From: Eucommia ulmoides
Taxonomy: Eukaryota > Streptophyta > Magnoliopsida > Garryales > Eucommiaceae
Length of the DNA: 64,000 bases
Direction of reading: 5' to 3'
NCBI GenBank assembly: GCA_016647705.1
Contig: CM028325.1
Location: forward strand, 28,872,474-28,936,473
Part shown: positions 1 through 64,000 of the stretch, one piece after another
Layout of the letters: each line of letters starts with the position of its first letter
Position numbering within the stretch: position 1 is the first letter of the stretch
Made by a program: the position numbers and the translations under genes
The notes under the pieces: model-generated
Seen by the model: the letters and a program-made list of their open reading frames with translations, nothing else
Told to the model about the DNA's origin: nothing
Databases searched by the model: none

Positions 1-566
1 TCATCGGGTAAAGGCCTAGATGACGTCAAAACTCAGCACAAAACAATAACTAAACTAAACAATCTAATCCTAAACAAGCATGCAAACGATAAAAATAGTA
101 AAATTTAACTAAAAACATAAACACATACTAAGACATACTACACATCACCACCAACTTAAAACAGGTGATGTCCAAAACGAGCCGTCAGCGATCCCAATCA
201 CAATATATAGCATGATATTGAAGACGGGGGTTTAGAACACATACCTGGGAGGCGATAAAATCTCGCCTCCGACTCAAATTGACAGAGATGGATCTAATTT
301 ATTTGTGACCTTGGGCTACCTCCCAAGAAGCGCTTGGTTTAATGTCCTTGGCCCGACACATGCCTTCAAGATTGGCGAGATTTTGCAATGAACGAAACAC
401 AAGAATACTTGTCGATCTAACATCTTCAAGCATTCTGTAGGAAAACAAAAACAAAACTACAAAGAAAAATTATATACACTAAAAATGTCTAAATTAAAAT
501 CAAGTTATTTACTCCCAATATCAATAGTAACACTCCTTCCAATCCCCGACAATGGCGCCAAAAACT
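1..566 (-). mobile_element. Interior of a gag-only (TR-GAG-like) LTR retrotransposon, 5' end, gag lost
   Basis: This is the internal part of a minus-strand LTR element that continues beyond the left edge. Next to the LTR, at 543-560, lies a primer binding site whose complement starts TGGCGCC, matching the 3' end of plant tRNA-Asp as in Athila-type elements. About 225 bp further in, at 319-335, is the family hallmark of a short stretch complementary to GCGCTTCTTGGGAGG. The same stretch occurs at 45785-45800 in the longer relative at 43601-49571, where it follows the gag gene by about 160 bp. In that relative about 1.16 kb, including gag, separates the two landmarks, so this copy has lost about 0.9 kb and all of gag. 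No open reading frame of note is present. Confidence 0.8.
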
Positions 567-1971
567 TGGTGGCCGCTAATTAAGCCCTGCCACCTTCACC
601 GCTAGCATACATATCAAGTTTTAGTACAATGGACCTTTTGATCAGGTATCGTATCCACAGGGATTGGTGTAGATTATTATCGAGTATTGCGATTATCATA
701 ACTTGACTTTATCTAGGTGTTAAAAATGGAATTTAATTAACTAATACTACCACTAAAATACTAATTTAACTATACTAATTACTAATATGAGATAGTTATA
801 GGATGGATTATCTAGGGATTAATTTTGTTTACTTAAACGCATTTGATATCGTTTACTTTACAATAATGGTGTTCGACCTATTTGATAATCTCGGTATCTA
901 AAACTTATCCGCCACCTCTCCAGAGTCTAAGACGGAGGATGTAATGCAACTTTGTGTCAATGAAGAAATCCCTCTCAATGTCTTAACGACTCTAGGTCAC
1001 GCGAGTCTCACCCTAACGTCATAGATTGTCCACAATCCTAACCCTGACCGGGTTATTGGATTGTGGTGTTCGTTTATTCTAATCCGAATCTGCGATTTGT
1101 CAAATCCCGTATTCTCAATATATAAATCTAAGCACAATAAACAAAACAATATGATAAACACACTCAAAATAACGAAGAACAATCATCAAGAAACACAACT
1201 CAACCAAAATCACGTTTTTATAAACGATATTAATCCCATACATAATCCATGTTTAACCTATGGTCATAGCCGTTTATATAATTGAAACTAGGCTAAATAT
1301 GCTCAAACATACATAGAAGATAAGAAATAAAAGGAAAAATAGGTGAACTTAGCCGACATCAGAAGATTAGCGGCTAAAACCGTCCACCGAACGATTCTCC
1401 TTCTCCACGTGTTGATCTTCTCCTTCAGATATGTTTGAGCACTCCCCATACTCTCTCTCTATATCATAACCTAAGCATTAAGAGTTGTAATGGCCTGAGG
1501 GAGGCAAATGAGGAAGGAAAAAAGGGGTATAAATAGACAAAATATCTAAATAAATATCTAACATTGCGCAGCGGCTGACCGCCGCGACGGTGGAATTCAC
1601 CGCCGCAGTGGTGAAGTATGTCGATTAAGGTTCGCCTAGGCGGTGGAGTTAGTAGTGGTTGTGGAAAACAATCTGCTGGATTTCCGCCTAAGCGGAGGAA
1701 TTTTTGCCTAGTCAGCAACAATTTGTTTTTCTCAGCATCTTTATCACCACGGCGGTGGGTTTGTTTGCAGAATCTTTTCGTTTTGCTCATTTTTCCACCG
1801 TTCTCCGACTGTTCTCAATACGATTTGATTGTTTATGCTCCGATTTCATATCTTTTCACCTCACGCACCTGTTTTAATACAAAAAGAACAAAAACATATA
1901 AAAATAACTATAAACGTACTCGAAAACTAACAAATTCAGTTTGAAAATATAGGGGTAATTTACACCTATCA
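567..1971 (-). repeat. 5' LTR of the minus-strand gag-only element
   Basis: Read on the minus strand the LTR starts TGATAGGTGT (complement of 1962-1971) and ends in CCACCA at 567, directly next to the tRNA-Asp-type primer binding site. It is about 1405 bp and aligns along its length with LTRs at 3630-5041, 43601-44620 and 48194-49571. It contains GC-rich palindromes of the CCGCCGCGGCGG type near 1565-1760. The short open frames inside, such as 1464-1790 and 1618-1944, recur in other LTR copies without conserved coding and are not genes. The right end cuts into a hAT transposase remnant. Confidence 0.85.
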
Positions 1972-1984
1972 GTTATACATTTTG

Positions 1985-2940
1985 TAGTTGAATGGTGGAT
2001 TTTGTTTGGTTCATGTGCACTTGAACTTCAGCGCATTGTTGTGAGGGTATTAAGTCAGACTACGTCTTCATCAAATTGAGAACGGAATTGGTCTACTTGG
2101 AGCTTAATTCATAAGAAAACTAGAAATAAGTTGAAATATATTAAGTTTCAAAAGTTCGTTTTCCTCCACTACAACATGGAGTTGTAAATTCGTAATACCA
2201 TGAGGAAAACTCAAGAAGAAATCGATTCGAGCTTTAATCCAATTAATTTGGATTCTATTTTTGAGGAGGATGATCCATTGAGCCCCTGGTTGGAAGAAAG
2301 ATATGACCCTTTGTTGGATGGAGACCCGAGAGTTCAAACTTGGATTGATGATTCTGATGTTGATGAAGACGAAGGATAACAACCCCCTCCAAAACGTGCA
2401 AATATTCCTAGCTCGGGGCCCTCAGGTGACGATCAAGGTAGTGATGATAATGATGATAATAATGATGATGATGATGATCATGGGGCAATATCTAGTGGAT
2501 GAGGTGCAGTTTATTTTGATCCTAGTCGTGCTAGTTCTTATTTTGGTGATTATGGACTTCATGGTGCTCAAGATGATTATGATATTGGAGAACATCCCGA
2601 GAATGTTCAAAGGCGATGGGGGTAGCAGTAGACCTAGATTAACCAAAAAAAAAATCCGACGGATCATACATTTGATTTGCAACAATCTCTAAGAAGTTTT
2701 AATCTTAATGAATCATCTCAAGGTAGTTTTTTTGATAGCCGGGGAAGAGCCTACGGAAGTCAAGTACCATCTCATGAGTCACTCTACCTATACATAGCTT
2801 TCCAAGATTACCCGGTCAATCCATCAATGCAGTACGAGCCATATGTTGCCCCATATTATTTTTCTCAACAAGATCAACAATACTCGTACTATCCCCCTCA
2901 ACGATATTATCCCCAACAACAAAATGAAGATCAAGATTAA
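1985..2940 (+). pseudogene. hAT transposase C-terminal region, broken by stops and frameshifts
   Basis: The forward strand carries the C-terminal dimerisation region of a hAT-superfamily transposase. From 1990 the reading is EWWILFGSCALELQRIVVRV, then LSQTTSSSN, a stop codon TGA at 2077-2079 where the family has Cys, then ERNWSTWSLIHKKTRNKL. Next come the usual HYN segment, a DPLSPWLEER stretch, an Asp-rich acidic run (about 2350-2480) and a Gln/Tyr-rich tail ending with TAA at 2938-2940. At least four in-frame stops (2077, 2377 and others) and frame changes are present, so it cannot be expressed as one protein. The N-terminal BED finger and catalytic core are missing; the retrotransposon LTR at 567-1971 interrupts the gene on its left side. 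Confidence 0.85.
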
Positions 2941-3225
2941 GTGCAAGATCCTTCCCGATACTCTTTTTGGTGGTGACATCAATGCTTAACATATCTGTAA
3001 TTTGAATATTTATTATTGATGACTTATTCATATATAACTTGATTATAATCTATTTTAAAGTAAAGGACTTTAATATATTAGATTTATAGATGTAGTCAAT
3101 TGAAAATAAAAATTCACGACCGCGATGTCCGTTACCGTTACGTTACACCCGCTTCACCCCCGCTTCCACGTCACCGCGTCCATCACTGTTATGGTTGCCG
3201 TTACTATGATTTAAAACCATGTCCC
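2941..3225 (+). mobile_element. Probable 3' non-coding end of the hAT element
   Basis: About 285 bp follow the decayed transposase reading frame. They contain a stretch of alternating GTTACCG/CGTTACG-like words at 3118-3205 and end in TTTAAAACCATG, the kind of short subterminal and terminal sequence seen in plant hAT elements. The matching 5' inverted repeat is not in the window, so the exact end is an inference. Confidence 0.45.
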
Positions 3226-3629
3226 GTAGATCCACTGATAGAGACCACACCTGGAGATTGATGGTCCGGTGATATTTATTTCGGGACGATGAAACTCAAA
3301 CACAACAAAATTGCTCGAAATCGAAGATGAAAGGGTGGTGCAATCATGGAGATGGTGAAGATGAGAAGCTCAAAATCAGAGATAAGGAGAGCTCAAAATC
3401 CAAATGAGGAATGCGAACGCTTGAAAAATCGGAGTGAGGAGCTTAAAGGTATGACGGTGGAGATGGAGACGCTAACAATTTCAGACTAATTTAGATTTCA
3501 GATCTGCCACAACTTTCACTGAAGTTCAATAAATTAATTACGCAAATGAAGAGCTCCCTAGGTTTGGCGATGAAGACGACGATACCTATGAGAACTCGAT
3601 AGAGAATAATGCCGGAAGCCTCTACCTTA
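3226..3629. other. Unassigned sequence between hAT end and next LTR
   Basis: No recognised element. A short forward open frame of 47 codons starts at 3346 and is rich in Glu, Lys and Met, giving a weak coiled-coil look. It has no recognisable family signature and may be a decayed gene or transposon scrap. Confidence 0.3.
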
Positions 3630-5041
3630 TGGTGGCCGCAATTTATGCTCTACCACTTTCACTGCAAGCGTACGAATCAAGTTTTAGTATAGTAGACCTT
3701 TCGGTCGGTTATCGTATACACAGGGATTGATTGAGATTACTTTCGAGTACCGCAATTATCATAACCTAACTTTATCTAGGCGCTAAAAATGTGAATTTAA
3801 TTTATTACTAATACTAAACTAAAATACTAATTAAATTAACTATACTATAAATACTATATTGAGATTGTTTAGGGGAGTAGATTGCCTAGGGATTAACTTT
3901 ATTTACTTAAATACGTTTGGTTTCGTTTTAGTTAACATTAACGGCGTTCGACGTATCCGACAATCTCAGTTCGTAAACACCCTCGCCACCTCTCTCGAGT
4001 GTAAGACAGGGGAATACATGACTTCGTGTCAACTTCGAAGTCCCCTTCAATGTCTTAACAACTCTAGGTCACATGAGTCTCACCCCAACGTCATTAATTT
4101 CAAACTTTCTAATGCCCTCCTAGGTCGTTAGATTGTCGTGTTGTGTTTAGCCTAATCCGAATCCGGGGTTACCTCTCTCGAGTGTCAAACCCCATATTCT
4201 CAACATATCTAAACTAGCATATAATCATAGAAAACACGGAAACACAATCTAAATAATAAGGAATAACAATAAACAAAACACAAATTCAACCAAAATTACA
4301 TTTTCATAAATAATACAGTAATCCCTATTACAATCTATGTTTAGCTCATGGCCTTAACCGTTTATACAATGTAAAATGAGCTAAACATGCTCAACAACTA
4401 CCAAACTAAAGAAAATAAAAAGAAGAAACGAGCGACTTAGCCTATATCCGAAGAATTGGCTATAGAACCGTCGAACGATTGCTTCCCTTTTCATCTTCCA
4501 CCTCAGGTTGAGAGCTCTCCCTCAAAAATCCCTTCTCCTAACCCTAAAATATAGCCTAAGGCCTTAGGGACCGAAGTAGATCGGAAGAGAGAAGGAGAGA
4601 AGGGTATTTATAGGCTCAAAAATATCAAACAAAATATCTAAATTGTGCAGAGGCTACCGCCGCAACGGCGAATATGTCGGTTCACTGTTCGCTGAGACGA
4701 TGGAGAAGGCGGTGGCTGTGGAAACGTTTCTGCTGGTTCACCGCCTAGGCGGTGAGGTTTCAATAAAAATGGATTTTTCTTAGCTTCTTCAGTGGTGGTT
4801 TGGATGCCGCTATGGTGGGCTTGTTTGCAGAATCTTGCTGCCTTGCTCATTTTTTCACCGTTCTCCGACCGTTCTCGATATGATTTGATCGTTTATGCTC
4901 TGATTTTATATCTTTTCACCCCACGCACCTGTTTTAATACAAAAAGAATAAAAATATATAAAAAAATAGAAAAATAACTATAAAACTACTCTAAAACTAA
5001 CAAAACTAGTTTGAAAATACGTAGGTAAATCACACCTATCA
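3630..5041 (-). repeat. Second LTR of the gag-only family, probably solo
   Basis: On the minus strand it begins TGATAGGTGTGATTT at 5041 and ends GGCCACCA at 3630, about 1412 bp. It matches 567-1971 over its full length, including the CCGCC-type palindromes around 4640-4815. No TGGCGCC primer binding site follows the end at 3630 and no polypurine tract precedes the start, so it looks like a solo LTR or a truncated copy. Flanking 5-mers (CCTTA and CTTGA) do not form a convincing target-site duplication. Confidence 0.75.
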
Positions 5042-5442
5042 CTTGACTAGATCGATCGAAAATCAATTTGGAAATAACCAAGCACGCTTCCCAGAACTTA
5101 TCTACCCGATTTTACTATTATTACTACTGCGTGTAATTGTGTCTAAATATATTATTTTAAATTAAACAAATCATAAAACACAACAAAATCATTATGAACC
5201 ATAAAATTTAATTATTTATGTCTTCGAACATTGGACGGTTAAAGAAATTCATGCCTCTTATAAATGTACTAACTAATTATATAGATATCTGAAAATACAA
5301 ATATCCCTTAATTAAACAATTGACAACAAGTAGCTTATCACACCCCTTGAAAATAAATTTATTTTATACTTTTCCTAAATTAACCTTGTCATTCTTAGCC
5401 AAAGAATGAATTACTTTTATATGGAACATTTAAAATATGAAG
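5042..5442. other. Unassigned AT-rich spacer
   Basis: AT-rich sequence between two LTR insertions with no open frame, repeat or element end that I can support. Confidence 0.5.
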
Positions 5443-7807
5443 TGTTGATCCTAAGATTTTGATGGACAATTAAATGTTGATATTTTTTGTGGAACTAATG
5501 AGTTTATTGAGTGTTTAAGTGATAAAGTTCCATTGACGTTTTAATCATGAAGAAATTGTTGAAGAATGTTATGGATACAAGAGACTGACAAAAAGAAGAG
5601 CATTAAGAGACCGAAAATTTTGAAGAATCTAGGAGAAAATAACTTTGGTTAATTTGTGCTCTTAATGTATCCCAATTAAGATCACACACGACGCAAAAAT
5701 GATTTTATGATTATGTGTGTATTTTATAAGATCCTAATTAGTTAAACATATATGCTCTTGTGTAAAATTGAAAAAGAAATATTGATTTAAGAAATATTAG
5801 AAATTAAAGTTGATTTAAAGTGTCAATTAAGTTAACCGAGAAAAGAAATCGGTTAAAAGGGTAAAAATGTTGAAGAGTTGAGTTAAAAATTGATTAAAGA
5901 AGAAGGAGTTCCAGCAGGATCCATCAACCGACCTACATAGTTCGGTCAACTAATGAGAAGCAGCTAGGAAACGGTTTAGTCTCTAAATTGTTCGGTCGAC
6001 AACTAAGTCAACCTATGGCCAAAGGTGAAATGAATCGTTAGGTCGACAAACCAAAGTAGAGCGATCGACCTACCATAGCTGGATTTTGGCCTGGAGAACA
6101 CTTTGAATCGTTCGGTCGACAGACCAAGGAGTAGGGGACTACTGACGGGCTAGAAATTTAGGCTTGGGCTACAACTTAAATCGATCGGTCGACTTGTGGT
6201 GATTGGTCGGTTAACCGATGGTTAGGTTTCAGGTTTAGAGGATTTCGTAGATTTTTCCAAAACATGGCTATTACTAGCTGTTTTATGGTTAAGATCATAA
6301 AGATATCTTAGGGATTTGATGTTATTTGAGACATATAATTGATTTTTTGATATTCTTATAAATATGGTTCATATAATTTAATTATTTCTCAAATTAGTGC
6401 ATGTAATACTTTCTATTCTATCTAATTGAGTTTGAGAAAATGTTTGAGGGACTAAATTAAATATTTTAAAATATATAATTGAGTGAATTATACCAAGATT
6501 GAGTCATAATGATATAATGGGTCTATAAGTGTAATTAATTGTCAGGATATGTGAGAACTAGCCGTTGAAGGACTTGTTTCAATTCCATATAAATAGACCT
6601 GCGTTTTTAATCAAATTTCAAGAGTTATTCAGTTCCTGAATTTTCTGAGAGTAAACATTCTGAATTCATACTGAGTGTATTGTGAGATTATTCTTAAGAA
6701 AATTTGTTGTGGATTATTGCTGTTATCAATTTAGAGTTTCATTGTTATTCATTCGTTATTCATTTGGTGAATTCCTAGTGAGATCGTTCCAAGTCTTTAC
6801 TCTTAATTTATATTTGATGATATTATTTACTTGGAAGTTTGATCTTTGAAATCGTTTTTCTAAACTTTAAATTGCTTGAAAAGCATTTTAAAATAATTTC
6901 TTGTGAAAATCTGATTACGTGCTAAATTGTGTGCTACCTACTTTCATTAAAATAAAATTTTAAAATTCTCACTTTCTATCACTAGTATCGAGATATTAAT
7001 TGACTTCAAATTAATCTAGTGGTAGAAATTTCGAGTAAGAAAAAGCTTGTCAATTTTGTAATTATTGAGTTGTGTGCGGATTAGATACTATTGGGAGTAT
7101 CTAATCAGGGATAGTTGGTTTCAATCTCTCCCGATAAAGAAATTGAAGTTTGATATTTGTCTAGAGTACAAAAAGATTAGGTTACTCTTTCCTCATTGAA
7201 AAGAGCTTAGATGTGATTCTTTATGATTAGAATCTATTGTGACTGAATTGTAAATGTTTCATCCTTATATGGGAAGAGAATATTTAGAGTGATTGTGTGG
7301 TTTAATTCTTAACTTAAGGTATAAAAGAATTAATTTTGATCCTTAGCCTGTGAAATAATTAGGTTAGTCTTGAGCCTGGAAAAAAGAAAAGGTTATTCTT
7401 GAGCTTGGGAAAAAAAAAAAAAAAAGTTATTTCTAAGTCTGGAAAAAATAAATTGTAAATATTGATTCTGAACTTGTGAAAAGAATCATTGTGTAAATGT
7501 TTGGTTCCTACCTGTTTATATGAATCTTAGTGGTTTAGTGGGTGCAAATCTCTGTGAAGCTCGGAGGACTGGATTAGCTAAAAGTAGCTTGGTGCACCAG
7601 GAAATATCATGGTGTGCTGCATTGCTATTTTCTTTATTTCTTGTTGTTTGGGTGTGCACTTAGATTTAAACATTTATTCACCGCATTATAAAGATAATAA
7701 TTAAATTAGGATAAAATTAATTAATTGTATTTTCAAGTGTTAATTAGTTGATAACTTTTTTATTACTACCCAATTCACCCCCTCTTGGGTAACTTACTAG
7801 GCCAACA
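5443..7807 (+). repeat. 5' LTR of a Copia-type retrotransposon (family A)
   Basis: The LTR runs from TGTTGATCCTAAG to GGCCAACA, giving TGTTG/CAACA terminal inverted repeats, and is 2365 bp long. It is followed after two bases by a primer binding site for initiator tRNA-Met. It aligns with 30902-33021 (minus) and with 33811-42993 (plus, interrupted). Between 5921 and 6225 it carries a cluster of TCGGTCGAC/TCGGTCAAC words that also occurs in the other two copies. A run of As lies at about 7408-7425. No partner 3' LTR is present in the window. Confidence 0.9.
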
Positions 7808-7809
7808 AT

Positions 7810-7821
7810 TGGTATCAGAGC
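7810..7821 (+). promoter_or_regulatory. Primer binding site, initiator tRNA-Met type
   Basis: TGGTATCAGAGC lies two bases after the LTR end. This is the canonical plant Ty1/Copia primer binding site complementary to the 3' end of initiator tRNA-Met, and it identifies the preceding LTR as a 5' LTR. Confidence 0.92.
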
Positions 7822-7935
7822 TGATTTTATCTCGTTAGGCTTAACATACTAGCTAAACTGGTCACGTGCATACACCATAGATAATATGTTTTGTATATCT
7901 TCTCTTGATGGTGATAGATCCCTATATGATAACCC
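7822..7935 (+). mobile_element. Truncated interior of the Copia-type element
   Basis: About 115 bp of leader remain after the primer binding site. Then the sequence changes character near 7935, with no gag or pol reading frame. The rest of the element appears to have been deleted or replaced by other repeats. Confidence 0.5.
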
Positions 7936-8773
7936 TAAGGAAAAATTATATTTTTGATCCCTTAAGTATGGAGTGGGTGTTTAAATGGATCTTGAGATCT
8001 TAGAAATGACACATTTGGTCCTTCATGTTTCAATTTCGTTTCAGTTTGATCGAATCAAAATTTCATCTATTGGAGAAAATCCATTGATTTTTGGGTATTT
8101 TCGTCATTTCACTTGTCCTCTCTCCTAGTGTTAAAGTGTGAAAGAAAATGAGAATAAAGTCTAATTTTCCTCTTTCTCCTAATCATTCTTTTGCCTTTAT
8201 TTATTTATTTTTCCCTTGAGTCCAACTCTCTCCAACATCACTCTCTCTCCTATATGCCAATATATCTCTCTCCTCTCTATCACTGTGTCATCTCTCTCCT
8301 TTTTTCTTTTCTCTATTTTTTTTTCAAAAGTCTCTCTCTCTCTCTCTCTTATTCCCTTTCATTTTTTGTTTCTAACCCTTCTTTTTAATTTTTAAATAAT
8401 AAAATATAAGTAATTTTATTTTAGTAAACTAAAAATAAAATATAAAGAATTCGTAAAATTATAAACAGAAGTAATAATAAAAACTTCAAAATATAATTAT
8501 TCTTGTAAAAATATAAAACTATTTTTTTTTATCTTTATGAATAAAAATTATAATATATAATTAACTTGTAAAATTATAATTTATTTGGGTTAATTACACT
8601 TTATCCTCTATGATTACACTTTAATTAAAAAAATAATATAAAAAAAATACAATATACAAAAATTAAGAACATTAAATTAAATAAACATAGAAATCATATA
8701 TAGACCTTAAATTTATAGAAATTAAATTAAAAAAACATATATTAAAACATTAAATTTAGGAAAAAAAAATTGT
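7936..8773. other. AT-rich repeat-like stretch with (TC)n tract
   Basis: No gene. The stretch contains a (CT)n run at 8333-8350 and long A/T tracts. The block 8703-8733 recurs almost unchanged at 10266-10297 on the other side of the neighbouring inverted-repeat element. The 65-codon open frame at 8191-8388 is low-complexity Leu/Ser/Phe from the pyrimidine tract and is not a gene. Confidence 0.5.
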
Positions 8774-10269
8774 GGGGTCCTATTTCTTCAAATGACAACT
8801 TTTTAAGGATTATTATTTATTTATTTTTTTGTCATTCCAAAAGTACTCACAAATATATTTTTCCTAAAATACCCTTCTATAGTTCCAAAATTTACAAAAA
8901 AAAATCATTTCATCATTTTTTTCAAATATCCTAAAACTAAAAAAAAAAACATATTTACAAAATTTTATTTATCTTTTTAAATTTGACAAAAAAACTTATT
9001 TTTAATAAAAAAAAAATTAGTTAATTTTTATATATTTTTAAAAAATATATAAAAATTTCACTGACTTTTTTTTTTTTTTTAATTCCACTTATTTTTTTTT
9101 TCAATTCCAATAATTATTTTATAAAATCTACTAAATTACATAAATTCACTATACATTTAAACATTCCATTTTATATTATTTTTAGTTCCATTTCACTAAA
9201 AATATATAATTTAAAAATGTACATTTAAACATTCCATTTACTAGTTTATGTGAATATCTACTGAAAAATAATTTAAGTGGATATCTAAATACTCTAAATA
9301 TCTCTAAAAATCACTAAAATGAATTCACTTAAATCAAATAGATATCACTGAAAAATATAGAAATAAAAATATACATTTAAACATTCAATTTATTGGTTTA
9401 AGTAGATATCTACTGAAAAATAATTTAAGTAGATATCTACTAAAAATAGTTTAAGTAGATATCCACCGAAAATAAGTGGATATCTAAATACTCTAAATAC
9501 ACCTAAAATCGCTAACTTAAATCCACTTAATAATCAAGTTGATATCTACTTTAAAAAAATCAAGTGGATATCTCCTTAAAAAAAATCAAGTAGATATCCA
9601 CTTGAACTGCAACATTCAAAAAATTGAATAATCATCAACTAATAAGTCAAGAAATTCAAAATCCGATGCCAATAAGGTTAAGAAATTCAGAAAATTTATA
9701 AAGAAAAACATATATATCTGCTCAAAATCTAAGCAGATCTGACTCAAATCTGAGCAGATCTAAGCAACGAAACGCAATGACCATGAGCAGCAAATTAGGC
9801 GACGAACAACAAACAAACAGTGGCGCAACGACGGAGGCGAGCAGTAAACGGAGGCGACGACCACGAGTAGCAAACGGAGGCAACGAACGACGAACAATGG
9901 CGACAACGAACAACAAGCATCAGTAGCGGCGGTGAGCAACAACAGCGAGCAATAGTAGCGGCAGCCCAAAGCAACGGTGAGCAGCAACGATCAGCAGTGG
10001 CGACAACAGCAACGGCGGCGGCGGCGACACAAATGGTAATGGCACAAATTCATTTGAGAGAGAGAGATGAGTGAGAGAGAGGGGGCGGCTGAGAGAGAGA
10101 AGGAGGGAAAAGATTAGAGGGTCATATCATTTAGGGTTAGGTTTAAATGATGGGAGGGGTATTTTTGTCCTATAAATTTTTGAGTAGGAGTGTTTGTCAA
10201 AAAAAAAATTAAAAAAGAAGACCTAAAAAGTTGTTCCTCTTTCATTTAGGACTTTTGGAAGAAAACCCC
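8774..10269. mobile_element. Non-autonomous element with long terminal inverted repeats (MULE-like)
   Basis: The left end (GGGGTCCTATTTCTTC, 8774 on) and the complement of the right end (GGGGTTTTCTTCC, ending 10269) pair over about 110 bp. Shared blocks include ACAACTTTTTA and a TGTCATT/TTGACAA region followed by an ATACCC block. No transposase is encoded. The interior holds a palindromic array at about 9237-9606, a CAGCAACG-rich GC island at 9775-10030 and a GAGA tract at 10055-10110. Long inverted repeats with an unrelated GC-rich interior fit a non-autonomous Mutator-like element, but I see no clean 9-11 bp target duplication, so the superfamily is tentative. Confidence 0.6.
9237..9606. 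repeat. Array of palindromic AGTAGATATCTACT-type motifs
   Basis: At least ten copies of a GATATC-centred palindrome (forms of AGTAGATATCTACT and AGTGGATATCCACT) occur in about 370 bp, spaced irregularly by 20-45 bp and joined by GAAAAATAATTTA-like linkers. Confidence 0.7.
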
Positions 10270-10947
10270 TTAAATTTATAGAAATTAAATTAAAAAATTA
10301 GTATAAGAGGGAAAATATAATATACAAAAATTATGGACATTAACTTTACAAAAAATTTACAAATAATATATAACATTTTAAATTTATTACTAATATTAAA
10401 ATATTAAATTTATGAAAATTAAATTAAAGAAATCAGTTGTCAATTTTAAATCTAAAAACAAATCGAATTATTTGAAAAATGTTTACCAATTTTCAATTTT
10501 AAAATTCAACTTTTAAATTAAAAAATTTACAGTTGGAATCAACTTTTCTTATCAAGCGTAATATATGACTCACTTCACGTATACACCTCTCCTCGTATAA
10601 GCCTTCGTTATCATCATAGGAAAGAAACATGCTGGCGTCTGCCGACGTGGTTCAAGCCATCGCCATGGCTGCCGGAGGCAGTATTGGGTCGTTGTGTGTA
10701 CCCTCATATGTTGCTATTAGAATTTTAAGGCCATCGCCATGGTTGCATAATTTTATCTCGATGTGATCTCGTTTATCTACTGAATTCATCATCGACTGAT
10801 CATTTCCAGTTAGAAGATGCAGACTGATCTATGTTTTTAAAAATGAAAAATAAAAATTAATTAGTTGATCGCTCAAAGTAATATCTATAAGAGATTAACA
10901 AATTAGGGTTTCTTACATTCACATCAAAATCATTCACCGGACTGGCC
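10270..10947. other. Intergenic stretch upstream of a solo LTR
   Basis: AT-rich to about 10540, then mixed sequence including a short GC-richer segment around 10625-10700 with CATCGCCATGG repeated at 10659 and 10732. No supported gene or element. Confidence 0.4.
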
Positions 10948-11470
10948 TGTTAGGAAATTTTATTTTCTAATCTAATTTTGGATAACATATTATTAACACA
11001 ATTATATTTGTTATTTAAATTTAATGGGTTAAAATTAAGTGATCTAATTAATTTGGGTACCCATAAACTACTTAAAAGAATGTAGGTTAAATGACTAGAT
11101 ACCGAAAATTATTGGAGTGATTAGGGGATTATAGAAACCCTAATCACACCATATAAATAGATAATAAATAGATAATATTATGGTTATGGTCCCCAATAAT
11201 ACCAAATCATCTTGACAGCTCATTTCTCTCCATTTGAAAGTGAATCGCGAATCTATTTGAGAAACTCTAGAGATTAGATTGAGGTAGACCACGTACTCGC
11301 TCGATTCGTATCCTTCTTATGATCGATTGTTGTAGAATTCTGCATCGGTAGTCAATTGATCGTAATGGATCTAGACATGTAATTTACGTATATATTAGAA
11401 TTCTTGGTAATTTAATATGTTAATTTAAGTGTTACAGATTAAGATCTATAGGGATTAAATCCCAACAGAG
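10948..11470 (+). repeat. Solo LTR, Copia-type, with 5-bp target duplication
   Basis: The repeat starts TGTTAGGAAATTTTA at 10948 and ends ATCCCAACAGAG at 11470. The 5-mer TGGCC occurs immediately before (10943-10947) and immediately after (11471-11475), as expected for an LTR element reduced to a solo LTR. The canonical CA end would be at 11467, so three extra bases (GAG) lie before the duplication; this is a small oddity. A TATA-like segment with ATAAATAGATAATAAATAGA is near 11152-11175. Confidence 0.75.
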
Positions 11471-11686
11471 TGGCCTTCAATATGATCATGAGACAATGAT
11501 TTTTTGTTTGAGAAGAAGTCAACCTCCTTAATGCTCATCCACACCATTAAGATTCATCGGAAAGTTTGTTGCCGGAAAATAACTTGCCGTGTCGCGATTG
11601 AACCTTGCTTCCTTGTTCGAAAAGTGACCATTTTGGCCGGAAGTATCAAGGCTGAGTCCCCACTCTTATCCCATACACACACACAC

Positions 11687-11688
<2 letters not shown>

Positions 11689-11729
<41 letters not shown>
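11689..11729. repeat. (AG)n microsatellite
   Basis: About 20 uninterrupted AG dinucleotides, preceded by a short (AC)n run. It lies in the upstream region of the LOB-domain gene. Confidence 0.95.
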
Positions 11730-11731
<2 letters not shown>

Positions 11732-11750
11732 TAAACTGTAAACGTATAAG

Positions 11751-12068
11751 ACCAAATAATGTAGATTTGATGCGGGCATCGACATGAAGAAAAAGAGGAG
11801 GTTTTTGAATTGTTTTAAGTATGTTACAGATGGCAACTGTGGGACCCAGTAAAGTTAGAGAGAGAGAGAGGTGTTTCTACTGGGTTTCGTTAGGACTGAT
11901 TTCACTCGTTCGCAGAGACAGAGGTGTCCGATCGGCGCGGCAAGCCAGGTGAAGATAACGAAAAAAATCAACGAATTTGACGCCCATGAATTCCGGATTG
12001 GAAAACGAAGGCAGTTGACATTTAAAGCATCGAATTCAGAACCTCTTTTTCTCTACAAAACCTCACCC
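11751..12068 (+). promoter_or_regulatory. Upstream region of the LOB-domain gene, copy A of a duplicated segment
   Basis: This block lies about 0.85 kb before the LOB-domain start codon and recurs at 14221-14475 downstream of the gene. Shared landmarks in order are an AAATAATGTAG box, GATGCGGG, GAAGAAAAAGAGGAGG, ATGGCAACTGTGGGACCCAG, a GAGA tract, TTCTACTGGGTT, and GCAGTTGACATT followed by AAAGCATCGAATTCA. Copy A has about 95 bp (about 11900-11999) that copy B lacks. The CT-rich stretch 12120-12180 that follows looks like a plant 5' leader. The 94-codon open frame at 11871-12155 is not conserved in copy B and is rejected as a gene. Confidence 0.6.
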
Positions 12069-12311
12069 CCACTCCAAACCCTTTCCCATTTCCATTCTCT
12101 GTGGCGGCTAAAACTCATCGAATTCCCTGCAGTTTTTCTCTCCGTCCACTTTTGAAAATCTCTGTCTCTCTCCCCCCATGAACCATGGTCCTAAATTCCT
12201 TCTCTTTTTCGTTTACTTTTCTTCAGTCTGAAACCTAAATGACGATTTCTCATCTCATCTCCAGCTGTTTCTTTTTGACAGATGATCTGAAGACCTGCTC
12301 GACTCGGCAAG

Positions 12312-12867
12312 GTAATCATTCATTCAAGACGATACTTCTCGTTTCTTTCTTCTGCCTTTGTCTTTTCCTAATTTCATACAGGCATATAGTTTTGATTAGA
12401 TAGTGATAGATTTGGGCGTGTAGATTCTACGTGAAAAAAAGAAAAGAAAATATTTTTTTATAATTTTATTGTTATTAGATTAGTCAGAAATCGTTTTTTA
12501 GGAGACAAAAACAGATCCCGAAGGATCTCTTCTCCGTTCGTTTCCTGTATTTCAAGTTGAAGAGGGCTAGTGAGAGAGAGAGGGTGAGAGAGAGGTATGA
12601 ACCCATATCCATAATATTTGACATTTACTTCAATTTATGGCTGATAATTCGTCGTTAATTTGTTTTCTTCTTTAATTGCTATAGCTTGTTGGATACATTT
12701 GGTCCATTTGAGTTTTTATTAGTCTTAAATCCTTAAATAAAACCTTCACTGAAATTGATACCTATTTTAATGGACATAGGACAAGAAAGAACGTAATTTA
12801 GGGTTGTTTTTTTTTTTTTTTTTTCTTTTTTTTTTTTTTTTTAACGCCAATGGAATTTGATTTGCAG
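12312..12867 (+). other. Possible 5'-leader intron of the LOB-domain gene
   Basis: A CAAG|GTAATC donor at 12311/12312 and a T-rich tract ending TTTGCAG at 12867 bracket a 556-bp segment ending 42 bp before the start codon. Introns in the 5' leader are known for AS2-type LBD genes. The segment includes GAGA-rich and poly-T (12807-12842) tracts. This is inferred from splice signals only. Confidence 0.45.
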
Positions 12868-12909
12868 TGATTTAATACTGGTATGAGGGTGAAGTGTTAA
12901 AGGTAATAA

Positions 12910-13464
12910 ATGTCATCGTACAATTCACCGTGCGCGGCGTGCAAGTTCCTCCGGCGAAAGTGCACGCCTGAGTGCATTTTCGCTCCCTATTTCCCGCCAG
13001 ATCAACCGCAGAAGTTTGCAAGCGTCCACAAGGTGTTCGGGGCCAGCAACGTGGCCAAAATTTTGAACGAACTCGACGCGTCTCAACGCGACGACGCCGT
13101 GACTTCCCTCGCCTATGAGGCGCAGGAGCGGCTGCGTGACCCCGTGTACGGCTGCGTTAGCCTCATCTCCTATTTCCAGCAAAAGCTCAAGATGTACCAG
13201 TGCCAGCTGTACAACACCAAGAAAGAACTTTCCAACTACGTCGGTCCATCCGCCATGATGCCCATCATCCAACACCCCAGCTTGATCCAAACCCCATACG
13301 GCCTACAGATGGCCCATCCCGCTAGCGCCGCCCAACTAGTGATTCGAGACCAACAAACGAACCCGGGCCAGCTCCCGCAAATGATGGACGGTCACCAGCA
13401 CCAAGAGATGGTAAGGGCGTACGAGTATCAACAGCAGCTGCTGCAACATAGACAGCACAGGTAA
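12910..13464 (+). CDS. LBD36: LOB-domain transcription factor, LBD36/ASL1-like (N-terminal part, frameshifted)
   Basis: Encodes a plant-specific LATERAL ORGAN BOUNDARIES domain protein, a nuclear DNA-binding factor of the AS2/LBD class I group. The N-terminus shows the zinc-finger-like block with Cys8, Cys11, Cys18 and Cys22 (CX2CX6CX3C). The invariant FAPYFPPDQPQKFA and VHKVFGASNVAK (GAS block) segments follow, then DPVYGC and a coiled-coil-like heptad region to about residue 115. After the domain, the ELSNYVGPSAM and EMVRAYEYQQQ segments resemble LBD36 rather than AS2. The frame stops at TAA 13462-13464 after only 184 residues. Family-like C-terminal sequence continues in another frame from 13464, so a small indel near 13452-13463 has split the gene, or the assembly has an error there. 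The start is the first ATG and is preceded by a purine-rich leader. Confidence 0.9.
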   Translation: MSSYNSPCAACKFLRRKCTPECIFAPYFPPDQPQKFASVHKVFGASNVAKILNELDASQRDDAVTSLAYEAQERLRDPVYGCVSLISYFQQKLKMYQCQLYNTKKELSNYVGPSAMMPIIQHPSLIQTPYGLQMAHPASAAQLVIRDQQTNPGQLPQMMDGHQHQEMVRAYEYQQQLLQHRQHR

Positions 13465-13793
13465 TGGCTCAAACCCAGGCGAGTCATTTCCAATTGGGTT
13501 TCAACAGAGCGATCGACCAGGGTGGCCCGGCCGTTACTGTCGCCGGATACGAACAGATGGCCAGCTTGGGCTGCTACGTCAACCCATATCAGTTACAACA
13601 GCGAAAACAGTCTCATCACCACCAGCAGTTGCAGCAGCATCTTGAACAACACCATCACCATCAGTTTCAACTTCACCCCCACGTCTTTGTTCAGCAACAG
13701 AGAAATGTCCAAGAAGGAGAGGCAAGTGAAAGTGGATCAGAGCACCCCCATCGTCGTCATCACCAGCAACTTCAAATTCAATCCCATATTTAG
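13464..13793 (+). pseudogene. Out-of-frame C-terminal half of the LBD36-like gene
   Basis: This 109-codon frame starts in the TAATG overlap with the preceding stop. It continues the LBD36-type C-terminal region with FQLGFNRAIDQGG, VTVAGYEQMASLG, Gln/His-rich repeats, and an acidic-basic end containing EGEASESGSEHPH. Arabidopsis LBD36 has the same order after its LOB domain: a short FNNGFD/VTVTGF segment, Gln/His runs, then a Ser-Glu-rich end. Upstream in this frame a TAG stands at 13449-13451, so the shift lies between there and 13463, in a CAG/CAC-rich, slippage-prone stretch. It is not an independent gene. A translated product would need the frame restored or the shift to be a sequencing error. 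Confidence 0.75.
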
Positions 13794-14220
13794 GGAAACT
13801 AAATTCTGTTTAAACTAATAGAATATCCAAGATGAAAATAAATATTTCATCTAAAATTTTCTATAATTGACAAAATTATTTTTTTATTTTATTTTTTTTC
13901 GTTATTTTCTTTTTTCTTCACTTATTTTTAGGGTTAATTATACTTTGCACCCACTGAATTTCACTTTAACAGATTCAAAATTTAGAAGTCAAAGTGTAAA
14001 TTTCTTTTCCTATCTTCGTCATCTTCTTCTTCAACTTCAAGACTATAACCACCACCACATATCATATTATTCTATTCTCTCATCTCCTCTCTCTAACTCA
14101 AACACATGTCATGCACACACACATGTATACAAAAAAATAGATCCTGGTTTTGGATTTCTAGATCCAAAGCTTGTATCAGTAGATCTGAATCTTGGACATA
14201 TCCATGCTCGAATCTTGAGA
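13794..14220. other. 3' flank of the LOB-domain gene
   Basis: AT-rich 3' flank with a likely MITE fragment starting GGGTTAATTATACTTTGCACCC at about 13931, a phrase also approximated at 8586. The 129-codon frame 13867-14256 is Phe/Tyr/Leu-rich, runs across this fragment into the duplicated promoter block, and is not supported. Confidence 0.4.
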
Positions 14221-14475
14221 TCAAATAATGTAGCTTTGATGCGGGTATCGACCTGAAGAAAAAGAGGAGGTTTTTAAATTAAGTAAGACGGTGCTTCATG
14301 ATTGGTGACAGATGGCAACTGTGGGACCCAGTAAAGTTAGAGAGAGAGAGAGAGAGAGAGAGAGAACAGCAAAGATAGAGGCTTCTACTGGGTTCCGTCA
14401 GGACTGGAAAGCGAAGGCAGTTGACATTGAAAGCATCGAATTCAAACCCTCCCTTCCTCTATGAAAACCTCAGCC
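14221..14475 (+). repeat. Copy B of the LOB-gene upstream region, no gene attached
   Basis: A 255-bp segment collinear with 11751-12068 at roughly 85-90 percent identity by eye. It includes ATGGCAACTGTGGGACCCAG, the GAGA tract (14340-14365) and the GCAGTTGACATT box. The block of about 95 bp present in copy A is absent here, with a clean join inside GGACT|GGAAA. No LOB-domain sequence follows it, so it is either the remnant of a tandem gene duplicate or a duplicated promoter placed downstream. Confidence 0.8.
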
Positions 14476-16849
14476 GTCGATCGATATACCGGTGGAGGAC
14501 TTCCCACCAGCTTCTTGCTTCAATGCACCCGAACAAGTATAAATTTAGTTTTTTAAAATATCAAGATTGACATTTCATAATATAAGTCCACTTTGTATTA
14601 AAGTTTTCAGGAGTAATATGATATAAGTCCACGTTGTATTAAAGTTTTCAGGAGTAATTGCATGCAAAATAATTATAATTACACTGAGCAAAGAATTCTT
14701 AAACGAGTATTTTTTATTTTTTTCTCAAAAAATTAATTCACATTTTGACCTTTTTTATTTATTTTTAATTTAAAAGTCATCTAAAAATAATAGCACACAA
14801 TAAAAATATATTTACAAAGTTAATCTGGTTTTCTTTAACTTTTCTTTTTGTTGTACAACAAAAATATTTTTTTCCAAGTAGTACTTAATTTTGTTTCCAA
14901 ACTATGCATTATTTAAAAAAATATAAAAAGTTAGAACAATTATTTCCTTTCTTAATACCAATGTATTAATAGCGTCTTGAAATATTTCTAGTACCCTAGG
15001 TTTGTGCGAAGATGAGCCTAATGATTCAAAGGAACTAAGATTATCTTTTTTAATTAGTTTGTGTGTTCATGCATGGGTTATACACTAGTCTAGTAATTAT
15101 TTTAAATATCTTTTTGTTAAAAGATGGGATTGATTTGAGTAGAACAGATGAATAAGAGTGACTCATGAAATTTTTGTAAGGAAAAATTTCCGCCTAAAAA
15201 ATTTACACTCTAACTTACAAAGCAATTGAGTTCAATTATATTTAATACCTTTTAAAATTCAAATATACAATTTCTTTCTACTTATAAAATTGAAATCGAT
15301 ATAGTGCCTTTTAGGCATGGTGAATCCTAGTATTTCATAAAATTAAAAATATTTTTTGCATATGCCTTGGTAATAAATTGAAGAATAAATTTTAAAATCT
15401 CTAAAAATTAGGACTTATTGATGAGAGTTTTGAATTACAAATAATCGGCTTTTATATTGGTTTACAAGTTTATATCTATATGTTATACATGGCCGTGGTT
15501 TGATCATCTCATGGGTGACCCAACTAAGATACCCTGATACAGTGACGTATTGGGAGGCAAAGCACATTCACAAACATATCCACAAGTAGAAGACTCATTC
15601 TCAAACCACGACTTATTAATACTCAGCATGCCACGTTTAATAGCCTCAAGGTATAATTCATTCATGATTCATATATACACACACACACAATTACACTCTT
15701 ACATATATTAGCATTTGCCCGTGTTATTTTTGGAAAAAGTTTAAACAAAATACAATTTTCAATTCATTTACCATAAAGATTCAATAATTTTCATACAAAT
15801 ATAAAAAATTTAAAAGTAATATGTTAAATTAAAAAAGCTAATTTTACCTGTTTTTTAAGGTGTAAAATGTAAATAAATGTTTTCATATGCTAGGGGCAAA
15901 AATATGGAGAGAAAAAATAGAAAATTGATAGAGAAACCAAGACATTATCGAGAAATATTTATGAAAGAAATAAAATTACGATGCCATTTAATGAGAAAAA
16001 ATAAATTTTTTTGATTAAAATTTTAAAATATTTGAAAAAGTTAAATAATAATTAAGTTTAGATGGAGATTCATAAGAAGTATACATATGTAACTTGTAAC
16101 CTCGGCATAGGGAGACCTAGAATGAGCATGGGCGCAACTAAACATTTCAGTTTGGGGTATCAAAATAGAATTTTTCATATTACCAAAGAATCTGTTATAA
16201 TTGTTTTTAGAAAATATAAAAATATAAAGGTCGTAAATGACTTGAGAGGAAATCAAAATAGAATTATGCAACTTTTTTGTTTTTGGTAATTTTCCAAAAA
16301 TAGAAGAATATTGAATATTATTTCACAACTTGAGGGCAAAAAAAATTCATATATATAGTTTTGTCAATTGAGTTTTTCTCTAAATAACTACATAAGAATG
16401 AATTTTTCCTCATACTAACTATTAATAACTTTACTAACATAATTGAATAAGTGCAAGTCACACGAAGAACTAGCTTAAAATATTAGGGACATGATTGAAA
16501 TTCATTTGACTAATTTTAACTTATCAAATAAAAAGAATTCACATGAAGAACAAAGATTGAAAAGATTTTCAAACTTCAAAAACTTGAGTGGAACTAGTTT
16601 AAAACTTTAGAGACTTGGTTGAAATTCATGTCACTAACTCGGGTACTAAACTGCAATGATCTTATAACTTTAGAGAGGTTATTCTAAATAAATTGAAATA
16701 TCAGGAACTAAATCGATATGAATCCTAGTCTATAGAGATCAATAGACCCTAATTATTTACATGTTCATTAATCAAATTGATGGTGGTAAATTTGGCTATG
16801 AAAATCACACGTGGAGGAAGTCCCCTCTCCACTTTAAGTATGTATAAAG
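14476..16849. other. AT-rich intergenic region without a supported gene
   Basis: Mostly non-coding. A two-copy tandem repeat of about 42 bp sits at 14578-14658 (ATATAAGTCCACTTTGTATT unit). A (CA)n tract lies at 15677-15689. A degenerate repeat of GAACTAG and TTGAAATTCAT phrases lies at 16460-16650. Open frames 16041-16271 and 16062-16289 overlap each other on opposite strands and show no domain. Confidence 0.6.
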
Positions 16850-17710
16850 TTATGAGCTGCGGTGTCCAAACACCCTCAGGTCGGGTATATGCAAAAGTGA
16901 GGAACCTCCAAACCTTTCTCTCCTCCAGAATCTCCAGGCATGGTGAATGGTCCGAGCTGCGGTGTCCGAGCAACTCAACTAGGACACAGCCAAAAGGGCA
17001 AGCCCGAAACCCCTTCCATCCTCCAAAATCACAGAGTATGAAAAAATGCGATGTCCAAGCACCCTCAGCTCAGATATATCCAAAAGGAAAGTCTCAAACC
17101 CCAATCTTCTCCACATTATCCACCTCTAAGGAATGGTCCGAGTTGCGTTGTCCGAACACCCTCAGCTCAGACATCATCCAAATGAGGGGTCTCAAATGAA
17201 GAAAGAAGTCTCATTGCTGAGTTGAAGTGTCCGAGCACTCTCAACTCAGACGTATGCATAATAGAGCCCCTCAAAAAGAAGTTCAAGCTACGTTGCCGAG
17301 CTGGGGTGTCCGAGCACTCTCAACTCGGACTTATGCAAGACAAGAAGCCTCTCCTATGAACATTGAAGCCTCATGGCTGGGATGGGATGTCCGAGCATCC
17401 TCAGCTCGGGTTGTCTCCGAATGGGAATCCTCAAGACGATATTGAAAAAACTTTTCCAAGTTGAGGTGTCCGAGCACCCTCAGCTTGGACTTACTCAAAA
17501 AGGGAAGCCTCATATTATGTTGAAGACCCAATGCCAAGTTGGGGTGTTCAAGTACTCTCAACTAGGATGTATGCAAGATGAGAGATTCTCAAAGAAGATT
17601 AAAGATTATCTACCGAGCTAAGGTGTCCGAGCACTTTCAGCTCAGACTTCTGCAAAAAGAATGGCCTTTCAATACATAACAAAGCAACATGCCCGAGCAG
17701 GGGTGTCATT
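16850..17710 (+). repeat. Minisatellite of ~80-bp units, each with a conserved hairpin
   Basis: About 11 units start near 16853, 16952, 17041, 17138, 17217, 17298, 17373, 17457, 17534, 17615 and 17695. Each contains a core like GAGCTGAGGTGTCCGAGCAC followed by CCTCAGCTCGGAC. GAGCTGAGG and CCTCAGCTC are reverse complements, so every unit can form a stem of about 9 bp around TGTCCGAGCA. The unit length varies from about 75 to 99 bp and sequence between cores is less conserved. Open frames at 16777-17199, 17227-17445 and 17373-17621 are by-products of the repeat. Confidence 0.9.
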
Positions 17711-17789
17711 ATTATTATTATTGGGATTTGGTTCTTCACACTCAAAAAGAAGAGAACTACGTCCGTGAAAGTTGGAGATGAAAATCTTA

Positions 17790-17898
17790 TTTCCTTTCTC
17801 CTCGATGAAGAGAAATATCATGAACTTCTTATCCTTGGAAGAGCAAGAAAGAAAAAAACTCTATCCAAGTCTAGTGCAGAAATCGAGTATCATGCCAT
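17790..17898 (+). pseudogene. Fragment of Ty1/Copia RNase H
   Basis: Forward reading across 17838-17898 gives WKS-like remnants, then KKTLSKSSAEIEYHA, corresponding to the conserved SKKQ..VSRSSAEAEYRA motif that contains a catalytic-region Glu of Copia reverse transcriptase/RNase H. Upstream DNA to 17790 still resembles the preceding codons at the nucleotide level, but the frame is disrupted. Only about 110 bp remain, isolated from any LTR. Confidence 0.75.
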
Positions 17899-18019
17899 TT
17901 AATCTGTTGAGTTGTTTTATCTTTTCTTTGTATATTGATTTAAAAGAAGTCAAAAGAGAGTGGCAGAGAGGAGTGGATTCTCAAACGCAAAAAATGATCC
18001 AATAACTTTGAAAGAATTG

Positions 18020-18450
18020 AAGAGGAATTGTATGAGGTGAAAATCTCATGTACGGTATTCCGTAGAATGGCAACAAGGGTGACTAATATATCAATTTTTC
18101 CACTATCACCCCCAAAAACCTCATATGAAAGTCACACTGAAGCAAAACGTTATGTTCCTTGTCATTTAGAAAAAGCTCTTGTTGTATTTAAGTCAATCTC
18201 AACTAGTCTTTAATCAACTTATTCTTCTGAGAATGGTCAGTCTATGACCCCTTGATGCCGAAGGCGTCCTTAAGGTGATCTCGTAGTTCCTATGGGATGG
18301 AGATGATGGGGTCGGTTCATGAATTTTCCTTTCTTTTGTCTCATTTTGCTCAAAAGGTTAAAATGAGACAGTGCAAATCAAGCTATTCACAAGGGTCAAT
18401 TTGATCCTCTTTCGCAAGGTTCCCTCATCTAGGAACCACACTTCTTTGTT
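18020..18450 (+). other. Plastid-derived DNA (NUPT): rps12 intron domain V/exon 2 edge and rps12-trnV spacer-like sequence
   Basis: At 18023-18060 the sequence reads as a group II intron domain V hairpin (GTATGAGGTGAAAATCTCAT, then GTACGGT). It is followed at 18068-18118 by TGGCAACAAGGGTGACT and ACTATCACCCCCAAAAACC. In plastid genomes this is the junction of the trans-spliced rps12 intron with exon 2 (Thr-Ile-Thr-Pro-Lys-Lys). From about 18252 another plastid inverted-repeat-like segment follows (GATCTCGTAGTTCCTATGGG, GATGGGGTCGG, TTTTGTCTCATTTTGCTC), recalled as the rps12-trnV spacer. The two segments are not in the order I expect for a plastome, suggesting rearrangement after transfer. There are many substitutions, so the transfer is old. 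Recognition is from memory, not a search. Confidence 0.7.
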
Positions 18451-19514
18451 CTACTTCTTGGCTTCTTTTCTTAGATTTCTTATTATATTTATTCCATCCG
18501 AGAATATATAGAATTCCTTTATTTAAATTATTTTAATGACCTCTCGCTACATGGGTCTAATAAAGGAAGTGAGTCTTCCCTGTGGAAGATCTTAGCTCTC
18601 TTTCTTAATGAAATATGTCATGAATCCTTATAACTCTTGGCAAGACTCTCATCTAGTGCAACTTAGATTAGTGCAGTCAAGTTTGGTTAGTGAGAATCGT
18701 GACTCAATTTTGATTAAAAATCCATTTTTATTCCACACACTGGTTGGATAGGAACGGGGATAACTTGATTTATAAGTTTCTCCATGTTTGCTTTTGAGAA
18801 AAAAAAAAAAAAAACACTAAACTCGTAAACTCTATACACTACAATAACATTATACAGTATAATAACATTGATAAATAGTATCATAAGAAATAAATATTTT
18901 ATCAGATCTGATAGAATATTACCGGTTATAGTCCATTCATTTTTTAAAATGCTAAATTCTCTTTTTCTCCAATCATTGATAATTGATAAGAACCCCAAAG
19001 GCAAGTTTCATTCAAATTAATGAATTATTTTGATTGACTATTTTTACATAAATGATAAGTCAAAAGCCAGGAAATACTAGAATGAAAAATACATCAGCAA
19101 TAAACGCAATAATAGACTTCTACGATCAAGACAATTGGTTGAATGTTGTTTTATCAATGTGTCTCTTGTACTACATTATTCAATATATATGAATTTCTCT
19201 ATTCCATTTTTTTCTTTTCCTTTTGTTCTAATATGGTCTAGTGAATACTATGTACTTAATTGAGCCAATTTAATTCGTAGATGGACAAAAAAATCTCACA
19301 TCTAATTCATAGACATTCATACATCAGCTCTTTTAGAATCACAGATCAAGCAATTCAAAGAACAAAATACATCTAAAGAGTGGCTCATTTCAAACCATAC
19401 ATAAATTTAACCAAATAACAGAATATGCATCCCCTAATGCTTTGAATATACCCCCTAAAAACCTCAATTCCCCATCATCAAAACAAAAAAAAAAAAAAAA
19501 ATGGACAAAATTAT
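18451..19514. other. Intergenic sequence and 3' flank of the FG-GAP gene
   Basis: No gene supported. The sequence is AT-rich with A runs at 18800-18815 and 19486-19501; the latter lies immediately downstream (minus sense) of the FG-GAP stop codon and may be within its 3' UTR. Confidence 0.5.
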
Positions 19515-22500
19515 TCACAGCTGACCTGCCGACGAAACTCGAGGTTTGCCCTTCACAGAATTCAAATGCTGAGACACAAAAAGAACACCCATCACAATTA
19601 TAAGACAACCCACCAACGTACTAAAAAACAGCGCCCCCGGCTGCCTTGTTTGAACAAAACCGTAGTACCCGTTTGAAGTCACCAGAATGATATCAGTCAG
19701 CCCGTCATTCGAGAAGTCGTCGGCAACCAATGCGTGGGTCGGAGGAGACGGAAGGTCTATGGTCGTCAATAGACTTCCCCCGGGAGATATCACCACTGCT
19801 TCTTGATCCCCTGCTGCCAGGATGAATTCCCGATCATCATAAACTCGTAGTGTGATTGGTTTTAGGGTGGGGACCACCGTGCCGGCTTCCATCATACCCG
19901 ATGGAGATGGGATGTTTGACCAGGTGGCACCAGTCAACAGCTGCCATTGCCAGATGGCATCGTGTCCATGCGTGCCAGGGGAATATGATGTGACCTAAAA
20001 GAGATGAGAACGTAAATGTTAGTTCACAGATCATGTTTCTGTTCCCAGTATTGGGAACAGTAGAGAAAAAAATCCGTCTGTTTTGCACCCAGATTTTTAG
20101 AACAAAATTCTGTTTTTGTTTCAAGTTTTTTGGGAATAATAAGTAATAACCAGATTGCACCTACTTGGAACAGGGACAAAAATATAGAAACAAAAAAAAA
20201 TGTTTTTGTTATGATCCGAGATTTTTAGAACAAATTTTGGAGATCAAAACAGAATGGTTCCCGAATTTCTTACTCCATTTTTTTATGGGAACAGTAACAC
20301 TAAACAAACGCAACCTAATTGTTATGACCTATGAGCCAAACAAGGAAACTTCTTGCAATAGATTATCAGAAATCAAAACAGATGACTCCGATGGGTTTGT
20401 AATGTAAACTAAGGCACCATTTTTAACAGTCTTTTTAAGCACTTAAATTTCACTTAAAACGTACTTTACATATATGTACATATATAAACATATGATTTTA
20501 AGTATTTATGTTAAGAAGTCAAGAATAGGCCGTTTTCTGCTTCTTCAATTTAAATATTTTAAAAGAATGATGGACCAACACCTATCCATCAATCTGGTCA
20601 ATTTTCTCAACCATCTATGATTTTTATTTTTATTTTTATTTTTGATTAAGCGATGTTTCAGGGGGATAACACTAACGTCATGTTTGGTTGGATGGAATCG
20701 AGGGCGGAATGGAATCGCATTCCGCCCTCGATTCCTATTCCATTGTTTGGTTCTCCAATGGAATCAATTTTGTGATTCCATTGGAATGAAATTGGATGGA
20801 ATGGGATTCCATTTGAGATGGGATGGAATGGGATTCCATCCCAATGGAATTAATATCTTAAATACATAATAGCCTTTCTAATTAAGGCCTTGAAAATTGA
20901 GAACAAAAACAGAAATTAGAGAACATAAATTGAAATTAGAAAACAGAAAGTTGAGAATATAAATAGAAAATTGAGAACAAAAAATTGAGAACAGAACTAG
21001 AAAATTGATAATAGAAACTGAAAATTGAAAATAGAAACAGAAAATGAAGAATATAAACCGAAAATTGAGAACAAAAACAGAAAATTAGAGAACAAGAAAT
21101 TGAGAACATAAACTAAAAATTGAGAACAAAAACATAAAATTAGATAACAGAAAATTGAGAACAAAAACTGAAAATTGAGAACATAAATTGAAAATTGAGA
21201 ATAAAAATATAAAATTAGAGAACGAAAAATTGAGAACGAAAATTGAAAATTGAGAACAAAAACATAAAATTAGATAATAGAAACAGAAAATTGAGAACAA
21301 AAACAGAAAATTGAGAACAAAACATAAAATTAGATAATAGAAAATTGAGAATGGAAACCGAAAATTGAGAATAAAAACAGAAAATTGAGGACAAAAACAA
21401 AAACTTAAGAATATAAACTGAAAATTGAGAACAAAAAATAAAAAATTAGAGAACGAAAAATTGAAAAAGGAAACTAAAAATTGAGAACAAAAACAGAAAT
21501 TAAAGAATAGAAACTGAAAATTGAGACAAAAATAGAAATTAGAAAACAAAAACTTAAAATTGAGTTGAATAGTGAAATATAATAAAATGAGGAAAGGAAT
21601 AGAATAGTGAAATATAATAAAATTTTATTATAATCAACCAAGAAGATAATGGAATAATAATTTTATAAGGGCAAAACGAAAATTTTACTATATTTCACTA
21701 TTCCATTCTTTCTTTCATTCCATACCAACCAAACAAGAGAATGGAATAGTGATTCCATTCACAATTCCATTCCATTCCTTCTCTCATTCCATTACTTCTT
21801 TCATTCCATTCCACCCTCATTCCATTCCGTCCAACCAAACATGCCGTTAAAATATCATCTACACTGACAAATACACACTTGATCTTCTAATTTAGTTGTA
21901 AAGTACCTTTTCTTTTTAATCAAATATGGGTAGGTATAAACTTCATACCTCGCCACGATTTGTTAGGAAGATAACGTCGCCGTGGCTTCCCTTACGATGC
22001 CGATGACCATCGCTTCTTGGGATAAGAATCGGCGTCGCTACCTCTAAAGAGATCGGATCAAAACTTCGACCAAAGCTTCTGGAAAATTCTCCATGTTGGA
22101 AATAATTAAAATGGGAGTGATGACATATAGAAGCATTGAAAAGCTGTTCTCGTACAGGCACACCGGATGTTGCAATAGCCCAACAAGGTCGGACCACTTC
22201 TGTTGATCCACTTACAGAAGTCCGCTCAGCACCATTTTTGCCAACAACCTACAAAAATGGAAAGTATTTATCTATTTCATCAGTCTAGACTCTACAAAAA
22301 TGAATTTCTATGGTTCTTCTATTGTGTGTAGTCATCGTACATGGTTCTCAGGCAAGGTTCATTGAGAGAGAGCAACATGATTGCATTATGTAACAGGTTG
22401 ACTATATTAGACACCATTGGTAACGGGTTTTTAAGTACTTTTTTTAATTTAAGCACAAAAACAAACAAACAAATAAATAAAGTAGCATTTGTTTTGCAAT

Positions 22501-25500
22501 TTAAAAAAATATCTTAAAAAATAAAAACATGATTTAAATAACTTCTTTTAGAAAGAAAAATTCATTTTTTGTATTTTAAGGCAGCTAGCACCTCAGGCAG
22601 TGTTTGGTTAATGTTTTTGTTTTCTGTTTTTACTCCCAAAAAAATGGGATGTGAATTATGTTTTCATTCTCAATAATTGTGGAAACAAAAATGTTTTTGG
22701 TAACAACAATTGTTCTTACATTGTTCATAATTTATGAGAACAAAATGAAAAGAACAAGTTTCGTTACGACATTAGTACTCATTTTTTCAAAAATGAAAAT
22801 TACTTTAAATGTAAAGGATAGATAGACTTAATATTTCTTTTAGGTAATCAGTATGCACAAATTGTGGCAAAATAAAACACATCAATAGGATTAATTACAG
22901 CTAAATAAAATAATTATAGCAAAGTACTTTATTGTGTTTCTCTTGGCATAAATTGTTCAATAAAAGGAGGGATCTCATTAAGAATTTTAAAAATATCAAC
23001 CTTGTCCCTTTAAGTGAGAATAAGTTGGAGAATGAGTTGAGAATGTGTTTTTTATGGGAAAGAATAAAATTAACTTCTTTTTTTTCCTCAAAATCCAAAT
23101 GAATTGTGCAATTAATCTCAATTTTTTTAAATATTTGGGAAACATGTTTCTGTTCTTAAATTTCAAAAATTTGGGACCAGCAAAAAGAATTTGGGAGCAG
23201 AACACTAAACAAATGGGGCCTCAGTACCTCACTATCCAACTTCCCTCCTACCATCTATGAAGTTCCTTTGAATAAAGAAATATAACAATACGAGGGTAAC
23301 AACAAAATATTCTCTCTACTGTCTCAAACATAATTTTGATTTTTTATGTTTTCTTGTAAAATAAATTTTGACAGATTAATTTTGTTTTGTTATTAGTTTC
23401 AAAAAAATGTTTAAGAAAGTGTCACGGTACAGTGCCTTAGTTATCAAAGTAATTGCTAAATGGAAAGAGAACAGTTGGTTGTCTTTCAATTTCACGCTCA
23501 TCAGTGAAGATCTCTGTCTCATCATACTGTTGGTTAAATTTTGAAGTTAGTCACAAAATTAAAAGAGACATAATAGTGCACCTGGACATGATCGAGGACT
23601 CCATCTCCATTAATGTCTGCATGAAGGCCACCTTCTTGAAGATGAAGCTGATTAAACAATATATTTGACATCAGAACATAATTTCTTATTGGTGAGCACG
23701 AGAAATAAAGTTACGCAAATCATGAACACTATGAACATAACAAATTAGGCAAAGAGCAGTGTGTACAGAGATACACACACACACACAAATATGTCTCCTG
23801 TGTGCGTGCGTGCGTGCAGTCCTGCACATTCTTCACTGTTCACACATCTAGCTCTATCATTCAGGCTATTAAAAGGGCAAACAATATGAAGTGTCAATTA
23901 AGTCTTACCTTACTGGTAACTGAGCATGAAGAAACAACCAGGCCACACAAAAATCCACTTCAATCAGAACAACATGAATTCTATACTTGGCTAGAATTCA
24001 TATAAGGCGAAAGCTATATCAAGATTGCTTAAGCTTCAGAAAATAAACTAAAGAAATGCTAGAAAGATCCCAGAAAAAAAATGGTTCAATTGCTGATGCC
24101 TTCTCAAATGAAGTCTCTCTCCATATCTAACACATATTATACATGGCACCGTCCGATCACTTTTCTCTTAGTACTTTGTCTATATTCCTAGGTTTAATGT
24201 GTGTGTGTGTGTGTGTGCGTATATATTATATTAAGACCAACCAGAACAAATAAAGCATTGAGTCAAAGGTGAGAGTGCATAAATGTACCACCCTTTTGCC
24301 TAGACACACAAACCATTTCTTTAGAGAAAAGTAATCCCATTCTGTAAATTACCTTTCAGGATGTGTTTCTCTTTTTATCTCTCACTCACCCCACCAGATT
24401 TAATCTATGCTTCTGTTGCCAACACTGATTTTCCCTCCACAAAAAGCCCAAGAGTCCAAGACCACTGCCAACCCCGCAACCCCTCCCTCCTACTTGATTT
24501 CTCTCCCAATCCATATCCAAACCCCAAGATTCGGCCCGCCACCCATTAATCATATACAAATGTGTTTCTGTCTACATCTTATTTGCATGATCCTTCTAAA
24601 CTGACTATGCTCCAGTGAGCCACACTCGCAATTCCGCAATTCTCAGAACAGCACACTAAACTCACTGATATCATGTTAGAACTCTGTTCTCGCAACGCTC
24701 CTATCATAACTAAAACTAAAATAACTTTGATCAAATATTTAACCAAAAGAAAACATATTTCCATATAAAAAGAATATGGAATAGGACTTCTCAAAAACAT
24801 AAAATGTGTATTGACATCACGTACATGTAGATCAAATTTCATAAATGCACTGCAATGGTAAAATTGTTTTTCACCAAGCTCCAGCTTATTCTCCAAGACT
24901 CAAAGTAAACCACACTAAAATACAAAAAGGTTTTTATGTTACCTACTTACCTTACATATTGTGCGACCAGTTGCCAAATGAATTGCTTCAATCCCTTCCT
25001 TCTCATGAGCCACAACAACATTAGGGACCCACCACAGCTGAGTGTAATTTGTTATAGTTGGAATATAAGGCATTGGCTGCGCAGCAAAATAAAAGAGGTT
25101 ATGTAAATGCCACTACCCACGTAAACTCAGTGCATCGGGAAGAATTCATTATTGATATTTTCAGATAAAGTTTCAATGCCCTACCAAATCATAACTGAAA
25201 TTGAGATCATGGAAAGACAGCATCCTATCTTTGAAACTCTCCCAGTGAAACGATTGGGGGTATTATATCTTATCTACCATTACACCTTGTGAAGACACAG
25301 AATAAATAAAACTACAATTGGTACAATTTTGTGTGTTTACCTAGGTGCATATGTGTTGTTCCCGTGTGTGTCGAACCTGCATGTTCAATATAAAAGCCTC
25401 CACAAAACTAGACATTCTTAACCAATTGCTGAAATCAATGGATAAGCTCACCTTCTTGTATTTTGCTGAACCAGCATATTTTACAGCTTTCCCAATCACA

Positions 25501-28500
25501 TTTGAAATTTTCTTTGTAGGATCCTTTCCTGGCAGATGCATTTCTTCGGGCTTGTGGAAAGGGTACCCGCTTGATTTTCCAGGCGTCCGCTTAAGTGTCT
25601 TCCTTTTATGCCGCCTGAAATGTGCCAGCTGTAAAACAGTGTCTTCCCGCCTATCCTGGTAAATTAGCAGCAACAAGGACCACTATTACCAGATCTAGTA
25701 TATGATTTCCATTACAAGACAGAAGAGTTTGATACCTAATTCTGCACTAAAGTCCAAAAAAAGATAGCTAATAATATTCTCACCCAGTGATGTGGCATTA
25801 CTCCAAGTACTGATTCTCTGAATTGCCTACATTCAAACTGCAGTTCGGAATTTCAGTCTTACACTGGAGAAGTTATGTCTTAACACGAAACAGGCAATCG
25901 TAAAATGTGAGGGAAACATGCATATAAGCAGCAGACCAAATTCACACCAATGTGGATAAGATATATATATATATATACACATATATATATATATATATGA
26001 AAAATATGCAACCAAAGACTCTTGAAAGGCATGCCTAGAAGCTCTAACTCTTTCTTTTATGTGTGTTTGTGTGTGTTCGTTTGCTGACCTGGAAGCTCTA
26101 ACTGTGTCTAAAATGTTTTGATCAATTTCCTATGAAGACTCACCCCAGTCAGTGTCTCCAATTGAGAAATTGACTTTGTTGACCAACTTTTGAAATTATC
26201 TTTACCGATTGGCATTTAGTCATATTTTTTATATTCAATAAAAGAGGTCTTAAGATTAAGTACAAAGTTGGAGGGAAGCCCTAGAGTCAGCTTAAAGATC
26301 AATATAACTAAGTCAGAATACATGCATTGCAATTTTAGTAATACTCAAAGACAAGATGATATGATAAAAATTGGTTGGAGATCAGGTCTCTAACATATAT
26401 ACTTCGATTAAATAATTCGAGAGAAGGGAGAAATCAAGGACATTAGCATAAAGTCAAAGCAGGAAAAGTGGAGAATTGCAATTAGAATTATTTGTAAAAG
26501 TTGAAAGAAAAATTCTCAAGACTACAACAAGACTGGCTATTCTATATAGTTAAAAATGTAGGGAGGTAAACAAGAAACATATTCAGAAAGTAGGTGTGCC
26601 GGAGATGAGTGATAAGACAAGAATAGATCATTTTGGAATGAGGTCATTAGAGGTTAGGAATAACATCAATTGAACATAAGACTTGTTGGCGCACCATTGA
26701 AGAAAATGTGATTTAATTCAAGTGGAAGGTGCCATAAGGGGGAGAAGTAGACCTAAGAAAATATGGGACAAGACAATTAGGTATCATCTGACGGCTTTGA
26801 ACTTAGTGGACGAGATGACCCTTGAATGATGCATGTGGAGCAAATGGATTCATGAAGCAGATCCAACTCAGGTGGGACAAAAACTTTGTTGTTGTTGTAA
26901 AAATTGACTGCATGTGCCCTCCCACCTCCCACCCCACCCCCTAGGTTAGAGTCCCAAACATCCACCACTTGCAGATCCCCCTACGATTCAATATTTCTCC
27001 AATTTCTAATTTTTATGTAGGGAAGTATAGAATTCAAAAATAAATTAACTATCAAAACATTTTATTTCAATGGAAATATTCCCTTCACTAGTTAATTGCA
27101 GGTGGTCACAAAGTTTTAAACAACGTTTATTTTAATGGAAATATTCATTCCACTAATGGAGATATAAGAATCTTGGTTACAAATTTGTTTCTCACTTTTC
27201 TTGATTAATATTTACCGTCGGATGAACCTCATCCAACAAGTCAAAAGTGCATGTGGAATTGTGTATGTTCATGTTCTCGAAATCTAACCCTTCCACACAC
27301 AATGTATTTTTTCTACAATTACTGAATTCTGCATACATGCTCCAAAACCTTCAATCATTTTTTAGTTCAACAAAACACCACTCCTGCTTCATGCTCCTCA
27401 AAATAGAACATAAATGAGAGACCTTTAAAAAGTAAACCAGAAGCAAAGATGAGTACTATATGATGCCTTGAAAAGAATAAGTCCATAGAGTACTCATTAG
27501 ATCAGCCATTGAGCACCCCAACATATAGTTTGAAATATCAACTGCTTCATGTACCTCCCCAGGCTGACGAGTGTTCAAAGCATGAACATCAAGCTTGTAG
27601 TTGTGCTGGGGGATCAATTGTGATGCATCCGATGTGTGCGCTTCAATATTCTGTTACATCAGAATGAAGTTAGTAAACCGAACAGATTCCAAATTTTACA
27701 ATATAAACTGTCTATTTCTGATTAGTCAATAAAATAAATTTTAAGTTCTTATTCAAATTTTCTCTTAGGAATTCAACCATCATCTATAATAAAAAAATTA
27801 AGCTATGGACCAAAAGATATGCATGTCTATTGTGTGTGTGTTTTGTTCTGGCAAGTATATGCCTGTGTATTGTATACCCTACTTAGCATTAAAATGACTA
27901 CTTCAGCACAACAGCACAACAATATAAGCAAAGCAAAGAGCCATAACTGTTAAAAAAAAGTTCATTTGATAATTATATCATCAAATTCTTCAGTAAATAC
28001 AGTGTAACTTAAATAAATATACTCTTTTGCATGAAATTAGAAATAAAGAATTAGAATGATCATTTGACAGCAGAGTATTTAAGTGATCTGAAAGGAATTG
28101 TGATCTTAAATAAAAAGGTGGCCAAACCTCTTTCTTTCTAGTCCATCGATGGATTCCACTTCGACCTGCAAATGCATACATCGCAAAATGGCGCAGATCC
28201 ATGGATGCAGAATTCTCAGATGCCTAAAACAAACAGAACAGCAGAGAGTGAGTCCTGCTTCCAAATAGACAGTTGTACAAGTTAAATTTACATGTCCAAT
28301 AGTCACACCACACTGGAAGTGCACACTCAAAATTCGTGGAAGTAAAACCCAACCAGTGAAAAGACAAAATTCCAGTCCTAAAGCAACTATGATCTGTTAA
28401 TATTTAAAATCAGAGAGATTCAACTTTCAAGCAATTAGACCAACAAAACATTCTTACTTCCTTCTCACTAGCACTTCTTCTATGCTGCTCTGCAGTTTTC

Positions 28501-30677
28501 TCTGCCAACTCGATTTCTTCGAAAGGATCTATGTGCATCTGAAAGCATAAGAATTTTTTTTAATGAGACAATTAGGATAAGAGAGATATAACAAATACTC
28601 GATAAAAGCCATCAATTCCAATGCAAAGAACTCAATGACGCATAAATGAAGAAAACTAAATATTCATATTGCTCTGGAACACCCCCTCCACACGGTAAAG
28701 AAAAGGGGAAAGAGTCGGCAGCCATTAACTATGAAGTTTGGACATGATCAGCCCAAACTTGTCATTCATCTCTGCTGAACAACTAACAGGCGAGAGGAAA
28801 ATAGTAATCCTCTTACAATCCATAAACTTAAACATCACAAAATAGAGAAACAAGGCAACATCACTGACTATGGGGTTTTGGTGGAAAATAGCCAGTTAAC
28901 TCTCGGCCATGCCAAAATAATTTTCACCGCTCAAACACCAATTAGATGGAGGGAAGGGATAATGGAATGAAATGAAGGGGACAGAAAGAACCGGAAGCAA
29001 AATGGTTTTGAAGGTAAAGACTCCAAAACTGTCAGAAACAAAGTCAAGAGTGCAATTGAAAGAATTGGGTAACAAAGAGGCACATTTCTAGTGAAAAATA
29101 AATTGCCGTACGAGTTGAAAGAAAAATAGACATACATGGGGCTGCATCTCCATCCGTCCACCAACAATCACCAACCCAGCATCACCATGCTTCACTGTAA
29201 AATTACTAATTGATATTGCAATTTCCCTATGGTGAGCATTATGTGGAAAATGCTCCTGTTAAACCAAAAAATAAGGGTGAGCAAAAATCAAAAAATGATG
29301 AGTAAGCAGATGAAAATTGATTGCTAGGTTGTCGCTTAAACATGTCATATGGGATGGAAACCCGGATTTACATATTTTTTTCCCTCTTGAAAAACATTGA
29401 TAGAACATATTTTATGATATCATCTTCTTTCTGTACACAAACCTGTAAATTTGTCTCCCATAGCTTCTTGAGGTTGTGGTCAAAACACATTACAGACCAA
29501 CCTGATGTGACAACGACTAGAACCTGTTTCAGTGCTTGACCACGCTTATAATATCGATCAATAACACCAGTAGCCATTGCTACAGCTCGTCTCCCAGATG
29601 CAACACGAATTTTGTCTGGCAGCAAGCTTATTTGTGCAAGTACACGTGCTTCACTAAATCCTTCATCCACACGCCTGCCATGAGGTTGCAAAACCTAGTG
29701 TGGTATAAATGAATAATAAAATTACTAAATGACAAAGGAAAATAGGAACTGCAAGTACAAAAAGATTGTAAATCTTTATGAAGATGCCATCAATGTTGAT
29801 TTTACAAAACAACAAAAAAAAAAAAACACTACCTGAACTCATCATTTTAGCATGAAAGAAAAGCTCGCGACAGTCTGATCAGGAACATGTAAAAATGGAC
29901 ACGCGAAATTTCATGCAGAGTATATGCCCAGCAACAACAGTTAGAAAGTTTCATAGAGATTTCATGCATCTGTAAGGAATAGTGGGACTGGGAAGTGGGA
30001 ATTAACCATCCAACAAAAGAGGGTTTTAGCCGTGTTAATGCATATCAGCGACTGAAATCCTTACAAGAGGATAAGTGGAGCAAAGAAGAGCCTAAAGGTT
30101 CATAGGAACTCCAGTTATGTATGCATTAGTGAAGCATTTGTCTCGGTCAATCATATTCGATCTTATCAATAAGGAAGAAAAACGGACTGCATGAAATATT
30201 CCTTACTAAGTTAACATTTTTGGGAAGCATATAACAAATTATTTGTCAAAATCAAACAAATTAAGAAGGAAAAAAAATAATCAACTAGCGGCTATAAGAG
30301 GATTGAACTCTTTCCAATCACCTGAATTTTGGCGTCGTGCGTGGCCACGAGAACCTCCTTCTTACCGTCACCGTTAAGATCAGCGACTATGGGAGGTGGT
30401 AGACGCTCGGCCTCGTATTTGATTGGGTATTCATCGGAAAGATGGAACCAAGCTTCCTTGAACGAAAAATCACCTTCATGCTGAAACACCAAAACAAAAA
30501 TTGGCAAATAATTTTCATAGCAAACCAGATTGAAACCTAAACAAATCAATCGACTTGTCTAGGGTCGTTTTATCAAGTGATCGGTGAGATCGTAAGAGAC
30601 ATGTGCGCGTGTACCTGAAGAGAGAAGAAAATAGCGAAGGCGGATAGCATGAGGATAGCTAAATCTCGCTTCCTCAT
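19515..30677 (-). CDS. NERD1: FG-GAP repeat membrane protein NERD1 (At3g51050 type), 13 exons
   Basis: Exons, minus strand, in order: 30615-30677, 30322-30480, 29443-29694, 29136-29255, 28458-28538, 28128-28223, 27555-27650, 25784-25837, 25452-25655, 24951-25076, 23582-23647, 21949-22248, 19515-19994. All are multiples of three with GT-AG introns, giving 2097 nt and 698 residues, the length I recall for Arabidopsis At3g51050. Residues 1-20 (MRKRDLAILMLSAFAIFFSL) form a signal peptide. FG-GAP/EF-hand-like Ca-binding loops lie at about residues 55-63 (DLNGDGKKE), 428-436 (DINGDGVLD) and 631-640 (DDFSNDGLTD). One transmembrane helix at about 661-680 leaves a short cytosolic tail. Most of the protein should be lumenal, in a beta-propeller fold. 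NERD1 is reported as a Golgi protein that interacts genetically with the exocyst in root growth and cell expansion and is needed for pollen primexine. No stop or frameshift was found. A solo LTR starts 225 bp before the ATG. Confidence 0.94.
20020..20320. mobile_element. Degenerate MITE-like sequence in NERD1 intron 12
   Basis: The stretch with GTTCCCAGTATTGGGAACAG and GGAACAGTAACACTAAACAAACG resembles the ends of the MITE at 22596-23220 (GAACACTAAACAAATGG). It is too decayed to define both ends or a target duplication. Confidence 0.4.
20676..21847. mobile_element. PIF/Harbinger-like MITE with internal minisatellite, in NERD1 intron 12
   Basis: Terminal inverted repeats are CGTCATGTTTGGTTGGATGG on the left and its near complement ending at 21847 (ACGGCATGTTTGGTTGGACG read inward). 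TAA flanks both sides (20673-20675 and 21848-21850), the 3-bp duplication typical of Tourist/PIF-Harbinger MITEs. Subterminal regions are rich in GGAATGGAAT/ATTCCATTCC. No transposase. The element lies wholly inside the last intron and leaves both splice sites intact. Confidence 0.8.
20888..21555. repeat. AAAATTGAGAACAAAAACAG minisatellite inside the MITE
   Basis: About 30 imperfect repeats of a unit of about 20-22 bp (AAAATTGAGAACAAAAACAG, with an alternate AAAATTAGAGAAC form). The frames it opens on the minus strand (21085-21549 and 21215-21400) are Phe/Leu/Ser repeats and not genes. Confidence 0.9.
22596..23220. mobile_element. PIF/Harbinger-like MITE in NERD1 intron 11
   Basis: Begins GGCAGTGTTTGGTTAATG and ends ACACTAAACAAATGGGGCC, imperfect inverted repeats, flanked by TCA on both sides (22593-22595 and 23221-23223). 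It is 625 bp, AT-rich and non-coding. Overlapping small frames at 22901-23260 fall inside it on both strands and are rejected. Confidence 0.65.
23648..24950 (-). other. NERD1 intron 10, no embedded gene found
   Basis: A 1.3-kb intron with (AC)n at 23772-23787, (GCGT)n at 23804-23817 and (GT)n at 24198-24217. Open frames 24361-24549 and 24407-24604 overlap in different frames and have no family features. Confidence 0.7.
26580..26915 (+). pseudogene. LINE-type reverse transcriptase 3' fragment in NERD1 intron 7
   Basis: Forward-strand reading, antisense to NERD1, gives pieces typical of the last 100 residues of plant non-LTR reverse transcriptase-like ORFs. These are VGVPEMSDKTRIDHFGM, then GRSRPKKIWDKTIRYHL, TALNLVDEMTLE, a stop, and KWIHEADPTQVG before a (GTT)n tail at 26889-26898. 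Frame breaks and stops make it non-functional. It explains about 335 bp of the 1.7-kb intron 25838-27554. Confidence 0.75.
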
Positions 30678-30901
30678 CGTCAAGGTTGTTGATCGTCTTC
30701 GTCTTCGCCCACTATTCTATCAATGGCGGACGAGTTTTTCAACACACAGAGTGGTGTTCAGCTGCGAGAAATGTCGAGTATCGATTACTGTAAAGCCGTA
30801 ACGCAGCGGTCACGGGTAAGCAACTAAGCATGTTGGATGAGGACCCGCCCCGACCCATTTGTAAAAGCTAAGCCTTTTCTCATAAATTTTGAATACATTT
30901 A
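30678..30901 (-). promoter_or_regulatory. NERD1: Remaining proximal promoter and 5' leader of NERD1
   Basis: Only about 224 bp separate the NERD1 ATG from the solo LTR. The stretch is CT-rich in sense orientation near the ATG (30680-30710), as in plant 5' leaders. I see no confident TATA box. Any promoter element further upstream would now lie within or beyond the LTR. Confidence 0.5.
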
Positions 30902-33021
30902 TGTTGGCCAGTGAAATAGCCAGGAGCTAAATTGGGTAGTTAAAAATTATCAAAGAAAAAATATTTTAATAATTCAAATAATTAATTTTAATCTTAAATT
31001 AATTATTATTTTTATATCACAGCGGAAATATAAAATCAACTAGGTGCACACCAAATAACAAAAATAAATAATAGAAAGATAGCAGCACACCAGAAATGTA
31101 TATTAGTTCACCAAGTTACTCTTGGTTAATCTAGTCTTCCGAGCCTCACTAAAAGTAGGAACCAAACCCTCACAAAGATTCTTTTACAAGTTCAGAATCA
31201 ACCTTTACAAAATTTTCTTTTCCCAAACTTAGGAATAACCTCTACTTTTTACAGGCTCAAGAATAACCTAATTCTTTTTAAAATAAAGGCTAAAGAATCA
31301 AAACCTCACAAACACTTCAAATATCCTTTTACCTAGTAAGGATTGAACCGTTACAAAATTCCCACAAAACAATTCAATTCGGGAAGAATTACAACCTCAA
31401 TCTCTTTACAGGAAGAGACTGAAACCAACTACCCTTAGATTAAATACTCCCAACAGTATTTAATTCGTCACTCAACTTACCAATTAAAAATTGACAAGTG
31501 ATTTTTCTCACTCGGAGTTTCTATCACCCCAGATAAATTAAAACTCAATTAATATCCCAAAACTAGTGATAGAAAAGTGAGATATTCAAAATCTGATTTT
31601 AAACAAAAATGGGTAGCGCGTAATTTAACACATAATCAGATTGATTCAAGAAATTGTTTAAAAAATATTTTTCAATAAAAAAATATAAAACAATTTCTAA
31701 ATATCAAATTCCAAAAAAATAATCAAGTAATATTAAATAGAAAGTAATTTAGAAATATCTCAACCGGAATCAACTGAAAGAATAATTATAACAATGTTAC
31801 TTCAGATTCGATAGCAGCAATGATTCACAGCAAATAATTCTCAAGAATGATTCTTAGAAAAGCTCTCACAATTCTCAATATAATTTCTCTTAGAAAAGTT
31901 CAATATAATCTCTTGATCTCTCTTAATCTCTCTTACTGATATGAAAAGCGTAGGTCTATATAAATAAGATTAAAATAAGTTCTCTAACAGCTAGTTCCTA
32001 TTTGTTATGACACTTAATTGCTCTTATAGACCCCTTATATCATTAAGATTTTATTTTGGTTCAAACCACTTAATTATAACTTTTAAACTTCTTAATTAAG
32101 TCCCCCAAATATTTCTCAATCATAATTAAATAGAATAGAAACAATTATATGTACCAAATTGATAAATATTCAAACTTAATTAACCAAATCAATAGGGATA
32201 TCATAATATGTGTTGCATATCTCAAATAATATTAAATCCCTAAAATCTCTCATGAATCTTAACCAAAAAACTGCGAACAACGGCTACTTTCAGAATAAAA
32301 TCCAGAATTCCACAATATCCTGAAACAGACTCATAAGTCGATCGACCAAGATCAGCTGTCGACCGATCGATTCATGATGTAGCCAAGCTAAAGATTTTGT
32401 ACACATCGATCGACCTATCTGTCAACCTAGAGATTCAGAGAGTTCAATTTCTCTTCACATGTCAACCGTTCTATCGACTTATAGATATAGAGAATTCATA
32501 TTCAAGTACAGGTTGACCTACCTGTCGACCGAGAGATACAAAGACTTTTCCTTTTATGCTCCGGTCGACTTACCTGTCGACTTATGGATGTTGGAACCTC
32601 TTCTAAATTCGTTTTTAATCCATTCTCATTGACGTTTTCGCCCATTTAACCAATTTCTTTTCTTGGTTAGCTCCACTAAATACTTAAATTCAATTTTAAT
32701 CAATTATAAATATTTATTTTTCAATTACACATAGGTGTAAATAATTTAACTAATTAGGATCCTATTAAAACACACATATTTATAAAAATTATTTAAAAAT
32801 CTTTTTGTGTCGTATGTGATCCTAATTAGGATATTAAGAGTTAAAATTTAACCTGAGTTGTTTTTTCTAGATTCCTCAAATTCTTCAATCTCTTAATCAT
32901 TCATCATCTTTATCATCATATCTTCATCATTTGGAACTAATAAACTAAAACACTTAATTAAACCGTTAGTTCCACCAAAAATATCAACCTTTAATTGTCC
33001 ATCAAAATCTTAGAATTAACA
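30902..33021 (-). repeat. Solo LTR of Copia family A, TSD ATTTA
   Basis: On the minus strand it starts TGTTAATTCTAAGATTTTG at 33021 and ends near CTGGCCAACA at 30902, 2120 bp, aligning with 5443-7807. The 5-bp direct repeat ATTTA lies at 30897-30901 and 33022-33026. This perfect target duplication shows a solo LTR formed by LTR-LTR recombination. It contains the TCGGTCGAC/GTCGACCGATCGA word cluster at about 32330-32590. Confidence 0.93.
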
Positions 33022-33810
33022 ATTTAAATTTATAAAAATATTTTTAATTAATTTTATTTTCATAATTCTATTAATTAATTCATTTAATTTTACTAATTTC
33101 ATCGTCTATTCCTCTTCTTTCTATAACATCTCAACTCATTATTTGCATTCCATCCACTTGCATGTATTATTTGAAGTTCAAATTTCAAAACAACTTAAAT
33201 TTGAAAAGATTTCATAATGCTTTAGAATTTGGAAACACTTCATAACGACTTTTAAATGTCATTTGCTAATCTGTGGGATTTGCAATAATTCGTGCTCATC
33301 AGACCTTTATCTCCTCATTCACATGTTCTCTCTCTCTCTCTCTCTTTCTCTATTTCTTTTCCATTGTGTAAAGATTGAAGAGAAAAAAAAAATTGAAGAC
33401 ACAATGGTGGTGAAGGTTCTGCTGGACACAATAGTGGTGGTGAAAATGGATGAGAAGGAGAGAAAAAAAAGAAAAAAAAATTAGCGTGATATGTCAATGT
33501 ATTTATGGATTTTCTTCCAAAGGTAAGCCCTCATAGCTCACTTCTATTTTTATTGTTAAATATAAAGTTGATTTGAGGATCAAGTTCTAGAAATGGACTT
33601 TCTTATTTCCCCAATCGACATTTGATTTATTTTCTCTTTGTAGTTTGTTTATGAAAGTATTATAGTGGATTGGCAATGACAAGTTTTAAGTGAAAATTAG
33701 AAGAAAAATAGGAATTACAACTATGATGTTTTATTATTGTTATATTTTTATGGTTTAAATTAATTGAGACTTTTAATTTTATTTGTGCTTAAATTTTAAT
33801 GATACATTTG
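33022..33810. other. Short AT-rich spacer between two solo LTRs
   Basis: About 790 bp with a (CT)n tract at 33330-33352 and poly-A runs. Open frames 33263-33484 (+) and 33315-33497 (-) overlap and are driven by the microsatellite. No gene supported. Confidence 0.6.
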
Positions 33811-34941
33811 TGTTGATCCCAAGATTTTGATGGACAATTAAAGGTTGATATTTTTTATGGAACTAATGAGTTTGTTGAGTGTTTCAGAAAAATAATTTCG
33901 TTTAAAGATTGTATCATGAAGAAAATATCAAGGGTACAAAGATAGATATTGAAGAAATGAAGAGTGTTGAAGATCCTGAAAAAATTAGGTAAAAACAACT
34001 CGATATTCTTATACTCTTAATGCAACTCGAATTAAGATCACACACGACACTATTAAATGAGTTATATTTTTGTGTGTTTGATTTGACAAATTTTAGGATC
34101 CTAATTAGTATTTAAATATGTGCTCCTATGTGAAATTGAAAAATAAAAATTGACCTAAGTGTAAATCATGTTTAAAGTTGAAATTTAGGGTTAATTTAGT
34201 TAACCGAGAAAAGTAATCGGTTAACTGAATTAAACGTTGAGTTTTAGAGCAGAAATTGGTGAAGGAATTGACTAACCAACATCAATCGGTCAACTAATCA
34301 GAAAATAATTCATCAACTGATTGAAACAGTAAGGTTTCGGAGCAAAATATGAAGATCCTGCATCAATCGGTCAACTGACTAAGAAGGGTTTAGTCAACAG
34401 TTGGGTCTAAAGGTGTAAAATGAGAAGTTTCTGAACCAATTGGTCAACTGATTGGAAGGCAATCGGTCAATTGACTGAGTTGTGCTTTAACTAGGAAAAC
34501 TCCCTGAATCAATCAGTCAACCGACCAAGAAGAGATTGATTAACCGACTGGCTATTTGGCTTTGACTTGGTTTGCACGCTGAATCAATCAGTCAACCAAC
34601 AGGGTAAGGTTCGGTCAACTGACTGTTTCGGCTGAGATTTCAAGGAATTTAGAATTTCGATAAAAAAAACTAGCCGTTTTTTATGATTTCAAGGGAGTAT
34701 TTTGGGGGATTTGAACCTACTGAAGATATGGTACATGTATTTTGATATCCCTATTGATTTTGTCTATATATTTAAAGATTCTCTCGATTTTAGCAATTAA
34801 ATAATTCCTATCTTTGTAATTGATGATTAAGAAATATTTTATGAACTTAATTGAGAGTTTTAAAGGTTGTTTTTAAGTGAAATACACCAGAATTGAATGA
34901 CTATGTTATAGGGATCTATAAGTTCCTTTTAGAGGCATATA

Positions 34942-35312
34942 TGTAATACCCCAGAAATGTATATTTAGTGAAAATGTTATTTTATACAAGTTTAATATTT
35001 TTGGAGACGGTTTTGTAATTTGTGGTATAAATATATATACTTGATAATCTTTAGAGTTAAATGTTAAATTCATATTTTTAAAAATATTATTTTATATAAG
35101 TTTAATGTTTTTGAGTTGTTTTGTATATTATACAAATTTATAATAATATTTGATAATTTTCGGGAGATAAGTATAATTATTGAATCAGATATGAATTAGT
35201 TTATAAATAAGGGTGTTAAATGTAATTTTAGAACTCTTAACCATTAAGGAATCCAATTTGTGGCCGAAAATTAAAGGAAAGAAAAAAAAAAAGTTAGGGA
35301 GGCCACGTGTTG

Positions 35313-35364
<52 letters not shown>

Positions 35365-36832
35365 AAATAGTAGTACACAAGCATATATAAGAACCCCATT
35401 TCGGCTAGAAAAAAAAAAAAAAAAAAAAAGAGGAAAAACACGAGTAGGTCCACTATTTTTCGGTTGGAAGTAGAAGCATAAAAATCCCCTTCATATATAT
35501 ATAGTGGAATAATTTTGGACGAGAAACTATCCCGGTCCAGATTTTAATTTCGGATTTTAGGTAGAATTTCTAACTCTTTTAATATATGAATTTAATTTTT
35601 TTATTGTGGAATTTATGTTATTATTATTGTTGAATTTTTAGCTGTTAAATTTTGATGAAATAATTATGATTATGTGAAAATTACGTGTAAATCATGCCTA
35701 GGTATTTTTTTTGTCATGTTAATTAAATGCACATATTAGAGAGGTTGAAATTCTACTGAGCGTTGGCTCACAACCCCACAGTTTTGATTGCAGGACCAGT
35801 GAGAGTGAGACGACATCGAAAATTGTAATTGAATTTCTATTTAATTTGTAATAATTATAATTATATTATATACAAATATATTCTGAATTTGTAATATTGA
35901 TTAAGTATTAATTAATTTAACATATATGAAACTGTAATCTTATATTACAGTAAAATTGTTATATTTACTGTAATAATTATAATTATAGATATGTATATGT
36001 ATGAGAATTAAGGGTGTTTGGTATTAAGGATTCGGGCCATGGAATTCGAAATTTGAAATGAAAAGTTCCAAGTTGGACTTGTTGAATTGGATTTTGTTTT
36101 GGATTTTGACGCTTTGTACCCCTGAAGTTTGATAATGTCTTACTTTGGTCTATTCGGTTCCAATTTGAACACACTAACATCTTAACACTAAAAATTGACT
36201 CGATAAATTGAATATGATTATCATCAACACACTGTAACATTTATCATATTTATGAATATTGAAATATTGGTCGTAAACTGCGCTAGGAATTCTAGTTAAA
36301 CTTCTATTTAATTCATTGTAATTGTATGTAATATTTACGGTTGTAAAAATCGACCAAAAAATTCGACGAATTATAATTGTCATCGCCGCATTGTAAAAAT
36401 TATATTGTCTCAGTAAACTGTTGACTTTTAAACGTACAGTGTCTGTAATCTAACGGAATGACTGCAGATATTATAGTATATTATAATGCTTTGATATATT
36501 TAATATTAGTATGCCATTATAATTATAATTATACTACTAAAACTATGTTATAATTAATATTATTGGATAATACTACTGAATGGCAGGAGTTATAATTATG
36601 GACATTGGTATCTAATTAATTATTGTAATATTAATTATACCAATTGAACTAGATAATATCACTATTTTCACTTTATTATATATAATGCTCTTATCTAAAT
36701 AACGGTATAATTAATATCGCATTGTGAAATTTCTCGGATTTACGAGTAATAAAAATATTGGTCGTTCGATTTTAGTATTAATTCTCCAAGGGGAGAAACC
36801 AAGTGACGGCTCGGGAAAACCAGGTCGTTACA
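34942..36832 (+). repeat. Solo Ty3/gypsy-type LTR nested in the Copia solo LTR
   Basis: Starts TGTAATACCCC and ends GGTCGTTACA, giving TGTAA/TTACA ends, 1891 bp. Flanking 5-mers are ATATA (34937-34941) and ATATC (36833-36837), a near-perfect duplication. A phrase typical of plant chromovirus LTRs, GAGCGTTGGCTCACAACCCC, lies at 35758-35777. It contains (AAT)n/(GATAAT)n at 35312-35363 and poly-A at 35410-35429; the 86-codon frame 35213-35473 is a product of these. Confidence 0.8.
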
Positions 36833-38284
36833 ATATCTCTTAAAAACTGACTGTTGGAAGGCTTGATTTTATTCTATATATATAAACTTGTGAAAATTGA
36901 ATGAGAAATATTAAGAACTATCAGTTCCTAAGTTTTTCTAAGAGTTATCATTCTACTGAGATTATTCGAGAAAGATTTTGTGTTAAAGTTCTTAAGCTAA
37001 AACATTGTTGAATTGATGTTACCGATTTGTGCTATCTTGCGATCTTATTTTCAATCTTTGGAGTTTTTCTGGTGAGATCTTTTCAAATTATTGTTTTTAA
37101 TTTAGATTTCATATTATTGTTGATTGTTTGGATTTAAGATCATTAAAAAAATAATTTTCAAATTTAAGAGCATAGAAATCTTTTTAAAACAATTTCGTGT
37201 TATTATCTGATTACGTGTTATAATTTGTGTTACCCACACTTGTTAATAATTAGATATTAATTTATCTCACTTTAATTCTATCACGTGGTAACTTTTGGGA
37301 CATTAATCGAGTATAACTATTTTGAGGTAGTAAAAGCTTCTGGTGGGAAGAAATTCATAATTTTTTTGTATTTGTGAGTTTGAACGGATTAGACACAGTT
37401 GGGCCGGTGTTTAGTCAGGGTAGTTAAGTTTTAATATTTTTCGGTAAAAAAGATTAGGGTTTGATCATTTCCTAAGGTATAAAAAGGTTAGGTTATTCTT
37501 TTCCCTTAAAAAGAACTAGATTTTGATTATTCCTTAATTGAATTGAGTGAATTGTAAATGTTTCATCTTTATATGTGAAAATGTTACTTATGAGAGTTGT
37601 GAGGTTTGATCTTTAGCCTGTAAAAGGATTAGGTTTGATCTTTAGCAGATAAAAAGATTAGGTAGTGATTCTTTCTATAATAGAATTAGGTCAGTCTTTA
37701 ACTTGGTAAAAAAAATAAGGTTCTTCCTTAATTTCGAAAAAAGAAAATTGTAAGGATTTCGGTTCGAGCTGTTTACATTTTTTGTGCTAAAAAATGGTCA
37801 AATTATGCAAATGAGTCCCTTTTTATCTTTTTTACTAAAATAGGTCTAACCGGCCGTAAGATGGCCGGTTTCTATATATATATATTTTTTTCTTGGTAAA
37901 ACCAGCCTTAACAAGGTCGGTTTTACCATATAGGGGCTGCCACACTGGCAACCTCCCTCAAATCCCATGCCCCAGCCCCCCCATCCCCATGCCCCTTCAC
38001 CCCCATGCCCCCATCACCCCATCCCCTTTTTTATTTATTCATTTATATATATATTTAAATTATGATAATTTAAAATTTTATTTAATATTTCAAAATTAAA
38101 AATTAAATATAAATTATAATTATTTGGTAAATGTAATTAATTTTAAAAAATATTAACAAAACATTAAAAATGATATTTGTAATTTCCCATAAAAACGTAA
38201 TTTCTTTATGAAACCTAAGTTTTCATGGATGAAAGTTCCCACAATAATAGAAAAAATAGAAACTAAAATTAAACAAAGGGATAA

Positions 38285-38965
38285 AAATATAATTAATACT
38301 TTTTAATTGAACCCAAGATTTCAGGGATGAAAATGTAAAAAAAAATAATAATAATAATAATTAAAGGGGTGAAAATGTAATTAACATTTTTTAGTTGAAA
38401 CCCAAGATTTCAAGTGTGAAAATGCCAAAAAAATTAAAATTAAATATAGGAAAAAAATATAATTAATACTTTTTAGTTGAAACCCAAAATTTCAAAGATG
38501 AAAGTGCAAAAAAAAAATAAAAATCTAAAATTAAAAAAAAGGGGGCAGAAAATGTAATTAATACTTTTTAATTGAATCCCAAGGTTTGTATTATGAAAGT
38601 GCAAAAAAAATTAAAATTAAAATTAAATATAGGGGCAAAAATAAAATTAACTCTTTTTAGTTGAAATCCAAAATTTCAAAGATAAAAGTGCAAAAAAAAA
38701 AAAAAAATGAAAACTAAAATCGAAAAAGGGGCGAAAATGTAATTAATATTTTTTAATTGAATCCCAAGGTTTGTATTATGAAAGTGCCAAAAAAAATTAA
38801 AATTAAATCTAAGGGTGAAAATATAATTAACATTTTATAGTTGAAACCCAAAATTTCAAGTATGAAAGTGAAAAAAATAAAAAATTAAAAATTAAAAAAA
38901 AAAAGGCAAAAATGTAATTAACACTTTTTAATTGAATTCCAAGGTTTGTATTAAATATAAATTTT
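38285..38965 (+). repeat. Tandem array of ~90-bp units in the left arm
   Basis: Eight units begin near 38292, 38379, 38463, 38557, 38646, 38742, 38828 and 38919. Each has TTAATACTTTTTAATTGAA, CCCAAGRTTT, GATGAAAGTGCAAAAA and an A/T-rich linker ending GGGGCAAAAATGTA. Inverted copies occupy about 41800-42160 in the right arm. Confidence 0.85.
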
Positions 38966-39030
38966 AAAAAAAAAATTATAATAAACGACAACAGTCAACG
39001 AACGGCGACATGAATGAATCCAAATTTTTT

Positions 39031-40510
39031 TGTACATAAATTGTGTTCCTAAGAATACGTAATAAAACTTAAAAATATCACAACAGACTAGCGAATATTT
39101 TTTAAATAATCATCAAAATTGGTCGGATAAGTTGGTTCTGCATAGTTTTTTTGCAACTTTGAGTTAAAAAAAGATGGTTTATCCATACCCGAAATGAACT
39201 CAATTTTTTTTGTACATAATCTGGATTCCTAAGACTATGTAATAAAACTTAAAAATGTCAAAACGGATTGGTGAATTAATTTTAAATAATCGTCAAAGTT
39301 GGTCGGATGAGTTAGTTCTCCATTTTTTTTTGCCAACTTTGAATTAATCTATCCGTAACCGAAATGAACCCAATTTTTTTGTACATAAACTGTGTTCCTA
39401 AGACTATGTCAATACAATTTAAAAATGTCAGAACGGACTAGTGAATATTTTTTAAATAATCGTTAAAGTTGGTCGGACGAGTTGGTTCTGAAGTATTTTT
39501 TCGCAACTTTGAGTTAAAAAAAGATAGTCTATCCGTACCCGATATGAACTCAATTTTTTTGTACATAAAATGTGTTACTAAGAATACGTAATAAAACTTA
39601 AAAATGTCAAAATGGACTAGTGAACTAATTTTAAATAATCGTCAAAGTTGGTCAGATGAGCTGGTTTTGCAATTTTTTTTTTTTTTTTTTGCAACTTTGA
39701 GTTAACAAAATATGGTCTATCCGTAACCGAAATTAACCCAATTTTTTTGTACATAAATTGTATTACTAAGACTACATACTAAAACTTAAAAAAGTCAAAA
39801 CGGACTATCAAATGTTTTTTAAATAATCATTAAAGTTGGTAAGATGAGTTGGTTATGCAGTATTTTTTGGTAACTTTGAGTTAAAAAAAATGGTCTATCC
39901 GTACCCAAAATGAACCCAATTTTTTTGTAAATAATCTGGATTCCTAAGAGTACGTAATAAAACTTAATGTCAAAATGGACTAGTGAACTAATTTTAAATA
40001 ATCGTCAAAATTGGTCGGATGAGTTGATTCTGCAGTTTTTTTTTTTGCAACTTTGAGTTAACAAAAGATAGTCTATCCGTAGCCGAAATGAACCCAACTT
40101 TTTTGTACATAATATGGGTTTTTAAGAGTATTTAATAAAATTTAAAAATGTCAGAACGGACTAGTGAATTAATTTTAAATAATCATCAAATTTGGTCGAA
40201 TGAGTTGGTTCTGCAGTTTTTTTTTGCAACTTCGAGTTAACGAAATATGGTCTACCCATAACCGAAATGAATCCAATTTTTTTTGTACATAATCTGGGTT
40301 CTTAAAATTACGTAATAAAATTTAAAAATGTCAGAACGGACTGGTGAATAACTTTTAAATAATCGTCAAAATTGGTCGGATGAGTTGGTTCTGCAGTTTT
40401 TTTTTGCAACTTTAAGTTAACAAAAGATGGTCTATCCGTAACCGGAATAAACCCAATTTTTTTTGTACATAAACTGTGTTCTTAAGATTATGTAATAAAA
40501 CTTAAAAATT
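39031..40510 (+). repeat. Tandem array of ~180-bp units (nine) in the left arm
   Basis: Unit starts, taken at TGTACATAA or a close variant, are 39031, 39211, 39380, 39560, 39748, 39926, 40104, 40284 and 40464. Spacings are 180, 169, 180, 188, 178, 178, 180 and 180. Shared blocks include TAATAAAACTTAAAAATGTC, CGGACTAGTGAA, TTTTAAATAATCGTCAAAGT, TTGGTCGGATGAGTTGGTTC and TGGTCTATCCGTA. A partial inverted unit lies at 40505-40585 and a single inverted unit at 41645-41800. Confidence 0.92.
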
Positions 40511-40585
40511 TCAGAACCAACTCATTCAACCAACTTTGACGATTATTTAAAAGTTATTCACTAATCCGTTGTGAAATTTTTAAGT

Positions 40586-41644
40586 TTTATTATTTATTTT
40601 TATTTTATTTATTTTTTTAACATTTTTTTATAAATAATAACTATTTTTTTTATTTTTTTTTTGTAGATTTTTTTAACAACTTAGCGGTGGGAATGGTTCG
40701 GCTCGGTGACGGACATGACATCAACTCAGTTCGCTATTCGGTGGTTCGCCGCCGTCAAATAGGAAAAATTGTTAAAAAAAAAATTGACAATTTTTTTAAA
40801 CTATTTTTTTTTTTTTTTAAATAATAACTAACAAACGAAAATTTACTTAATAAATAATTTCTAAACACCTTTTAAATATTAGAATCCAACGAGTTAATGT
40901 CGTGGCTCTATTTGAATATATAGCCAAACATAAAAGGTTAATATTGTAATTTTTTATTTTGTTCTAGTTTTTTTTGCTCATCTTCTTCACCAATGTGGAT
41001 TTTTCTCTCTCTCGACTGTGAGTTTTACTGTGAGTTTTTAAAAATTATTAAAAATCGAAAAAAAAAATTAAGAAAGAAGGGGATGGAGATGGGATGTGGG
41101 GGATTCCGGCCACCCCCACCCCCACCCCCATCCAAAAAAAAAATATTACATATTATTTTTTTTAACATTTTTTTTTATAAATAATAACTAATTTTTTTTG
41201 TAGATTTTTTTAACAACCCGGCGGTGGGAACGGATCATTACGGATAGATGTTTGTCTTGTTTTTAGAGAGAGGAGAGATAGTATGCCTCAAACCCATTTT
41301 CTGCATCCATAAACGACTTAACCATTATGAGTTTTTGCACTTTTCACCCCTAAGTTTGACCACCTTTTCAGTTTGACACTTAGTCATTATTTCATCTTTA
41401 GCCCCATGAAGATTCGACACTTTCAAAGTGTTATTTCAAAGTGACGGAAATCATCTCGGCTAAACATGCAACTGATGACCAGAGATCATCTCTGCTAAAC
41501 ATGCAACTAATGACCAGGACCATAAAAAATCTGAGGACCATATTGTTTTGTCTGAAACTGATAAATTTTGAAGGTTCCATAGCTTTCTTTCAAAAGTTTA
41601 GAGAGAGAGACAGACAGGTTTTGAACGGACCATATTGTCCGTAA
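40586..41644. other. Loop region of the foldback element
   Basis: Spacer between the arms. A segment with ATAAATAATAACTA and TGTAGATTTTTTTAACAAC occurs at 40629-40682 and again at 41178-41217, each followed by GCGGTGGGAA. No gene is supported; 40993-41184 and 41441-41644 are short unsupported frames. Confidence 0.6.
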
Positions 41645-43429
41645 TTACGTAACCTTAGGAACCCAGTTTACGTACAAAAAAATTGGGTTTATTTCGGTTA
41701 CAGATAGACCGTCTTTTATTTATTGAAAGTTGCAAAAAAACAACATCATCATTGAAACAACTCATCCGACCAATTTTGACGATTATTTAAAAGTTTCAAC
41801 TAAAAAGTGAATTATATTTTTGCCCCTATATTTAATTTTAATTTTTTTGGCACTTTCATAATACAAATCTTGGGATTCAATTAAAAAGTATTAATTACAT
41901 TTTTGCCCCCTTTTTTTTTTATTTTAGTTTTTTTTTTTTTTTTTTTTTGAACTTTCATCTTTGAAATTTTGGGTTTCAACTAAAAAGTGTTAATTATATT
42001 TTTCCCCTATATTTAATTTTAATTTTTTTTTGGCACTTTCATACTTGAAATCTTGGGTTTCAACTAAACAATGTTAATTACATTTTCTCCCCTTTAATTA
42101 ATTTTTTTTTTACATTTTCATCCCTGAAACCTTGGGTTCAATTAAAAAGTATTAATTATATTTTTATTCCTTTGTTTAATTTTAGTTTCTATTTTTTCTA
42201 TAATTGTGGGCACTTTCGTCCATGAAAACTTAAGTTTCATAAAGAAATTGCGTTTTTATGAAAAATTACAAATATCATTTTTAATGTTTTATTAATATTT
42301 TTTAAAATTAATTACATTTACCAAATAATTATAATTTATATTTAATTTTTAATTTTGAAATATTAAATAAATTTTTAAATTATAATAATTTAATATATAT
42401 ATATAATAAATAAAAAAGGGGATGGGGCATGGGGGATAAGGGCATTGGGGTGAGGGGGCATGGGGATGAGAGGGCTAGGGCATGGGATTGTGGGGGAAGG
42501 GGGGCTGCCAGCCCCCATATGGTAAAACCAGCCATAACAAGGCCGGTTTTACTAAGAAAAAAAAATATAGAAACCGGCCATCTTATGGCCGATTAGACCT
42601 ATTTTAGTAAAAAAGATAAAAAGGGACCCATTTGAGTAATTTGACCATTTTTTAGCACCAAAAATGTAAACAGCTCATTTTGGTTCCTACCTGGTAAAGG
42701 GATCAAGAGATTAGTGGTTGCGAATCTCCGTGGAGCTCGGGGGACTGGATTAGACAAGGCTAGTTTGCTAAATCAAGATATATCTTAGTGTGTTGTTTTA
42801 TTATTTTTATCATATTCTGTTTAAGTGTGCACTTAGAATATAAACATTTATCCGTTTTGTAACGAAAATAATAATTGATTTAAGATAAAATGATTATTTA
42901 ATAAATTAAGTGTTAAAAATTTTAATTATTTAAAATTTGAATAACTAACCAATTCACCCCACCCCCCCTCTTGGGTAGCTTATTGAGCCAATAATTTGAA
43001 ATGGGCGAAGTTTTTGATCAAGAAAGAAAGAGTCATGTTTATTCTCCATGTTTACATGAAACGAAAAAATTCTTACCTTTATTCACTTGGGTTGTTACAA
43101 AATTTGATTCTTAAATCATTAGGATAATTGAAATTTTCATATAATATTTTTTTAATTCATAATTTTGAGTATTTCTAGACGTTTATTTATTTTTGTCTCC
43201 GTGCTTATGACATATTTCTTTTAGTGTTTATTTTTTCACGTTGATAAGTAGGCATGACAATGGACTAGATTTAGTTTGGTTTCAATAAAAAACAGAATCA
43301 AAACCTTTAAAAAATATCAAACTCAAAACTGAATTGTATCACAAATCCTTATTCCCTTTCTTTTAAAAAAATATATTTTGTCTAATATAATTACTAGAAA
43401 TAGATGTTTATAAAAATTACTAACAATAA

Positions 43430-43595
43430 ACCTTTGTTTTCCCATCACATGGGGTGAAAAATTGATGAGAATTTTATAGTGGTACCAAAAAGCTTTTAAA
43501 ATATTTTTCAAAAGTAATTGACAAATTTAACATCTCAATTAGACACAATACAAGTAAGTAAACCATGCAACCGAACTACTTCCCTAAAAAAAAGT
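43430..43595 (-). pseudogene. Ty3/gypsy integrase, C-terminal half of the catalytic core (displaced)
   Basis: Minus-strand reading from 43600 downward gives AKLFFREVVRLHG, a conserved integrase core phrase. It then gives IVSN-stop-DVKFVNYF where the family has SDRDVKF with a catalytic Asp, and IKFSSIFHP around 43450, equivalent to the STAYHPQTDGQ region. The first half of the same domain lies 6 kb away at 49577-49705, separated by the gag-only LTR element. Internal stops show it is dead. Confidence 0.85.
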
Positions 43596-43600
43596 TTAGC

Positions 43601-44620
43601 TGATAGGTGTAATTTATCTATCTATTTCCAAATCGAACCTGTCAGTTTTCGAGTACGTTTTATTACATTTTAATACATTTTTATGTGTTTTTGTCTAAAT
43701 CAGATGTGTGGGGTGAAAAGGGATGAAAACGAATCATAAACGATCAAATCGGATCAAGAAATGTGGAAGAACGGTGGGAAAACAAGCAAAATGGAAAAAT
43801 TCATAACTTGCAACCCACCATCGCGGTGGTCAAGATGCAGAGAAGGTCGTAAAGTTGCTAAAAACCCACCGCCGCAGCAATGAGATCTACCGCCGCGGCG
43901 GTGAAACAACAACCAGTCTCTGCTCCCACCATCGCATCCACCGCTGCAGCGAAGACACAGTCGACATACCTACTGCCGCGGCAGTCACTTTGCACACAGT
44001 TTAGATATTTATTTAGATATTTTTGCTCCCTATATCTTCCTCCTCTTCTCTCTCGCGACCAGAGGAGACACCTTAGGGTTCATAATATTTTGACAGTGTT
44101 TTGGGGAGTGCCCAACCAAATCCGAAGGAGAAGAACACGTTGTGAAGAAAGTGTGTGATCCATGACGTTGGGGCAAGACTCATGTGACCTAGTGTCGTTA
44201 AGACGTTGAGGGGGCCTTATTTGTTGATGCGAAGTCGCATATTCACTCATCTTACACTCGAGAGAGATGGTGAGTGACTTTACGATACAAAGATTGTCGA
44301 ATAGATTGAATATCGTTATTGTAAACTAAACGAGACCAAACACGTCTTTGTAATCGAATTTAATCCCTAGATAATCTTTTTCCCTAAACATCTCAATATC
44401 GTATTATAGTTTAATTAGATGAATTAACTTAGTATTAGTATTAATTAATTATAAACTTCATTTTTTATCTCCTAAATAAAGTTAGGTTATAATAATCACA
44501 GTAGTCGATAATAATCTCAACCAATCCCTGTGAATACGACAACCCCTACTCATTCTCATCTATACTAAAACTTGACCCATACACTTGCGGTGAAAGTGGC
44601 GAAGTAATATTCCGCCACCA
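43601..44620 (+). repeat. 5' LTR of the gag-only element, with internal deletion
   Basis: At 1020 bp this LTR is about 360-370 bp shorter than its partner. Comparison with 48194-49571 shows a clean deletion after GAAGAA (about 44151) that removes the partner segment from about 48721 to 49098. CCGCCGCGGCGG-type palindromes occur at 43870-43990. Confidence 0.9.
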
Positions 44621-44626
44621 AATTTT

Positions 44627-44644
44627 TGGCGCCGTTATCAGGGA
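44627..44644 (+). promoter_or_regulatory. Primer binding site, tRNA-Asp type
   Basis: TGGCGCCGTTATCAGGGA, six bases after the LTR end. It fits the 3' end of plant tRNA-Asp, as in Athila and related Ty3/gypsy elements, with one or two changes. Confidence 0.85.
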
Positions 44645-44763
44645 ATGTGTTTTATATTATTGTTGATATTGTAAGTAAATGACCTGATTTTAATTTAGGC
44701 ATTTTTTAGTATTTATAATTTTTTTTTCTTTGTAGTTTTGTTTTTATTTCTTATGCAGGATAC

Positions 44764-45633
44764 TTGGAGATGTTAGATCGACGAGTATTGATGCGTTTCT
44801 TTCAACAAGATTCCAAGCCATTTTATTGCGCTTGGGATCGTTACAACGAGCTGCTATTTCGGTTTCCGAATCATGGGTTCCCGAGGGAATGTCAACTCCT
44901 GAATTTCCTCGACGGGTTATCAGCCTCAACCAGAACATGGGTGGAAGGAGGAAACGGTACCTCTTCTTTCTACTACCTAACCGCGGATGAAGTCATTTGG
45001 TCATTGAAGGAATTGGCGACCTATGATTATCACTGTTGGAATTATTCACCAAGTCACCAAAACTTGATGGATTGTTCCAACACTACAGTGCCATGGATTG
45101 ACACTCCGGTTCAAGATACGGAATCTTCCCCTGCCTTAGAAGATGTGTTCGCTATAGTTATAGGGGAAACTCAAAGATTCTTGAGGGAGACAAATAACCG
45201 AATCAACGAGCACGAAGATCGTCTTGACAATATCGAGATGGTATGCACCAAAATCAATGCGACTATAACGTCTTTGCAGATGCAAATCAATCATCTAATC
45301 TGTTGCGTTGAGGTCGAGTCAGACATGGTGGTACTGAGAGACGAGCATACCATATCATGTGATAGCCACCTTGAGGAACTGGATACGAACAGAAGGCACT
45401 TAGGTGAGAGCAGAGACGATTATGCTAAGAAAGAGAGAACCCAAGTGTGGAATGGCGATGGAGATTCACATATTAATCGTTGTGAGTTTTTACCGTTTGA
45501 ATTCCAGTTGGTAATGTCGCGCTCAATCCAAGATGATCGCATCTACGAGGATCCGATATGGCTCACCTATTCTACCCCGTTTCCAGCTCAGTACATTCAT
45601 GCCAACCAAGCGCATAAATCGGAGCTGAGTTGA
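44764..45633 (+). CDS. Gag-like protein of the gag-only retrotransposon
   Basis: A 289-residue intact reading frame starting 120 bp after the primer binding site. Residues about 15-90 match the plant retrotransposon gag domain of Athila-type elements: FYCAWDRYNELLFRFPNHGF, a LLNFLDGLSASTR segment and a closing ADEVIWSLKELATYDYHCW. Residues about 140-180 (TNNRINEHEDRLDNIE and following) form a coiled coil. The rest is hydrophilic with no zinc knuckle. Gag would form virus-like particles around the element's RNA, while enzymes would have to come from another element. It is the only intact transposon gene in the window, which suggests fairly recent activity or purifying selection on gag. Confidence 0.85.
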   Translation: MEMLDRRVLMRFFQQDSKPFYCAWDRYNELLFRFPNHGFPRECQLLNFLDGLSASTRTWVEGGNGTSSFYYLTADEVIWSLKELATYDYHCWNYSPSHQNLMDCSNTTVPWIDTPVQDTESSPALEDVFAIVIGETQRFLRETNNRINEHEDRLDNIEMVCTKINATITSLQMQINHLICCVEVESDMVVLRDEHTISCDSHLEELDTNRRHLGESRDDYAKKERTQVWNGDGDSHINRCEFLPFEFQLVMSRSIQDDRIYEDPIWLTYSTPFPAQYIHANQAHKSELS

Positions 45634-46066
45634 GTTGAAAGCTTGAGCCATTCAATGCCATATCTTGCTAGTCTTGAGAGCGTACTGAACTAAGACCCGT
45701 ACGTAGTGTTGTATGACACGTACTACAGGCAGAAGCCGCTCTTTGACGAGCACTTCTCCGTGTCAGGTTAAAGATCTTAAATGAAGCGCTTCTTGGGAGG
45801 CAACCCAAGGTAAAAATAAATTAGATCCATCTCCGCCGACTTGATTCGGAGGCGAGCTTGTCTCGCCTACCAAGTACGTGTTCTAAACCCCTATCTTCAA
45901 TATCATGCTTTATGCTTTCATTGGGATCGCTGATGGGTTGTTGTGGACATTACCCGTTTAAGTACGGTGGTGATGTGTAGTATGTTTAGTATGTGTTAGT
46001 ATTGCTAGTTATGTTTTATTGTTTTCTATGTATGCATGTTTGTTGAGGATTAGTTTGATTAGTTTA
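45634..46066 (+). other. Post-gag non-coding interior of the gag-only element
   Basis: Contains GAAGCGCTTCTTGGGAGGCA at 45783-45802, a phrase shared with many Athila/TR-GAG relatives and with 319-335. It also contains the GGAGGCGAG..TCTCGCC short inverted repeat at 45848-45870, both also present (minus) in 1-566. Confidence 0.75.
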
Positions 46067-46717
46067 GGCCCCGTTTGGTAACCCATTCCATCCCAGAATT
46101 CCCATTCCATTCCCAGATTTATGAGAATTCTGTTTGGGAATAGCATTTGGTAATTTTTGTTTCCGTTTCTATTTCATTCCCATTTGAGAATTGTGCCCAC
46201 TTTTTTCTTAAGAAATGAGAAACAAAAAAAAGTTGTTTCTCATTATTCCCATGCCATTCTCAAAACACATGGTTACTATTCACCTACCAGCCGACCACCG
46301 CCCGTCGCCGCCGACCGCCGCCGCCCACCGCTCGCCGCCGTCGCCGTCCCGCCGGCCACCGTCCGATCATCGCCGGCGACGGCGCCATTGTCTTCCAGCC
46401 GACGTCGCCGGCGCCACCGCCGGCGGGGGGCCACCACCGTCTCCGACACCAGAGCACCGCCGGCAGCCGTTGCCCGGAGCACTGTCGTCGCCGGCGACGG
46501 CGCCACCGCCGTCAGGCCAAAACAGAAAAAAAAAAAAAAAAAAGATTTTAGGATAAAATGGTTACCAAACACAATTCCCTTCCCAAAACAAAAAAAAAAT
46601 TATTGTTACCAAACACGATTCTACTCCAAAAAAAAAAAAAACAAAATTCTCATCCCATCCCATCCCATTCCCATCCCACTGCTGGAATGGAAACAGAAAT
46701 GGTTACCAAACGCCACC
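46067..46717. mobile_element. PIF/Harbinger-like MITE with GC-rich cargo
   Basis: Ends are GGCCCCGTTTGGTAACC and GGTTACCAAACGCCACC, inverted repeats with three mismatches near the outer edge, flanked by TTA at 46064-46066 and 46718-46720. Subterminal regions are CCATTCC/GGAATGG-rich. The centre (46286-46515) is a CCGCCG-rich block very unlike its AT-rich surroundings. Its open frames on both strands (46157-46738, 46215-46556, 46276-46572) are Pro/Arg/Ser low complexity. The block might be captured gene DNA, but no family is recognisable. Confidence 0.82.
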
Positions 46718-48193
46718 TTAGTTGTTATTGTGTGCTAAGTTTTGACTTCATCTAGGCCATTACCCGATGATGAGTCTGTCGCCTGATTGTTTATTGAGGT
46801 CGAGTGTAAAGTTCATTCATGTGTGTTCTGTGTGCTTGACGTATCGTTTTAGTAAAAGTTATTGTAGATCCTAAATGAACGAGCACGTAAACTCAATGTA
46901 TAACTATCCAATTGATTTGAAAACGATTATCCGTTAGCCAAGTTCATGACAATAGGGATTTTAGAATTTGATTTGGGAAAAATTCGAGATGAAATCCTAG
47001 GCAAGGTAGTTCGGGAGATATGATTTAGGCATTCATTTTTATCGCTTGAGCCTTTGAAGCTTACCATGCTAAATGTTTATCCCTCGTTACCCTGTCAAAG
47101 CCTAAATGTCATTTCAATTCTGAACACTTAACTAATACCATGGCCAATCGAACTTTTTCCAAGCCTATATCGCTAAACTGAAAGCACAATTTGAGTGAAT
47201 CAAGTTAGCAGTTGCAAATGCTACTTGAAGTGAGCGGTTGGGTTTAGGACGAACTTTTAATTGGTTCAGTATTTGAGTACTCACTTGTCGTTTTTCTTTC
47301 GTTTTAACCACACTCGTGAAATTCTAATAATCGAATGAGTTTGGGTGTGGTAAGTTAAAAGAAAAAAAAAACTTATGTAAATATCGTTAAATTCTTTTTC
47401 TTTTGACAAGTGAGTGTGTCAGTCTTAAATGATTATTCAGGATTGTTTCCAATTTATCTATGGGGTTTAGAGTGTAAGAGTACCAAGCTTATGCCTCGGG
47501 TATCGTCAAGTTTCTATTCCGAAATACCCTTGGCCAAATATTTCTAAAATCGAACCAAGTCTTATTGATCTTTATGAACTACTTAGTGGATAATAGAACC
47601 CATGTTAGGCTTATGGATTCCCTATACCTTGTTGGTTTTAGTTATGAGCTTTATTGAGGGATAATCCTATTTGATCGACGGATAGTTGTATAATTGAGTT
47701 TTATCATACACACACTTTGACAATATTTCGAAATACCCTTGGCCAAATATTCCTAAAATCGAACCAAGTCTTATTGATCTTTATGAACTACTTAGTGGAG
47801 AATAGAACTCATGTCAGGCTTATGGATTCCCTATATCTTGTTGGTTTTAGTCATGGGCTTTATTGAGGGATAATCTTATCTGATCGACGGATAGTTGTAT
47901 AATTGAGTTTTATCACACACACACTTTGACAAGATCTTGAATGGTGCTTACTATTATTGAACGTTGAAATTCTAGAATACCACATGGTGTGTGTTATTCT
48001 TAAACTTGATAGGATTAGGGGGGTCAATGAAGGGAAAATCGTTTGGCCGGTAGATGATATTCAAAACTTGCACATTATTATTTTTAGTGTTTTTCATTTT
48101 TAGTTTTTAATTTTGTAATTAGTTGTTATATTTTTCTTGTATTATGTGGGTGTTTCGCTCGATGACTAGAAAAATTCCAAGTTTGGGGGTATT
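46718..48193 (+). other. 3' non-coding interior of the gag-only element
   Basis: No reading frame of note. It ends in the purine-rich tract before the 3' LTR and contains the 209-bp tandem duplication annotated separately. Confidence 0.7.
47521..47937 (+). repeat. 209-bp tandem duplication inside the retroelement
   Basis: Two consecutive copies begin GAAATACCCTTGGCCAAATA at 47521 and 47730 and are more than 95 percent identical by eye, pointing to a young duplication. Confidence 0.92.
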
Positions 48194-49571
48194 TGATAGG
48201 TGTAATTTACCTATCTATTTTCAAATCGAACATGTTAGTCTTCAAGTATGTTTATTACGTTTTATTATGTTTTAATATGTTGTTATGTGTTTTTGTCTAA
48301 ATCAGGTGTGGGGGGTAAAAAATAGATGAAAACGGATCATAAACGATCAAATCGGATCAAGAACGGTGGGAAAATAAGCAAAATGGCAAAATTCATAACT
48401 TGCTGCCCACTGCCGCGGCGGTCAAGATGCAGAGAAGGCCATTAAGTTGCTGAAAATCCACTGCCGCAGCAGTAAAACAACAGCCAGTCTTTACTTCCAC
48501 CATCGCATCCACCGCTGCGGCGAAGACACAACCGACATACCCACCGCCGCGGCAGTCACTCTGCATATAGTTTAGATAGTTATTTAGATATTTTTGCTCT
48601 CTATATCTTCCTCTTCTTCTCTCTCCCGAACAGATGAGACTCCTTAGGGTTCATAATATTTTGAGAGTGTTTTGGGGAGTGCTCAACCAAATCCGAAGGA
48701 AAAGAACACGTTACGAAGAATGAGAAACGATCGTTGAACGGTTTTAGCGGTAAATCTTCGGACTACGGCTAAGTTCTTCCGTTTCTTCATTTATTTTCTT
48801 AACTTCGGTAGGTTATTGAGAATGTTTAGCTCATTTTTTATTGTATAAATGGTTATGGCCATGAGCTAAACGGATTTTATCTAAGGATTAATAATATTTA
48901 TAAAATCGTTGTTTGTTTGAGTTGTATTTCGTTAATGGTTGTTCTTTACTATTTCGATAGTGTTTATCGTTATTCTTTGATTATATATGCTTGTTTATAT
49001 ATATAGAGAATATGGGATTTGACACTCAGAAAAGGTAATCCCGAATTCGGATTAGGGTAAACACAACGCGACAATCTAATAACCCAGGAGGGAGTTAGAA
49101 AGTGTGCAATCCATGATGTTGGGGCAAGACTCATGTGATCTAGTGTCGTTAAGACGTTGAGAGAGACTTTTTTGTTGACGCAAAGTTGCATATTCACTCA
49201 TCTTACACTCGAGAGAGGTGGTGAATGAGTTTATGATACAGAGATTGTCGGATAGGTTGAATGCCGTTATTGTAAATTAAACGAGATCAAACACGTTTTC
49301 GTAAACGAAGTTAATCCCTAGATAATCTTTTCCCATAAACATCTCAATATAGTATTATAGTTTAATTAGTTTAATTAACTTAGTATTAGTATTAATTAAT
49401 TATAAACTTCATTTTTTATCGCTTAAATAAAGTTAGGTTATGATAATCGCGGTACTCGATAATAATCTCAACCAATCCCTATGGATATGACAACCCCTAC
49501 TCATTCCCATCTATACTAAAACTTTACCCGTACACTTGCGGTGAAAGTGGTGACGTAATATTCTACCACCA
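48194..49571 (+). repeat. 3' LTR of the gag-only element
   Basis: 1378 bp, TGATAGGTGT...CTACCACCA, full-length relative to 567-1971 and 3630-5041. It is followed by the TTAGC duplication. GC palindromes such as CCACTGCCGCGGCGG are at 48407-48550. Confidence 0.92.
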
Positions 49572-49576
49572 TTAGC

Positions 49577-49705
49577 CAAATACCATGCATCAGTCAACTT
49601 ACTACAAGGGATAAAATGAGCCTTTTTTTTAAAAAATTTATCCACGATAACTATAATCGCGTCATGATCCTGAGTCGTCCTAGATAGAGTAAGGACAAAA
49701 TCCAT
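49577..49705 (-). pseudogene. Ty3/gypsy integrase, N-terminal part of the catalytic core
   Basis: Reads MDFVLTLSRTTQDHDAIIVI, then VDKFFKKKAHFIPCSKLTDA, matching the start of plant gypsy integrase cores, where MDF contains the first catalytic Asp. The reading is cut at the target site of the gag-only element, and its continuation (AKLFFREVV) is found at 43595. Upstream on the minus strand, 49706-49880, are degenerate pieces of the integrase zinc-binding domain (KKDVPKIVPQCRTCQLAK). Confidence 0.9.
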
Positions 49706-51357
49706 ACTTCGGTCATTCTATTGCATGTGAGGAATGGGTAAATATGTATACATCCCCGAGTTGTTCTTCCTAGCCTTAGCTAGTTGGCACGTTCGACATT
49801 GTGGCACAATCTTAGGAACATCTTTCTTTAAAGTAGGTCAATAAAACTTGTCCTCTACCAAACAATAGTTTTGTCACTACCAGAGTGTTCTAGGAGTCCT
49901 CCCAACGTGTAATTCCCAACCTAAAAAGTCTCAAAGAGAATTACAGAAAACGTACAAGCAAGTGCCTCAAAATAGGTAACAATCTTAAAGGCAATAATCA
50001 AGATGGTGAAGTCGTGATCCGTTCGAGATTTTATTAAAAATGACACTAAAGTGAGGGCAAGTGGAGTACTCATCTTTTAATCTTTCAAACTCGACAAATA
50101 TGTGTATTCATAGATTGTAAAAACATACAAATCTGACTAAGAGATTCAGCAGGTTTGTTCTGTACACCAGGCCTATGATTTAGAACAAACATATATTTCT
50201 GGAATACCTCTACCCATCCTGCATATTTGGCACTAAGCTTCTTTTGGGATTGAAGATACCTTAATGCTTGATGGTCAAAATATAAAATAAACTCTTGAGG
50301 TAACAAATTACATCTCCAGTAGTGAAAAACATGTACATATAACTCTTTATCATAAGTAGAATATTTTTGTTTGGCTTCATTGAGTTTTTCGTTGAAGTAT
50401 GCTACTGGATGATCCTTCTGACTCAACACGCTCCAATTCCAATGCCAAATATATCACAAGCAACGTCAAAGACGACTCATTTTTCTTTTGATCTTCGTTT
50501 GGATTAGGTTTAGCTAGTTTTAAAATGATGTTTTTTCCAGCATGTTGAAAGACATAAGTATTGTCCCTACCAAAGTTATTCGCTTTCACATCATAGAGCC
50601 ATGGACGGCTTAAGAGAACATGAGTCATATCCATGGATAAAACATCATGTAATATCTATGTGTGATAGCCACATTTCTTGATTGGTACTAGACAGGTCTT
50701 AGAAAGTAGTAATAAGATCTTATCTACCTAGGTAACTTTATAGGGGTGAAGATGTTGGTCGATTTTCAGTTTTAGCCTAGCAATGGCGGATTTGGGTACC
50801 ACATTCATCGAACTTTCTCTATCGATAACCAACTTACAAACTCTATCTCCCTATTTGACATAAGTGTGAAAAATGTTGGTACGTTTCCAAGTTTCAGAGT
50901 CTACAGGTGTGGTAATGATACATCTCATAACCTTAAGGTAAGCATTTCTAGACTCATCCCTAAATTCTTCTCATTTCTTCAATTGTTCTAACGGCTCTAC
51001 TATTCAGTTAACCTCTTTCTCATGCAATAATTCTCCTTCTTCAAAATCTATGCCCAAGGTTCGATGTGGACAACGCGAAGTGAAGTGACCTACACCATAA
51101 CAATTGTGACATTAAATAGACAAGAGATCCATGTCCTAGTTGCACAAGGTTTTTGTTAGACATTTTGGCTAGGATTAGAGCTTATCCTAGATGTTCCTGG
51201 TAGGGCATGACTTGGATCGTAACTACCCTTAAGTGCTAAAAATATAGGTTGTGATTGATTTTTCCTCCAAGACTTTTCAAAAAGTATAGATCTAAACTGG
51301 TTCGAACCTCTTGTTTGAGAAATTAGTCTTTTCTGACCAGGTAACCAAAAGACCTTT
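49706..51357 (-). pseudogene. Ty3/gypsy pol/gag remnant: integrase zinc domain, RNase H, protease, zinc knuckle; RT missing
   Basis: Minus-strand order (high to low coordinates). A CCHC zinc knuckle at 51062-51111 reads CHNCYGVGHFTSRC. An aspartic protease follows, in which LVIDRESSMNVV at about 50810-50850 replaces the DSG active site with DRE. The protease end, HVLLSRPWLYDVKANNFG, is at 50560-50625. RNase H at 50085-50480 has FDVACDIFGIGIGA, the YSTYDKELY motif and YFDHQALRYL. The integrase zinc-binding region is at 49740-49850. The whole reverse transcriptase, normally about 1 kb between protease and RNase H, is absent; the junction lies near 50480-50500. Several stops and frameshifts are present. 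Orientation and order fit a Ty3/gypsy element whose gag continues at 54121-54550. Confidence 0.9.
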
Positions 51358-54120
51358 TAATGGCCCAAGAATTACCCAAGAAAGAGGGTGAATTAGGTTT
51401 GGCAAATTTTTGTTAATTGTTTCTACTCAATTTTAACTAAGTGTTAAGTGCACAATGAATATTCAATCAAACAAACAATCACAAACACAAATATAAATAG
51501 AAAAGTAAAAAGTAGAGTTAGAGATATTCACACCGGTATTTATAGTAGTTTGGCAAAAACCCTTTACTTAGTTTATTCCCCCGAGCTCCTTCGGAGATTT
51601 TACTATCTTTGATCTTCTTTCGGGTGAAGATCAAACCTTCTAAAGTTACCGCTTGAGAAGTTCGTATCTCAAGATTTTATAATCTATAATGAATATGTTA
51701 GACTGACAAATATCTTCTCTTGAGCAAAACCCTTACTCAATATTTACAGTCAAATTCTCACCATCTCACAAAATGGAGCTTCAACACTCACAAGATAAAG
51801 AACTCAGGAATCTATGTGTGTAAAACTATAATACAACAATCACTCAAGAATATGAACCAAGAAAGAAAGAAAGTGATGTTGCACAAAATTTTGCTTAGAA
51901 GCTTTAGTAAAATAACTCTTTGAAGCTCTTTGGTGTGATTGATCTTTGTAGTTCACTTGGTTGATGCTTCCAACAACTTTTCTCTTTTTATAAATGTAGA
52001 GAAGTGTTGGGAGGATTTCACAATTGAAGTGTAGAGATGATATGATCGTTGCAATGTGATCTCTTCAAGTGTCAAGCCATAGACTCCTTCCCACTTTTAA
52101 TTCTCTGCATATTTGACAAGAATCCAACCACTTTTTCCCACACCATAAATTCTAGACATATCTTATTAATTATGTAGAACCCATTGTCCATTTTGTCATG
52201 ATAATAGTGGAAAAATACAGCCATGTATTCAAATTTTCAAAATATGTATAGTGGAGTATGGTGTAGATCATTATTGCATAAGACAAGTTGTTAGATAAAT
52301 CTTAGTGGAGGTCTTCAAAGGTAGGTGATGATCATTTAAAGTATGGCTCCTCCATTTTGAAAGTTTATCAAGATAATAATGAGTATAGTTGGCATGGGGC
52401 AAAGTATGGTAGTTCATAATTAGCCAACTCTACCATAAAATAGGTATACATTTAATACTCTATCCACTTGCACATGTTGGTCAAGTTCATATATCTTATG
52501 TATATAATATTAGGACTACGAATTTATACATCAAATACATGATGTATATTGACATTTATACACGAATACAACATACTTGATCATTTAGAAATATTTCAAC
52601 CAAGTTTCAACACTTAACCACATTTTACATGAAAAACATAATTTTCAAAGTAATTCAACGAATTTGTCAATTAAACATAGATATAATATTGAACATATCA
52701 ATTCATCAAACATACATCATGTAGACACATTAAAATAACATATTATAACATGATTTGAACATTTCAAATAAGATTTGATATGTAAACTAATTTTTAGTTC
52801 ATGCAAGAAAACTGTCAAATTTGTTCTTAAACCTTTGAAATAGTTTTAATCAAATTGATTTAATTCAATGATGATTTGATCAAATTGAATGATTTTTATG
52901 ATATAAACCACCTTAAATAAGTTATAAGAATATTCAAAATATATCAAGAACAAACTACAATCAATCCGAAAAATATAGCGAAAACAGGGTAGGAGAAAGA
53001 AAGACTACTGACTTTTAAATGTAAAGCTATTGTTTGATAAGATAAAAATATCCAAATTATGAATACTATGCACATAACTAAATTTTATTTAGTTAGGGTT
53101 CTATAGCAAAATGAATCACCTTATTTGGACTCCAAATGAGTAAGATATGATCAAATAAGTGAGTAAAGGTATAGACAATATTTTCTACAAAAAACAATTA
53201 TTGACTTCTGGCGAAATATTGAAATTTGAATATCCAAAACAACTTGTATCGACTTAAAATTTATATGATTATAAATATATTTGAATTATATTTCCAACCA
53301 TATAAGATTTATCAAATTTGGACAAGTAATAAGAGAGATATATCCAATTTACTACCAAAGGGTAATTCTGATTTTTTGGACAGCAACAGTTGATTGCTAC
53401 AGTGATTTCAACACAATTTTATTTTTCTTCACCTGTTATTGGTTTTGGTCGATCTCTATGATCATTTTTCAGCCAAACACCTTTAAAACATTATTTCAAT
53501 GATATTCATTGTGTTTTTATAATCCAAATATACAATGTACCTTATGATCATATTGAAAACCTAATTTCTCATTTTTTTGCATAATTATGATAAAAATGTG
53601 AAATTTTCAATTGAGTAAGGTATGAACAATCTTATTACATAGATCATGATATAATAATGATATGGATATGTTAAAAATATTATATCAGTGATATTTGAAG
53701 TATTTTCACATTGAGATTATGTAATGTACTATATGATCCCATTAAATCCAAGTTTAATCATGTTAAGCACATTTGAATTTTTTAAATTTGCATGATATGA
53801 TCAAACATATAATACATATTGTGATATTTAGATACATTGGACATGTTAAAAACAAAACATCACAGACGTATGCACCCTCAGTGTATGTATGCAACCTATA
53901 AAGTTCCAAGTTCAATATCTTGAATAATATTGTCGAAATGAAAAATTGAATTATTTAAATCATACCTTTCGACTTAAATACATCTCCATGATGTATTTCC
54001 ATAATGTATGAATGATCTATACTTAAAAATAATGTTAGTTCATTTAAAACGTCAAATGAGGCGTTATTGTCAAAATCACATTTTTCGAAGATCCTATAAT
54101 TGAAACCGCTTAGGCTAACA
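51358..54120 (-). repeat. Solo Copia-type LTR (2.8 kb) inserted in the gypsy gag, TSD CCTTT
   Basis: On the minus strand it starts TGTTAGCCTAAGCGG at 54120 and ends TTGGGCCATTA at 51358, the last bases apparently mutated from GGCCAACA. CCTTT lies on both sides (51353-51357 and 54121-54125). Near its end it has the CACCCTCTTTCTTGGGTAA phrase seen at the ends of the other Copia LTRs here, but the body is a different family. The small frames within are not genes. Confidence 0.85.
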
Positions 54121-54125
54121 CCTTT

Positions 54126-54550
54126 CTGTTTCTAGAGCCTTGTGGTATGCCTCTTCTGATAACTATGGTCAATAGAGAGAGATTTCCCTCTTAATATTAG
54201 GCCTTAATTCATTAATAAATTTGGTTACTCTAATCCACGATGCCTTGTTAATATAATATCACTACATTAATTCCTCAAACCGAGCAACATAATAAGATTC
54301 TCTAAAGGATAAATGTTTAAGGTTATGCCATTGGTTTATTAATTGCTGCATATAGCATGTCAAAAGGTGTTTTACTTTAGATCGACATTTCATATCTTCC
54401 CAATGGGTAATAGGCAACTCACCTATTCGCTCCACGTTTCTTTGAACCCTTTGTCGATACATCTTGTAGACCCAATAAGTTTCATCTTGGCAAATCTAAT
54501 CATATAACATCTCATAACACTCAAAATTATCTTCCATATCATTTAACCAA
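54126..54550 (-). pseudogene. Ty3/gypsy gag, central part
   Basis: Reads, high to low, WLNDMEDNFECYEM, then after a frame change RFAKMKLIGSTR, then RQRVQRNVERIGELPITHWE and DMKCRSKVKHLL. This is the standard central gag of plant gypsy elements (DWL..MEDYF..Y, RVRFAKMKL, TWE.MK..L). The sequence upstream of WLN is carried at 61501 on the far side of the TIR element 54551-61500. Confidence 0.85.
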
Positions 54551-54625
54551 GGACATTTATTACTTACTTTCCCCGTCATTTTCTTAATATCACAAACTTC
54601 CCCTATCATTCGCGAAACACCAGTC

Positions 54626-55297
54626 AACCGCTTATTATATGGTCAAATGCTAATTAGTGCTCATCTAGGTCAAAAATTATTGAAGTTTTAATTATAATGA
54701 TAATTTTACCTTTAACCATTTTGAAGTAATTTAATAATTATAATACATAAGAATCCTTTATCTTCCTCTTTATATATATATTTTTCTCTTTTAGTTTTTT
54801 ACACTAAAATTCCTACTTAAAAAATAAAATATTTTTACTCCTAAAACATCCTATAATTTTTTACACCACCACCCCCACCCCCAATCCCACCCACATGCCA
54901 CCTACCTCATTCTTTTTCTTCTTTTTCTTATTCTTCTCATCCTCACAAATCAGGCCTTGGAATTGTTCTAGCACATAGATTTAGCAGTAGATATGTATTG
55001 GCGTGCACATACCCATGTGGATCTGTGCTTCGGACATAGATCCGTATGTTGGATCTGTGCTCGAGCATAGATGACATAAGCATAAATTCAGCGTCAAATT
55101 TGTGCGTCAGCACAAATTTGACGAATGGAGAGAGAGGGGAAGGAAAAAGATAAAAATGAGGATGGATGGCAATGGCAGTGTAAGGTGGGGTGGAGGTTGC
55201 GAGGGTGGATCTGTGACAGTGCATAGATCCATAAATCCCCTACAAATCTATAGCAACCCTTTCTTTTAGTTTTTTCTTTAGATTTGTTTCTTCTTTC

Positions 55298-55357
<60 letters not shown>

Positions 55358-55702
55358 TATTGTGGGCTTAGTTTGGACCATAGTACAAGGCTCAATAGGC
55401 CAAGGCCTCCGTCGCCAATGTCGCCAAACTTGGTATTGAATCTTTTATGGTGGTGGTGGTAGGCCTGGTGGCATTAGTTCTTATTGGGTTTAGACATTGC
55501 GATGTTGCAGATGAGTTTGGAGAAGGCGGCGAAGAAGAAGAAGATGAAGAAGCAAAAATAAGGTGCCCAAGAGAGAATGGGTAGTAGCGTTGGGGGTTTA
55601 GGGGTTAGGTGATTAGGTTAGGAGAGTTAAAATAGTATTTAAAAGAATTACGAGTAAAAATTAATTTTTTTAAAAAAAAATACATTTGTTAGAGAATTTT
55701 TT
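54626..55702. other. AT-rich interior with C-rich and (TA)n stretches
   Basis: No gene supported. CACCACCCCCACCCCC occurs at 54865-54880 and (TA)n at 55303-55352. The minus frames 54943-55224 and 55094-55381 overlap in different phases and include the (TA)n tract, so they are not credible. Confidence 0.55.
55303..55352. repeat. (TA)n microsatellite
   Basis: About 25 uninterrupted TA dinucleotides. Confidence 0.97.
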
Positions 55703-56950
55703 TGTCACACCCCACCCTAAGCCCCCAACGCCCGAGGCCGAGTGTGACGTCGACTTCATGTTACCCAACCAACAACAAATATATATAAACATATACTAAT
55801 GTAGATTTATTTATTTTTTTAAAAACAATATTCACCAACTTCAAAATTCAAGAATACACATGTCCCAAATATTCATAACAAAATTACAAAAACTGAACCT
55901 TTCAAGGTTCACACCTGTCCTGCCAATCCTCAAAAATTGACACCACATTCTGACTTTACCTAGTGCCAGTAGTGGATCTGTCTCTAACTGAGGTACCTGA
56001 GACAAAATATTTAATCGATATACTGTCTTCATAATATAAAAATAATTTATGAATCAAGCATAATTATTTAACACCACTTTTCAAAACATAATATAATTAT
56101 AACCACATACCGAGCCGAAATAAAATTCCACAGCTATCATCACAAGAAAGCAAATGCATTTAAATTAATTGGTAAAATTAGTTTGCCATATATAATAAAA
56201 TACCGCACATATACTTCCCTACTAACCATAAAATCATTTAACCTTACAATCAAGAGTTATGACAATACCGTAACCTGTACAACTGTGCAATTTAAGATTT
56301 CCATCAGTGTTAGAACCATTTAATATCTCCAATGGTACGAGCTAACACGTGGTATAAACCACCATATCACCAACATATTCAACCCCATCATATTGATAAT
56401 TAATACCATATTCGACTCCATCATAATAATAGTTAACAACAACAATAACAACAACAACCACCTGCAGAACTTGTCCTCCTGTCAGGTCCCAACATAAATG
56501 TCCTACCAGACATGCCCTTCTGTCAGGACCAACAACATCCCGCAGGACATGCCCTCCTGTTAAGATCACACTATGGCATAGTCAGATAATAAATAAAATT
56601 ACTTTCTATGCTTAAAAATTTACTCGATCCACGTAACGTTATAAAATCGTTCTTTTTTAATAAATATTTTCTTTTCCACAATTTAGTACGAAAATATCAT
56701 TTAATAATTTATATAGAAGACAGTACATTCACCTCGATTTTGCACTACTAAATACACTATCGTTATAACGCGGACGTTGCCGGCGTCGCTTGTGAACTTA
56801 ACAACAATAGAGCCTAAACTAAGAATTTATTTAAATAAATCTAGTATGCAATGCGTGACACTAAAATGCAATTTTTCTCATTCTCAAATTTTTTGATTAT
56901 ACAAAATTGTTAAACGCACAATTTCTTAAGTCAATATTAACTGTACAAAA
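55703..56950. repeat. Ty3/gypsy LTR-like fragment
   Basis: Begins TGTCACACCCCACCC, a common start of plant chromovirus LTRs, with CCGAGGCCGAGTGTGACGTC close by. At 56458-56575 are three degenerate copies of a GGACATGCCCTCCTGTCAGG-like unit in a GACCAACAACATCCCGCAGG context, seen in such LTRs. A GC-rich phrase GCGGACGTTGCCGGCGTCGC is at 56771-56790. The right end and partner LTR were not found, so the extent is approximate. Confidence 0.5.
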
Positions 56951-57440
56951 AATATTACAATAACAATTACAAAAAGTTTCTTATTATTAATTTAATTTAC
57001 AGAAAAATATTAATCAATTGTTAATAATATTATTGGTCAACAAACTACTAAAAGTTGTCATTTTTATAAACTTTGCATTTTTTATTTTAAATTGTAATAT
57101 TCACAAATTAAATTTATTTATGTATAAATATACCCACTATATTTCTCGAACCCACGTGTATATATACATGACCGTATAAATAGTCCCATAAATTAGACAT
57201 GATAAATATTTTATTTTAGCAATACACATACACACACATATACATATAAATAAATAAAAAATGAGAATACTTGTTTCTGCCGAGAGCTCTTTTTTTTTTA
57301 ACCGTGATATATGCATATATATATATATACATACGCGCATATATATTTATATGAACGGTCATCGTCATTGGCCTTTAATTTTTTAATTTTTTATAACACG
57401 TGTAACATATATATATATATATATAATAAAATAGGATGGC

Positions 57441-58442
57441 TTTTTGGCTGACTAGGACAAACTTATGACTAGGACAAACAAAATATGACTAGGCCAAAAA
57501 AAAATATTGACGAGGACAAACAAATGCTGACTAGGACAAATATAAAAAAAATCAATTTTGGAAAAAGGTTGACTCAATTTTCCTTAATTAATTTAATTAC
57601 ATAATTGAACAATTATACAATTCCTTAATTAGATATAACAATTAGTGAGAATATAAAAAGCACATTAATTAGTGAGAATTGATTAATTAATATAAAAAAG
57701 GAATGGTTTATTTAGTTAAAAAAAAAAAAAAAAAAACATGTATTTTTTTATATATTCCATAATTCTTTAAATATCTATATAATAAATCAGAACGGGTATA
57801 TTCACGGCTGTCGGATGAGAGACAAAACTCTTGACATTTTAAGGCCATATGATCTTTTCATTTTTATTTTTTTTTAGATTAGAGCCATAAAAGAAAACTG
57901 AGTTTGTTGAAATGAAAATAATTGTATATCATTAATTGATTTTTGGCTGAGTAAGACAAATTTATGACTAGGACAAATAAAATATGACTAGGATAAAAAA
58001 ATACTGACGAGGACAAACAAATGCTGATAAAAAAAATAAAAAAAATAAAAAAATAAAAAAAAATCAATTTTGGTAAAAGGTTGACTCAATTTTCCTTAAT
58101 TAATTTAATTACATAATTGAACAATTATACAATTCCTTAATTAGATATAACAATTAGTGAGAATATAAAAAGCACATTAATTAGTGAGAATTAATTAATT
58201 AATATAAAAAAGAAATGGTTTATTTAGTTACAAAAAAAGAAACATGTATTTGTTTTATATATTCCTTAATTCTTTAAATATCTATATAATAAATCAAACG
58301 GGTATATTCACGACCGTCGGATGAGAGACAAAACTATTTACATTTTAAGGCCGTATGATCTTTTCATTTTTTTTTTTAAATTAGGACCATAAAAGGAAAC
58401 TAGGTTTGTTGAAATGAAAATAATTGTATATCATTAATTGAT
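57441..58442 (+). repeat. ~500-bp tandem duplication (two copies) with GACTAGGACAAA minisatellite
   Basis: Copy 1 at 57441-57940 and copy 2 at 57941-58442 are about 93-95 percent identical. Each starts with five to six units of an ~18-bp repeat (TGACTAGGACAAACAAA type), followed by TTGACTCAATTTTCC and an AATTA-rich tract, and ends AAAATAATTGTATATCATTA. Each copy contains a Helitron-like 5' end (TCTATATAATAAATC) at 57774 and 58281. Confidence 0.9.
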
Positions 58443-58987
58443 AGGATTTGTCACCTATAACTAATCATCTTAATTCCTAATTGTGTATCACTTTTATGGA
58501 AACAAATGGCTAATTAATTCTTAATCCTTAATTGCCTCTCAATTTTATGGAAACAACGATGCTTAATTCCCGTAATCCTCTCATTGTCTTTTTCTCTTCC
58601 TAATTGTAAAAACATAACACCGAGATTTCCAAATTTGAGAGTCTAATTGAGTAACAGTTGCATTTGTGAGGGATGAAAAGAGTCATTAGCCTGAATAGAT
58701 AGCCTGAATAAAAAAGAGAATTTATGAAAAACTCTATATAGTATATAAATAGTATGAATTAGTAAAGAATGTATAATCTTCTAATTTTACATCGATACAT
58801 TTTTTAATTTTAATTATTGGTTATTAGTGATGTTCAACTGTTAGTTATTATTGATATTCAAATTAAATAGGTGCATGATATTAATATCGGTTGTTATTTA
58901 TTGTTAATGTTTAAATGAAATAGGTCAATTCTTTATTTTATTTTTGTTGTTTTACACCCGTGCCTTCAGGCATGGGTTATATGCTAG
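58281..58987 (+). mobile_element. Non-autonomous Helitron, plus strand
   Basis: The 5' end TCTATATAATAAATC follows an A. The 3' end has an ACCCGTGCCT-tc-AGGCATGGGT hairpin (58956-58977), six bases, then CTAG at 58984-58987, followed by T. This is the classic plant Helitron terminus (hairpin, CTRR, A/T target). An early CGTCGGATGAGAG motif is shared with many Helitron 5' regions and with the minus element next to it. Because of the tandem duplication a second possible 5' end lies at 57774. No Rep/helicase is encoded. Confidence 0.75.
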
Positions 58988-60932
58988 TATATATATATGG
59001 CATAACATGTGCCTGAAGGCACGGGATTAAAACACAAATGAAAATAGAAATCTTGTTTGTAAATTTTACACATGTTTTATTAAAAATCACCTCTCGAAAA
59101 ATTTCAATACCAGTATCCAATAACAGAATTTTGCAAAATAAAAAATTTCCTCTTATGTCTGACCTGACTCGAAAAGGCAAATAGATATTATCAGACCCTA
59201 TCCTACCCCGACCCTATCTTAAGGTTTGAAACTTTAACTCGAAATACAATCCTCGCATTCCAATTTAAGCCACATGGAGATAGTGCTTACAAAAATAACA
59301 CAATGGGTGTAAAGTGCAATTACTTTGATACGTTCGGACTGACATGATAAAAACAATGAAAAATTAAAAAAAAAAAAAAATCATGGTGGGAGTTATCATT
59401 AACTGTTAAGCAATTAGGAGAGACAAACTCATATTCATCATTTTTATTATCACTCCCAACTACATAGCATCCGAAGTCAACTTTTCAAAAACAAAAACTT
59501 AATTGTATTTCTTCTATTTATACAATATTCTATACTTGTTTTATTAAAACATCAACAAAAAAATAATATTTAAATACCATCACCAACACCAACTAACAAT
59601 GTATATTACAATTACAACATCATCAATATTGATAACGTAGATATTCAGCTATTCAAATAATAGGAAAATTCCAAAAGAGAGCAACAGAGAGAGAGAGGAG
59701 GGTAATGCATTCGAAACTTACAATTGGATAGAGATGTTGGACTGTTGGTTGTTGCAAATGTGAGGGGCCAGAAAGAACCAACACTTGTTGATCATTAGCG
59801 ATAGAGAATAAAGAGAAATTGCCGGTGAAAAGAATCGGTTCCATTATGATTCCTTCAATGTCAGAAAGGAAATGGACTGTGAACTATATAACATAAATTA
59901 GAAAATAGAAACATGTTCACCGAATTCATTACAGTAATCGTACTTCAATCAAACCCTTCAAAACATACAGTAATCTTACTTCAATCAAACCCTTCAAAAC
60001 AAAAATTAAAATCAAATTAGAGGTAAAAATAAATTGAATAGATACGAACATCAATGGATCCAAAACTTACCACAAAGTTTTGTTGAAATTTTTGAAGAAA
60101 ATAATTCAAAAAATCATACAAATTATTTCCCTATAAATAGAAATGTAGCAACACATGCATATAGCGATACAATTGATAAAATACACACACAAATATGATA
60201 CAATATAAACATGTGGGGGTGTGTAAATGATATAAACAAATGGATCCAACCACTGCCGTCCCGATCTGGCCATTTCAAACCAGATCGGGAGTGAGATCGG
60301 GAACAGTAAGTGCAACGACAATGAGCGGTGAGATCGGCAATGAGATTCGTCAGAGACGATGAAGGCAATGGCGCGATTCGGCAGCAAGATTCAGCGAAAA
60401 TGACAGTGAGCGGCGGATTCAATGGCGACGGTTGGTGATGCGAAGGCAATGGTGAGTAGCGGCTATGGCAACAGACATTCGGCGACGACAGCTGGAGTGT
60501 TCCCATGTACGGAGAGAGGAGAGGGAGTTTGGAGGTTGAGGTCGTCCTGAGGGATAAGTTATCGACGTCGTCGGAAGGGGGGAGAAGTCGTCGTCTTCGT
60601 CTCGCGAAGGATAAGTCACCGTCGTCGTCATCTAAAGCGTGGATGGTTGCCGGCGACAGAGAGAAAAATACCCTTATGGGCTGAGTGGAAGTGAAAGATA
60701 CAGAGAGTGTGAAGTGAGAGAGAGAAAAGGCAAGCCAACTATAGAGACCGTTGGGGGTTTTTTTATCTGAACCGTCGGATGAAGATAATCCTAAGGCTTA
60801 AAATGTCTCTTGGTCACATTAAATCTCAACCCTTGGATATGACATCCAAGGGTCTAAAATGCTTCTCTCCAAAAAATAACTTTAATTAGTGTAGCACATA
60901 TTTTCAATTTAGGATCTAATTTGTATTATAGA
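58988..60932 (-). mobile_element. Non-autonomous Helitron, minus strand, with possible captured gene pieces
   Basis: On the minus strand it begins TCTATAATACAAATTAG at 60932 after an A. It has the CATCCGACGGTT motif at 60762-60773, and ends with a CCGTGCCTtcAGGCAC hairpin (59012-59032) before the CATATATATATA leading into the shared CTAG. The 3' spacing is longer than usual and the base after CTAG is not T, so the end may be damaged. Inside, 59720-59844 (minus) holds a 41-codon open stretch starting MEPILFTGNFSLFSIANDQQ with a GTAAGT donor directly after it. A GC-rich block lies at 60240-60650. Both are unlike the Helitron ends and may be captured gene fragments. I do not recognise the source genes. 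Confidence 0.6.
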
Positions 60933-60981
60933 TATGTGGTTGGAAATTGATATATATTATATGTAACATATATAAATATAT

Positions 60982-61036
60982 GTGGTTGGAAATTGATGTC
61001 TTCCTTAAGAAGGCATCAATTTCCACCATATTATTA
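60982..61036. repeat. Near-perfect short hairpin
   Basis: GGTTGGAAATTGATGTCTTC and GAAGGCATCAATTTCCACC pair over about 20 bp around CTTAAG. The left arm is also repeated at 60936-60954 just outside the Helitron end. Confidence 0.75.
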
Positions 61037-61500
61037 TTATTATTATTTTAATTTATTTATTTATATTAATTATCCCTCTTGAAATAAAGAAAATATTAAT
61101 TATATCCCAAAATTTTTAAAATTATATTTTAAATAACTTAATAATCCCTAAACTTTTAAAAATTAAAATTAACATATTAACCCCTAAAAATTTTTACAGT
61201 CAAACTTTTAAATACCATAATAACCTCTAAAAATTTTAAGATAAAATTTAAATAGCACAATGAACCTCATTATTTTTTCTAAATGTTTTAAAATACAACT
61301 AAAAATATGCATGTATAAAAATTAGGTTTTACATTTTTTTTAAATAAAAGAACAAAAATATATTTTTTGTAAATAAGAGAATGGTGTTTGTGTCTTTTTA
61401 CCAAAAAAATGAGTGAAAAGGGTTAATTGATATTTAATAAATGATAGAGGAAGTTTGTGATTTTAAGAAAAATGATAGGGGAGGTAAGTGATAAATACCC

Positions 61501-62250
61501 CCAACCAATCTCGGAAAGTGTTAAGTTTTACAGTGTCATGATAACAAAAAACATCAGCTTGAACCTTTCTAGTGATATCTTCATAATCATAGCGAGTTTG
61601 ATGGGGTTTATTCTGGGTTCTCATATGTTTAGGGTAGGCATGTGTCTGTTCTTCAAGTGGGTCTGCTCCATCTAAAGACTCGAGCATGTCATCAAATAGA
61701 GATTTAGGGGCTATGGGCTGACGATTCTCTTGGGAAATTCTCCAATCAAAGTTCCTAGGTCTACCCTCCCTTTCATTTGTTCCGTGCTCAAGGTAAATGT
61801 GGCAGGGTACTAAGATCGGTGACGAACTCGAATGTAGAACTCTCCGAGCAATGAATATTGAGTTGTGAAATGGTGGATGTGCATTGTGATAAGAGAAACT
61901 TGAATTCACTCTATTTTCCCCTAGTGTTTGTTTTTTCATATGCTTAACCCTATGGTTCATCTATTGCTCAACTATTTGTGTGATTTGTTGGGTGATTAAG
62001 TTACCTAACTCAAGGCGGATCTCTTTATGAAATTCAATGCCACTTATGGAGGTCAATATTTAAATCACCTCAATTTTTGTTCACTTCCTTGCAAAGGTGG
62101 TCAATAAAATTTTGAAGGTGGCCTATTGAATTTTGAAGGTCAGTAACATTCTCTTGCATGATTTGGACTTCATGTTGAATGGATTTTGGAATTTTTATAA
62201 ATTGTGAGTAGTCATGGGATGAATTTTAAAGGAATATTGATGTTAAACCC
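61501..62250 (-). pseudogene. Ty3/gypsy gag, N-terminal part and leader
   Basis: A minus-strand open frame from 61960 ends with RYDYEDITRKVQADVFCYHD and VKLNTFRDWL just before the TIR element, equivalent to the VDLP.F.G..D...F.DWL start of plant gypsy gag. Upstream to about 62250 other frames give pieces like VQIMQENVTDLQNSIGHLQN, a coiled-coil region typical of the gag leader. The next residues of gag (MEDNFECYEM) are at 54540 across the insertion. Stops and frameshifts interrupt it. Confidence 0.75.
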
Positions 62251-62415
62251 AAAATGTTATTAAAAGAACTACTACTTCGCAATCACAAAGGGAAAACAAT
62301 GCAATAAAAATAATGACTACGAAATACAAGGGACAAACTAAATTAACGGTATGTATATTTATATGTTTTTATGTTTTCTTGTTTTTGTTCTACCCCTTTT
62401 GTTTTTTTTTTTTTT

Positions 62416-62467
<52 letters not shown>

Positions 62468-63727
62468 TTGCGAAAAATGAAAAGGAAACTACTATTAATG
62501 CACTAACATTTAGCAAATAATTTCTTGATATATGTATATATATAACTAAATTGTGCCTAGGACACAGAGACCAACAACCGCAGTAGTAGTAGTGGTGCTG
62601 GCTACATCCATCAACATCTAGTAGCAACTGCACCAACAGAAGATACTTGAGCAGAGTTTCAACGAGCAACGGAAGCCTTCGGAAAGACAAGCAAGCCGGT
62701 GAAGGCTGGACTAGGGGTCGACAGGGCCTCTCAAGGTCTGGCAATCCCAGATCTAAGATGGTGAAGGCTAGATTTGGGATGGTAGAGCTAGATCTTAATC
62801 GTTGGAGGGCTGGTAATGATGAACGCAGCTTGAACAATAGATTTGAAGGGTTCGATGGAATTCACCAAAAAAAAAAAAGGTTCGATGGGGTTGACAGCTT
62901 GCATTTTAAATTTAGGATTTCTATAACCCTAAGATCAACTTGAAGTTCTGAATACCAATTGATGACAGAAGCCAACTAAAAAGAAATTAAAATAAAAAAA
63001 TTCTAAATAATTCAATAGTCAATAATCAATTATCAAGTTCTTTTCCAGTGCAACATACTCATTATATAAGCTACTGGAACATACTCATTATATAAGCTTA
63101 ATCTAAAAATGAAAATAATAAGAACAACAAATGGACTACAATTTTGAAATAGAAATAATAAGAATAATAGATACTTGACATCTATATTCTAAAATAGAAA
63201 TAATAAACATAACGACTATTTCACGACTATAATTTTAAAATTAAAATAATAAATACTAATATTTTTTTTCTTTGCCATATTTAAATTTGAAGCGGTGATG
63301 TTATTCAATCCCTATTAGTGCCTCAAATGCCTTAAATACCTAAGAAAAAATAATTAACTTAGATTTGTGCGACGTCATATAATGGAGACACCCAAGAGAT
63401 GTTAATCCGGTTAATAAAAAGAGGTCATTTTCCCTATCAATCAAGGTTCGCCTCTCCTGAAAAACACTTCAAGAATTAAACATTAAATTCAATCTTGAAT
63501 GCACCAGATCGATGTGGGAAAGTGCGCCCTTAAGACTTCCTGAAAGGGTTATTAGTCAACGTTCGCATAAGCCGGTCCAAGCACACCTTACCATACAATA
63601 AAAAATATAAAATATATATATATTGGAGACAATGACATCATTTCCTCATTGGTGTCAAAAGAGTTTATCAAAAAGGTTGGCAAAATATATTCCTATACAT
63701 AACATGCCTGACCTATACACAGATTCT
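62251..63727. other. Intergenic stretch, no supported gene
   Basis: Contains a poly-T tract at 62403-62457 with (GT)n next to it. A moderately GC-rich segment at 62560-62830 carries two opposite open frames (62343-62837 minus, 62647-62943 plus) without family features. A 25-bp tandem repeat (ACATACTCATTATATAAGCT) lies at 63054-63100. This could include the 5' end of the gypsy element or the 3' UTR of the next gene. Confidence 0.5.
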
Positions 63728-64000
63728 TCAAATTAGTGGAACTTGTTGTTTCAATAGTTTCAGTCTCCTCTTACTTTCGATGTTAGAAGAAAGTAGAGCA
63801 CATTTCCTTTTGGTTTCCTCCAACTCCTTCTCCAACTCTTCAATCTATTTCAATCCCAAAACAAATAAACAAAAAATGGGGTTTTTAGCAATAATTAACA
63901 AGAAAAAAATGGATTAATGTTTGAGAATCAAAAATTTTGCTTACAGTCTGTTTCAATTCCTTCTCCTTTTCCGAGTGTGCTTCGCACCTGTCGCAATTCA
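63728..64000 (-). CDS. 3' end of a coiled-coil protein gene (two exons seen, continues off the edge)
   Basis: Two minus-strand coding pieces join in phase. The first, 63945-64000, reads CDRCEAHSEKEKELKQT and ends at a GTAAGC donor. After a 100-bp intron ending GAAATAG, the second, 63728-63844, reads IEELEKELEETKRKCALLSS, continues NIESKRRLKLLKQQVPLI and stops with TGA at 63728-63730. The Glu/Lys/Leu heptads suggest the C-terminal end of a coiled-coil protein. The family cannot be named from 57 residues. Canonical splice signals, matching phase and clean coding on both sides favour a real gene, but the evidence is short and a pseudogene remains possible. Confidence 0.45.

Follow-up and report, generated by a model that had tools for sequence, protein, structure and literature searches.

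A foldback Mutator-like element of Eucommia ulmoides and a relative with one arm that may have reached satellite scale

Anatomy of the window element

The window, the whole stretch of 64,000 nucleotides analysed here (Eucommia ulmoides, assembly GCA_016647705.1, contig CM028325.1, positions 28,872,474 to 28,936,473), holds a foldback Mutator-like element of 4.9 kb at 37766-42676, and an LBD gene lies at 12910-13464, whose best-scoring relative is 61% identical, none of the 120 relatives listed exceeding 77%. The parts of the element and its flanks are as follows.

37756-37765, no strand: left target site duplication copy, ATTTCGGTTC
37766-38204, plus strand: left MULE terminal domain (GAGCTGTTTACATT end, then a GC-rich and then an AT-rich stretch), up to the first 90-bp unit
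38205-38953, plus strand: left 90-bp array, 8 units (profile matches 38205-38919; TRF to 38953)
39020-40522, plus strand: left 180-bp array, with 70 bp beyond its 8 full units, 8/8 of subtype B (profile parsing)
40504-40522, no strand: junction of the two 180 arrays, head to head without a spacer, with the common short word CAGAAC
40505-40595, minus strand: the right arm's innermost piece of a 180 unit, covering unit positions 38-128 (profile parsing)
40596-41643, no strand: 1.05-kb middle segment within a right-arm 180 unit
41644-41795, minus strand: the right arm's outer pieces of 180 units, covering unit positions 78-180 and 1-44; the profile score assigns them to subtype A
41810-42243, minus strand: right 90-bp array, 4 profile units (to 42147) plus a fifth implied by inverted-repeat pairing
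42244-42676, minus strand: right MULE terminal domain, ending AATGTAAACAGCTC
42677-42686, no strand: right target site duplication copy, ATTTTGGTTC

The coordinates, ends and 10-bp target duplication given by the initial annotation hold, with the two flanking copies matching at 9 of 10 positions, and so does its description of arms that share an outer ~500 bp and carry their repeat types in mirrored order, the outer 535 bp of the two arms matching each other at 88%. The inverted arms reach 91% over 123 bp at the extreme ends and 96% over 291 bp further in, and, as in foldback elements, the terminal inverted repeats (TIRs) are long and composite with tandem repeats inside them, and a unique loop is short or missing. 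No MULE transposase lies within the element itself, and the RDR6 fragment seen in some relatives is absent, so that, as judged by RDR6 sequence, it lacks the host gene fragment between its ends that marks a Pack-MULE.

Profile parsing of the left arm revealed 8 x 90 and 8.3 x 180 units; the eight 90-bp units had been counted correctly, whereas the nine 180-bp units claimed are eight full ones plus 70 bp. The 90-bp array is itself better described by a 180-bp dimer than by the monomer (81% vs 71% matches, TRF). On the right, the profile recognises four 90-bp units, and the five previously counted are reached if one includes the outermost, which falls under the cut-off and is implied by inverted-repeat pairing; the 180-bp material there, previously taken for a single unit, adds up to ~1.35 units, split between 41644-41795 and 40505-40595. 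The two 180-bp arrays meet at about 40505-40522, and the middle segment lies inside the right-arm 180-bp material. The same head-to-head fusion is present in a second locus, L033, and a third, L026, has the same middle segment without fusion, with a unit overlap of 4-7 bp on both sides of the segment in all three. The short right arm of the window element is thus explained by two arrays fused head to head, and it is the right arm, not the left, that is the changed one. A clean empty site was not found: the flanks resemble stretches adjacent to L033 (78-80% over 66-134 bp), and because the target there is itself a repeat, that site was not used as an empty site.

The family across the genome and a 30.6-kb array in one arm

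In the DNA searches of the genome, the best 40 of 327, 1571, 212 and 92 candidates were scored. Copies with the same ends exist, so that their absence, which the initial annotation had named as a refutation, does not hold; there are at least 74 matches to 37766-38300 from the best 40 of the 327. Family copies have their terminal inverted repeats in common, and 9 of 10 tested end pairs are flanked by direct repeats of 9-10 bp that match at 7/9 or better, partly read by eye and within the 8-11 bp expected of MULEs. Target duplications were computed for the window element (9/10), L024 (10/10), L015 (8/10) and the giant element described below (9/10), and read by eye for C95 (9/10), C62 (9/9), C2 (9/9), C8 (8/9) and C3 (7/9); the comparison of the end pair at L021 found none. 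MULE transposase, MuDR DNA-binding and SWIM domains (Pfam PF10551, PF03108 and PF04434) are present in relatives that have the same ends, which together with the direct repeats upholds the earlier assignment to Mutator-like foldback elements. PF24572 and PF10536 are further domains found in relatives. Among the loci read, no intact transposase frame was seen, the frames being interrupted.

Larger members, mostly read in part only, span 13-19 kb end to end, and in their arms the terminal domain is followed by a 180/187-bp array, usually with a 90-bp array in between. By profile parsing the 180 array of family arms lies inward of the 90 array, with the arrays facing each other. Some larger members hold transposase, plant mobile domain and RDR6-fragment sequence between the arms, and transposase, PMD and RDR6 sequence occur together in C8:14576240-14594880 and in the giant element. 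We found no sign that the captured RDR6 fragment was kept as a protein: among 15 of 26 copies examined, the ratio of mean dN to mean dS between copies was 0.88 (105 pairs) and 14 of the 15 had stop codons. The fragments of these 15 copies differ from the host-like gene by a dS of 0.04-0.15, and a PDB search with the fragment gave no match.

About 10 Mb from the window element on the same contig lies a 45.7-kb relative (C1:38961489-39007235), the giant element, which has both family ends, one on each side with no further one across the 45.7 kb, and a target duplication. Its left arm holds 165 units of ~187 bp over 30.6 kb with no gap above 60 bp. Compared unit by unit, the array contains duplicated runs of 31 units (97.8%), 24 units (97.7%) and 13 units (99.5%). 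Plain DNA confirms them as block duplications of 5.8 kb at 97.5%, 4.5 kb at 97.6% and 2.4 kb at 99.5%, against an off-block identity of 85.5-87.4% in the rows shown (two controls). Mean unit likeness within the array is 0.870, and a 28-unit sample compared with the units of L009 gives 0.880; as its own units are no more alike than they are to those of L009, the array is not homogenised as a whole. It is the one locus with an array of tens of kb, as expected of a satellite, which the 1.5-kb array of the window is not, and it may represent, as a single case read from the assembled DNA, a satellite-scale array inside a transposon arm. The same repeat occurs in element arms and in an amplified array, the pattern of Tetris-like satellite birth. 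The earlier proposal, in which a transposon arm seeds a satellite-like array and makes it longer, is supported by the giant element and not by the window copy.

Because the blocks of the giant array range from 2.5% to 0.5% divergence, the array appears to have grown stepwise, and we take most of this growth to have followed insertion. An array that grew first, in an element of roughly 45 kb that then moved whole, would equally be framed by both ends and a target duplication; we regard this as unlikely, given the spread in block divergence and given RDR6 fragments that, at the dS of the 15 copies, are older than the blocks, an age taken from those family copies.

Growth within the arm was also weighed against a MULE having picked up a pre-existing genomic satellite. 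An exact 42-mer scan of the whole assembly gave 77 matches, of which 17 fall in the giant element and elsewhere no more than two lie close together, and an exact 35-mer scan gave 38 matches with at most four together. The search for long arrays of the 180-bp unit, which the initial annotation had put forward, thus bore out one array of 165 units, within the giant element, and no second one among exact-word matches, from which diverged satellites would escape. A pattern count that tolerated up to two mismatches, exhaustive for the word used, gave 1,824 sites (939+885, against 0 in the reversed control), with positions listed for 100 of them; its recall was 189/236 full units and 112/163 giant-array units. 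Armless arrays older than the element were not found as such; the nearest case is L029, a 26-unit array without recognisable outer arm sequence on its left side. L029 is what speaks for capture, which we nevertheless consider quite improbable in view of the exact-word scans, diverged satellites aside.

Assembly of long tandem arrays is generally error-prone, and our evidence is the assembly itself, so that the 30.6-kb array or its block duplications could in principle be false joins. This seems very improbable, as no piece of the giant element contains an N, the duplicate blocks are 0.5-2.5% apart, which a copied sequence would not be, the array sits well within a single contig of 43 Mb, and the flanks carry the 10-bp duplication at 9/10.

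Unit order across insertions and the history of the window element

Clustering of 279 units, in which 28 of its 163 full units represented the giant element's left array, revealed subtype A (187 bp, 111 units), subtype B (180 bp, 165 units) and three others, with likenesses of 0.861 for A-A, 0.845 for B-B and 0.792 for A-B. The two arms of one element often carry different subtypes, and A and B are not homogenised together; L017 is B/B, such that not all two-arm elements pair one A with one B arm. Homogenisation from arm to arm was considered and rejected, since units resemble the other array of their own locus (0.822) about as much as those of other loci (0.820), compared with 0.840-0.859 within an array. 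The best partner of 236 units lay in the same array for 63, in the other array of the same locus for 3 and elsewhere for 170. For the 180-bp and 90-bp units, an origin by copying of the terminal domain, like that in Tetris, was likewise rejected, the local alignments not exceeding the best shuffles.

Evaluating unit order, we found that the fit of the window left array in register to 8 arrays (those with the same outer boundary and at least three shared positions) was equalled by only 2 of 20,000 reorderings. The array of L024, of 8.4 units and thus the same length as that of the window element, matches it at 0.900 over 8 units, with other offsets at 0.839-0.870 and 0 of 10,000 reorderings reaching this value in a test chosen from a scan, and L024 supplies the same-position best partner for 6 of the 8 window units. 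Corresponding counts of 10,000 were 2 for L014, 63 for L013, 88 for L012 and 395 for L031. A scan-wide control covered all 183 diagonals from 32 arrays; the best fit came from L021 with a 2-unit shift, and 38 of 2,000 reorderings did as well. When L024, L014 and L012 were dropped, the five remaining arrays fitted in register less well (722 of 20,000) and a 2-unit shift fitted better. The window's group differs from L010, L017 and L021 by about two outer units. The left flank of L024, the one flank compared, resembles neither window flank, and the target duplications of L024 and the window element differ. L010 and L017 go back to a single insertion whose locus was duplicated (flank identity 94% over 302 bp); 16 units of their arrays (17 and 16 units) pair in order, which makes them a near-stable control, and the two differ by ~0.6 kb in a stretch outside the array.

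Because its units are in register with those of independent insertions, an expansion of the left array in the window copy, as the initial annotation had it, is not supported. That the left arm itself expanded both arrays from a short, right-like ancestral arm would account for the strong left/right difference in unit number, which is seen in the window and likewise in the simple two-arm loci L012, L015, L017, L021, L022 and L024, yet this is highly improbable given the unit order common to other insertions, the equally long array of L024, a right-arm shortness that accompanies the fusion shared with L033, and differences in left flank and target duplication that disfavour the window element and L024 as one duplicated insertion.

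The window element would be read as a non-autonomous foldback that derives from a large MULE family. A 1.05-kb segment would first have entered an A arm; internal loss would then have joined this arm to a B arm in head-to-head orientation; and the fused product would have moved, presumably mobilised in trans by family transposase acting on its ends. Its left array was probably inherited rather than newly grown. Array length may shift by exchange between units in place, for which unequal exchange is the presumed process, and can be near-stable. In the giant element, repeated block duplication would have enlarged one arm to 165 units while the transposon ends stayed. Built on the observed anatomy, family, common unit order, common fusion, giant arm and block duplications, this whole explanation, a stepwise foldback MULE derivative with an inherited left array and a satellite-scale array born in a giant arm, is one that we hold with good confidence.

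Known systems and significance

The FARE elements of Arabidopsis are plant foldback MULE-like elements with large composite TIRs, and their likeness to the window family is one of description only. A close precedent is Tetris of Drosophila virilis, a foldback with 8-10 bp target duplications and ~220-bp TIR tandem repeats that also occur in longer satellite-like arrays, and in which unit number differs between alleles; no transposase-bearing copy is reported there, and long arrays of up to 66 copies are said to have possibly disrupted the element (PMC4079207). Our family likewise combines a foldback having arm repeats with a longer satellite-like array. It differs, as far as Tetris is described there, in belonging to a plant, in having transposase-bearing relatives and two unit subtypes, and in a 165-unit array that lies between both ends with a target duplication. 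The Tm1 Mutator/Foldback elements of root-knot nematodes have composite TIRs, variable internal repeat numbers and target duplications of 8-10 bp, and their classes range from transposase-bearing to non-autonomous; their internal repeat measures ~14 bp compared with 90/180 bp here, and the main text of that paper does not use the word satellite (PMC3169594). Plant MULEs with multiple long TIRs and Pack-MULEs, as covered in PMC3310237, have tandemly repeated terminal sequence and captured gene fragments; those double whole TIRs, whereas here separate 90-bp and 180-bp units lie internal to the terminal domain. From their position at baobab centromeres, Mutator elements have been proposed as possible contributors to the formation of plant centromeres (PMC11470940), whereas here an array is seen inside an element, known from sequence alone. 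Our search, at the level of titles and abstract openings and with subscription journals mostly outside it, found no earlier description of a plant MULE with an arm at satellite scale.

How satellites begin is an old question, because little usually remains of their earliest stages. In this genome there is a series, from short arm arrays with an order shared between separate insertions, through a near-stable duplicated insertion, to one 30-kb arm, and the growth steps of the giant array, which lies between both transposon ends, are readable as blocks whose divergence is known. We lean toward seeing in the giant element a MULE insertion caught turning into a satellite locus, its arm block-duplicated to 165 units with ends and target duplication kept, and with dozens of short arrays genome-wide as possible further sources. 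With one known site at which alleles and related species can be compared, this route to satellite birth is open to testing.

Structure of the window element and its family

The foldback Mutator-like element (MULE) at 37766-42676 of the window (C1:28872474-28936473 in the 947-Mb assembly; C numbers denote contigs, and L numbers loci with family ends or arrays) is flanked by a target duplication, ATTTCGGTTC at left and ATTTTGGTTC at right, with 9/10 bases identical, and its inverted-repeat ends are 91-96% alike. From either end inward, the order is terminal domain, 90-bp array and 180-bp units, and profile parsing gave the following counts:

Left arm: 8 units of 90 bp; 8.3 units of 180 bp
Right arm: 4-5 units of 90 bp; ~1.35 units of 180 bp

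These ends, duplication and parsed arrays bear out the element as the initial annotation had outlined it. The 90-bp array is better fitted by a 180-bp dimer than by a monomer. At ~40505-40522 the 180 arrays of the left and right arms join head to head at a short word common to both; the 1.05-kb middle piece sits inside a right-arm unit, not between the arms. Middle segment 40596-41643 holds internal direct repeats (40609-40699 and 41156-41236), and parts of it have matches elsewhere at many sites (at least 77 matches; best 40 of 212 candidates scored). The target site (37602-37760, 42684-42750) falls in repetitive sequence whose 29-bp unit is AGGTTTGATCTTTAGC-like; stretches resembling it adjoin L033, and an array at 7361-7452 looks similar. 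Other tandem arrays in the window, at 20892-21564 and 47515-47932, are respectively of AAAATTGAGAACAAAAACAG type and made of two copies of a 209-bp unit (94%).

Searching the genome for further copies with family ends gave at least 74 matches to the outer 535 bp (best 40 of 327 candidates scored); 20 loci were fetched around such matches and more were added afterwards. At two-arm loci the arrays recur with 180 inside 90 and the arms facing each other, the layout being less regular at L020, L023 and L029, among the nested or truncated loci. Direct repeats of 9-10 bp, each at least 7/9, flanked 9/10 end pairs (5/10 read by eye), L021 being the sole pair of the 10 tested without a target duplication; L022, cut at its right end, has an identical 10-bp word on either side. 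Relatives carry MULE transposase, MuDR DNA-binding, SWIM finger and plant mobile domains, and these domains, along with the target duplications, support the proposed Mutator-like foldback kind. Capture of plant mobile domains by MULEs is described in PMC5418596. Because the frames seen in transposase-bearing relatives are interrupted, we do not claim present activity. Larger members span 13-19 kb end to end (most read in part):

C3:41968305-41983485, larger member
C62:1501422-1518858, larger member
C2:25501811-25515170, larger member
C8:14576240-14594880, larger member combining transposase with plant mobile domain and RDR6 sequence
C95:104310-119188, larger member

Beside its arrays the family carries an RDR6 fragment (RNA-binding domain, PF24572), found at 27 loci (60/60 candidates scored), namely C6:2562698 and 26 others, including L010, L013, L017, L021, L029, L031 and L036. 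One of the 27 is a 947-aa frame resembling the host gene, and by our own count 21 of the remaining 26 have a 180-type array no more than 0.9 kb away. The copies show no sign of protein selection, since copy-copy dN/dS was ~0.88 in the 15 examined.

Clustering of 279 full units separated subtype B (~180 bp; 165 units) from subtype A (~187 bp; 111), with 3 others (A-A 0.861, B-B 0.845, A-B 0.792). Both subtypes occurred in 9/24 arrays with at least three full units, as a single minority unit in 8 of those 9. One arm was A and the other B in L012, L021, L024 (one side being one full unit), the giant element described below and, by profile score, the window copy; the arms of L017 were B/B, and L011 had one A array and a mixed one lying within a longer element.

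Inheritance of the left arm and change in the right

The outer boundary type of the window left array is common to eight other arrays with at least three comparable positions, and in these pooled arrays only 2/20,000 reorderings matched the in-register fit of the window unit order. Closest was L024 (0.900 over 8 units versus 0.839-0.870 at other offsets; 0/10,000 reorderings), followed by L014 (0.890 over 7 units; 2/10,000) and the weaker partners L013, L012 and L031 (63, 88 and 395 per 10,000), these five pairings having been chosen after scanning 32 arrays. A scan-wide test over 183 diagonals placed L021, shifted by two units, as best, a fit reached by 38/2,000 reorderings. With L024, L014 and L012 removed, in-register fit dropped to 722/20,000 and a two-unit shift fitted better, which argues that family groups differ by the gain or loss of two outer units, so that this change is common to the window and L024 and not within the window copy. 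L024 sits between a separate 10/10 target duplication, and its left flank matched neither window flank. The shared in-register order and this separate insertion speak against the earlier proposal that the window copy's left arm "has expanded"; that arm is inherited.

The changed arm of the window copy is the right. L026 contains this middle piece at the corresponding unit without the head-to-head fusion, L033 has both piece and fusion, and the flank at the readable end of L033 did not match that of the window. From this distribution, the arrays came first, then the middle piece, then the fusion and last dispersal.

A giant relative with a 165-unit arm

A genome-wide unit word search returned 1,824 sites (reversed control 0), with a dense run on C1, ~10 Mb from the window element, corresponding to:

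C1:38961489-39007235, element of 45,747 bp

It has a family end at either side and none between, and a flanking duplication (TCCTAGGCAT / TTCTAGGCAT, 9/10). The left array starts 116 bp from the end and reaches 38992234 with 165 units (163 full) and no gap >60 bp; no 90-bp unit was found in this arm. Beyond this array come transposase, plant mobile domain and RDR6 sequence, and between these and the right end lies an array of 17 units. Among the arrays read, the next longest have ~25-26 units (L029, L030).

Counted in units, block duplications in the giant array are 31 at lag 53, 24 at lag 79 and 13 at lag 7; on plain DNA the same blocks are 97.5% identical over 5.8 kb, 97.6% over 4.5 kb and 99.5% over 2.4 kb, with two off-block controls at 85.5-87.4% among matches listed. 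Such blocks are the expected trace of stepwise unequal exchange, the process we infer. Against a simple story, giant-array units are on average no closer mutually (0.870) than to those of L009 (0.880, 28-unit sample). The general route initially suggested, in which an arm grows a satellite-like array, is supported by the giant element, a different copy from that in the window. A unit of ~180 bp is a common centromeric size.

Exact 42-base A-type matches numbered 77 among those listed, 17 of them in the giant array and nowhere else more than two close together; exact 35-base B-type matches numbered 38, at most four together. L010 and L017 (C62) are a duplicated insertion, 94% alike in the flank over 302 bp and 92.8% alike in the element over 6 kb; their arrays of 17 and 16 units pair in order over 16 units, BLAST and unit alignment disagreeing on which L010 unit is extra, and they differ by ~0.6 kb outside the array. 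Over that time, therefore, an array can be near-stable, which makes the giant arm look like an exception. L019 and L025 (C12, C16) also share an insertion flank (90.6% over 318 bp); both pairs are duplicated segments at ~6-9% divergence, behind which segmental or genome duplication may lie. At C8:51997346-52052268, opposite 180-type arrays lie ~50 kb apart; L030, which forms one side, has 25 units and its family end is diverged. Either a further very large member or two distinct members could account for this arrangement.

Relation to known systems

The nearest precedent is Drosophila Tetris, a foldback element that PMC4079207 describes with 8-10 bp duplications, ~220-bp TIR repeats and long arrays reaching 66 copies, by which its authors consider the element possibly disrupted. 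Also comparable are Tm1, a Mutator/foldback family with transposase-bearing members (PMC3169594), and baobab Mutators, for which a role in centromere formation was proposed from position (PMC11470940). Compared with these, the giant element adds an intermediate that has both ends and a target duplication and whose growth steps can be read; its host is a plant and its family has transposase-bearing members.
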